Shown here: piece by piece, positions 1 to 35,452 of the stretch
Numbering within the stretch: the first letter of the stretch is position 1
Layout of the letters: each line of letters starts with the position of its first letter
Source: a virus
Length of the DNA: 35,452 nt
Strand: one strand, 5' to 3'
IMG/VR virus record: IMGVR_UViG_3300010354_000264
Location: 1-35,452 of that record
Made by a program: the position numbers and the translations under genes
The notes under the pieces: generated by a model
Database searches by the model: none
The model's input: the letters and a program-made list of their open reading frames with translations, nothing else
Told to the model about the DNA's origin: nothing

Positions 1-123
1 CCCATGCAGGGTTGTTGCTAGTGCCTGTATTGGCAAGATAACGCGTTGCTGTAGTGTTTTTTGTTAAAGCACTAATAGTATTAGCTGCTGAGCCATACAA
101 TATATCACCTTGCGCAATGCTAG
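1..123. repeat. Terminal direct repeat, left copy
   Basis: Bases 1-123 are identical to bases 35330-35452. The repeat lies inside the coding sequence of the long tail fibre, and overlapping the two copies keeps that frame open. The simplest reading is a circular or circularly permuted map whose ends overlap. A physical terminal repeat of the virion DNA is less likely because the cut would fall inside a gene. A related but non-identical copy occurs near 33440-33560 in the next fibre gene. Confidence 0.9.
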
Positions 124-1276
124 TTAAGCCTGTACCGCCGTTCGTAACAGCCAGTGTGCCAGTAAGCGATATCGTAGATCCTGCACCTAACGTAGTTAAT
201 CCTGTTGTACCGCCGTTAATTGTCAGCGTATTGGCTGACGGCACTGCAGATCCTGAGTCGCAATTGTAAGTTGTAGCTACAGATGTAGCAGCAGATATAG
301 TAACAGAATTGTTGCCATTACTTATGCTAATACCTGCACCAGGTGTCAATGTTGCTGCCGCAGGAGTTGTAGTACCTCCAATAACAATTTGTCCAGACGT
401 TAATGTTAACGATGTAAGCGCTGACGTTGTTGTTGTACCAGATATAATTACTCCATTAACATTATAGCTAACTGATCCAGTACCACCATTTGCAATACCT
501 AATGTACCAGTTAATGATACTGTAGAGCCTGCGCCTAAAGTTGTTAAGCCTGTTGTACCGCCTGTTATTGTTATGGCATTGCTTGATGGGCTAGCAGTGC
601 CAGAATCGCAATTAAATGTTGTAGCTACGCCGCTAGATACACCGATAGTAATAGAATTATTGCCGTTACTAATGCTTATGCCTGTACCAGGTGTTAATGT
701 AGCAGCTGCAGGAGTTGTTGTACCTCCTATAACTAATTGACCAGATGTAAGTGTAAGTGCTGTTAATGCTGATGTTGTTGTTGTACCCGATATGACTACG
801 CCATTAGCGTTAAAACTTGTAGATGATGTACCGCCACCTGCAACAGATGCTGTACTAAATGATGGATCTGCTGATGCGCCGTTAGATACTAATGGGATGC
901 CAAGTGTAGCGCTTGGAGCTATATTAGTAATTGTATTAGTACCAGCACCGCACAGTATATTGTGATTGGTGAGACCTGTAAGCTGTGTTGTAAGTGTGCT
1001 ACCAGATCCTATTATAGTTATGCTGCCAGATCCTAGCGTGTTAATATTATTAGCTGTAGGGCTAATCGGTCCGCCAGTATTGCCTGTAAGAGTTAGTAAT
1101 ACTGACGCATTTAAATCAATCAACACCGTGTTAGAGCTAGCTGATGTTGTTATACCTACGCCACCTAATATATTTAGTGTGTTAGCAGATGGGATTGCTG
1201 TGCCAGTGTCCGCATCAAACATTGTCGGTATTTCTGGATGACTTGCTATGACGTTTAATTCACCACTCTGGCTCAT
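1..1276 (-). CDS. Long repeat-built tail fibre, N-terminal part (continues across the circular join)
   Basis: The frame opens with ATG at 1276-1274, overlapping the stop of the coiled-coil gene upstream by four bases (ATGA), and runs off the left edge with no stop seen. The first residues read MSQSGELNVIASHPEIPT. The chain is rich in Thr, Ser, Gly and Asn and has near-identical modules of about 110 residues containing SLTLTSGQIVIGGTTTPAAA and NGGTTGLTT. Such modules are typical of beta-structured trimeric fibre shafts. Joined to 35329-33642 the gene is 2964 nt (987 aa) and in frame. The N-terminus should attach to the tail, but no known attachment domain is recognised. Confidence 0.85.
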   Translation of the reverse strand, partial: MSQSGELNVIASHPEIPTMFDADTGTAIPSANTLNILGGVGITTSASSNTVLIDLNASVLLTLTGNTGGPISPTANNINTLGSGSITIIGSGSTLTTQLTGLTNHNILCGAGTNTITNIAPSATLGIPLVSNGASADPSFSTASVAGGGTSSTSFNANGVVISGTTTTSALTALTLTSGQLVIGGTTTPAAATLTPGTGISISNGNNSITIGVSSGVATTFNCDSGTASPSSNAITITGGTTGLTTLGAGSTVSLTGTLGIANGGTGSVSYNVNGVIISGTTTTSALTSLTLTSGQIVIGGTTTPAAATLTPGAGISISNGNNSVTISAATSVATTYNCDSGSAVPSANTLTINGGTTGLTTLGAGSTISLTGTLAVTNGGTGLTSIAQGDILYGSAANTISALTKNTTATRYLANTGTSNNPAW

Positions 1277-1908
1277 TTTAATCCCATGTTTTTAAGTTGT
1301 AATAGGATGTTTTCTACTTTTTTTTCTACAATTGTAAGACGCAAATCATGATTTCTTGCGGTCAATAATGAGTTGCTTGCATCTAACCGTATTGGTTCTA
1401 CCATTGTCTCTATCAATGCTGCTGCTTGTTTTTCAGATATTGTTTCTGTAGGTATTGGCAATGCATCAATCACTAGCAACAATTCATTTTTTTGCTTAGC
1501 TAAATTAGCATGCATAGCGTCTAACATAAGATCTGATAAATGTTTTGCGTAATCTTTAACTTCTTGCAAAGACGCTAAAATATTAACAACATCTTGTTGT
1601 TTTTTTAACACTTCTTTAACAAGATCTTCAACTTGCCTTTTTACGTTATTGGCTTGATCGCACATTACATCTTTTTCGTATTGCAAGCTGTCTATCTTTT
1701 GTTTAGTTATTGTTAATGCTTCATTAAGTTTTTGCATATATTCTTGCACATCTTGTACATGTATTTTGCTAGCCAACATCTTTTCTAGCTCTTGCATTTT
1801 TTGTACAATTTTGTCGTGATCAGTGTAAAGATTAGACAAAAGCGCATAAGTATCATGCGCTTTTTTCCCTATAATTCTTAATTCACTGTCTCTTTCTTCA
1901 TCTTGCAT
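1273..1908 (-). CDS. Coiled-coil structural protein upstream of the fibre
   Basis: This 211-aa protein is almost wholly predicted helix, with charged heptad-like stretches over about residues 5-110 (for example LYTDHDKIVQKMQELEKML). It has no signal peptide or membrane segment. Its ATG overlaps the stop of the 113-aa gene upstream, and its own TGA overlaps the ATG of the long fibre, so the three are probably translationally coupled. Position suggests a fibre connector, trimerisation partner or chaperone, which is inference from context. No family is recognised. Coding assignment is firm because of the tight overlaps and clean amino-acid composition. Confidence 0.8.
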   Translation of the reverse strand: MQDEERDSELRIIGKKAHDTYALLSNLYTDHDKIVQKMQELEKMLASKIHVQDVQEYMQKLNEALTITKQKIDSLQYEKDVMCDQANNVKRQVEDLVKEVLKKQQDVVNILASLQEVKDYAKHLSDLMLDAMHANLAKQKNELLLVIDALPIPTETISEKQAAALIETMVEPIRLDASNSLLTARNHDLRLTIVEKKVENILLQLKNMGLK

Positions 1909-2249
1909 TAACTATCATATCCTGTTTGTATGTTTGAATATATGCCTTCTACATACACAGATCCTAAAGATGGTGCTGACGAATATTTCACATAAAATTG
2001 TGTTTTTGCGGGCACTACAAATGGAATGCTGCCTATGGAGTTGGCGGCTATGTCATACAATACAAATGTCCCTTTTGGCAAGTAGAATTGATTGGTTGTA
2101 CCGTCTACAGAGATAAACATGTTACCGTCTGTATCGTTGATGATACGAAACATCCTAAGTGGATAATCATACTGCGCTCCCAAAATGGTGTAAGAATTTG
2201 TGATAGCAGCAAATCCCTTACTACGGATTGTGTCAAATTTTGCGACCAT
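1908..2249 (-). CDS. Small conserved tail/collar protein
   Basis: This 113-aa protein has a compact beta-rich pattern with the segment RIINDTDGNMFISVDGT, followed by FYLPKGTFVLYDIAANS. This pattern is familiar from small phage structural proteins beside fibre genes. It is predicted to be soluble, with no membrane segment. The start is ATG at 2249. The preceding fibre-like gene ends at 2260, so the gap is 10 nt, and the downstream coiled-coil gene overlaps its stop. Placement in the fibre cluster suggests a head-tail collar, fibre-base or decoration role. The exact role is not known. Confidence 0.75.
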   Translation of the reverse strand: MVAKFDTIRSKGFAAITNSYTILGAQYDYPLRMFRIINDTDGNMFISVDGTTNQFYLPKGTFVLYDIAANSIGSIPFVVPAKTQFYVKYSSAPSLGSVYVEGIYSNIQTGYDS

Positions 2250-2259
2250 GTATTACCTC

Positions 2260-3102
2260 TTATGGAGCGATGTTATCAAAATATGGTACATATACTACGG
2301 TAGTTCCAACGTAGAATTTCAAGAATCCTTTGTTGCTGCCACTGTTAGCATTAGTAGATAATATGCTTAAGCTGCCTGCGCCTTGCGTTGTATTAACAAC
2401 GTTGGTCATTGCAGTAGTTGATGCAAATCCTGTACCTTGATCTCCATCTGCAAATACAGAGCTAGCACGTACATAACTAGTAACATCTACAATGTTAGAT
2501 GCAGTAACTGCGCCTGTAAGTGTAATACCGCCAGATCCAGCACGGATAGTTGTTGCAGATGTCGTTGTTGTAGATCCAACAATTGTTGTTCTTACGCCTG
2601 CTGTTGCAATATTAACAGCTGCATTGTCTACATCGGTTGCAATGTCAAGAGCGGTACCTGCTGTATCAATTACAGCACTAGCGCTAGCTGTGAGCAATCC
2701 TGATACAGTAACTGCGCCTGGAGTAATTACGTTGTTAGCTAATGCTACAGTAACTGTTCCTGGTCCGTTAGCCCCAGTTGTTGTTAATTCGTTTGTAGCG
2801 CCTGTTATAACGACTGTGCCTGCAGTTGGTACAACTACTGTTGCGTCATCAGTAGTAAGCGTATCTAACGCCCCTGCTGCTGATCCTAGTAATGTCCATG
2901 TAGCGGTTGTTGATTTGTTAAAGCTCACAAATGATGTAAGATCAAATACAAGATCTAATGTTGTGTTGATCCAGCGTTTGCCGAGCGGATAATTTACATC
3001 GGTAGCTGCTGGGGATCTGGTTGAAAATACTGGCACTTCTACCCCTTCTGGGCGTGTGCCAAAGCCTGCTGTATATAGATTTGCACCTGGTTGGATGGTC
3101 AT
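2260..3102 (-). CDS. Short tail fibre or collar fibre protein
   Basis: This 280-aa protein has a two-part layout. The first 75 residues form a module (VFSTRSPAATDVNYPLGKRW followed by a segment ending in TWTLLGS) that also begins the 445-aa glycine-rich fibre at 32392-31055. After it comes a Thr/Val/Ala-rich repetitive beta shaft (residues about 80-210) and a C-terminal part ending GFLKFYVGTTVVYVPYFDNIAP, which resembles a short fibre tip. The shared N-terminus suggests both proteins dock on the same virion site. The start ATG at 3102 follows AGGAG at suitable spacing. It is the first gene of the fibre group 3102-1 on the minus strand. Confidence 0.8.
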   Translation of the reverse strand: MTIQPGANLYTAGFGTRPEGVEVPVFSTRSPAATDVNYPLGKRWINTTLDLVFDLTSFVSFNKSTTATWTLLGSAAGALDTLTTDDATVVVPTAGTVVITGATNELTTTGANGPGTVTVALANNVITPGAVTVSGLLTASASAVIDTAGTALDIATDVDNAAVNIATAGVRTTIVGSTTTTSATTIRAGSGGITLTGAVTASNIVDVTSYVRASSVFADGDQGTGFASTTAMTNVVNTTQGAGSLSILSTNANSGSNKGFLKFYVGTTVVYVPYFDNIAP

Positions 3103-3203
3103 AGTATCTCCTGTTAATATAATTTTGATTATCGTTAAAAAAACATTTTCATACTACTAAAATTAAAATTAAATCTATAATAGAAACAAAAAAGGAAACA
3201 ATT

Positions 3204-3557
3204 ATGAGCATCATTCAGACCAAGAATGGGATCTGTGTCATGTCATCTTGGGATCTTGCAAAATTGCTACAAGTTAGTCATAAGCAGATACACATTATCA
3301 TAACCAATTTTCGACCACATTTGCTTGAAGTCACTAAAGTATTATCTAACGACCCTTTTGAAAAATATTTTCGCATGGGCAAAAGAGGCCACCCAGTTAT
3401 AGAAGTATTTTGCGAAGCCAATCAAGTAAAATATTTAATTTTGTTTTTGGGAGCTCATGGTTGCCGTATAATCAAAGCAAAAAAATTTGTACTTTCTAAT
3501 GCTGAGCTAGAAGATTATGCATTTTTTGATGCGTTGATAGGTTTATGGCCAGATTAG
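3204..3557 (+). CDS. Rha/HTH-type phage regulatory protein (tentative)
   Basis: This 117-aa plus-strand protein begins ATG after AAAAAGGAAACAATT, a good ribosome site. The N-terminal part (residues about 12-45: MSSWDLAKLLQVSHKQIHII then NFRPHL) looks like the helix-turn-helix of the Rha family, where substitution of the LAKLLQVSHKQIH type is common. The remainder is mixed alpha/beta with no known catalytic motif. It is divergent from the minus-strand fibre gene at 3102 and convergent with the KTSC gene, so it is a lone gene in a strand switch. A regulatory role is inferred from the HTH alone. A TATAAT at 3176-3181 could be its -10 box, but no convincing -35 was found. Confidence 0.55.
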   Translation: MSIIQTKNGICVMSSWDLAKLLQVSHKQIHIIITNFRPHLLEVTKVLSNDPFEKYFRMGKRGHPVIEVFCEANQVKYLILFLGAHGCRIIKAKKFVLSNAELEDYAFFDALIGLWPD

Positions 3558-3915
3558 TTTTCCACAATCTTCTGAGGAAGAGATATATATATATGTTATA
3601 TTTCTCTTCTTCTTCTTGCGCTGTGGAAATGTTCACAACTCCTTATATTAGCTAGATAAATATCTTGTTTACAAATTGTCAGTAAGAGTGTGTATAAGTG
3701 GGGTGTTATAAACAGTGGTACTTCCGTAAACAATATTTGAACAGGTTTTGTGCAAAGTTATTGACAATTTTTTTGTTGCTAAAAAATCAATAAATGCTAT
3801 AAAATTACATACGTATTAATAGCAACAACGCTAGTTACATACGATACATCACGTTCTAAGTTTTTCTAGGGGTTAGGTGTTTCTGAAAAGCCCTTTTAGG
3901 CCTTGATCCCTAGTT
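3558..3915. other. Noncoding strand-switch region with DnaA-box-like sites and inverted repeats
   Basis: No gene was found in these 358 bases between convergent genes. They hold TTATACACA on the minus strand (3689-3697), a perfect match to the DnaA-box consensus, and two near matches, TTTTCCACA at 3558-3566 and its inverse TGTGGAAAT at 3622-3630. An alternating TA run at 3581-3600 is flanked by an imperfect inverted repeat (GAAGAGA with TCTCTTC). A sigma70-like pair TTGCTA-16-TATAAA sits at 3776-3803. An inverted repeat CTAGGG (3866-3871) with CCCTAG (3908-3913) is followed by TTTT. Origin or small-RNA roles are inference. Confidence 0.45.
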
Positions 3916-3917
3916 TT
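3866..3917 (+). terminator. Possible terminator between convergent genes
   Basis: The outer stem CTAGGG/CCCTAG is reinforced by AGG/CCT and encloses a small AAAAG/CTTTT hairpin. Four T residues follow on the plus strand and overlap the end of the KTSC gene's stop codon. The T-tract is short, so function is uncertain. Confidence 0.35.
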
Positions 3918-4524
3918 ATGCAACCCTGCTATAAGGAAATCCACCAAGTTTAATTAGCTCATGCATACTAGCGCCTAAGCTAGGCATTTTGCCTTTCCAC
4001 CATGCACCATATTGGTTTTGGCCTTCGGTTTTTGCAGGAATTGCGCCACGTGCAAACATCTTAAATATGTATGCTGGCACGCCTTGATATTCATAGATGC
4101 CGCCACCGTTAAAACGTACACGCAACACAGCATTACGAGGATCGTATTGAAATCCATATACGTTTGAACTTTGCAATCCTGCTCGTGGTATGCCATCTTC
4201 TTGCTCTCCTGTCGGCATTGTTATGCGACTTGCAAATTGATTGCTAAGCTGTTGCAATGCTCCTGGTATTTCAGCGTATTCGCGCATGGCAGCACTAGGA
4301 AAGCTGCGCATATATTCGCTAAATACTCTTGGATCGCCTCCAGATAATACCCAAAGCAGTTCTGATCCTTGTGGGGGTCTAAACACGTTAGATCGTGTTG
4401 TAATGAATTCTGTCGCTTGCGCTAAAACTGAACGTATAGAATCTAACTCATCCGCTGAAAATTCATTTTCTGGATTGCTTAACCCACTTTGAATGCTTTC
4501 CAATAACGATATGAGTTCATCCAT
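3916..4524 (-). CDS. Virion-associated protein with C-terminal KTSC domain
   Basis: This 202-aa protein has a helical N-terminal half (residues 1-100, MDELISLLESIQSGL) and a C-terminal KTSC-type domain at about residues 118-178. The domain runs SSNVYGFQYDPRNAVLRVRF, then GGGIYEYQGVPAYIFKMF, then AWWKGKMPS. The KTSC fold is a small beta-barrel-like domain often seen in phage proteins and host lysyl-tRNA-synthetase-linked proteins, with a probable binding role. The ATG overlaps the stop of the 282-aa gene by 8 nt, making it the last member of the four-gene ejection-type cluster 6755-3916. Function in the virion is inferred from this position. Confidence 0.75.
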   Translation of the reverse strand: MDELISLLESIQSGLSNPENEFSADELDSIRSVLAQATEFITTRSNVFRPPQGSELLWVLSGGDPRVFSEYMRSFPSAAMREYAEIPGALQQLSNQFASRITMPTGEQEDGIPRAGLQSSNVYGFQYDPRNAVLRVRFNGGGIYEYQGVPAYIFKMFARGAIPAKTEGQNQYGAWWKGKMPSLGASMHELIKLGGFPYSRVA

Positions 4525-5365
4525 TTTTCATCTTTTTTAATAGTTCTAACATCGCTGCTGTGTTATCTAACACTGCTTTGCGATCGTTGATTAATTGTTT
4601 CGGAGACGCTTTTCTAAGTGACGACAGATATTCTTTAAAAGACGTTCCAGTTGTGCGTTCATACATATCCATGGCAGGTTTATTGAGCTTACTTTTTTTC
4701 ATCATGTTGTAAGCTTCATCTATGCTTTTGCCACTGCTCATCAATTTTTGTGCCAATGCTTTAGCAGCAGGAAATTGTTTTAACACATCTTCTGTTGCTT
4801 CTGGTCTTTGCATTTCTTTAGGCGCTTGCATTTCTTCAGCTTGCTGCATAATTGCTTGTCTAGATAGTGGCGCTTCTCTTGCTTCTCTTGCTGCTTGTAA
4901 CGCTCTTGCAGCTTGTTGTTGTTGTAACGTTACATCGCCTTCTTGCGGCTCTCTCATAGCTTCTGCTTGCTGACCTGCGATATTTTGCGCTACATCTGCT
5001 AACGCAGTGCCTGCTTGCATACCTTTTCTAGCGGCATCTGCTGCTCCTAGTCCTGCAGTCAATCCTCTACCTGCAAGTCCTGCTGCTCCTAACCCTGCTG
5101 CTAATGTGCCGACACTTAACAATGCTGATAAATTACGTTTTGCGATGCCTTCTTGACTTGCTCTTGCGCGCTCTGCTGATGTCATGTATTTATCTTCTGG
5201 CGCGTTTGTGTCGCCTAACAGATGCTGCAATATAGATGATGCGCTGTAGCCATGTTGCATAAGCTTACGCATCTTGGCCATGTTTTTTGGCTGCTTACCA
5301 AATAACGATGACAATATATCTACTGCTGTGTATCCGTTAGCTATCAAGTCAGATATGCTATTCAT
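4517..5365 (-). CDS. Putative internal virion/ejection protein with glycine-alanine zipper
   Basis: This 282-aa protein is predicted mostly helical. Two copies of a short motif occur near the start, GYTAVDILSSLFGK (11-24) and GYSASSILQHLLGD (39-52). Residues about 80-125 form a Gly/Ala-rich amphipathic or membrane-active stretch (VGTLAAGLGAAGLAGRGL). The middle is Gln/Glu/Ala-rich and the C-terminal third is Lys-rich. Internal virion proteins of short-tailed phages often look like this and cross the cell envelope during DNA entry. The ATG overlaps the upstream stop (ATGA). Assignment to the ejection apparatus is by composition and position, without a recognised family. Confidence 0.65.
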   Translation of the reverse strand: MNSISDLIANGYTAVDILSSLFGKQPKNMAKMRKLMQHGYSASSILQHLLGDTNAPEDKYMTSAERARASQEGIAKRNLSALLSVGTLAAGLGAAGLAGRGLTAGLGAADAARKGMQAGTALADVAQNIAGQQAEAMREPQEGDVTLQQQQAARALQAAREAREAPLSRQAIMQQAEEMQAPKEMQRPEATEDVLKQFPAAKALAQKLMSSGKSIDEAYNMMKKSKLNKPAMDMYERTTGTSFKEYLSSLRKASPKQLINDRKAVLDNTAAMLELLKKMKNG

Positions 5366-6216
5366 CGCACTCTAGCTCCTGTTATGTAAGGTGTACGTGC
5401 TAATCTGTAATCTTTTAATACTTCTTTAAGCATTTTTTCTGATGGCCTGTCTAATATACCTACCATGTTTGCTTGCTCAGGTGTCAGCTCAATCTGTCCG
5501 CTTTGCACAAGGTCAAACAATGTATCGCGAAACTCTGACCACTCTACGCCTTTATCGCTTAGCTTATCTCTTAACACAACAAGATTTGCATTTGGGTCAG
5601 TTTTTAATATGCCTTGCATGTAGCGCGCTAATGTTTCTGGTTTTTCTTCAGGTGCTACTTTTTTTAAATCTGGCAACCCTTTAACAATGCCTGTTACAGG
5701 TTCTGACAATTTGGATACTCTCAACTCTATTTCTTCGGGCGATAATCCTTTTTTTGCTAGCTTTTCTCTAGCTACTTTGATGTCTCTACCTTTTGCCATG
5801 GCTTCTGCTGTTCTACCTATTTGCTCTTTTGTCGCAAATCCTTTTCCAGCAAACAAATTCTTAATGTTACCTATGATGCCTGCTTCTGGTAATGATTCTA
5901 ACGCAGATCTGTACTCTGCTTGTTTAGTTGCTTCTGATGTTAATTCTTTAGCTATATCTGCAGGTGATTTGCCTTGCGTTGCCATCTGTGCGGCTCTTTG
6001 CATTAATTGCGCTTGTTCTTCGCCTGTAGCTTCTCTATTGATCAATTGCGCTATGTTTTGCGCTGTTTGCATACCTTCTTGCTGACGTTCGCGTCTCATG
6101 CCTGCTAACATCATTGCCATTTGTGGTACGTTTGCTAACGATTGCTGCGCTTGTCCACCTACTGTCTGTGCAAATCTTTCGCCAAATGTTGGCATTCTAG
6201 GGATAATTTGTACCAT
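5362..6216 (-). CDS. Putative internal virion/ejection protein
   Basis: This 284-aa protein starts at the ATG at 6216-6214 (MVQIIPRMPTFGERFAQTVG), which overlaps the upstream stop as TAATG. A longer frame upstream exists but would run into the previous gene. It is strongly helical and rich in Gln, Ala, Met and Glu (residues 15-120), with a Lys-rich middle and a conserved-looking end, LKEVLKDYRLARTPYITG. No signal peptide or clear membrane segment is seen. It lies second in the chain 6755-3916 of four overlapping genes downstream of the nozzle gene, where short-tailed phages keep internal core proteins. Confidence 0.65.
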   Translation of the reverse strand: MVQIIPRMPTFGERFAQTVGGQAQQSLANVPQMAMMLAGMRRERQQEGMQTAQNIAQLINREATGEEQAQLMQRAAQMATQGKSPADIAKELTSEATKQAEYRSALESLPEAGIIGNIKNLFAGKGFATKEQIGRTAEAMAKGRDIKVAREKLAKKGLSPEEIELRVSKLSEPVTGIVKGLPDLKKVAPEEKPETLARYMQGILKTDPNANLVVLRDKLSDKGVEWSEFRDTLFDLVQSGQIELTPEQANMVGILDRPSEKMLKEVLKDYRLARTPYITGARVR

Positions 6217-6755
6217 TAGATCACTCCAAATTTTTTCAACATTCCTAACTGACCGGCAGAACTTAATCCTTGTAGACCTGCAGGTGATAATCCCAATAAC
6301 ATCTGTTGCCAAAATGGCATTTGTTTTTCTAAGAGCAAGTTTTCAAATGGACGCTGAGATAACAAATCGCTTGAGTAACCCATAAGATCTCTTAATGCTT
6401 GTTGCTGTAATCCCATGCGCTGTGCCTGTAAATTTTGTGCAAATTCCTGCGCTGCGGTGTTTTGCGCTGTTTGAAAACCTGATGATCTTCTAGCTCCTGA
6501 TCCAAGTCCGCTAAATCTATTTGCAATTCCGCTTTGCAATTGTGCAAATTGTCTCATCGCGGGTGCTTCCATCTGTTCAAATTGGCTTACGTCACCTGAT
6601 GCAAGTTTGGACAAAAAACTTTCTGGTCCTATGCGCGAAAACATATCTCTGAACAAATTCATTTGTTCTTTGGTAAATTGGGGCATTGATACTTGTTCAT
6701 AGCCTGTTGATTTTAAGCCTGATAATTGTTGGCCTGTGGGTCCAGCGTACATCAT
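6216..6755 (-). CDS. Putative internal virion protein
   Basis: This 179-aa protein starts at ATG 6755 or the adjacent ATG 6752 (MMYAGPTGQQLSGLK). AAGGA lies seven bases upstream of the first ATG, while an upstream GTG is too close to that site. It is helical and rich in Gln, Met, Leu and Phe, with features such as FTKEQMNLFRDMFSRIGPES near the start and NLLLEKQMPFWQQMLLGLSP near the end. These are typical of small internal core proteins that follow tail nozzle genes in metagenomic podoviruses. It is the first of four overlapping genes and has its own candidate promoter at 6816-6843. Confidence 0.65.
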   Translation of the reverse strand: MMYAGPTGQQLSGLKSTGYEQVSMPQFTKEQMNLFRDMFSRIGPESFLSKLASGDVSQFEQMEAPAMRQFAQLQSGIANRFSGLGSGARRSSGFQTAQNTAAQEFAQNLQAQRMGLQQQALRDLMGYSSDLLSQRPFENLLLEKQMPFWQQMLLGLSPAGLQGLSSAGQLGMLKKFGVI

Positions 6756-6815
6756 AGACACATCCTTTTTTGCGTTAGAATAACACCGTCAAGATATTTT
6801 TATCTAGTAATATGG

Positions 6816-6843
6816 CTTATAACAATAATCAAAAATATATCAA
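6816..6843 (-). promoter_or_regulatory. Candidate sigma70-type promoter for the internal protein cluster
   Basis: Reading the minus strand, TTGATA (6843-6838) and TATAAG (6821-6816) are separated by 16 bases in the AT-rich gap of about 100 bases before the gene starting at 6755. The fit is moderate and the gap has few other uses. Confidence 0.4.
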
Positions 6844-6856
6844 TAAATATTATATT

Positions 6857-7333
6857 TTATACATTTGATAAATATTCCAATATTATGTACCCACTGCTAA
6901 TGGTTGGCGGTGCGCCTGTTCCAGCGGTTATTACTATATTGGTAGGTGTGACTTGTACAGAGATTTGATTGTTTGCTGCTGCTGTATTGACATAAGGCAA
7001 TGTATACCAATTTGTACCATCGGTAAATGTCCCATAAATACGTGTAAATCCTGATATCTGTGATACATTGATGCCATGTGCTATAGATCCTGCGCCAGTA
7101 ATTTTGTATACACGACGCAATGTTTGTTGGCGATTAGGTTGTCCTGTCAAAAACCACTCTTCGCCAGTGACCACAAATGCGTTAACTGAATATGTACCAA
7201 TAACACGTGAGTTAACTTTTTGTGCTGTATCTATATATGCTTTGTCTACTTCTTTGGTCAGTTCTTGAATAGAGTCTTGGGGGAATCTGCGTTGTGTGCG
7301 TAAGTAAGGAGATTGTTGTGTTGGCATGCTCAT
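6857..7333 (-). CDS. Small tail protein following the nozzle
   Basis: This 158-aa protein starts at ATG 7333 (MSMPTQQSPYLRTQRRFPQD), overlapping the nozzle stop as ATGA. The first 50 residues are helical and charged (SIQELTKEVDKAYIDTAQKV). The rest is beta-rich with a repeated hydrophobic-Thr pattern and the stretch FTRIYGTFTDGTNWYTLPYV. It is recognisable as a type of conserved small structural protein found beside nozzle-like genes in podovirus-like phages, probably a tail or fibre-attachment component. No enzymatic motif is present. Confidence 0.65.
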   Translation of the reverse strand: MSMPTQQSPYLRTQRRFPQDSIQELTKEVDKAYIDTAQKVNSRVIGTYSVNAFVVTGEEWFLTGQPNRQQTLRRVYKITGAGSIAHGINVSQISGFTRIYGTFTDGTNWYTLPYVNTAAANNQISVQVTPTNIVITAGTGAPPTISSGYIILEYLSNV

Positions 7334-9978
7334 GATAACATCCCTGCTGGTGCTACATCTAACACAATGCTATGTAATGTGATTTCAGCTGTAGCATAAG
7401 TATAATTTAGCATTTGATCACGGCTTAAGGTAAAACCTAGCTGCACAGCATCACCAATTAGCGATGTATTCATTCGGTGCCAAATCTGTCTTTGCGAATT
7501 AGCTGTTGGCATCTGCAAATTGATATTAGACGGTGTTAGGAAAATATTTTCGTTTTCGGGACATGTATACAACACAGTGGAATATATCAGTGTGTTATTT
7601 GTGCTTTCTGGGCTTGGCACTATTGGGCTATTGTTCCACGCATCGTCTGGGTCTTGGCTAAGATATATGTACAACGTAATTTGAGAGTTGTACGTTTTGT
7701 CAAGCAAATATTTTTGGTTGCCAAGGCGTACTTTACGTCCTTGATCCCAATAGATTGGAAACTGTTTAGTTTGTAAAAAGGGCACAGATAATCTAGAAAA
7801 TCTACCTAAACCTAGATAAGAGCTACTGACATAAGGAAGATTAATGACGAAATTGTTAGCATCAACGATCTGCGCAATTTCAAAGACTGTGTTGTTGATA
7901 GATGTAGAAACTGTGCCCAAACAGTTCTGAATATAAATGTAATCGCCTGTCTTGAGACAGTGATTGTTAGATGTAATCTGTGTATATGATCCTGACTGCG
8001 ATATTGCAATAATAGATCCTGACAATCCTTCTGCCGTACCTTGTCCTTTGATCAACACATACCCTTGAGGATTGCCACCAATAACGTTAGGATATAACGA
8101 TTGTGATGACCCTGAGTTCCATGATTCGTTCCAAGTGCTCCATGTGGGGAATGGACAAGTAGCCCAGGTAAATCCTGTTTGTGAATAAAAGCTGCCATGT
8201 GCTGTAAAGTTTTCATACAATATAGCCCATGTTTCTTCGCGGTAGTTCCACAAAAATGTCTGTGTTGGATATTTCCATTGGCTGTTAAGTACGGGATACG
8301 AAAAATAAATCCATTCTTTTTCAAAATCTCTAGCAGCATTGACTCTTTCTAATCCGTTAAACGATCCTTTAACTTGAAATACTGAGTCAGGTATTTGCAT
8401 GTCGATCCTTTGTGCCGACTGCTGACTGGTAATAATAATACCACGTGTACCTATGCTAATTTCACCTCTATCAAGTGTGATAGATGAAAATGTAGAACCT
8501 GACCCTAATTCAGCGTTGATGGAGAAAAACAAAAATGGATAAAGATCATTGCCGCTGTAAACAAAACGTGCTTGTCTGCCGTTAAATCCTACTAACAATA
8601 CATCTTCGTTAGTGCTTACCGTTTTAATTGCTTGTGAGTATCCTGCAGCAAGCCATCCGCCATAACCTGTTTGATCTACATAATATGCTTGTGTATTGTG
8701 TGTTTGGCCTGTAGGCACAACGTTAGCATAATATGGCGTACCGTTCCAACTCCATAGCGCTACATCTTCTAATAATATTGGTTGCCCTGTTGATGTCTGT
8801 ATATATGGCCCAAAAAATACCAATCTGTCTTTGTATGGGACAATAGCCAACGCGCCGCAAAGATAATACAATGCTGGCGTCTCATCATTAATGCTAACGT
8901 TAGTAGCTGTTAACGGGGGTGCAAAGTTAACCCATCCTGATGTGTTAGCTAATGGCAAGCCTGTACCAGATGTCATGTCGCCATCGTAAAAACGTATGCC
9001 ATCACCAGTAGATGTAGGAGATTTGGCTGTTAGCGTCTGGAATATACCTGTGTTATTTAGCACTTTGCCTGTGGTATTGACAGGTACGGTAAATTGTGTT
9101 GGGCTGGTTACGGTAATTTGCTGCGTTGTATCATTTAGCAGATTGGCATCAGCGCCTGTAATCTCGTTAAACCACACATAATCGCCTGTAACAAGCCCAT
9201 GTGGTACCGCGGTATTAACAGTTGTTGGATTGCCTACAACAAAGGATAGTACGGTTAAAAACTGCATGCCAGGATTGTTATTGGTTGCCCAAAATGCGCC
9301 TTGATAATTTGTAGCCCAAAACAACTGATAATCTTGTCCTGACCACGACACGGGGTTATTAGACCCCTTGTAATAGCTTACGGAATAGAAGTTGTTAACA
9401 AGTGCTGTTTGGCGTAGTTGATAAGCATATTTGGTGTCAAAAGCTAATAGATATGGGTACTGATCACTAGGTGATTGCTGATAATCTTCTAAGCCCATAA
9501 CAGGCATAGAAGGGTAGTATGAAAACGTGCCAGTAAGTGTGCCGCCTGGAGCACCGCCAGAAATTGTTAATACGCCTGTAGAATAATTGATTGTGCCAGA
9601 TCCAGCAGGTGACCCTACTAATGTGCCATTAGCTGTTGTAGGTTCTGTATATGTGTTTGTGCCGTCAGTAAGTGTAAAACTGTTGGGGGTAAATGTGCTG
9701 GTAGTCTGTAGCGAAAAATGTGATATGAGGTTAACAGTTAAATTGCCAGATCCATCAAGTGTACCAATTGTCCCTACTTGCCAGTTATTTGGGCTGCCAG
9801 ATGATTGCAATTGACGCTGTAGCTGACCGAGCAATATTGTACCACGTTTGCGCTTAGCTCGTCCTCGCCAAGAGTAAAAGTTGTACATGACAGGGAAAGC
9901 ATCATTGTCAATATTGAATGGCAATCTATTGGTTGTTTGACCTTGGGAAAAATTGCCTATGTAGAGTTTGTCTGGCAC
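7330..9978 (-). CDS. Tail nozzle (tail tubular protein B-like)
   Basis: This 882-aa protein starts MPDKLYIGNFSQGQTTNRLP followed by a segment containing MYNFYSWRGRAKRKRGT, the usual opening of nozzle-type proteins of short-tailed phages. The body is beta-rich. Two insertions at about residues 245-310 and 645-710 resemble the FCCH-type domain often annotated in phage proteins (AVPHGLVTGDYVWFNEITG, and NNHCLKTGDYIYIQNCLG). Length is near the 750-900 aa usual for nozzle proteins. It sits between the adaptor-region genes and the internal proteins, as in T7-like order. The product would form the distal tail tube on the virion. Confidence 0.75.
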   Translation of the reverse strand: MPDKLYIGNFSQGQTTNRLPFNIDNDAFPVMYNFYSWRGRAKRKRGTILLGQLQRQLQSSGSPNNWQVGTIGTLDGSGNLTVNLISHFSLQTTSTFTPNSFTLTDGTNTYTEPTTANGTLVGSPAGSGTINYSTGVLTISGGAPGGTLTGTFSYYPSMPVMGLEDYQQSPSDQYPYLLAFDTKYAYQLRQTALVNNFYSVSYYKGSNNPVSWSGQDYQLFWATNYQGAFWATNNNPGMQFLTVLSFVVGNPTTVNTAVPHGLVTGDYVWFNEITGADANLLNDTTQQITVTSPTQFTVPVNTTGKVLNNTGIFQTLTAKSPTSTGDGIRFYDGDMTSGTGLPLANTSGWVNFAPPLTATNVSINDETPALYYLCGALAIVPYKDRLVFFGPYIQTSTGQPILLEDVALWSWNGTPYYANVVPTGQTHNTQAYYVDQTGYGGWLAAGYSQAIKTVSTNEDVLLVGFNGRQARFVYSGNDLYPFLFFSINAELGSGSTFSSITLDRGEISIGTRGIIITSQQSAQRIDMQIPDSVFQVKGSFNGLERVNAARDFEKEWIYFSYPVLNSQWKYPTQTFLWNYREETWAILYENFTAHGSFYSQTGFTWATCPFPTWSTWNESWNSGSSQSLYPNVIGGNPQGYVLIKGQGTAEGLSGSIIAISQSGSYTQITSNNHCLKTGDYIYIQNCLGTVSTSINNTVFEIAQIVDANNFVINLPYVSSSYLGLGRFSRLSVPFLQTKQFPIYWDQGRKVRLGNQKYLLDKTYNSQITLYIYLSQDPDDAWNNSPIVPSPESTNNTLIYSTVLYTCPENENIFLTPSNINLQMPTANSQRQIWHRMNTSLIGDAVQLGFTLSRDQMLNYTYATAEITLHSIVLDVAPAGMLS

Positions 9979-9986
9979 GGTACCCC

Positions 9987-10583
9987 TTAAAATTGTAATA
10001 CTGCAAAGCTAATAAGTTGTCCAGCTGTTGATCTGTCTATGCGTATACGCAACGTAGGATTGGTAAAATCATAATTAACCACATTTAAACCGCTGCCAGG
10101 CACAGTTGTAGGTCCTGTTGATATCAATACGCATACATTGTTGCCTGTAACTATATTAGCAGCCAACGTAATGCTGTATCTTGCGGTGATGCCTAAGGAT
10201 GCACCTGTTGCTGTTGCATTGACATTGTAATAATTATCAAGCGTTACTGTGCCAGGGACTGCTACTGTTGTAAATGTCCCAAAAGCGCGGATCAAATTTA
10301 TGGGAAATTTGCCTTGCGCGTTGGCAAACATTGCTTGTGCAGATGTATTATTGAGTGTGCCAAGTTCGGTGAAAATAACAGATGCGTTACCTGTTTGAGC
10401 TGCCTGCACTGTTACGTCAGGCATAGATACTTGATCATGCTTGCCAGCATTGATTGTACCGTAGCCGATGTGGTCAACAACTGCCCAGTTGGATATAGAT
10501 TGGAAGTTGGTCAAGATTTGCCCTTGCGATACCGATGGTATATCGTTGGGCTGCGGTATTGTAGGGTAAAACGTTGTAGACAT
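9987..10583 (-). CDS. Structural protein near the tail (decoration or stopper-like)
   Basis: This 198-aa protein begins MSTTFYPTIPQPNDIPSVSQ and continues with a QGQILTNFQSISNWAVVDH segment, an N-terminal pattern frequent in phage virion proteins. Residues 60-198 are beta-rich with small residues, ending RIRIDRSTAGQLISFAVLQF, as expected of a jelly-roll-like or tail-associated fold. ATG 10583 lies 8 nt after the upstream stop with AGGAGAT preceding it. Its place between the tail-tube-like and nozzle-like genes supports a tail or head-tail role. The family is not named with certainty. Confidence 0.65.
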   Translation of the reverse strand: MSTTFYPTIPQPNDIPSVSQGQILTNFQSISNWAVVDHIGYGTINAGKHDQVSMPDVTVQAAQTGNASVIFTELGTLNNTSAQAMFANAQGKFPINLIRAFGTFTTVAVPGTVTLDNYYNVNATATGASLGITARYSITLAANIVTGNNVCVLISTGPTTVPGSGLNVVNYDFTNPTLRIRIDRSTAGQLISFAVLQF

Positions 10584-10591
10584 ATAATCTC

Positions 10592-11833
10592 CTAGCTTGT
10601 GCCGTAACCGCCAGTATTACCAAATCCTATACCAGCAAAATTGCCTGCTGAGAATATGGTTTGTGTGCGTGTTGCGGTAAATTGTCGTTGGCTGCGCTTC
10701 CACACTAGAGCTTCTTGCTCTTTAAAAAGCGGCTCGTAAAACATAAATTGCTCTACATCTCCTGTGTCAGACAATATCTTGCGTGCAGCTCCTCTAGCTA
10801 GATACTCAGACATATAGCCAAATGGTATAGCTGCTGATGAGTTAAGAAATGCTGATGGGGATAGATAACCTTCTAGTTGCACAAGGTATTGTGTAAATGG
10901 CACTGACCTAAATGTAAGTGTATTGTTGTAAAATAGTACAGACCTAGGCATGCCAGGGGTGTAGTAATAGCATTGTACGTTGATGTTTTGTCCTGCAGGA
11001 ATAGGTGCAGGAAAAGTAACTGTTGCTTGGCCAGTAAGGTAATTGATGGTGTTAGATGTAGTGCTATAGCCGCCAGCTAAAGGGATACATCCATATGGCG
11101 CTGGTCCTTGTGTCATCAGCAACCCATAATTGACGTTGTTTGTCAAAAATTGACCGCTGTCACATACAATAACATTAGCTCCTGTGCTGTCAACGCTAGT
11201 GAAATAAACGCCTGGCTCAACGCTTGTTATAGGTACGACGGAGTTGCCGTTATAGGGTGCAGCAGAGCTAACCGTAAGCGTGCTGTTAACCAAAGGATCT
11301 TTATAACTACCTGTCTGGTTAGCTGCTGCAATAATACCTGTTATATCTATATGGCCACGCAATATGTTAGATGCGCTGGCATTGGCTGTCGATGCTTGGC
11401 TAGAACCAAATGGTATTGTGAGTGTGTATGGTCCTGCTGTGCCATCACCTACGCCAACGGTTTGTGTGGGCTGGATAAAGTTATTCCAGAATGAATAAAA
11501 ATCTGAGCGTTGTGTGTAAAATGATGCTTGTGTGCCAGCAATGACGCAATTGTTAGTAAATCCTTGGTACACGGGATATAGGCCTACAGTTTGCCCAGGG
11601 GTACCTGTAGGCTGTTCAATTGTCTCGTAAAGCGGCATGTTGTATCTATCAACGCCGGGAGATGTCTGAAAATTGTACGTTGTTTTAAGGTCAAACAACT
11701 GTATGCGCGGATCTACATCCCACACATAAAAACGGTTGATGTAATCGATGATCAAACTATCGGTAATCTGTGCGTTACTTGGCGATTTGATGATCCTGCG
11801 TACATACGTTACAATATCAGATAACAAGTTCAT
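10592..11833 (-). CDS. Head-tail adaptor / tail tubular protein A-like
   Basis: This 413-aa protein opens MNLLSDIVTYVRRIIKSPSN and then AQITDSLIIDYINRFYVWDV, which fits the helical start of tail tubular A/adaptor proteins. The final 100 residues (YMSEYLARGAARKILSDTGD then VEQFMFYEPLFKEQEALVWK) also fit. A beta-rich insertion of about 200 residues in the middle makes it longer than a T7-type adaptor (about 200 aa), so the inserted domain is probably exposed on the virion. ATG 11833 follows the upstream stop by three bases. The role is to join portal and nozzle. Confidence 0.65.
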   Translation of the reverse strand: MNLLSDIVTYVRRIIKSPSNAQITDSLIIDYINRFYVWDVDPRIQLFDLKTTYNFQTSPGVDRYNMPLYETIEQPTGTPGQTVGLYPVYQGFTNNCVIAGTQASFYTQRSDFYSFWNNFIQPTQTVGVGDGTAGPYTLTIPFGSSQASTANASASNILRGHIDITGIIAAANQTGSYKDPLVNSTLTVSSAAPYNGNSVVPITSVEPGVYFTSVDSTGANVIVCDSGQFLTNNVNYGLLMTQGPAPYGCIPLAGGYSTTSNTINYLTGQATVTFPAPIPAGQNINVQCYYYTPGMPRSVLFYNNTLTFRSVPFTQYLVQLEGYLSPSAFLNSSAAIPFGYMSEYLARGAARKILSDTGDVEQFMFYEPLFKEQEALVWKRSQRQFTATRTQTIFSAGNFAGIGFGNTGGYGTS

Positions 11834-11836
11834 GTC

Positions 11837-12376
11837 TTATCCCATAAATATAGATTTTCTGTTGCTGACAGGATAGGCATCAATACGTTGTACGATTGTA
11901 TCTGCAACAAGATTGCCATAATAACTACCCATTCCGTCTTGTCCTGTTGTTGTGTCGCTCATCTTAAGTCTTCGATATTTTGTCTTTTTAATTTGCTCTG
12001 CAACATATCTAGGTGCGTTCACTATTTTGTTTGACGGGATCTGCCAAAATTCTGCAGGTACGCCAGCATAAGGCTTTGTCCACATTTCAACAGTTTCTCC
12101 AATAATTTCTTTATGCTCAACGATAAAACGTACTCTTTCTTTGTCAAACTCATATTCTTTGCGGAACTTTTCGTTAAACTTCTCACCGCCACCTACTTGA
12201 TATTTTGGTTTTAAGTAGATGCCATCGTTTTCTGCCATTTCTTTGTTAGAAATTTTAGATTCCATCTCTGTTTTTGTTTCTCTGTGCTCTAATGGCTGCG
12301 ATGATAGATCCTTAACAGTCTCGGTAAATTTATCAAACTGTTCTTCTAATTTTTTTACTTCTTTTTCTCTGCTCAT
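11837..12376 (-). CDS. Charged structural-cluster protein
   Basis: The preferred start is ATG 12376 (MSREKEVKKLEEQFDKFTET), giving 179 aa. The longer frame from 12418 overlaps the previous gene and lacks a better ribosome site. The first 60 residues are a charged coiled coil. The centre is basic and acidic (EKFNEKFRKEYEFDKERVRF) with KPYAGVPAEFWQIPSNKIVN following. No membrane segment occurs. A stop-to-start gap of 7 nt upstream and 3 nt downstream marks an operon with the tail genes. The product could be a neck or head-completion protein, but no family is recognised. Confidence 0.65.
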   Translation of the reverse strand: MSREKEVKKLEEQFDKFTETVKDLSSQPLEHRETKTEMESKISNKEMAENDGIYLKPKYQVGGGEKFNEKFRKEYEFDKERVRFIVEHKEIIGETVEMWTKPYAGVPAEFWQIPSNKIVNAPRYVAEQIKKTKYRRLKMSDTTTGQDGMGSYYGNLVADTIVQRIDAYPVSNRKSIFMG

Positions 12377-12383
12377 AATTATC

Positions 12384-12806
12384 CTATGGTGACACGTTAA
12401 TAAAACTTCCTGGCACATAGATAGTCTGTCCGCTACGCGATGTGTTGATCTGTCCGCTGTTGTAATCGCCTATTGCGACAACTTGTGCAGATGTAGGTGC
12501 TTGTACAGGTAATGGGTCAAATGTATTGCTTTCAGTTGAATCTATGTTAACTAATATTTGGTTAGCGCTTGGTATTTCTATCACTATGCCTTGTGTTTGG
12601 TCTAATTGGATTGCTCTGTATGGTGTTGGTATGACAAGCCGTACAAGCTGTCCTATTACGTAATTAACTGGTGTGGTTGTTGTAACAAGTGTGTTGACGC
12701 CGAGCGTTATATTTGCGATGACAAAGACATTAGGCTCATAGAAGTAGCTTTGTACGGGGTAATTGCTGTAAGGGGCTACGGGGCCTGGTTCGGTGGGCAG
12801 GGACAT
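12384..12806 (-). CDS. FCCH-like domain structural protein
   Basis: This 140-aa protein has the block TTTPVNYVIGQLVRLVIPTP and then AQVVAIGDYNSGQINTS. A closely similar pair of blocks occurs in the 367-aa protein just upstream (AHNYVVGQEIAFRIPSA and PQVVAVGDVNTGG), so the two share a domain and may have arisen by duplication. It is beta-rich and soluble. ATG 12806 is preceded by GGTG at short range. It follows the terminator at 12862-12889, so it probably needs its own promoter or read-through. A capsid or collar decoration role is inferred. Confidence 0.7.
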   Translation of the reverse strand: MSLPTEPGPVAPYSNYPVQSYFYEPNVFVIANITLGVNTLVTTTTPVNYVIGQLVRLVIPTPYRAIQLDQTQGIVIEIPSANQILVNIDSTESNTFDPLPVQAPTSAQVVAIGDYNSGQINTSRSGQTIYVPGSFINVSP

Positions 12807-12861
12807 TTGTCACCAAGTTAATTGTAATTTAATTTTACATTGTAAGACATATTTTTTCTTT

Positions 12862-12889
12862 AAAAAACTACCCCCAATTAAGGGGGTAG
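12862..12889 (-). terminator. Rho-independent terminator after the FCCH/decoration gene
   Basis: On the minus strand CTACCCCC and GGGGGTAG form a perfect 8-bp stem with a 6-base loop, followed directly by six T residues. It lies 16 bases beyond the stop at 12905, so it ends capsid-region transcription before the tail genes. Confidence 0.85.
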
Positions 12890-12904
12890 CAATATCACAC
12901 GTTG

Positions 12905-14008
12905 TTAAGCGTTGTAATCTGAATAGGTCGCAACCCAATAGATCACATCGTTGTTAGCCCCAACAAGAACAGAAGATGCATCAGATGCGCATGCTCCTGC
13001 GCCGATGACAAATCCTTGTCTTGTGTTGTTAACAAATGCGCCTTGGATAGCAGGCCCGTTGATTGTGCTTACTCCGTTGACAACTGGAGATGGATACAGA
13101 TTGCCTCCGCTATATTGGACGCCTCCTGTATTGACATCACCGACTGCAACAACTTGTGGGAACTGAAGCCCTGGCACACTAGCAATAGGTTGGTTAGTGT
13201 TGAAAGCTGACATTCCTGTTGATACAGCGTTGCAAACAAACTGTGTAGCACTTGTAACAGATGTCACAATGTAATATAGCGGTGATCCTGGGATCAATCC
13301 GTTAGGTAGAGAGTTAAGCTCTACGGTACCCCAAGCTGATGGAATACGGAAAGCAATCTCTTGTCCTACTACATAGTTGTGAGCTGCTGTTGTTGTTACA
13401 GTTGTTGTTGCTCCTAAGGAGATAGCTTCGATGTAAGACACTCCAGGTGCATACAAGAAAGGATAATTAACTTTCTTAACAAATGCTCCTGTTGGAGATG
13501 TTGACAAAGCTGTGTAGTTAGATCCGTTTCCAGGCCATACTACGCTAAAATGATCAGCATCACCAACTGCGCTTACTCTAAATGGCATACCGCAAATTTG
13601 TGCCATACCTGTCGTTGCAGACTGATATAAGCCTTCAAACATAACGGTGTCGCCTACGCTATATCCGTGAGCTGTAACGTTAAACACGATCGGATTAGCA
13701 GCAGTTGCGCCAATGATCTGTTTTTGTGGTCCAAAAGACCAGTTAAGCCCTGCAGAAAATGATGAGATACCGTTTGATACAACAACGCCAGTTGTTAAGA
13801 CTGGAGTAGCGTTAAACAGATCGCATACTGCGTAGCCTTGGCCCATGTACGCATCCCAAACTGCACGAGGAATTCCGTGGTTAGCTGGGGTTGCAGCAGA
13901 TGTATAGTTCCAAAGCTCAACATGTGTTGGAGCAAAAGGCAATGAAATGACTTTAGATGCTCCTGTAGAGGTAAAAGATCCTCTAGCAATCTTTGAGTAT
14001 TCAGCCAT
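12905..14008 (-). CDS. Capsid-adjacent structural protein with FCCH-like modules
   Basis: Translation most likely starts at ATG 14008 (MAEYSKIARGSFTSTGASKV), overlapping the capsid stop as TAATG with GGAGG upstream. This gives 367 aa and not the longer frame from 14041. A beta-rich opening is followed by modules of the same type as in the nozzle (TAHGYSVGDTVMFEGL at about 125, AHNYVVGQEIAFRIPSA at about 220). The last part, GFVIGAGACASDASSVLVGA followed by NNDVIYWVATY, suggests a compact C-terminal domain. Its place directly after the major capsid gene suggests a decoration, head-fibre or head-completion protein. The specific role is inferred. Confidence 0.75.
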   Translation of the reverse strand: MAEYSKIARGSFTSTGASKVISLPFAPTHVELWNYTSAATPANHGIPRAVWDAYMGQGYAVCDLFNATPVLTTGVVVSNGISSFSAGLNWSFGPQKQIIGATAANPIVFNVTAHGYSVGDTVMFEGLYQSATTGMAQICGMPFRVSAVGDADHFSVVWPGNGSNYTALSTSPTGAFVKKVNYPFLYAPGVSYIEAISLGATTTVTTTAAHNYVVGQEIAFRIPSAWGTVELNSLPNGLIPGSPLYYIVTSVTSATQFVCNAVSTGMSAFNTNQPIASVPGLQFPQVVAVGDVNTGGVQYSGGNLYPSPVVNGVSTINGPAIQGAFVNNTRQGFVIGAGACASDASSVLVGANNDVIYWVATYSDYNA

Positions 14009-15691
14009 TATACACCTCCATAGCTTGTAGCACGTGTGCAAAGCAAGTTGCGGATCGCTGTATCTTGGGTGATCGCTTGGGCTTGCCAGAACTTGATTGC
14101 AAGTGTGGCGTTTTGTGCGAGCATTCCAGAATAGTATGGATCTCTATAGATCAAAGACATACTACATCCGTCTTGGTTAATGTGTGTCACAGCTTGCTTA
14201 CCGAGCACTGTGTTGTAATACACAGCTTGGTTGTTAGCAGATGCTTGTGGCATTACAGGTGCTTCAGATGTTGTGAGAATGCGGACGTTAAATACAGATC
14301 CGTATTCACAGAACAATGCTGAGCTGTTATTTGGGTAATTGTATTGTGCAATAAATCCTGAGCCTGTTAGAGCATCAAAATCTGATTGCAACTGTGTAGA
14401 AGAAATCATAAAGTACGCACTTCTTACTGGTGCTGTACCAAATTTGTTTTCTCCTTCAATACCCGACACAAACTTATACGCATTATTTGTGTCTAAAGTT
14501 GTCGCTACAAGCGAAAAGTCAGAAACTCCTAAATTCGTAGGATTGTCCGAATTTGCGCCGCCGCTAGCGTTGATTTGTGACGCTGCGGACACGATGTAAT
14601 CTCTGAGGATCAGGTCCTCTGACTGTCTCATACAGACAGCAAGACGTTCTGAAACCCATGCTAAAACGCCTTCTTGCAATTTGTTACTCCTCTTGCGAGG
14701 GGAATGGTCATTTCTGCCATTCTCTCATACTCTCATATGAGACCGGACTATATCTTCACGACGTTATTAAATCGTGTTTGGCGTGTAGTCTCTGAGGATT
14801 TTAGATTGAGTCATACCTTTATATGAAAACATCTTATTGTAAATTTGCTGTTCTTGAATACCATAAGGTGTTTTTTTTGGTTTGCTTTTTCTTAAATTTA
14901 TAAAATCTAACACAAGTTTTGCCCTTTCCTTTTTTATACCTATTAGATAAGGAAAAATTAAATCAAGAAATGCTTTTGTTCTTTTCATGCTTCTCATGAT
15001 AATTTCATATCGTTCTAAAGATGGCCCTTTACCTAATCCTGATCCTTTTCTTTTCACAACTTGATATTGAACTTTATATTTATTTAATATTCTTACACAT
15101 TCATTTATAAGATCCTCTGCCGTGTTACTGATTCCACAATTTGGATCAAATCGGAAGTATCGTTTTCCATTTTGTAAACTAGAGTTTTTTGTTAATGAAA
15201 TCCAACCTTCTCCTTTAGTGAATGCTGCTAACCATGATATTTCCCACTCTAATCTTTCCTGCTGATTTTCCATTGTTTCATCTATTTGATTTTTACGTTT
15301 TACTATATAATGTGATAGTAATTACGTACAAATAGCTTTAGGAGGTTCCAGCATATAGCCAAATTTATACAGGACCAATTTTAAAAAAATCCTGAATTAT
15401 TACTTGCTCATTGATCACACAGCCAGTACCGAAGATTGCCATTTGTGCATCAATAATATCTCTTTGCGGTACTTGAGCTGGAGGATCTATCCCGCTATTC
15501 CCAAGTTGTACGGTTGCTGGTTGCAACGCGCGTGGTCGCATGAAACGCATTGTAGTACCACCGTTAGCTGGCATAGACACCTTATCGCATACAATGATGT
15601 ATGGCAAAGTTGGGGTAGGTGTGTACAGCATAGCTGGTGCTAACGACTGCAGAATCATAGGACCTAGGTTGCCAGTAGTTGTAATTGCCAC
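14008..15691 (-). CDS. Major capsid protein, N4-gp56 type, split by a group I intron
   Basis: The coding sequence is in two exons, 15691-15371 and about 14676-14008. It begins with GTG at 15691 after AGGAGT (MAITTTGNLGPMILQSLAPA). Exon 1 has the family pattern of a Pro-rich entry, NGGTTMRFMRPRAL and PATVQL. Exon 2 opens QEGVLAWVSERLAV then MRQSEDLILRDYIVSAAS, which aligns without gaps to the PVLTEA...LDTIVRD helix of N4-gp56 capsid proteins as remembered. The join gives 329 aa, in the family range. Without splicing, exon 1 would stop after 108 residues, so splicing is essential for virion assembly. Exact exon edges are inferred. Confidence 0.85.
14677..15370 (-). ncRNA. Group I self-splicing intron in the capsid gene
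   Basis: On the minus strand the 5' part has a P4/P5-type element TGCTGGAACCTCCTAAAGC (15353-15335). The R element TCAGAGACTACACG is at 14795-14782 and the S element AAGATATAGTCC at 14756-14745. R and S pair as P7 (GACTA/TAGTC). CACG (14776-14773) and CGTG (14760-14757) form P8. AATGG/CCATT (14721-14703) and CCTC-GCAA-GAGG (14700-14689), with a GNRA loop, fit P9 hairpins. The proposed 5' site is U|G at 15371/15370. The 3' end at G14677 keeps frame and gives 694 nt. P1 is not resolved and the edges could shift by a few codons. Confidence 0.85.
14767..15273 (-). CDS. LAGLIDADG homing endonuclease in the intron
   Basis: This 168-aa protein carries one degenerate LAGLIDADG motif, ISWLAAFTKGEGWISL (about residues 13-28), where the Glu in GEG would be the metal-binding acid. 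Downstream helices and basic stretches (VVKRKGSGLGKGPSLERYEI) follow the family pattern. A single motif means it should act as a homodimer, cutting intronless capsid alleles to spread the intron. The ORF lies in the loop between P6 and P7, and its last codons (ILRDYTPNTI then stop) form the R element of the ribozyme core. The start ATG 15273 has no strong ribosome site. Confidence 0.85.
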   Translation of the reverse strand: MENQQERLEWEISWLAAFTKGEGWISLTKNSSLQNGKRYFRFDPNCGISNTAEDLINECVRILNKYKVQYQVVKRKGSGLGKGPSLERYEIIMRSMKRTKAFLDLIFPYLIGIKKERAKLVLDFINLRKSKPKKTPYGIQEQQIYNKMFSYKGMTQSKILRDYTPNTI

Positions 15692-15917
15692 TGTTGACTC
15701 CTAGTAAAAAAAACTATGTTGATATGCTGAAAGGTGGACGATACCTATTACGTCCGTTGTCACACATATCTAGATGAGAGACAAGCTCTCAGTTGATTGC
15801 CGTAACGCTGGCAGCGATGATTGCCTGTAACGCGGGCTAGCGATAATTGCCTGTAACGCGGGCTAGCGATGTCGTATTGACAATTTGTATACTAAAAAAT
15901 TAACTTAATATTTATCA
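15692..15917 (-). promoter_or_regulatory. Structured leader of the capsid gene
   Basis: The gap between the scaffold terminator and the capsid GTG has no ORF of note. On the minus strand it holds a TTGATA near 15918 with TAGTAT about 18 bases on as a weak promoter, then 26-bp tandem repeats, a GAGA/TCTC hairpin near 15775-15790 and a perfect GGACG/CGTCC hairpin near 15735-15755 before AGGAGT. A long folded leader could set capsid mRNA stability or translation. This is inferred from sequence only. Confidence 0.4.
15793..15866. repeat. 26-bp tandem repeats in the capsid leader
   Basis: Two units at 15815-15840 and 15841-15866 differ at one base (CGAT[G/A]ATTGCCTGTAA then CGCGGGCTAG). A degenerate third copy lies at 15793-15814, and a fragment CGAT follows at 15867. 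A related piece (TTGACGCTGGCTAGCGAG) occurs at 16648-16665. The core TAGCGATAATTGCCT recurs at the portal start (20221-20235). Confidence 0.8.
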
Positions 15918-15953
15918 AGAAAAACTCGCGATACAATTTAACATACCGCGAGT
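15918..15953 (-). terminator. Rho-independent terminator after the scaffold gene
   Basis: On the minus strand ACTCGCG (15953-15947) pairs with CGCGAGT (15930-15924), a perfect 7-bp stem with a 16-base loop, followed by TTTTTC. It begins 8 bases after the stop of the gene at 15961 and separates it from the capsid gene. Confidence 0.8.
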
Positions 15954-15960
15954 AAATAAC

Positions 15961-16632
15961 TTAGATACGTAAATTGCGCTTAAGTTCTTGCAATTTTTCG
16001 TACGCGTTTTTTTGACCTGCCGCGCTAAAATCTCCTGCACCTGCATACGGCGCTGTGCCCATACCTGATGGCTGATAACCAGGATGACGACGATTCATAT
16101 CTACACGCTGCTGTATGTCACTTTTTTGATCTTGCTGATTTTGGTGTAAATTCATCGCTTTGATCGTCTCATATACCAGTTTTTGTCTTTCAAAACCTTC
16201 TGGCATACGCAAGATGTTTTCCGCAATACGAGGATGCTTATCCGCAAATTTCTGCACCACTTCTGGCGCCATAACTGTGTTAAAATCTGCATTTTCGCGT
16301 AGATACATTTGACGTTTTTCTTCTTCCAACAAAGCTCTAGCTTTAGCTTCAGCCATCATGTCGATTTTCTTCTCGAGATTTTGCTCAAACGAGCTCAATT
16401 TCTTTTGCAATCGTCTGTGATCAACATATGGCTCACTTTCATCGTCTTCTTCTACTGGAGCATTTTTCTGCTGCATAGCTCTGCGTAATTCTTCAAGCTC
16501 TCTTTCAGCTTTAAGCCTTGCTTCATTTTCTAACGCCCACTTATTGCGCATTTCTGCAAAGTTGTATTCTTTGGCTAATTTTTGTTCTTGCGCATGCATA
16601 GCTACTGCATCTGGTTGTGCTGCATCTGTCAT
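15961..16632 (-). CDS. Capsid scaffolding-like protein
   Basis: This 223-aa protein is strongly helical and charged. A coiled coil runs about residues 10-60 (ALENEARLKAERELEELRRA), and a second helical block runs about 70-110 (LQKKLSSFEQNLEKKIDMMA). After a Pro/Gly-containing region (GMGTAPYAGAGDFSAAG) it ends with a short basic helix, YEKLQELKRNLRI, the kind of C-terminus that scaffolding proteins use to bind coat protein. The position directly upstream of the capsid gene supports this. ATG 16632 follows AAGGATATCA. No protease motif is seen. Confidence 0.8.
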   Translation of the reverse strand: MTDAAQPDAVAMHAQEQKLAKEYNFAEMRNKWALENEARLKAERELEELRRAMQQKNAPVEEDDESEPYVDHRRLQKKLSSFEQNLEKKIDMMAEAKARALLEEEKRQMYLRENADFNTVMAPEVVQKFADKHPRIAENILRMPEGFERQKLVYETIKAMNLHQNQQDQKSDIQQRVDMNRRHPGYQPSGMGTAPYAGAGDFSAAGQKNAYEKLQELKRNLRI

Positions 16633-16666
16633 TGATATCCTTTCGCCTTGACGCTGGCTAGCGAGT

Positions 16667-16685
16667 TATGATAAAAATTATCATA
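16667..16685. promoter_or_regulatory. Perfect 19-bp inverted repeat between divergent genes
   Basis: TATGATAA-AAA-TTATCATA is perfectly symmetric and ends directly before the ATG at 16686, 35 bases from the divergent scaffold start. It could be an operator or a hairpin over the translation start. Confidence 0.5.
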
Positions 16686-17183
16686 ATGCACAACAAAATT
16701 TTAAGTATAGATCCATTAGATGCACATGATAGACTTGAGTCGTTAGTTAGCGATAACAAACAGACACAAGATATATCTGAATGCTGCCAAGATCTAATTA
16801 ACAAACGCCCATTCGGCGATCACGCATTTTATATCTTTGTCCATTTTCGCACTGAAGATGACGGCATCAACAAACGTGCTGTTTGGCAACCTAGATTAAC
16901 AAAACCCGTTGCACAACCCAATACAATGCTGTTCAAAGCATATCCCAACACCGACGAAGTGCGAGTGATTTGGATGTTGCCTGCTGTAGAGTTATGGGGA
17001 CAATATCGTAAGGGAGTGCTGACCGAAAATCAGTTAATTGCTGAAAGCATACACGATTTCCAGACAGATCGCGCTAAATTAGAAAGGCCAGAACCAGATG
17101 ACCTAAGCGATGCAACGATAAAGAAGATATATACAGAAATACTAAAACCGAAGAAAGTGCCTCATCTATGGCTGCCATCTTAA
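16686..17183 (+). CDS. Conserved phage protein of unknown function
   Basis: This plus-strand protein is set between minus-strand virion genes. The chosen ATG at 16686 gives 165 aa (MHNKILSIDPLDAHDRLESL). An ATG at 16668 is in frame but lies within a palindrome. Conserved-looking blocks are NKRPFGDHAFYIFVHFRTED then KRAVWQPRLTKPVAQPN then MLFKAYPNTDEVRVIWMLPA then LWGQYRKGVLTENQ. I recall similar proteins in podovirus-like genomes near portal genes, with no assigned function. It is soluble, with no signal peptide. No ribosome site is obvious. The stop overlaps the end of the convergent 54-aa gene. Confidence 0.75.
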   Translation: MHNKILSIDPLDAHDRLESLVSDNKQTQDISECCQDLINKRPFGDHAFYIFVHFRTEDDGINKRAVWQPRLTKPVAQPNTMLFKAYPNTDEVRVIWMLPAVELWGQYRKGVLTENQLIAESIHDFQTDRAKLERPEPDDLSDATIKKIYTEILKPKKVPHLWLPS

Positions 17184-17344
17184 GCTAGTGATCTAGGTGG
17201 TATTTTTAGTTTTGATGGTGTTACTGGCCCGATGTCTCTCATCTTGCCAACTTTTTGTCTAATGCCTGATCCGTAATAATCACCGCTACCTTTTTTTGTA
17301 GTAGCAGTTTTACCAGGTATGTATTTTGATCTACTTTTGCTCAT
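17180..17344 (-). CDS. Small basic protein (54 aa)
   Basis: The frame starts ATG 17344 (MSKSRSKYIPGKTATTKKGS) and ends TAA at 17182-17180. It is rich in Lys, Ser and Gly and continues GDYYGSGIRQKVGKMRDIGP. Its start overlaps the end of the 77-aa gene by 14 bases, and its stop shares TTAA with the convergent plus-strand gene. Phages often carry such small basic proteins next to portal and capsid genes. No family is recognised, but tight packing supports coding. Confidence 0.6.
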   Translation of the reverse strand: MSKSRSKYIPGKTATTKKGSGDYYGSGIRQKVGKMRDIGPVTPSKLKIPPRSLA

Positions 17345-17564
17345 AGATCACTTTCTCTGGATCTAATCTCATACATCCGTGTGGCACCACACATTTGTTT
17401 GATGTTTTTAATGTACCGACTGGCGTTTTATGTCCTACACCGTACTTGTCGCCAGCACTATATCGGCCAGCGTAGAATTCATCTTTTGTAGGAGCTCTAA
17501 ATGACACAGGGTCTGAGCCAGCTATACGTTGTTTAACTGCTAATGCATCGTCAAAATATTTCAT
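17331..17564 (-). CDS. Small hypothetical protein (77 aa)
   Basis: The protein begins MKYFDDALAVKQRIAGSDPV and includes RYSAGDKYGVGHKTPVGTLK and a KCVVPHGCMRL segment with two Cys. ATG 17564 follows TTTTAGGAGCAAAAA, a strong ribosome site. It is soluble and has no known motif. The two Cys with His could bind a metal, which is only a guess. It lies in a minus-strand run with the 73-aa and 54-aa genes between portal and scaffold. Confidence 0.65.
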   Translation of the reverse strand: MKYFDDALAVKQRIAGSDPVSFRAPTKDEFYAGRYSAGDKYGVGHKTPVGTLKTSNKCVVPHGCMRLDPEKVIYEQK

Positions 17565-17582
17565 TTTTTGCTCCTAAAAGTA

Positions 17583-17628
17583 GAGGGGATTAACATTTAT
17601 CTCACACTTGTTAGTGTAACATCCCCTC
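17583..17628 (-). other. Cruciform-like inverted repeat in a leader
   Basis: GAGGGGAT (17583-17590) and ATCCCCTC (17621-17628) are perfect 8-bp arms, with an inner ACAC/GTGT hairpin. On the minus strand it lies between the 73-aa gene stop and the 77-aa gene's ribosome site. TACTTTT follows, so it may be a weak terminator or a folded leader. Confidence 0.45.
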
Positions 17629-17633
17629 AAAGA

Positions 17634-17855
17634 TTATTGTCTGTAGCCTTCTTTCAATTTGTGCGATTTGATTTTTTGATCGCCAGAAAGTTGGTCACGT
17701 CTGATTGCTTCTTGTGTGTCTGGGTAGGTCATTCCAACATGTCCTGCACCTTCAACTGGTTCAATAGCTTTCATTTTTGATCCCATTGGAAATGGAGATT
17801 CTTTTGAGCCTTTACCTGCCCAAAAATGATGATCATCAATTCTACGTCCGCTCAT
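17634..17855 (-). CDS. Small hypothetical protein (73 aa)
   Basis: The chosen start is ATG 17855 (MSGRRIDDHHFWAGKGSKES), six bases after AAGGAG. The upstream ATGs of a longer frame to 17972 lack such a site. Notable blocks are PFPMGSKMKAIEPVEGAGHV and the Lys-rich C-terminus. The protein is hydrophilic with no membrane span. It lies between portal and the next small gene on the same strand, so a minor virion role is possible. No family is recognised. Confidence 0.65.
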   Translation of the reverse strand: MSGRRIDDHHFWAGKGSKESPFPMGSKMKAIEPVEGAGHVGMTYPDTQEAIRRDQLSGDQKIKSHKLKEGYRQ

Positions 17856-17993
17856 AATGGACTCCTTTGTAATTTTCTTTATTATATCAGTGGCGCCATA
17901 TACAGCAATATATTCTTTTAATTTGTCATTTGTTGATTTATTTGCTGCATTTATGATATTATTCATCATCAAATAATTAAAAATTAATCTTTT

Positions 17994-18131
17994 ATGAATA
18001 GTACTGCGTCAACTTACAAGACAAACAAAACCATTAACACGTTATTAGAAGATTGGAAAAAAACCTATTTGCTTCCCATACGCAAAAAAGCGTATAAAGA
18101 AGCACACAGGAAATTGCGCGAAGCTAAGTAA
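17994..18131 (+). CDS. Possible small basic protein (45 aa)
   Basis: The ORF reads MNSTASTYKTNKTINTLLED and continues WKKTYLLPIRKKAYKEAHRK, with a strongly basic helical C-terminus. Composition is protein-like, but the AT-rich upstream sequence has no clear ribosome site. Its stop lies three bases before the end of the convergent portal gene. It could be a DNA- or RNA-binding peptide or a chance ORF. Confidence 0.4.
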   Translation: MNSTASTYKTNKTINTLLEDWKKTYLLPIRKKAYKEAHRKLREAK

Positions 18132-18133
18132 TA

Positions 18134-20227
18134 TTACATCGCCATTTGTCCTTGGCCCATAAGTTTGCTTGTAAACTCATTAGCAAAGGATTCTCTATGC
18201 GCTTGTTGTTTCTCTTGGTCTTCGATCATTTTGTCTTCGTAGGCATATGATTGTATATCAGCCAGTTTAAGAGCTGTTTCAATCTCGCCATATTTGCCAA
18301 TGACTTCGACCATCTTTTCAAGCGCTTCCATTTTCGCTTTTGTCGATAATGCGCGATTTTTGCTGATTTCAGATATGCGTTCTTCAAGCAGACCCACGTT
18401 GCTTTCAAATCTACCGTAACGCTCTTTAGCCGACGCAAGCGAATTAGCAGTACGTGCCATAATCTCTTTGAGTTTGGCTTCTTCCATTGCTTGTTGTAAA
18501 TTAGTTGCTTCTGCTTGCACTGCTGCTTGTTGCTGTTGTTGTTGTTGCAACAAGGCCATGAGCTCAGTCTTACCTTGTATAGGCGCTCTTTTGGCTAACT
18601 CTTGAGGAGGAATTAAACCGCCAAGTTGTTGATTGAGCTCCAGCCATTGTTGATACTCTTGGTAACGTTGCGTTGGAGTCAATAGACCCTGTTCTACAAC
18701 GCATTGAAAGGAAGAAAAAATACGACTGTAGAAATAGGCCGTAGGCTCTTCACCAAGGTATAATTGTACTTTTTGTGCATTCCAATTATTGAGCACAATT
18801 TTAAGTAATCTGTCGCCTAAATATTTAAGTGACAAATCCCACTGATCAAAATACTTTTGCAGCACTGTTAGATTTGCTGCTTGTTTCATAAATACTGTAA
18901 GACTTGATGCATTAGGCGAATCTTGCGCTGTCCATGACTCTAGATTGATACCAGATGTTGCAAAAATTAAAGATTGCAGCTGATCAGCAAGTGCCATGTC
19001 ACTTTCTGGTACAGCACTAGGGATAATTTTTTCTACGTCAGACAACTCATAGTTTTCGTTAATGATGATGTCCCAACCTTGACCAGATTTTTTAAGGTTG
19101 TCTTCATTGAGCACGGCACCTGATTTGCGCTTCCAGCCTGCGTTGATTGTTGCTTCGCTAATGTCATGGTTGAGGATAATACGACGATTGAGCAAATAGT
19201 TAGCATCGCGCATAGTGCGCACCAATCCGCGACATCTTAAATCGTAATAGTTGTTATGCGGTTCGTAGTTCCAATCCACTGCAACAAAAGGGCATTCGGT
19301 AAATCCTAATGGGTTTTCTCCCTGATACATCAACTGATCATTAAGTATTACTGCTAATTTCCACGATGGCACTTCTACTGTTACTTCTTCTAAATCAGGT
19401 ATAGCATACAAAATTAGATCTAACTGCTCTTGCCCACCAGCATAGTCAAAAAACTGGTTACGTGATCTACTGTAGAGACGTTTTTTCTTTGTGCGCCATT
19501 TGTACCATACATAACTTAGTACTAATAAATCGTTGCGATTCATGTAATAGTTTTCTGGCAAAAAGTAGAAACGACCGTAGCGTTGTGGCGCTCCAGCCAT
19601 AGGTGTAATACCTTCTGTTTTGCCCGGAAATCTAGCCTCTGCTTCACGTTTGGAGATATACTCTTGGCACCATACCCACTGCGCATCTGACATGTCAGGA
19701 TTGCGGTAGTATGGATCAACCATAAATGAGTTGTATTCCCATACTTTTAGCTTGAGTTGCCCTTGTGCTTGATCTGTACCATTGTAATCAAGATATGGTT
19801 GTATTAACACTTTGCCGCTAATACATGCAAGCTCACAAGCTTTCGAATATTGCTCATAGATGGATTCAGTATTGCATATCTGCGTAATGATGCGAGTGTA
19901 CTGGTCTGTTGTAGAGCTATCGCCACCTTCTGTTGGTATATAGTTAATAGCTTTACGGTTTTGACGTTGATATCCTGTAATCATGTTTACAGGTTGCTGT
20001 AGCAAATTGAAATAGAAATTTGTATTTGTTGCTGCAGATGGCGAAAAGTTGTAGTAGCGGTTAACAAAACTTTGGCTGCCCGCGTAAAACAAAGTGTCTA
20101 TGTTAGCTTGGTTCCAACGCGCTTGCTCAACAGGCTGAAATTTGCTGTAGAGATTGTCTAGCCATTGTATGATACTTTGTTGTGAGGGTTCAACTGATGA
20201 GTCCCAAGGGGGTAGATATATAGCGAT
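18134..20227 (-). CDS. Portal protein, apparent ATC start
   Basis: The product is about 697 aa when read from 20227. The first canonical start in frame is a TTG at 20092, but the 45 codons upstream read as good portal sequence (AIYLPPWDSSVEPSQQSIIQ then WLDNLYSKFQPVEQARWNQA then NIDTLFYAGSQ). Later blocks, such as WEYNSFMVDPYYRNPDMSDA, VWCQEYISKREAEARFPG and RDANYLLNRRIILNHDISEA, suit podovirus-type portals, which run about 600-750 aa. The C-terminus is helical and Gln-rich. AGGAGG at 20238-20233 faces ATC at 20227-20225 with 5-base spacing. The product forms the dodecameric DNA-entry ring. Confidence 0.85.
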   Translation of the reverse strand: MAIYLPPWDSSVEPSQQSIIQWLDNLYSKFQPVEQARWNQANIDTLFYAGSQSFVNRYYNFSPSAATNTNFYFNLLQQPVNMITGYQRQNRKAINYIPTEGGDSSTTDQYTRIITQICNTESIYEQYSKACELACISGKVLIQPYLDYNGTDQAQGQLKLKVWEYNSFMVDPYYRNPDMSDAQWVWCQEYISKREAEARFPGKTEGITPMAGAPQRYGRFYFLPENYYMNRNDLLVLSYVWYKWRTKKKRLYSRSRNQFFDYAGGQEQLDLILYAIPDLEEVTVEVPSWKLAVILNDQLMYQGENPLGFTECPFVAVDWNYEPHNNYYDLRCRGLVRTMRDANYLLNRRIILNHDISEATINAGWKRKSGAVLNEDNLKKSGQGWDIIINENYELSDVEKIIPSAVPESDMALADQLQSLIFATSGINLESWTAQDSPNASSLTVFMKQAANLTVLQKYFDQWDLSLKYLGDRLLKIVLNNWNAQKVQLYLGEEPTAYFYSRIFSSFQCVVEQGLLTPTQRYQEYQQWLELNQQLGGLIPPQELAKRAPIQGKTELMALLQQQQQQQAAVQAEATNLQQAMEEAKLKEIMARTANSLASAKERYGRFESNVGLLEERISEISKNRALSTKAKMEALEKMVEVIGKYGEIETALKLADIQSYAYEDKMIEDQEKQQAHRESFANEFTSKLMGQGQMAM

Positions 20228-20237
20228 AATTGCCTCC

Positions 20238-20258
20238 TGAGGGGATCTTTAACCCTCA
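20238..20258 (-). promoter_or_regulatory. Hairpin next to the portal ribosome site
   Basis: On the minus strand TGAGGG (20258-20253) pairs with CCCTCA (20243-20238) across a 9-base loop, ending at the first A of the AGGAGG site. It could tune ribosome access to the unusual start. Confidence 0.45.
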
Positions 20259-20263
20259 AGAAA

Positions 20264-20292
20264 GTTATACACATTGTATAATAATTTTTCAA
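20264..20292 (-). promoter_or_regulatory. Candidate sigma70-type promoter for the portal operon
   Basis: On the minus strand TTGAAA (20292-20287) and TATAAC (20269-20264) have a 17-base spacer. They lie directly after terL and about 40 bases before the portal ribosome site. Confidence 0.6.
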
Positions 20293-20305
20293 TTCGCACT
20301 TTTAA

Positions 20306-21589
20306 TCAAAAAATACTACGCCCTGCACCAAAGCCTAACGTACGACCATAACTATCGTCATTAACGTGTGCAGATACTCTATGTGTATATACTGCATATC
20401 TTATTGCGTCACATGTGTGGTCATTCTTTTTTAACGGTGCATCTTCTCCACGCATCGCCGCTTTTGAATCCCATACATAACCTTCTATTTCGCGTATGCA
20501 ATTTTTGCATTCATCAACAATAAACAGATTACCCTTTGCCATTTCTGAGCCAACATACTGTATACCGTTAGCAACATCATTGTTGGCATGCACAACACGT
20601 ATACCCATTTTTTTTAGCTCAACGTGCATAGCTTCTGCGGATGGATCAAGATAAATAGCTTTAACAGCATAAGGTTCTAAAAAGCTACGCACATCTTGCG
20701 CAAATTCCGATGTAGTTTTCTGCCGTGATTGTTTTTTTGGGTCCCAGTAGTATTCTTTTTCTACCCAAAGACATTTGCCTAATCTGTCCATACGGCCTGT
20801 ACTGACGCCTATTAACACGCACGTAAATGCGTTTACTTGTCCGTAGTCGATTCCGGCGATCCAGTACTCAGCAGCTCTTGGAGGCCTCTTAAGCACATGT
20901 ATATTACGATCAAAAAAGTCATAGATTGCACCTTCTGCTTGTACCCACAAGCCTAAATAATTCCGTTTGTAGAATAGACCCGAAACACTATTTTTAATCC
21001 TTTCTTTGTAGTCGTCATCTACATACGGGTTGTCATCTAATGTAAAATGCAGAGCGTAGTAATTTTTGTCACCCTTCTCCGCCATGTCGATCCATTTTTT
21101 AATCTTATGTTCTGGATGACCGGGGTTCATGGACGCAAACCCTTGTGATGTTTTGTATGACAATCGCGTATCAATCATGTCGATAACATTTTCTGGATAC
21201 AGCGTCATTTCATCGCAATAGGCTAAACCAAATGTCTTACCTTGTATTGCACCTATAGCGCCTTCATCTTTTGCGCCAAGCGTTGCAATATCTCTATTAC
21301 GATATTTAAGCACGCGTCTGCCTGGAGCCCATGTGCAAAATGGCTTAAACATCGCAAGCTGCTCGCTTTCCATGATCAACCGTATGACGTTTTGATAGAT
21401 TGTATCTTGCGAGTAACCAATCATGTATATCTGCGTGTGATTAGTGCGATCTACAGCGTGCAAAAACGCCCATAACGTGCCGTAAGTTTTACCCGATCTT
21501 ACCGATCCATGCGCTAAATTCCACTTCGCGTTTGACTCCAAAACGAATTGCATTTGCTTGGGAGATAGCAGTGTGTTTTCTGTGTCCAT
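20306..21589 (-). CDS. terL: Terminase large subunit
   Basis: This 427-aa packaging motor has Walker A GSVRSGKT at residues 28-35 and Walker B LAYCDE at about 122-127, with the acid Glu at 127. A coupling-type motif follows (GFASMNPGHPEHKIKKWID). The nuclease half has the first Asp in WIAGIDYGQ (about 245) and the last acid in KKNDHTCDAIRYAVY near the C-terminus. The type is PBSX/Terminase_6-like. ATG 21589 follows AAGAGCAAGC. It is separated from terS by three plus-strand genes, which is unusual. It works with TerS and the portal to package DNA. Confidence 0.93.
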   Translation of the reverse strand: MDTENTLLSPKQMQFVLESNAKWNLAHGSVRSGKTYGTLWAFLHAVDRTNHTQIYMIGYSQDTIYQNVIRLIMESEQLAMFKPFCTWAPGRRVLKYRNRDIATLGAKDEGAIGAIQGKTFGLAYCDEMTLYPENVIDMIDTRLSYKTSQGFASMNPGHPEHKIKKWIDMAEKGDKNYYALHFTLDDNPYVDDDYKERIKNSVSGLFYKRNYLGLWVQAEGAIYDFFDRNIHVLKRPPRAAEYWIAGIDYGQVNAFTCVLIGVSTGRMDRLGKCLWVEKEYYWDPKKQSRQKTTSEFAQDVRSFLEPYAVKAIYLDPSAEAMHVELKKMGIRVVHANNDVANGIQYVGSEMAKGNLFIVDECKNCIREIEGYVWDSKAAMRGEDAPLKKNDHTCDAIRYAVYTHRVSAHVNDDSYGRTLGFGAGRSIF

Positions 21590-21647
21590 GCTTGCTCTTT
21601 ATTATAATAATATGATATATATTTTACTATACAACCAGGGATTAACC

Positions 21648-21845
21648 ATGTCAGTAAAAAATTTCAAAGTTACATTTTCGGTTTTGTCAGGCATTTTTTT
21701 TGTCTTCTGCCTTTTTATATCATATTTTTTCTCGACGTTGCTAGCAGTTTGTATTTACATCAGTTTCCCGGCAGCAGTGTTGGCAACTTATTATTTGCTT
21801 GATAAATTTTACACCGAAGAAAATGATTGCCCATACAGCTCATAG
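21648..21845 (+). CDS. Small two-span membrane protein, possible holin
   Basis: This 65-aa protein starts at ATG 21648 (MSVKNFKVTFSVLSGIFFVF). Two hydrophobic segments, about residues 8-30 and 32-50, are followed by an acidic tail, LDKFYTEENDCPYSS. A small double-span protein with a charged tail fits a class II holin or another phage membrane peptide. No endolysin is recognised next to it, so the lysis role is only possible. It starts 58 bases from the divergent terL start and leads the plus-strand trio between terL and terS. Confidence 0.6.
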   Translation: MSVKNFKVTFSVLSGIFFVFCLFISYFFSTLLAVCIYISFPAAVLATYYLLDKFYTEENDCPYSS

Positions 21846-21903
21846 CTGTTAAGAGCAAATTTACGGGTAAAATTAACAACAGAAAATGCCATTTTGCCAC
21901 CGT

Positions 21904-21920
21904 AGCCACACCTAGAATAT
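21904..21920 (+). repeat. 17-bp direct repeat before the 90-aa gene
   Basis: AGCCACACCTAGAATAT is identical to 22239-22255. Each copy lies upstream of a plus-strand start (21966 and 22288), and both are followed by a similar TAACTTA/TGACTTA piece. A shared regulatory site or duplicated leader is likely. Confidence 0.6.
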
Positions 21921-21965
21921 TAGTGACTTATGCAAAATTGGCATAATTATAAAAGGAGCAAAAAA

Positions 21966-22238
21966 ATGATCATTCAAAAGACAATCAGCGGCGCTTATAT
22001 TAACATTGAGCACGCGAGAGAATTCCGCGTTGATCCAATTATGGAACAACGAGAAGAAGCGCAAGTGACTGTAGGTTACAAAGTTGTAGCAGTATCACTC
22101 GGTGTCAACGAATGGATCGGGCATGTTTTTACTGAAGTTATGCAGTCAGATGAGTTATCTTTGGAAGCTGCAAAAGAGCGTGCTGATCAATTTTTAGCAG
22201 ATCTTCTCGGTGTTAAAAAATGTGAATCTTGCGTATAG
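21966..22238 (+). CDS. Small hypothetical protein (90 aa)
   Basis: The preferred ATG at 21966 (MIIQKTISGAYINIEHAREF) follows AAAAGGAGCAAAAAA, a strong site, whereas the frame upstream to 21930 lacks one. It has a beta-rich N-terminal half and a helical C-terminal half (LSLEAAKERADQFLADLLGV) ending KKCESCV with a CxxC-like Cys pair. It is soluble. No family is recognised. It is the second gene of the plus-strand trio between terL and terS. Confidence 0.7.
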   Translation: MIIQKTISGAYINIEHAREFRVDPIMEQREEAQVTVGYKVVAVSLGVNEWIGHVFTEVMQSDELSLEAAKERADQFLADLLGVKKCESCV

Positions 22239-22255
22239 AGCCACACCTAGAATAT
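22239..22255 (+). repeat. 17-bp direct repeat before the zinc-ribbon-like gene
   Basis: This is the second copy of AGCCACACCTAGAATAT, one base after the stop of the 90-aa gene and 32 bases before the ATG at 22288. Confidence 0.6.
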
Positions 22256-22287
22256 CAATAACTTACAAAAAAAACGGTTCGCGCACC

Positions 22288-22701
22288 ATGACACAAATTC
22301 GTAACACAGCCAAGTGCAAATTATGCAACGACATTATAGAGAGTTATCATAGTAATGATTACAGTCTATGTAGCTGTGGAGAGATCTATGTTGATGGTGG
22401 TCCATTGGGTATGCGTTGTGGTGCTCGTAACTGGGATAATTTTGTGCGTATAGATAATGATGGTAATATAGTAATTCCGAAAATTGTTGATCCTACTGAT
22501 GCGTCTTTAGTTACGGACACTGCTGATGATGTTGCGGTAGGATTAACTTTTAATGATGCGCTAGATCAGCTCAAACATTTAGAGGCAGTATACAGAGATT
22601 TGCCTCAAAATGTGCTTTATTCGTCGACGTCACACTCTGATATGTCTTCAGTCTTAACTTTGCTAGTCAGAGTTTTTGACAGTTTAAGAGCTTCAATTTG
22701 A
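22288..22701 (+). CDS. DUF7695-like small zinc-ribbon-type protein
   Basis: This 137-aa protein from ATG 22288 opens MTQIRNTAKCKLCNDIIESY then HSNDYSLCSCGEIYVDGG. Cys 10, 13, 28 and 30 could bind one zinc. The pattern KCKLCNDIIES...CxCG.I.VDGG is known in many small phage proteins assigned to DUF7695, with no known activity. The following residues are polar, and a helix LTFNDALDQLKHLEAVYRDL follows. The last 28 codons lie antisense to the end of terS (85-base overlap) and look poorly conserved, so the overlap may be recent. Confidence 0.75.
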   Translation: MTQIRNTAKCKLCNDIIESYHSNDYSLCSCGEIYVDGGPLGMRCGARNWDNFVRIDNDGNIVIPKIVDPTDASLVTDTADDVAVGLTFNDALDQLKHLEAVYRDLPQNVLYSSTSHSDMSSVLTLLVRVFDSLRASI

Positions 22702-23138
22702 TGCATAATCTTTTGGTGCGATTCCTGCACTTTGGCATCAACCATAATATCTACTTGTTCTGTGTAACCGCGTGATTTGCCAAGCGTTCGTAGCAAAAAT
22801 TCGATAGCGCGCGGATTCTTGTCACGGATAATGTATTGCAACTCTCTTTCTGCTTCGTCAATGCGTAATTGCAAACAGTCCTTAACCACCTGCTGTAATT
22901 GCTTAGATTGTGATATGCGGTGCGTAATATATGTAGGATTTACACCCAATGCTCTAGCAGCAAGATACTGTAGCCCTTCATTGGCTCTGATTGCTTTTTC
23001 TATCATTCCGTCCGTAAATCTACCACGTCGTTTCATCACTGCGCCTGTTTTAGGGTTGATGCCGTCAATGTGTACTTTTGGGTCTAATTTTTGTTTAGCT
23101 ATTTCAGGCTCAATATCATGCGTTTCAAAATCTGACAT
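22617..23138 (-). CDS. terS: Terminase small subunit-like DNA-binding protein
   Basis: This 173-aa protein begins MSDFETHDIEPEIAKQKLDP. A helix-turn-helix-type region occurs at about residues 52-90 (EGLQYLAARALGVNPTYITH then RISQSKQLQQVVKDC), followed by RIDEAERELQYIIRDKNPRA then IEFLLRTLGKSRGY, as in TerS or related phage HTH proteins. The acidic C-terminus could contact TerL. ATG 23138 follows AAAAGGAAATAA. TerS would recognise the packaging start and load TerL. Its gene lies on the same strand but is separated from terL by three opposite-strand genes. A general HTH role cannot be excluded. Confidence 0.75.
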   Translation of the reverse strand: MSDFETHDIEPEIAKQKLDPKVHIDGINPKTGAVMKRRGRFTDGMIEKAIRANEGLQYLAARALGVNPTYITHRISQSKQLQQVVKDCLQLRIDEAERELQYIIRDKNPRAIEFLLRTLGKSRGYTEQVDIMVDAKVQESHQKIMHQIEALKLSKTLTSKVKTEDISECDVDE

Positions 23139-23183
23139 ATTTATTTCCTTTTATTTTTTTAAATGATTCATTTAGCGCAACAA

Positions 23184-23345
23184 TTACTTTTTCATCTTGC
23201 GCGCTTCAGATAACGCAATAGCAATAGCTTGAGGTCTTTTAGTGACTATCTGACCTTTTTTAGATCCGGTGTGTAATTTTTTTTCTTTGAACTCATGCAT
23301 TACTTTTTCTACTTTAGACTGCTGTTTTTTTGTCATTTTTGCCAT
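23184..23345 (-). CDS. DUF6496-like small basic protein (53 aa)
   Basis: The frame starts ATG 23345 (MAKMTKKQQSKVEKVMHEFK) and continues EKKLHTGSKKGQIVTKRPQA then IAIALSEARKMKK. The pattern KVMHEFK...G....V..RKQAIAIALSEA is characteristic of the small DUF6496 proteins found in bacteria and phages. Function is unknown, and its basic character suggests nucleic-acid contact. It begins one base after the stop of the lipoprotein gene on the same strand. Confidence 0.75.
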   Translation of the reverse strand: MAKMTKKQQSKVEKVMHEFKEKKLHTGSKKGQIVTKRPQAIAIALSEARKMKK

Positions 23346-23346
23346 G

Positions 23347-23532
23347 TTAAAACCTACGTAGTTCTTTTTTTACTTCCGCCCCTTGAGTATCGTTGTCTAT
23401 AGGGGTTATCTCTATATCTATGCCTTTACCTTGTTTCATAACTTGTGCCGTGATTTCGCCAAGTGTGTCTGCTTTGTTGCGACAAGATACTAACGCAATT
23501 GCGCTAATAAAAATTAAACTTATCTTTAGCAT
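23347..23532 (-). CDS. Small lipoprotein, possible outer-membrane spanin
   Basis: The 61-aa product starts MLKISLIFISAIALVSCRNK. A lipobox, LVSC, places lipid-modified Cys at residue 17 after a short hydrophobic signal. The mature part (about 44 aa) is polar and charged, of the size of Rz1-like outer-membrane spanins. No clear inner-membrane spanin partner overlaps it, so the assignment is tentative. ATG 23532 follows AGGAGTTCGT. It sits in a minus-strand run of tiny genes, after a 34-aa membrane peptide. Confidence 0.6.
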   Translation of the reverse strand: MLKISLIFISAIALVSCRNKADTLGEITAQVMKQGKGIDIEITPIDNDTQGAEVKKELRRF

Positions 23533-23562
23533 ACGAACTCCTCGTTAACCGGAGTATATATC

Positions 23563-23667
23563 CTACTTAGTATATTTTTTAACCAAAAATGCGATGATCA
23601 AAAAAAGTAGTAAAAACGTTATGGCCATCCAAAAATCATCAGCTACTAATCCTAGTCTTGTTTGCAT
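23563..23667 (-). CDS. Tiny single-span membrane peptide (34 aa)
   Basis: The frame ATG 23667 to TAG reads MQTRLGLVADDFWMAITFLL and continues LFLIIAFLVKKYTK. One hydrophobic segment covers about residues 13-29, with a basic C-terminal tail. AGGAAAAAATT precedes the start. A lysis or membrane role is possible given the lipoprotein gene next to it, but length gives little power. Confidence 0.5.
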   Translation of the reverse strand: MQTRLGLVADDFWMAITFLLLFLIIAFLVKKYTK

Positions 23668-23685
23668 AATTTTTTCCTGTGCTTA

Positions 23686-24300
23686 TTAAAACATAGCGCG
23701 TTGTTTTTTATGATTTTCAGGCGGTATACCTAATAGATAGTTGTCCCAGAATTGTTTCGCAACTTGATGCATATCGTGTATAAGATTTATATCTGGATCT
23801 ATTGTGTAGTATGCCATCTCATTAGACTCTGGGATATATGCTATGATATCTGCACGTGGAAATACATTGTTACATGCCATAGCTATACCTAGTTGCCATT
23901 GCACCTGCATGTAATAATGTCTAGGTACATTGTGATCAGCTATTAGATCATATGTTTTACGTCCTGGTACTTTGATTTCAATAATCCTATTGCTGTCCGC
24001 ATCATATCCATCTAGTGATGCACGTACGTATGTCATCTGTGGATGTATAAGACATACAGGCTCGTAATTTATGCTTACTTTGTTGTTATATTTACGCCTT
24101 GCTTCAGGTTCATACATTTTACCTTTTTGCATCGCAGGCGTACTTGGTTTTTCTTCGCAAAAACCTGATTTTTCGTTATACACTTGTAATGCTTTTTTGT
24201 ACGGGCATACACCCATTAAAGCAGCGATATCGGATGACCCGATACCGCCCTTTCGAAATTCGTGCCATTCTTGCGAACCTTGTTCGATTTTTCCCATCAT
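23686..24300 (-). CDS. YqaJ/lambda-Exo-type recombination exonuclease
   Basis: This 204-aa protein has the YqaJ opening QGSQEWHEFRKGGIGSSDIA (GSSD at about 21-24), a Glu in YEPEARRKY, then the core VRASLDGYDADSNRIIEIKV with Asp and EIK acids of the PD-(D/E)XK fold. A Gln-Tyr type segment HYYMQVQWQLGIA follows. It should digest one strand from DNA ends and feed single strands to the ERF annealing protein encoded directly upstream. The adjacent ATGs at 24300 and 24297 both work. Length is in the family range. Confidence 0.88.
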   Translation of the reverse strand: MMGKIEQGSQEWHEFRKGGIGSSDIAALMGVCPYKKALQVYNEKSGFCEEKPSTPAMQKGKMYEPEARRKYNNKVSINYEPVCLIHPQMTYVRASLDGYDADSNRIIEIKVPGRKTYDLIADHNVPRHYYMQVQWQLGIAMACNNVFPRADIIAYIPESNEMAYYTIDPDINLIHDMHQVAKQFWDNYLLGIPPENHKKQRAMF

Positions 24301-24912
24301 CTATGCACGAATTCCCCTATGTTTTTGTATTTCGCTGATGCGATTAATAACTGATTTATAACTTGCTTTTGGCAACTCTTCCAATACTTTAATCTTGTAG
24401 CCTTTTAAAATTTGCTCTTCGACGTCTGGTGTTACTATTAACATAGCGCGTAGTTGTGTTAACTGCTGTTCATCTATTGCTGTTGTTTCGACTGATTTTT
24501 TTGTCGGTAGTTCTACGCATGAGTTACCGTCATCATCTTCTTCATCGCATATAACACCTGCAAGACTGGATAACGCATAACGTTTCATATACGTGATGTA
24601 TGCACCTAGTGACTGCACATCTGATTTTGACGGTGTAAGTCGTACTGATGATCCAACCCATTGACCTGATACGTGCATAATCTTTGTAACTACGTATGTA
24701 TTGTCTGTCTCGTTAGTGTATATAGATTGTATGTAACACAATCCATGCTTTGGAAAAAATTCTTTGAGTATCTTTTGTACTGTTGCTAGATCTGTGTATT
24801 TGCTTTTAAAAAACGGATTTTCGTTGTCCTTTTTTGCAATCCACATTTCTTGCTGTGCTTTGCAAAGTGCGGCTGCTATATGATTAATTTCTACGCTGTT
24901 AATTTGGTCCAT
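24301..24912 (-). CDS. ERF-type single-strand annealing protein
   Basis: This 203-aa protein has the ERF-type body: AAALCKAQQEMWIAKKDNEN, then NPFFKSKYTDLATVQKILKE, then QSLGAYITYMKRYALSSLAG followed by VICDEEDDDG. The YxTDLATV...SxGAxITYxKRYALxxLxGI order is diagnostic. It anneals complementary single strands during phage recombination and replication. ATG 24912 follows AAAAGGACTAAC. Its stop touches the exonuclease start, so the two are co-translated and form a Red-like pair. Confidence 0.9.
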   Translation of the reverse strand: MDQINSVEINHIAAALCKAQQEMWIAKKDNENPFFKSKYTDLATVQKILKEFFPKHGLCYIQSIYTNETDNTYVVTKIMHVSGQWVGSSVRLTPSKSDVQSLGAYITYMKRYALSSLAGVICDEEDDDGNSCVELPTKKSVETTAIDEQQLTQLRAMLIVTPDVEEQILKGYKIKVLEELPKASYKSVINRISEIQKHRGIRA

Positions 24913-24931
24913 GTTAGTCCTTTTAGTTTTT

Positions 24932-25417
24932 TTATTCGTAGTCGTATGCGCTTACGTCTGCGTAACTTGATACGCGTTCAGCAAATCGATCATAATACCA
25001 CTGATGCTGATGCCCTGTTTTTTCCTCAAAATAATCAAAATGTTCATCGTCAAAATCTAGAATAAATGACATTTCGTTTAGCTCATCTAAAAATTGCTCT
25101 ATAACTGTTACATCTTGATCAACCATCAATCTATATGCGGCAAACATTGCTTCGTATTCATTTTCTGTTAGATCGTAATAGTCTTTGTCGTCGAATATGA
25201 TTGCGTTGTATTGCTGTACTATTGCTTCACACTCTTTGCGCATTGTATCGCATACACTAATAACGTTGTCTAGTTGCTCTTGTGTAGCACCCATAATTTT
25301 TGCAAATATTAGGATATCTTTTTCGTACTCTATAACGTAGTTAGCGTAATTTCCGATCAGCCAATCAAAAACACGTTTAACTTTTGCGTACTGTTTGCTG
25401 TTTATTGATGTAATCAT
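24932..25417 (-). CDS. Acidic early protein (161 aa)
   Basis: The preferred start is ATG 25417 (MITSINSKQYAKVKRVFDWL) after AAGGATCAAAT. The product is helical and very acidic, with runs such as FILDFDDEHFDYFEEK and a C-terminus ending VSAYDYE. Acidic phage early proteins sometimes mimic DNA or bind host enzymes, but nothing here proves it. It is the first gene after the divergent control region and lies before erf and the exonuclease. No family is recognised. Confidence 0.7.
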   Translation of the reverse strand: MITSINSKQYAKVKRVFDWLIGNYANYVIEYEKDILIFAKIMGATQEQLDNVISVCDTMRKECEAIVQQYNAIIFDDKDYYDLTENEYEAMFAAYRLMVDQDVTVIEQFLDELNEMSFILDFDDEHFDYFEEKTGHQHQWYYDRFAERVSSYADVSAYDYE

Positions 25418-25439
25418 ATTTGATCCTTGGTATGTCAAA

Positions 25440-25468
25440 ATCATAAATTATATGTCAATTTTTGTCAA
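25440..25468 (-). promoter_or_regulatory. Sigma70-type promoter for the leftward recombination operon
   Basis: On the minus strand TTGACA (25468-25463) and TATGAT (25445-25440) have a 17-base spacer, 23 bases from the start at 25417. TGTCAA repeats surround it on the plus strand (25434, 25453, 25463, 25531). Confidence 0.75.
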
Positions 25469-25492
25469 ATGCAGCGTTGTGTATATTTGATA

Positions 25493-25521
25493 TTGACGGG
25501 ATGGCAATCGTGCTATATTAT
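25493..25521 (+). promoter_or_regulatory. Sigma70-type promoter for the HTH gene
   Basis: TTGACG (25493-25498) and TATTAT (25516-25521) have a 17-base spacer, 30 bases before the HTH ATG at 25551. The -10 box overlaps a perfect palindrome at 25517-25531. Confidence 0.75.
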
Positions 25522-25531
25522 GTAACATAAT
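25517..25531. promoter_or_regulatory. Palindromic operator over the -10 box
   Basis: ATTATGT-A-ACATAAT is a perfect 7+1+7 inverted repeat on the -10 element of the HTH gene. It is the best candidate for autoregulation by the HTH protein. Confidence 0.65.
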
Positions 25532-25550
25532 GTCAATTAGAGGTATACAT

Positions 25551-25763
25551 ATGACAAAAAAAGCAGACATTAGCAACAAAGATCGAGATGAATTTATTAA
25601 AAGATTAAATTGCTTAAGATTTGATCAAAATTGGACGCAAAAAGAATTGGCTAAAGCATTAGGTATGTGTCTATGTACAGTCAATCGCATCTTGAATGGC
25701 AAATACCATTTTTCTCAGGTTACAATACAGCGTTTTGAATGGTTGTTTGACAAATACAAGTGA
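25551..25763 (+). CDS. Cro/C1-type HTH regulator
   Basis: The start at ATG 25551 (MTKKADISNKDRDEFIKRLN) follows GAGGTATACAT, giving 70 aa. A helix-turn-helix lies at about residues 26-50 (TQKELAKALGMCLCTVNRIL then NGKYHFSQVTI). It faces the recombination operon across a two-promoter region, as a phage early switch would. The stop TGA lies at the edge of the IS605-type element, so the present C-terminus may have been set by the insertion. It probably binds the palindrome over its own promoter. DNA-binding is clear, but repressor or activator is not. Confidence 0.8.
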   Translation: MTKKADISNKDRDEFIKRLNCLRFDQNWTQKELAKALGMCLCTVNRILNGKYHFSQVTIQRFEWLFDKYK

Positions 25764-25768
25764 CTGCT

Positions 25769-25788
25769 CCTTCACCTAAAGGTGAAGG
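25769..25788 (-). repeat. Right-end hairpin of the IS, within the expected omega RNA
   Basis: CCTTCACCT-AA-AGGTGAAGG is a perfect 9-bp stem overlapping the tnpB stop region. In this family the right end is both the TnpA recognition hairpin and the 3' part of the guide RNA. Confidence 0.65.
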
Positions 25789-26897
25789 CTTCTAGGGATT
25801 TCTCCCAGGCCATCCAATCCGAAGGCCAAAATATTTTGCGCTGCGTTGAAATCCCTATGTGCCGTATACCCACATTGGAAACATTTGTGCTCTCTTTCGG
25901 CTAATTTCTTCGGCTCCAAATGTCCACACTGTGAGCAAATTTGGCTCGTATACGCAGGGTTCACCAGTCCCAACTTCCTACCAGCTTCTGCCGCTTTGTA
26001 GGTGAGGAATTGACGAAACTGATTCCAGCTTGCATCTGCTATGCTTTTTGCAAAATAAGATCCTTCTATCATGGTTTTGACGTTCAGATCTTCTATGCAA
26101 ATATATTGATATTGATCGACAATTTTTCTAGATTGCTTGTGACAAAAGTCTCTTCTTTGATTTTTGATCCGTTCATGGATTTTAGCCACAACCTTCCCTG
26201 CCTTGCGACGCTCTTTAGTCCCTTTTTGCTGTTTGCTCAGTTTTCTTTGCGCTTTTGCAAGAGCTCTTTCTCCCTTTTTGAAAAATCTAGGGTTTGCAAT
26301 CTTTTCTCCGTTAGACAAGGTGGCAAAGGATTCAAGTCCCACATCAATCGCAATCGCTTCTACCAAAGGTTCTGGTGGAGTAATTTTGACTTTGCAGGAA
26401 AGGGTGACATCCCACGCTCCTGAGGCTGTCTTTTTAATCGTGCAAGTTTTGACCTCTCCCTGAATGGGACGATGCGCCTTCATCCGAATCCGACCAACTT
26501 TAGAAAGAGTGATTTCTTTGCCAAGCACAAGAAATCCACTCTGTGGATAACAAAAACTGTCGTAGCGGTGCATTCCACGAAACCTGGGAAACCCGGGCTT
26601 TTCTTCTATTTTGCATCTACGAAAAAACGCTTGAAATGACTTATCCAAGCGATCGACAATATTTTGCAATACTTGAGAATGTACTGTTTTTAACGAGGGC
26701 CGTTCTTGCTTGAGGATCGGCAAAAACATCAGTTGCTGATACTTTGAGAGGGACATGTCTAATTCCTTGTAAGCCGTCTTCCTCTGCAAGAGCAGTTCGT
26801 TGTATAACCATTGACACTCATTTAATTGCGCCTGCAACAACTTGGCTTGCGCTTTTGTCGGATGGAGTCGGAATTTAAATGCCTTTCGAACAAACAT
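25776..26897 (-). CDS. tnpB: TnpB RNA-guided endonuclease (IS605 OrfB)
   Basis: This 373-aa protein has the OrfB opening FKFRLHPTKAQAKLLQAQLN, then the RuvC acids: Asp185 (IAIDVGLESFA), Glu269 (CIEDLNV) and Asp349 (HRDFNAAQNI). The zinc ribbon between them has CSQC at 321-324 and CFQC at 339-342. All catalytic residues are present and length is typical of full TnpB (350-420 aa). TnpB uses the element's right-end RNA to cut empty sites and so retain the element. Its guide would be the flank on the minus strand, the 3' end of the HTH gene (CTTGTATTTGTCAAACAACC). Confidence 0.93.
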   Translation of the reverse strand: MFVRKAFKFRLHPTKAQAKLLQAQLNECQWLYNELLLQRKTAYKELDMSLSKYQQLMFLPILKQERPSLKTVHSQVLQNIVDRLDKSFQAFFRRCKIEEKPGFPRFRGMHRYDSFCYPQSGFLVLGKEITLSKVGRIRMKAHRPIQGEVKTCTIKKTASGAWDVTLSCKVKITPPEPLVEAIAIDVGLESFATLSNGEKIANPRFFKKGERALAKAQRKLSKQQKGTKERRKAGKVVAKIHERIKNQRRDFCHKQSRKIVDQYQYICIEDLNVKTMIEGSYFAKSIADASWNQFRQFLTYKAAEAGRKLGLVNPAYTSQICSQCGHLEPKKLAEREHKCFQCGYTAHRDFNAAQNILAFGLDGLGEIPRSLHL

Positions 26898-26920
26898 GCG
26901 ATTATGTTATCGTTTGGTCT

Positions 26921-27340
26921 ATGAATTTGTCAACTGATTTAAGAAGAGGAAGAACATGCGTTTTTCTCATGCACGTACATTTGGTCTTTGTAACAAGATA
27001 TCGTCGTCCTGTATTTACAAAAGCGATTTTGGAGCATCTTAAAGCGATTCTCAAAGATGTGTGCTCCGATTTTGAAGCCAATTTAGTGGAATTTGATGGA
27101 GAAATGGATCATGTTCATTTACTAGTCGAGTATCCGCCCAAGGTCAGCATTTCCAAGCTGGTCAACAGCCTCAAAGGGGTCTCTTCACGACTGTTACGGA
27201 AACAAAACTATCCCAGCATCCAAAAAGCCTTGTGGGGGAAAAGTTTGTGGTCTCCTAGTTATTTTGCGGGTAGCTGCGGAGGGGCACCTTTGAGCGTTAT
27301 CAAACAATATATTGAACAACAGGCATCCCCAGAAATTTAA
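26921..27340 (+). CDS. tnpA: TnpA Y1 HUH transposase (IS200/IS605)
   Basis: The preferred ATG 26921 (MNLSTDLRRGRTCVFLMHVH) matches the usual start of this family and gives 139 aa. The longer frame from 26879 overlaps tnpB's start. HUH motif His64-Val-His66 lies in MDHVHLLVEYPP, and the catalytic Tyr130 is in IKQYIEQQ. The short length and RYRRPVF block are typical. It excises and inserts the single-stranded element using the subterminal hairpins. It is divergent from tnpB. Confidence 0.92.
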   Translation: MNLSTDLRRGRTCVFLMHVHLVFVTRYRRPVFTKAILEHLKAILKDVCSDFEANLVEFDGEMDHVHLLVEYPPKVSISKLVNSLKGVSSRLLRKQNYPSIQKALWGKSLWSPSYFAGSCGGAPLSVIKQYIEQQASPEI

Positions 27341-27392
27341 AAGGCGGCTTATATCCTAGCCCTAAAAAACTAGGTTTTACGCCGTCAGGGAT

Positions 27393-27437
27393 AAAAAAAC
27401 CCCCTCTATACATACCGCACGTAGTCAGAGAGGGCGG
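27393..27437 (-). terminator. Terminator at the IS left flank
   Basis: On the minus strand CCCTCT (27434-27429) pairs with AGAGGG (27407-27402), with further G/C pairs, followed by GG and seven T residues. The IS begins directly after the T run, a known preference of this family for terminator-like sites. Confidence 0.55.
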
Positions 27438-27505
27438 TGTAAAATGGACTAACCGTGCACACAATATCAGATATCATTATTACTGTTAACAAATAAGGTA
27501 CAATC

Positions 27506-27796
27506 ATGCCAAATATGCCCATCAAAACTATACAAGATCGATCGCTATCATTTGCGGCGTTAGGATTACTTATGCATGGACTATCCAAGCCAAACGAAAA
27601 ATTTTCAGCTAAAGAATTAGCGCAGGAAAAATTAGTCAATGTAGCGCAAATATACAGGCTACTACAAGAGTTAATACGTTATGGGTATGTTACCCGTTAC
27701 CGAATACGCAACGAAAATTTTAAAGGGTTTGGTCCCTATGTCTATACATTTTATTCAACAAAAATAGACAAAAAATCTATAGTAAGCCAAGATTGA
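27506..27796 (+). CDS. Winged-helix protein 1 of 4
   Basis: This 96-aa protein (MPNMPIKTIQDRSLSFAALG) has a compact winged-helix pattern: an opening helix (LLMHGLSKPNEKFSAKELAQ), a recognition-type helix (EKLVNVAQIYRLLQELIRYG) and wing strands (YVTRYRIRNE). This resembles the N-terminal domains of phage replication initiators and of the three genes that follow. ATG 27506 follows AAGGTACAATC. It is the first gene after the IS. Likely roles are initiator accessory protein or regulator of the replication block. Confidence 0.75.
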   Translation: MPNMPIKTIQDRSLSFAALGLLMHGLSKPNEKFSAKELAQEKLVNVAQIYRLLQELIRYGYVTRYRIRNENFKGFGPYVYTFYSTKIDKKSIVSQD

Positions 27797-27811
27797 GTCG
27801 TATATGGGTGC

Positions 27812-27845
27812 AAAAAAAACGCTCCTAAGTTTTACCTTAAGAGCG
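27812..27845 (-). terminator. Rho-independent terminator facing left
   Basis: CGCTCCTAAG (27820-27829) and CTTAAGAGCG (27836-27845) form a 10-bp stem with one mismatch. Read on the minus strand, eight T residues follow at once. On the plus strand the nearest T run starts 10 bases beyond the stem, so it works better for leftward transcripts. Confidence 0.65.
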
Positions 27846-28093
27846 CAAATATGCATTTTTTTGTTTTATGTTTGTACTGCCTAAACAAAAAAATTGTCGC
27901 TATAAATTGTTAGCTAACGCGGTGTTACATGGAATAAAACACCACAATATAACTAGCAATCCCCTTCGCGTTATACACCCGGAGATGTAATATGCCCAAA
28001 TAATACGAGATTACGTAATTTACAACAACATTCACAAATATTTTAAGTCATGTTAGATGCAAAAAATTTGTGCTAAAAATAGGAAACTTGTCT

Positions 28094-28516
28094 ATGAAAA
28101 ACCTGCCTAAATCCACCAAAATCCCTATGCCAGAAATTTTGTTTTCGCATTGGTTAAAAGTGTTAACGTTAGCAGAGTTTAAAGTTTTATGTTGCCTTGT
28201 TTATACGTCTAATTCGATACAGTCTGACTTTCTATTTAGCGATAGTTTTATCACAACCATATCGTTGCATCACATAGCTAACGATACGCATCTATCGCGT
28301 AAAGCTGTCATACAAGCAATCAAAAAATTATGTGACTTACATATTGTGACTAAGTACAAACATTTTCAAAGTAAAAAATTGAATGGAGTTAACACTTACG
28401 AAATACGCCTTGGAGAAGTGAAGCACGGCAAACCAAAGATAAGTTACATGAGCAAAATGATGGATAGAATCCTAAATTTAAAAAAACTTTATGAAAATAA
28501 CGATAAATTGATTTAA
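28094..28516 (+). CDS. Winged-helix protein 2 of 4
   Basis: Starting from ATG 28094 (MKNLPKSTKIPMPEILFSHW) after AGGAAACTTGTCT, it is 140 aa. The body has LKVLTLAEFKVLCCLVYTSN, then SLHHIANDTHLSRKAVIQAI and KKLCDLHIVTKYKHF, a clear helix-turn-helix plus wing. The C-terminal 40 residues are basic and helical. It most resembles initiator-type N-terminal domains without a long partner domain. It follows a 297-base gap with a leftward terminator. Confidence 0.75.
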   Translation: MKNLPKSTKIPMPEILFSHWLKVLTLAEFKVLCCLVYTSNSIQSDFLFSDSFITTISLHHIANDTHLSRKAVIQAIKKLCDLHIVTKYKHFQSKKLNGVNTYEIRLGEVKHGKPKISYMSKMMDRILNLKKLYENNDKLI

Positions 28517-28525
28517 TGGAGAAGA

Positions 28526-28843
28526 ATGCCTAAAATTAAAGAAGAATCAAACAAAAATGGTGTGTATATATGTCGAAATTTGGCGCAAAACACTAATCTG
28601 TCTTGTAGTGCTCGCAGCATGTTGATGTATTTATTATCTCTACCTGATGACGAAGAACCTAAAACAGAAATTATAGCTAAAAAATTTGGGAAAAGTCCAA
28701 GTACAATTAGATGGATTTTTCGCGAATTAAAATCAGCAGGTTATGTGCATTATCATAAAATAGGTTTTGGAACAGATTGGAAATATTATGTTTTTGAAAA
28801 ACCTACAACGATTGAAGAATTCAAAAATTTTTTACAAAAATAG
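28526..28843 (+). CDS. Winged-helix protein 3 of 4
   Basis: This 105-aa protein starts at ATG 28526 after TGGAGAAGA (MPKIKEESNKNGVYICRNLA). The motif KTEIIAKKFGKSPSTIRWIF then RELKSAGYVHYHKIGF is a helix-turn-helix plus wing, and it ends TTIEEFKNFLQK. It is strongly similar to the N-terminal domain of the next protein (AIAKKFGKSVAAIRWAMREL), so the two are tandem duplicates. It starts nine bases after the previous stop. A DNA-binding or replication-control role is likely. Confidence 0.8.
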   Translation: MPKIKEESNKNGVYICRNLAQNTNLSCSARSMLMYLLSLPDDEEPKTEIIAKKFGKSPSTIRWIFRELKSAGYVHYHKIGFGTDWKYYVFEKPTTIEEFKNFLQK

Positions 28844-28870
28844 TTTAAAAAATTAGCACATGGAAAAATT

Positions 28871-29887
28871 ATGCCAGTACCAAAAGAAAAACTTTATCAA
28901 AATTTTACAACTTTAGATAACAAGCTATTGCAAAATTCAAATATGACTTGTCAAGCTCATAGAATTTTAACTTATGGATTATCTTTGCCTGAAAATTGGA
29001 ACTTTAATTTACAAGCTATAGCTAAAAAATTTGGGAAAAGTGTAGCAGCAATTAGATGGGCTATGCGTGAATTAAAACGTTTAGGCTATGTGCATTTTCA
29101 AAAAATGGGATTTAACAAACCATGGAAATATTTTTTTTTCCAAAAACCCATAACATCTGATGAATTCAAAAATTTTTTACGAACTGAGCAATCAATTTAC
29201 CTCTTAAGAAAAGAAAAAAAAGAAAGATATAAAAAAGAAATATATAAAGAAAAAAAAGACACGTGTGACCTAGTAGAACAGTCTAAAAAATCTGACAAAT
29301 TAAAAAATTTTTTACGAACTGAGCAATCAATTTACCTCTTAAAAAAAGAAAAAGAAGAAAGATATAAAAAAGAAATATATAAAGAAAAAAGGGCTGCGCC
29401 CCGTACCTCAGCCCAAGCTTCGGTATTGTGTAATTATTTTTTAAATTCTATCAAAAGCAAGAAGCAAGATTTTGTGCGTGATATATCCCCTTGTTGGTTG
29501 ACACAAGCTGACCAATTACTCAATACGCGATCAGTGGAACAAATCAAACGTGTTATAGACTACGCACACAAATCGGAATATTGGCTTGCCAGATTGCTTA
29601 GTTTAAAGGCTCTTAAAAATTGCATGGATACAATCGAGCTACAAATGGTTAAACGTTACAAACCCAAAACACGCAGCATCGACGACAAACAAAAAATTGA
29701 ATATAACAAATTTTGGGCGCAACAACACGAATATACCGCGCCTGGAGGATATGCTATGGCATTAGACGATAGGTATATTGTGGTCGATGGCAATCAAGTC
29801 AAAGAGTTATTTTACAACGCAGATGTGCCAGATTGGATAGCTTTAGCGTCTAATCCTTTTAATTATCAGCAACTTAAATGTATTTAA
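28871..29887 (+). CDS. Phage replication initiator / replisome organiser-like protein (winged-helix 4 of 4)
   Basis: This 338-aa protein has a winged-helix N-terminal domain (about residues 1-100; FNLQAIAKKFGKSVAAIRWA), a Lys-rich linker (about 100-175) with a 45-residue internal repeat (KNFLRTEQSIYLL twice), and a C-terminal domain with SPCWLTQADQLLNTRSVEQI then KRVIDYAHKSEYWLARLLSL. The C-terminal pattern (Lx.R..eqI..VIdyA...eyW...lls.kaL) fits replisome organisers and helicase-loader-binding proteins. The role would be origin binding and host helicase recruitment, as lambda O does. ATG follows ATGGAAAAATT. No helicase gene is found, so the host enzyme is presumably used. Confidence 0.75.
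   Translation: MPVPKEKLYQNFTTLDNKLLQNSNMTCQAHRILTYGLSLPENWNFNLQAIAKKFGKSVAAIRWAMRELKRLGYVHFQKMGFNKPWKYFFFQKPITSDEFKNFLRTEQSIYLLRKEKKERYKKEIYKEKKDTCDLVEQSKKSDKLKNFLRTEQSIYLLKKEKEERYKKEIYKEKRAAPRTSAQASVLCNYFLNSIKSKKQDFVRDISPCWLTQADQLLNTRSVEQIKRVIDYAHKSEYWLARLLSLKALKNCMDTIELQMVKRYKPKTRSIDDKQKIEYNKFWAQQHEYTAPGGYAMALDDRYIVVDGNQVKELFYNADVPDWIALASNPFNYQQLKCI
29168..29255 (+). repeat. 88-bp direct repeat within the initiator gene, copy 1
   Basis: This copy matches 29303-29390 with about two mismatches and a period of 135 bases (45 codons, so the frame is kept). It is A-rich on the coding strand and contains TTTTTTACGAACTGAGCAAT. Confidence 0.85.
29303..29390 (+). repeat. 88-bp direct repeat within the initiator gene, copy 2
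   Basis: This is the second copy of the repeat at 29168-29255, in the same frame. Together they span the linker of the initiator-like protein and could be an origin in the manner of the lambda O gene. Confidence 0.85.
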
Positions 29888-29916
29888 TATTTGAAAACAA
29901 ATTTAAAATTGCTAAA

Positions 29917-29932
29917 ACGCATTTAAATGCGT
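29917..29932. promoter_or_regulatory. Perfect 16-bp palindrome upstream of the SpoVG-like gene
   Basis: ACGCATTT-AAATGCGT is fully symmetric. A second inverted repeat, AGCAGT/ACTGCT, follows near 29956-29976 with no T-tract. They lie in the 130-base gap after the initiator gene and may be operator sites. Confidence 0.4.
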
Positions 29933-30017
29933 CAGAATTGCAAAATACAGCTTGAGCAGTGCAACCATACTGCTGAGTCAAAAATAAACGATTTTAGGGG
30001 CATAGGAAGAAGAAAAA

Positions 30018-30287
30018 ATGAATATTACACTAGAAGAAGTTAAACAAAATTTAGACCGTGGCAAAAGTCAGGTGGTCGGATGGGCACTTGTTAACTTAGC
30101 TGACAAAATGAAAATTTGGATTAACGTCGTCAATGGTGAGCATGGATATTATTTACGCTTTCCCAGCCAAAAAATCGACGGTAAGTTTGTCCCTACTGTC
30201 CAGTGGATAAATAAAAATATGCTTAAACAAATATCCAATGCTGTGCTAAATGATGTAAAAAAAGAATTACCTAGATTTTTAGAATGA
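30018..30287 (+). CDS. SpoVG-like small protein (tentative)
   Basis: This 89-aa protein (MNITLEEVKQNLDRGKSQVV) has the pattern WALVNLADKMKIWINVVNGE then HGYYLRFPSQKIDGKF, and ends with a helix, LKQISNAVLNDVKKEL. The order beta hairpin, G-x-x-L-x-F/M-PS-x-K, then C-terminal helix fits the SpoVG-type fold, whose members bind nucleic acid. Residue-level support is modest. ATG 30018 follows AGGAAGAAGAAAAA. Its stop overlaps the resolvase start (ATGA). Confidence 0.6.
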   Translation: MNITLEEVKQNLDRGKSQVVGWALVNLADKMKIWINVVNGEHGYYLRFPSQKIDGKFVPTVQWINKNMLKQISNAVLNDVKKELPRFLE

Positions 30288-30679
30288 AGATTTTTTTTGA
30301 TGGGCCACCTATAGCATTATCACGACCTAGATTTTCGCGATACGGTGTGTACGACAGGCAAAAAGATGAAAAAAGACGATGTGTATGGCAACTCAAATTA
30401 CAAGAAGTAACGTGTATTTTAACTGGTCCGATATCTGTACATATGCATTTTTACATGCCTATACCCGAGAGCTATTCCTATAAAAAAAAAAAGGAATTAG
30501 AAAAAAAATATCACATAGGTAAAAAAGATTTAGATAACATGATCAAATTCTACAATGACGTGTTGAATGGTCATGCATATGCTGACGATAAACAAATTGT
30601 AGAAATCTATGCTATAAAATTGTATGATACTAAACCACGTACGGAGATCCAAATATGGCCGTTACCGAAATCACAGTAG
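30284..30679 (+). CDS. rusA: RusA-type Holliday junction resolvase
   Basis: This 131-aa protein has the RusA order: FFDGPPIALSRPRFSRYGVY near the start, a strand SVHMHFYMPIPESYSYKKKK in the middle, and the catalytic acids in HIGKKDLDNMIKFYNDVLNG then HAYADDKQIVEIYAIKLY. It cuts branched recombination intermediates before packaging. Length is typical (about 120-140 aa). It overlaps the upstream stop by four bases and the downstream small gene by 25 bases, so all three form one operon. Confidence 0.88.
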   Translation: MKIFFDGPPIALSRPRFSRYGVYDRQKDEKRRCVWQLKLQEVTCILTGPISVHMHFYMPIPESYSYKKKKELEKKYHIGKKDLDNMIKFYNDVLNGHAYADDKQIVEIYAIKLYDTKPRTEIQIWPLPKSQ

Positions 30680-30846
30680 TGCTAAAAGATGATGAACGCA
30701 CTTGTAGGCAAAAATTTCTTTGCTATGAAACATTTGTTTTTGACGGATCTAATGAATATTTAAGATCTATTGTTGAAGAAGCAAAAAAAAATTTTAATGG
30801 CGATCCTGAAGAAATTGTGATACGTGCCGTTTGTCAGTACAAATAA
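30655..30846 (+). CDS. Small hypothetical protein at the end of the replication operon
   Basis: The 63-aa product (MAVTEITVVLKDDERTCRQK) has an acidic-basic mix with one helix (YLRSIVEEAKKNFNGDPEEI). Its ATG lies 25 bases inside rusA, and a strong terminator follows six bases after its stop. The overlap and terminator position support coding. No family is recognised. Confidence 0.6.
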   Translation: MAVTEITVVLKDDERTCRQKFLCYETFVFDGSNEYLRSIVEEAKKNFNGDPEEIVIRAVCQYK

Positions 30847-30851
30847 TTTCT

Positions 30852-30909
30852 GCTCCTCATCATTTAATAGGTCTGTCCATTGTCCTATCCTTTTTTTGAG
30901 GAGCTTTTT
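30852..30909 (+). terminator. Terminator of the rightward replication operon
   Basis: GCTCCTCA (30852-30859) pairs perfectly with TGAGGAGC (30897-30904), followed by TTTTT. An inner ATAGG/CCTAT stem shortens the loop. It overlaps the last codon and stop of the convergent 47-aa gene. Confidence 0.75.
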
Positions 30910-31051
30910 ATCTTAAAAAAACAAAGTTTTCTAATTTTTCAATCCGTCTGTCGATGTCGCTTAGCTGTATCTTAACATCTGCTTTAATATGCATAGTTGT
31001 GTAGTGAAAAAAAATATAACACAACAAGCTAAACAATATTAGCAGCCTCAT
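30908..31051 (-). CDS. Small N-terminally anchored membrane protein (47 aa)
   Basis: The frame ATG 31051 to TAA reads MRLLILFSLLCYIFFHYTTM and continues HIKADVKIQLSDIDRRIEKL. One N-terminal membrane segment is followed by an amphipathic helix. It starts three bases after the stop of the glycine-rich fibre gene, so translation is probably coupled. A short membrane-anchored coiled coil could serve in lysis or fibre assembly, but there is no direct sign of either. Confidence 0.55.
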   Translation of the reverse strand: MRLLILFSLLCYIFFHYTTMHIKADVKIQLSDIDRRIEKLENFVFLR

Positions 31052-31054
31052 GAC

Positions 31055-32392
31055 TTACGCCAGTATGTACTCGGTTATGATACAATAACCTAATCCACCA
31101 ACTCCCCCAGCAAGTCCACCGCCACCACTGCCTTGTCCTGACGATCCAGATCCACCGCCGCCGTTTGTGCCGTTGTTTGCTGAGCTGTTGCCAAACACGC
31201 TTTGACCACCAAAACCATATACGTTGCTGCCTCCAGCTCCACCATATGCATAATCTTTGTTGCTTGATGCGTGAAAAGATGCTCCTGGAGATCCTGATTG
31301 CCCTGTTTGCGCATATGTGCCTGGTGTTGTTGCTGTGCCGCCTAATCCTCCAGGCGAAGCATAAAAATTAGGACTACTAGCACCACCTGTACCCCCTGAT
31401 CCGCCTGCACATACTAACAAAGCACCAAAACTGCTAGCACTTGCATTACCGCCATTACCGCCAGTATTAGCTCCTGCTGTGCCGTTTGCTCCAATTGTAA
31501 CAACTTGTGATGCTCCTACTTGTGCTGCGGTAAATAATTTTTGCGTATAACCTCCTGCACCTCCGCCACCGCCATTACTACAATCGTTGCCTGGGTTAGC
31601 AGCGCAACCTCCACCGCCTCCACCTGCAGCTTGTAACTGCACAAATGCATATAACAACCCGCTTGCAAATGTGTGTGTATTAACACCTGATGTGTACACT
31701 GTTTCTATAATCTGTATAGATTTTGCAGTTGGTGCAGATGCTGTGTTACCTGCTAATATCTGCTGATTAGCTAATGTTATTGCTGTTAATGCTGTTGTAC
31801 CTGTTGCACCTGATATAACGGGGCCGTTTATTGCAAATGATGTCGATCCTGTACCGCCATTATCTACAGGTAATGTGTTTGTGACGCTTGTTGTTAGATC
31901 CACTAATGACCATATTGGATCAACTCCTGGGCCTTGGCATTGTAAATATTCGCCAACTGCTCCTGCTGCTACTGCTGATATGCTAGATGTCTGACCTAAT
32001 AGTACGCTATTACTTGTTGCTGGTAATATGACATTAGCTGTTAGTTCGTGTGTAGTTGGATTGCCAACGATGTTGATTGTTGTTGTATCTCCTAACACAG
32101 ATATTTCGTTAGATGTATTTGGTGATACTGCACCGCCTGTATTACCGACTAATTTTTCTACGGCTGTTTGTGAGCCAACTAATAACCAATTTGCAGCTGT
32201 GACACCGTTAAGTGTGCTATAGCCTGTAAGTATGTATTCTTTGCCGTTAGTGGTATTTAACCACTTTTTTTGCACGGGATATTGTATGTCGTAGATTGTT
32301 GGATCGCGAGTTTGAAAAACGTAAATGAACACATTGGTTGATGTGCCCCCTGTCGCAACTGTATTAACTGTGTTTGCTGTTGGATAAGTCAT
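31055..32392 (-). CDS. Glycine-rich tail fibre/adhesin A
   Basis: This 445-aa protein has three parts. Residues 1-75 are the virion-docking module shared with the 280-aa fibre (VFQTRDPTIYDIQYPVQKKW). The middle is a beta-rich shaft with DNGGTGSTSFAINGPVISG. The C-terminal 190 residues are extremely Gly-rich (LQAAGGGGGGCAANPGNDCS, then GGAGGSNVYGFGGQ), ending GLGYCIITEYILA. Gly-rich blocks of this kind form polyglycine-type helices in known phage tip adhesins, so it is a likely receptor-binding tip. It is paralogous to adhesin B at 33632-32583. Confidence 0.8.
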   Translation of the reverse strand: MTYPTANTVNTVATGGTSTNVFIYVFQTRDPTIYDIQYPVQKKWLNTTNGKEYILTGYSTLNGVTAANWLLVGSQTAVEKLVGNTGGAVSPNTSNEISVLGDTTTINIVGNPTTHELTANVILPATSNSVLLGQTSSISAVAAGAVGEYLQCQGPGVDPIWSLVDLTTSVTNTLPVDNGGTGSTSFAINGPVISGATGTTALTAITLANQQILAGNTASAPTAKSIQIIETVYTSGVNTHTFASGLLYAFVQLQAAGGGGGGCAANPGNDCSNGGGGGAGGYTQKLFTAAQVGASQVVTIGANGTAGANTGGNGGNASASSFGALLVCAGGSGGTGGASSPNFYASPGGLGGTATTPGTYAQTGQSGSPGASFHASSNKDYAYGGAGGSNVYGFGGQSVFGNSSANNGTNGGGGSGSSGQGSGGGGLAGGVGGLGYCIITEYILA

Positions 32393-32428
32393 GATGTATC
32401 CTTTTTAATTTTTTAACTCGCGGATCGA

Positions 32429-32566
32429 TTATTTATGTTTTGCACTATGCGCGGCTTTATGGCGTGTAGGTTTATGATGTGCTGGTTTTGCATGTTCTTG
32501 TTTTTCTGTCATCTTTGCTAACACTTTTTGTGCTTTTTTAAGATGTTGCATTGCTTTCTTATGCAT
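32429..32566 (-). CDS. Small His/Lys-rich protein (45 aa)
   Basis: The frame ATG 32566 to TAA reads MHKKAMQHLKKAQKVLAKMT and continues EKQEHAKPAHHKPTRHKAAH. AAGGAGACAAT precedes the start. It is strongly basic, with a helical first half and a His-rich, Ala/Pro tail. It lies between the two adhesin genes. A DNA-binding or fibre-associated role is possible. The clean ribosome site favours a real gene. Confidence 0.6.
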   Translation of the reverse strand: MHKKAMQHLKKAQKVLAKMTEKQEHAKPAHHKPTRHKAAHSAKHK

Positions 32567-32582
32567 ATTGTCTCCTTGCTGT

Positions 32583-33632
32583 TTAAGATAAAATAAATTC
32601 CGTAATTGTTACCGTTCCTTGCGATCCTGCTCCGCCTGCTAATCCGCCCCCACCGCTAGCAGTGCCTGAAGCACCCCCTCCGCCAGCTCCGTATGCTCCT
32701 CCGCTATTACCTCCAGAATTTCCAAAAACCATTTGGCCACCACCTGAAGTGCGTGAATTACCTCCTGCACCGCCTGTAACTATATAGTTAGTGCTTGAAG
32801 TATATGTACTAAACCCAGGAGCACCGCCTTGACCAAAGGAAAACATTTGACCACCTGTAGGTATAGTAGAACCAACACCTCCTGCTCGTGATACTGCGTT
32901 AGCTGTAGCTGCACCGCCAGTACCCCCAAGGCCTCCATTTACAACTAGTAGTGTTCCTAAACTGGTTGCACCGCCATTACCGCCGTTACCGCCTGTGTTA
33001 GCTCCTGCTGTACCGCCCGCACCCACTGTCACTGTTTGTGATGCGCCAAGAGTTGCTGCAGTTAAATAAGAAGCGGTATATGACCCACCTCCACCACCTC
33101 CGCCACAAGATAACGTAGCGCCTGCGTTAGATGCGCAACCTCCACCGCCTCCGCCTGAACCTTGCACTTCGCAAAATGCAAAAATCATACCTGTTTGAAA
33201 TGTATGAGTGTATGTACCTGAAGCGTTGTAAAAAGATAACACTGTTTTAAGCGTTTTTTTAGTTGGTGCTGCTGAAGTGTTGCCAACCAAAAATTCTTGG
33301 TTTGCCAAAGTAACCGCTGTTAACGCTCCTGTTGTCGTTGTGCTAGATATAACAGGGCCGTTAATATTAAATGTAGTGCTTCCTGTGCCACCGTTGCCAA
33401 CTGGCAAAGTACCAGTCACACCGTTAGCCATATTGACTTGATCCCATGCAGGGTTATTGCTAGTGCCTGTATTGGCAAGATAACGCGTTGCTGTAGTGTT
33501 TTTTGTAAGAGCGCTGATAGTGTTAGCTGCTGAGCCATACAATATATCACCTTGCGCTACAGTTGCTATGCCTGTACCGCCTTTTGTGACTTCTATTGGT
33601 ATGTTACTGTTGATTGAGTTGTTTGTTGGCAT
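32583..33632 (-). CDS. Glycine-rich tail fibre/adhesin B
   Basis: This 349-aa protein begins MPTNNSINSNIPIEVTKGGT then GIATVAQGDILYGSAANTIS, a module also carried by the long fibre across the join. The shaft has NGGTGSTTFNINGPVIS. The C-terminal 190 residues are Gly-rich (EVQGSGGGGGGCASNAGATL) and align with adhesin A throughout (GANTGGNGGN; GGGGLAGG; ending TVTITEFILS). The Cys pair near the first Gly run is kept in both. It is probably a receptor-binding tip or alternative adhesin. It starts 9 bases after the long fibre's stop. Confidence 0.8.
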   Translation of the reverse strand: MPTNNSINSNIPIEVTKGGTGIATVAQGDILYGSAANTISALTKNTTATRYLANTGTSNNPAWDQVNMANGVTGTLPVGNGGTGSTTFNINGPVISSTTTTGALTAVTLANQEFLVGNTSAAPTKKTLKTVLSFYNASGTYTHTFQTGMIFAFCEVQGSGGGGGGCASNAGATLSCGGGGGGGSYTASYLTAATLGASQTVTVGAGGTAGANTGGNGGNGGATSLGTLLVVNGGLGGTGGAATANAVSRAGGVGSTIPTGGQMFSFGQGGAPGFSTYTSSTNYIVTGGAGGNSRTSGGGQMVFGNSGGNSGGAYGAGGGGASGTASGGGGLAGGAGSQGTVTITEFILS

Positions 33633-33641
33633 ATGTACCTA

Positions 33642-35452
33642 TTATACGTATGTTATGTTACCGATGCTGCCTAATGCTACCCATGTCGTATCTGCTACAA
33701 CGCACAACAATCCGATACCATCATATTGATTGGTTGATTGCAAATTACCTGTGATACCTGTTGTAGTCGTAGTAGCACCAAACTTAATACTTTGACCTGC
33801 GTTTTGAGCTATTTTCCAACCGCCTGCTCCAACTCCTTGTACGCGGATAATTGTGCCGTATGCTGCTGTAGTTGGTAATGTCAATGTTACTAGACCTGCG
33901 TTATTAGCTGTGTAACCGTTATTAGCCGCCATAGTCTGGCTAGTGCCTGTAACATTAGTCCAGCTGTATTCTAACGCACTTGGAGTTGCCCATGTACCAT
34001 CTCCGCGCCAAAATGTTGTTGCAGATGCGTTAGTGCCGCTATTGAGGTTAGTTACTGGTAGATTGCCTGTCACGCCGTTAGATAGGTCAACTTGTGCCCA
34101 TGCAGGGTTGTTGCTAGTGCCTGTATTAGATAGATATCTTGTTGCACTGGTATTTTTAGCAAGAGTTGTTAACGTATTAGATGCAGATGCATACAATATA
34201 TCCCCTTGCGCAACGCTTGTTAAGCCTGTACCGCCGTTAGTAACAGCAAGCGTGCCTGTTAATGATATTGTTGCCCCAGAACCTAATGTTGTTAATCCCG
34301 TTGTACCGCCGTTAATTGTTAGTGTGTTAGCTGATGGGACTGCAGACCCTGAGTTACAAGTGTATGATGTGGCAACTGATGTAGCAGCAGCTATGCTAAT
34401 AGAGTTGTTACCATTGGTTATGCTGATGCCAGTGCCTTGAGTTAACGTAGCTGCTGCAGGAGTTGTCGTGCCTCCAATTACAATTTGACCAGATGTAAGT
34501 GTTAACGAGGTTAATGCGCCAGTTGTAGTTGTGCTAGAAATTACAACGCCGTTAACGTTAAAACTTGTAGATGCTGTACCGCCATTTGCAACCCCTAATG
34601 TACCTGCTAATGATACAGTTGCACCTGCACCTGTTGTTGTTAGTCCAGTTGTGCCACCGTTAATAGTCAATGCATTTGCTGAAGGCGTTGCTGACCCTGT
34701 GTTGCAGTTATATGTCGTAGCAACAGATGCACCAGCAGATATAGTAACAGAATTGTTGCCATTACTTATGCTAATACCTGCACCAGGTGTTAACGTAGCA
34801 GCTGCAGGGGTTGTTGTACCTCCTATAACAATCTGTCCAGATGTAAGTGTTAACGAGGTTAATGCGCCAGTTGTAGTTGTCCCCGAAATTACAACGCCAT
34901 TAATGTTAAAACTTGTAGATGCTGTGCCGCCATTTGCAACCCCTAATGTACCTGCTAACGATATAGTTGCACCTGCACCTGTTGTTGTTAGCCCAGTTGT
35001 GCCACCGTTAATAGTTAACGTATTGGCTGAAGGTACTGCAGATCCTGAGTTACAAGTGTATGATGTGGCAACTGATGTAGCAGCAGATATTGTAATAGAG
35101 TTATTACCGTTGGTTATGCTGATGCCAGTGCCTTGAGTTAACGTAGCTGCTGCAGGAGTTGTTGTACCTCCTATAACAATTTGTCCAGACGTTAATGTTA
35201 ACGAGGTTAATGCGCCAGTTGTAGTTGTCCCCGAAATTACAACGCCGTTAATATTAAATGTAGTGCTTCCTGTGCCACCGTTACCAACTGGCAAAGTACC
35301 GGTTACACCGTTAGCCATATTGACTTGATCCCATGCAGGGTTGTTGCTAGTGCCTGTATTGGCAAGATAACGCGTTGCTGTAGTGTTTTTTGTTAAAGCA
35401 CTAATAGTATTAGCTGCTGAGCCATACAATATATCACCTTGCGCAATGCTAG
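33642..35452 (-). CDS. Long repeat-built tail fibre, C-terminal part
   Basis: The frame is open to the right edge and continues into 124-1276 when the 123-base ends are overlapped (987 aa in all). It carries three further modules of about 110 residues (SLTLTSGQIVIGGTTTPAAA, ISNGNNS, TINGGTTGLTT, LGVANGGTASTSFN). The C-terminal domain has TFWRGDGTWATP, then NAGLVTLTLPTTAAYGTIIR and VQGVGAGGWKIAQNAGQSIK, a pattern seen at the ends of many phage fibres. The stop is at 33644-33642. It makes up the fibre shaft and tip of the virion. Confidence 0.85.
   Translation of the reverse strand, partial: SIAQGDILYGSAANTISALTKNTTATRYLANTGTSNNPAWDQVNMANGVTGTLPVGNGGTGSTTFNINGVVISGTTTTGALTSLTLTSGQIVIGGTTTPAAATLTQGTGISITNGNNSITISAATSVATSYTCNSGSAVPSANTLTINGGTTGLTTTGAGATISLAGTLGVANGGTASTSFNINGVVISGTTTTGALTSLTLTSGQIVIGGTTTPAAATLTPGAGISISNGNNSVTISAGASVATTYNCNTGSATPSANALTINGGTTGLTTTGAGATVSLAGTLGVANGGTASTSFNVNGVVISSTTTTGALTSLTLTSGQIVIGGTTTPAAATLTQGTGISITNGNNSISIAAATSVATSYTCNSGSAVPSANTLTINGGTTGLTTLGSGATISLTGTLAVTNGGTGLTSVAQGDILYASASNTLTTLAKNTSATRYLSNTGTSNNPAWAQVDLSNGVTGNLPVTNLNSGTNASATTFWRGDGTWATPSALEYSWTNVTGTSQTMAANNGYTANNAGLVTLTLPTTAAYGTIIRVQGVGAGGWKIAQNAGQSIKFGATTTTTGITGNLQSTNQYDGIGLLCVVADTTWVALGSIGNITYV
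35330..35452. repeat. Terminal direct repeat, right copy
   Basis: These 123 bases are identical to 1-123. See the left copy for what this implies about circularity. Confidence 0.9.

What the first reader, a model, noticed from the sequence alone, without database searches (positions are those of the whole stretch)
14677..15370. Major capsid gene interrupted by a group I intron with a LAGLIDADG endonuclease
Seen: exon 1 ends in a stop after 108 codons, and exon 2 continues the N4-gp56-type alignment. Between them are P4/P5, R and S core elements, P7 and P8 pairings and a GNRA-capped P9 hairpin. Known: group I introns in phages often sit in essential genes and carry homing endonucleases. Capsid genes are less common hosts than polymerase, terminase or nucleotide-metabolism genes. 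Inference: the virion coat depends on RNA splicing.
Basis: partly seen in the sequence, partly recalled or inferred. Interest (0 to 1): 0.8.

Follow-up and report, generated by a model that had tools for sequence, protein, structure and literature searches.

The report
Self-splicing intron splits phage capsid gene
In this phage the gene for the main shell protein is cut in two by a self-splicing RNA intron that carries a DNA-cutting enzyme, a known kind of element; but in the phage's relatives the same gene is riddled with such introns, including short ones with no catalytic part of their own that appear to be cut out by a neighbouring intron.

Summary
Minus strand 15388-14677 is a 712-nt group I intron in an N4-gp56 major capsid gene, with a LAGLIDADG ORF (15273-14767). 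It matches TIGR04387 through the junction (89.1 bits, cut-off 60). Intronless relatives align across the junction without a gap. The window intron alone is a new member of a known kind; an intron in a phage capsid gene is already published.

Following the relatives gave something larger. In 135 distinct capsid genes of this uncultivated phage group, 72 are interrupted, by 175 inserts at 38 sites. At 34 sites all 130 inserts carry a group I core. At four sites all 45 inserts (29-987 nt) have none, yet keep P1, P10, the U.G pair and the terminal G. All have a core-bearing intron downstream, and their tails mostly pair with exon beside that intron's splice site. The best reading is natural trans-excision splicing: core-less 'guest' introns removed by a neighbour's ribozyme. 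Ten guests in 24 held-out genes fit the site, border, pairing and neighbour rules; the tail rule fits them less well. Splicing itself is untested.

The parts
15389..15691 (-). Exon 1 of the major capsid gene (GTG start, codons 1-101, ends ...ATT CAG GAT)
   Evidence: Aligns with intronless relatives over codons 1-101 without a gap; 3' end fixed by P1 CAGGAU:GUCCUG with U.G at the splice site
14677..15388 (-). Group I intron, 712 nt, phase 0, ends in G
   Evidence: Rfam RF00028 E 2.8e-6 targeted; own model R1 E 1.9e-5; helices P1-P9.2 fully paired; empty site in uninterrupted relatives
15370..15375 (-). Internal guide sequence GUCCUG (P1 3' strand); UUG just upstream of it can pair with CAA of exon 2 (P10, 3 bp)
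   Evidence: Sequence
15329..15363 (-). 5' strands of P3 (15363-15358), P4 (15353-15349) and P5 (15335-15329)
   Evidence: Full complementarity with the 3' strands
14767..15273 (-). LAGLIDADG homing endonuclease ORF, 168 aa, single motif LAAFTKGEG, sense strand; its start overlaps the 3' strand of P4 (15264-15260)
   Evidence: Foldseek of the AlphaFold model (pLDDT 85.3) finds I-CvuI, I-MsoI and I-CreI, best E 1.7e-7; Pfam LAGLIDADG_3 only E 0.1; GEG invariant in an alignment with 14 relatives
14677..14790 (-). 3' half of the core: P7 (14790-14786 with 14750-14746), P3 3' strand (14782-14777), P8 (14776-14772 with 14761-14757), P9, P9.1, P9.2 and the terminal G at 14677
14008..14676 (-). Exon 2 of the major capsid gene (codons 102-323 and stop)
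   Evidence: TIGR04387 alone 68.9 bits, joined with exon 1 89.1 bits

Best explanation
The window holds a mobile group I intron with a single-motif LAGLIDADG endonuclease gene, inserted in phase 0 after codon 101 of an N4-gp56 major capsid gene. Guanosine attacks after CAGGAU, which is held by the internal guide GUCCUG; exon 1 then attacks after the terminal G at 14677, giving a 323-aa capsid protein. The endonuclease presumably cuts intronless capsid alleles in mixed infections, so that repair copies the intron. Shown here by sequence: borders, core, empty site, LAGLIDADG fold. Inferred: splicing, cutting, homing. The intron belongs to an unusual setting: in this phage group the capsid gene collects group I introns at many sites, and relatives also carry core-less guest inserts that appear to be removed by a neighbouring intron's core. 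The window gene has no guest.
For: Rfam and own-model hits; complete helices; gap-free alignment of uninterrupted relatives across 101|102; joined protein 89.1 bits to TIGR04387, above the cut-off of 60; LAGLIDADG fold; five other genes have an insert at exactly the same site, each with a core hit; compact relatives covary in P3-P9 (94.0% of cells paired against 36-44% when slid; 235 double changes against 67 in shuffles).
Against: The Rfam score is below the curated threshold. Pfam recognises the ORF only at E 0.1, and PHROGs names its best family 'HNH endonuclease', in conflict with the fold. No RNA evidence. The ORF has almost no close relative in IMG/VR (one at 31% identity).
Confidence: 0.95

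Rival explanations
1. The capsid gene is a dead or decaying gene, or the interruption is an assembly error.
For: No RNA data; a single virus contig of 35,452 bases.
Against: Exact group I borders with P1 and a full core; intact exons; the same site is occupied in five other contigs; spliced proteins of all 135 genes have no stop.
Confidence: 0.03
2. The gene product is rejoined at another level (intein or translational bypass) rather than by RNA splicing.
For: Inteins and the T4 gene 60 bypass also restore split reading frames (own knowledge).
Against: An in-frame stop just after exon 1 rules out an intein; a 712-nt insert with a group I core is not a bypass gap; P1 and the terminal G mark RNA splice sites.
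Confidence: 0.01
3. For the core-less inserts of the relatives: they are removed by something other than the neighbouring intron, e.g. a protein or a ribozyme elsewhere in the phage, or they are skipped during translation.
For: No RNA data; in held-out genes the tail pairing points strictly to the actual neighbour in only 4 of 10.
Against: Every guest in the 135 genes has a core intron downstream and none lies in the 63 uninterrupted genes (Fisher 3e-16). In the discovery set the tail pairs best at its actual neighbour in 37 of 45 cases, 8.3 expected. The base opposite U(-1) is G in 45 of 45 without being required, which fits neither a templated inverted copy (would give A) nor bypass. Guests end in codons unlike the last codon before them, so there is no matched landing codon.
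Confidence: 0.12
4. The core-less inserts stay in the mRNA and these capsid genes are inactive, maybe replaced by a second copy.
For: Not excluded without RNA.
Against: None of the 45 would stay open and in frame if retained; exons between guest and neighbour are almost invariant at the protein level, as in uninterrupted genes; guests appear and vanish many times on the capsid tree (264m 17 changes) with full complementarity kept.
Confidence: 0.04

Closest known systems
Group I intron in the major capsid gene of mycobacteriophage LittleE (cluster J; PMC3706429)
   Same: Intron in a phage capsid gene, U at the exon end and G at the intron end, endonuclease ORF inside, splicing shown by RT-PCR
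   Different: LittleE has one intron with an HNH gene on the opposite strand; the window has LAGLIDADG on the sense strand, and its relatives have up to six inserts per capsid gene
Single-motif LAGLIDADG endonucleases I-CreI, I-MsoI, I-CvuI
   Same: Fold (Foldseek E down to 1.7e-7), size, location in a group I intron
   Different: Only about 18% identity; lies in a phage capsid gene
Multi-intron phage genes (Twort orf142, Bastillevirinae; PMC11878797)
   Same: Two or three group I introns in one phage gene, exon skipping between neighbouring introns
   Different: There the host genes are mostly polymerase, terminase and nucleotide metabolism; here one capsid gene takes introns at 38 sites, and one class has no core
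Engineered trans-excision-splicing ribozymes and spliceozymes (PMC4094466, PMC6155759)
   Same: A group I core removes a separate segment by P1 and P10 recognition; 1 to 28 nt, or about 100 nt
   Different: Engineered; the relatives described here would be a natural case. In guests the guide lies in the insert itself, and most guests also carry a pairing to exon beside the neighbour's 5' splice site
Euglenid plastid group III introns
   Same: Stripped-down introns thought to rely on a catalytic core supplied from elsewhere (own knowledge)
   Different: They derive from group II; the inserts here have group I marks

Membership tests
Group I intron (window) | U.G pair at the 5' splice site in P1, terminal G, P10 | tested here: met
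   CAGGAU:GUCCUG and terminal G at 14677; P10 of 3 bp, UUG with CAA (sequence)
Group I intron (window) | Conserved core P3-P9 with the P3/P7 pseudoknot | tested here: met
Group I intron (window) | Curated covariance-model threshold (Rfam RF00028, 50 bits) | tested here: not met
   32.2 bits. Six loci with covarying compact introns also get no RF00028 hit at E 0.1, so the model is insensitive to this group; this is a detection threshold rather than a defining feature
Group I intron (window) | Empty site in homologues | tested here: met
   Gap-free alignment through 101|102 in uninterrupted relatives
Group I intron (window) | GTP-dependent self-splicing | not testable with these tools
   No RNA
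LAGLIDADG homing endonuclease | LAGLIDADG fold and motif with the acidic residue | tested here: met
   LAAFTKGEG; GEG invariant in 15 sequences; fold
LAGLIDADG homing endonuclease | Curated Pfam threshold | tested here: not met
   LAGLIDADG_3 13.3 bits against 22.5; a detection threshold rather than a defining feature
LAGLIDADG homing endonuclease | Cuts the intronless site | not testable with these tools
   Needs purified enzyme
N4-gp56 major capsid protein | TIGR04387 above its cut-off | tested here: met
   89.1 bits joined, cut-off 60
Trans-excision splicing (core-less inserts of relatives) | P1 with U.G, P10 and terminal G at the segment to be removed | tested here: met
   P1+P10 sum 1071 against shuffle mean 215, maximum 331 for 36 short guests; G opposite U in 45/45 and in 10/10 held-out guests
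Trans-excision splicing (core-less inserts of relatives) | No core in the segment, core supplied by another RNA part | tested here: inconclusive
   First half met: no model hit in 45 inserts of 29-987 nt, hits in all 130 inserts at the other 34 sites. That the neighbour supplies the core is inference
Trans-excision splicing (core-less inserts of relatives) | Accurate removal of the segment from RNA | not testable with these tools
   No RNA
Translational bypass (T4 gene 60 type), considered for the core-less inserts | Matched take-off and landing codons | tested here: not met
   Last codon before the gap is GGT at site 264; guests there end in TTG, GCG, AAG, TAG and the like, not GGN

The most novel reading that the evidence does not exclude
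In this phage group, capsid genes contain core-less 'guest' introns of 29-987 nt (eight of them with a LAGLIDADG gene inside the P1 loop), at four sites, each excised by the group I core of an intron 24-168 nt further along the exon sequence, to which most are tethered by base pairing with exon beside that intron's 5' splice site. A further six genes have 1-4-nt inserts at codon 81 that fit removal by the guide of the codon-69 intron. This would be natural trans-excision splicing, and a way for an intron to become indispensable.
Probability: 0.8. Interest if true: 0.95.

Novelty: new variant of a known kind. Interest (0 to 1): 0.82.

Why it matters
The window intron is a clean, testable case of a virion protein gene that should need a ribozyme. 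The wider result matters more. Group I introns are treated as self-contained. If core-less inserts are removed by a neighbour's core, then group I splicing has a natural division into substrate modules and a shared catalyst, as proposed for the passage from group II introns to the spliceosome and so far built only in the laboratory (PMC4094466). The guest-neighbour pairs come with an internal test: the tail pairings can be broken and restored. They also offer a mechanism of addiction: a phage that loses the core intron would be left with an unspliceable capsid gene.

Tried and rejected
Rfam at gathering threshold on the window found nothing, and at E 0.1 on six loci with compact introns found no RF00028, so Rfam could not be used to classify inserts; I built and calibrated my own model. 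Phage records (INPHARED) hold no relative of exon 2 or of the endonuclease. The endonuclease search in IMG/VR gave one relative of 31% identity; PDB sequence search gave none. Host: relatives occur in MAG contigs assigned to unrelated phyla, so these assignments are probably binning errors and the host is unknown. Considered for the core-less inserts and rejected: translational bypass (no matched codons), templated inverted copies (G, not A, opposite U), retention (all frame-breaking or with stops). I first thought the codon-88 gaps were part of the next intron; the codons between are needed for the capsid protein and are present once. Two other small inserts (2 nt at codon 94 in L084, L097, L238; 2 nt at codon 7 in L022) have no guide that I could find and are left unexplained.

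Full report
WHAT IS IN THE WINDOW. On the minus strand, ORF 15691-15365 (108 codons) ends in a stop, ORF 15273-14767 (168 aa) follows, and ORF 14679-14008 carries on. The group I match of Rfam lies at 14867-14724 (-), 32.2 bits, E 2.8e-6 in an 851-nt scan; it is below the curated 50 bits, so the whole-window scan at gathering threshold lists nothing. I fixed the borders by group I rules: exon 1 ends CAGGAU at 15389 and pairs with GUCCUG at 15375-15370, with U.G at the splice site; the intron ends with G at 14677; exon 2 starts CAA GAA GGC. The helices P1, P3, P4, P5, P7, P8, P9, P9.1 and P9.2 pair without mismatch. The intron is 712 nt, phase 0.

THE HOST GENE. The joined 323-aa protein matches TIGR04387, N4-gp56 major capsid, at 89.1 bits (cut-off 60), in one stretch through the junction; the halves give 12.0 and 68.9. 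An intronless homologue gives 84.4. Neighbours fit a head module: portal (phrog_156) and PBSX-type terminase. IMG/VR has about 170-200 relatives; cultured phage records have none. Most of the first 80 relatives fetched are uninterrupted and align across codons 101|102 without a gap: the empty site.

THE ENDONUCLEASE. Pfam sees it only at E 0.1, and PHROGs' best family is labelled HNH endonuclease. An AlphaFold model from 15 aligned relatives (pLDDT 85.3) has I-CvuI, I-MsoI and I-CreI as best PDB matches (E 1.7e-7 onwards), and the motif LAAFTKGEG keeps the acidic residue; G, E and G are invariant in the alignment. It is a single-motif LAGLIDADG protein.

THE CAPSID GENE IS AN INTRON TARGET. 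I aligned the capsid profile to the DNA of 135 distinct genes (IMG/VR and MAG contigs, the window included) with a spliced dynamic program. 63 genes are uninterrupted, 72 interrupted, with 175 inserts of 20 nt or more at 38 sites, up to six in one gene. Border choice used the rule U before and G after the insert, together with the protein score; one further insert (L147, codon 144) has no such border. 36 compact inserts of about 200 nt align into P3, P4, P5, P6, P7, P8 and P9 with strong covariation (94.0% of cells paired, 36-44% when slid; 235 double changes against 67 in shuffles). A covariance model of these hits 155 places in 730 kb, all on the capsid gene's strand and inside the inserts (the one hit outside the catalogue is the uncatalogued L147 insert). 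It also hits the window intron (E 1.9e-5 on the window alone). Note on sampling: the first relatives were ranked by similarity of an unbroken exon 2, so the fraction interrupted is not a population estimate.

A CLASS WITHOUT A CORE. At 34 sites all 130 inserts contain a core. At four sites (nt 264, 275, 312, 342 of the gene) all 45 inserts, 29 to 987 nt, contain none. Nonetheless they have the marks of group I splice sites. For the 36 short ones the P1+P10 pairing sum is 1071 against a shuffle mean of 215 and maximum of 331. When the base opposite the last exon U is left free, it is G in 45 of 45. P1 and P10 covary: UUCGGU/GCCGAA and UUUGGU/GCCAAA; ACUGG/CCAGU, ACAGG/CCUGU, ACGGG/CCCGU; CUGCAU/GUGCAG and CUGCGU/GCGCAG. 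Eight inserts of 950-987 nt at nt 312 are the same element with a two-motif LAGLIDADG gene (288-296 aa where read) between the 5' border and the guide; after the ORF only the guide and about 18 nt remain, so there is no room for a core. If retained, none of the 45 leaves an open frame.

THEY GO WITH A NEIGHBOUR. 43 of the 72 interrupted genes have a core-less insert, 0 of the 63 uninterrupted (Fisher 3e-16). Every one has a core-bearing intron downstream, 24-168 nt of exon further on. The reverse holds at several sites: core introns at nt 290 (8/8), 296 (2/2), 350 (4/4) and 366 (18/18) always have a core-less insert upstream; at 303 it is 5 of 6, and the exception is the window itself. On a capsid tree built from other codons (126-322) the core-less inserts change at least 34 times, and in independent pairs they go with core introns at 290-366 in 7.4 of 8, against 0.1 the other way (median p 0.016).

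THE TAIL PAIRING. Between the guide and its 3' border the core-less insert has a tail that pairs with exon. In the discovery set the exon strand usually ends 7-10 nt before the neighbour's 5' splice site, that is, right beside the exon strand of the neighbour's own P1 (39 of 45; helix sum 880 against shuffle mean 505, maximum 579). Scored at each candidate neighbour position, the actual one is strictly best in 37 of 45, 8.3 expected (sum 815; other positions 334; tail shuffles mean 257, maximum 347). The pairs covary (CTTGGCGCAT with ATGCGCCAAG; CTTGTCTCA with TGAGACAAG; GTTGATGAT with ATCATCAAC; GTTGATTAT with ATAATCAAC). Exceptions: neighbours at 296, some at 303, and L139, L132 at 366. Genes are related, so these counts are not independent events.

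HOLD-OUT. I then fetched further relatives and found 24 genes not in the first set. Ten core-less inserts occur in them, all at the same four sites, 10 of 10 with U|..G| borders and with G opposite U, all with a core-bearing intron downstream by the model, and none in the eight uninterrupted genes. The tail pairing is weaker here: sum 123 against shuffle mean 60 and maximum 99, but strictly best at the actual neighbour in only 4 of 10. So the site, border, pairing and neighbour rules are replicated; the exact geometry of the tether is less certain. The rules were found and first tested on the same data; the hold-out is small.

VERY SMALL INSERTS. Six genes, exactly the six with a roughly 210-nt intron after codon 69, have 1-4 extra nt at codon 81 (GAU|G|GCG, GAU|AG|GCA, GAU|UUAG|GCG, GAU|UAAG|GCG), all ending in G after AUCGAU, the same six bases that the codon-69 intron uses at its own splice site; its guide also pairs with the four bases that follow, with one co-change (GCGC/GCGU against GCAC/GUGU). 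Frame-shifting micro-inserts and the codon-69 intron go together (6 of 6 against 1 of 129, p 9e-10). This is what the engineered trans-excision-splicing reaction does with 1-28-nt segments (PMC4094466, PMC6155759).

INTERPRETATION. Window: an ordinary kind of element, group I intron with a homing endonuclease, in a gene where it had been shown before in LittleE (PMC3706429). Group: the simplest account is that the core-less inserts are guests, removed by the core of the next intron, before that intron removes itself, through P1 and P10 on their own guide and a tether on the exon. Shown: no core, splice-site pairings, strict company of a core intron, tail complementarity. Inferred: that they are removed, that it happens as RNA, and that the neighbour does it. 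The searches of the open-access library found engineered but no natural examples; preprints and subscription papers are largely outside it, so priority is not proven.

ENDONUCLEASES AND MOBILITY. 42 LAGLIDADG ORFs were found in inserts, 31 antisense to the capsid gene, 11 sense, eight of these in core-less inserts; the window's ORF is a divergent sense one. Antisense endonuclease genes are known in LittleE and in rDNA introns (PMC9548176).

NOVELTY AND SCORE. The window element alone would be a new member of a known kind and of moderate interest. I rate the finding as a new variant because the intron belongs to a capsid-specific intron population with a core-less class; that class, if its splicing is confirmed, would be categorically new among natural group I introns. 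The interest score reflects the population, not the window intron alone.

Noticed in passing
L002-L238 capsid genes, nt sites 264, 275, 312, 342: 45 core-less inserts with group I splice-site pairings, always with a core intron downstream; described in the report as the most novel reading.
   Followed up: yes
L084, L097, L238, L104, L120, L152 at capsid codon 81: 1-4-nt frame-shifting inserts that end in G and match the guide of the codon-69 intron of the same gene.
   Followed up: partly
L084, L097, L238 at capsid codons 94-96: ATCATCAAT|AG|CAGGTG: Glu95 missing and two extra bases ending in G after a U; no guide found.
   Followed up: partly
L022, capsid codon 7: Two extra bases (GGT|TG|AAC) that break the frame; no guide found in its introns.
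   Followed up: partly
Introns of L002, L017, L035, L041, L087, L103 and others: 31 of 42 LAGLIDADG ORFs in capsid inserts run on the strand opposite to the capsid gene.
   Followed up: partly
Six loci with compact capsid introns (L084, L097, L099, L104, L120, L152): Rfam Intron_gpI finds none of these covarying introns at E 0.1; group I introns of this kind may be widely missed.
   Followed up: partly
window 25776-26897 (-) and 26879-27340 (+): IS200/IS605 element in the phage: TnpB-like protein (OrfB_IS605, Cas12f1-like) and Y1 transposase, divergent.
   Followed up: no
window 23686-24912 (-) and 30284-30679 (+): Recombination genes: YqaJ-type nuclease, ERF annealing protein, RusA resolvase.
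   Followed up: no
window 31055-35429 (-): Three long ORFs with many repeated units such as TLTSGQIVIGGTTTPAAATL, probably repeated fibre or adhesin proteins.
   Followed up: no
window 15800-15880 (-): Short direct repeat ATCGCTAGCCCGCGTTACAGGCAAT upstream of the capsid gene.
   Followed up: no
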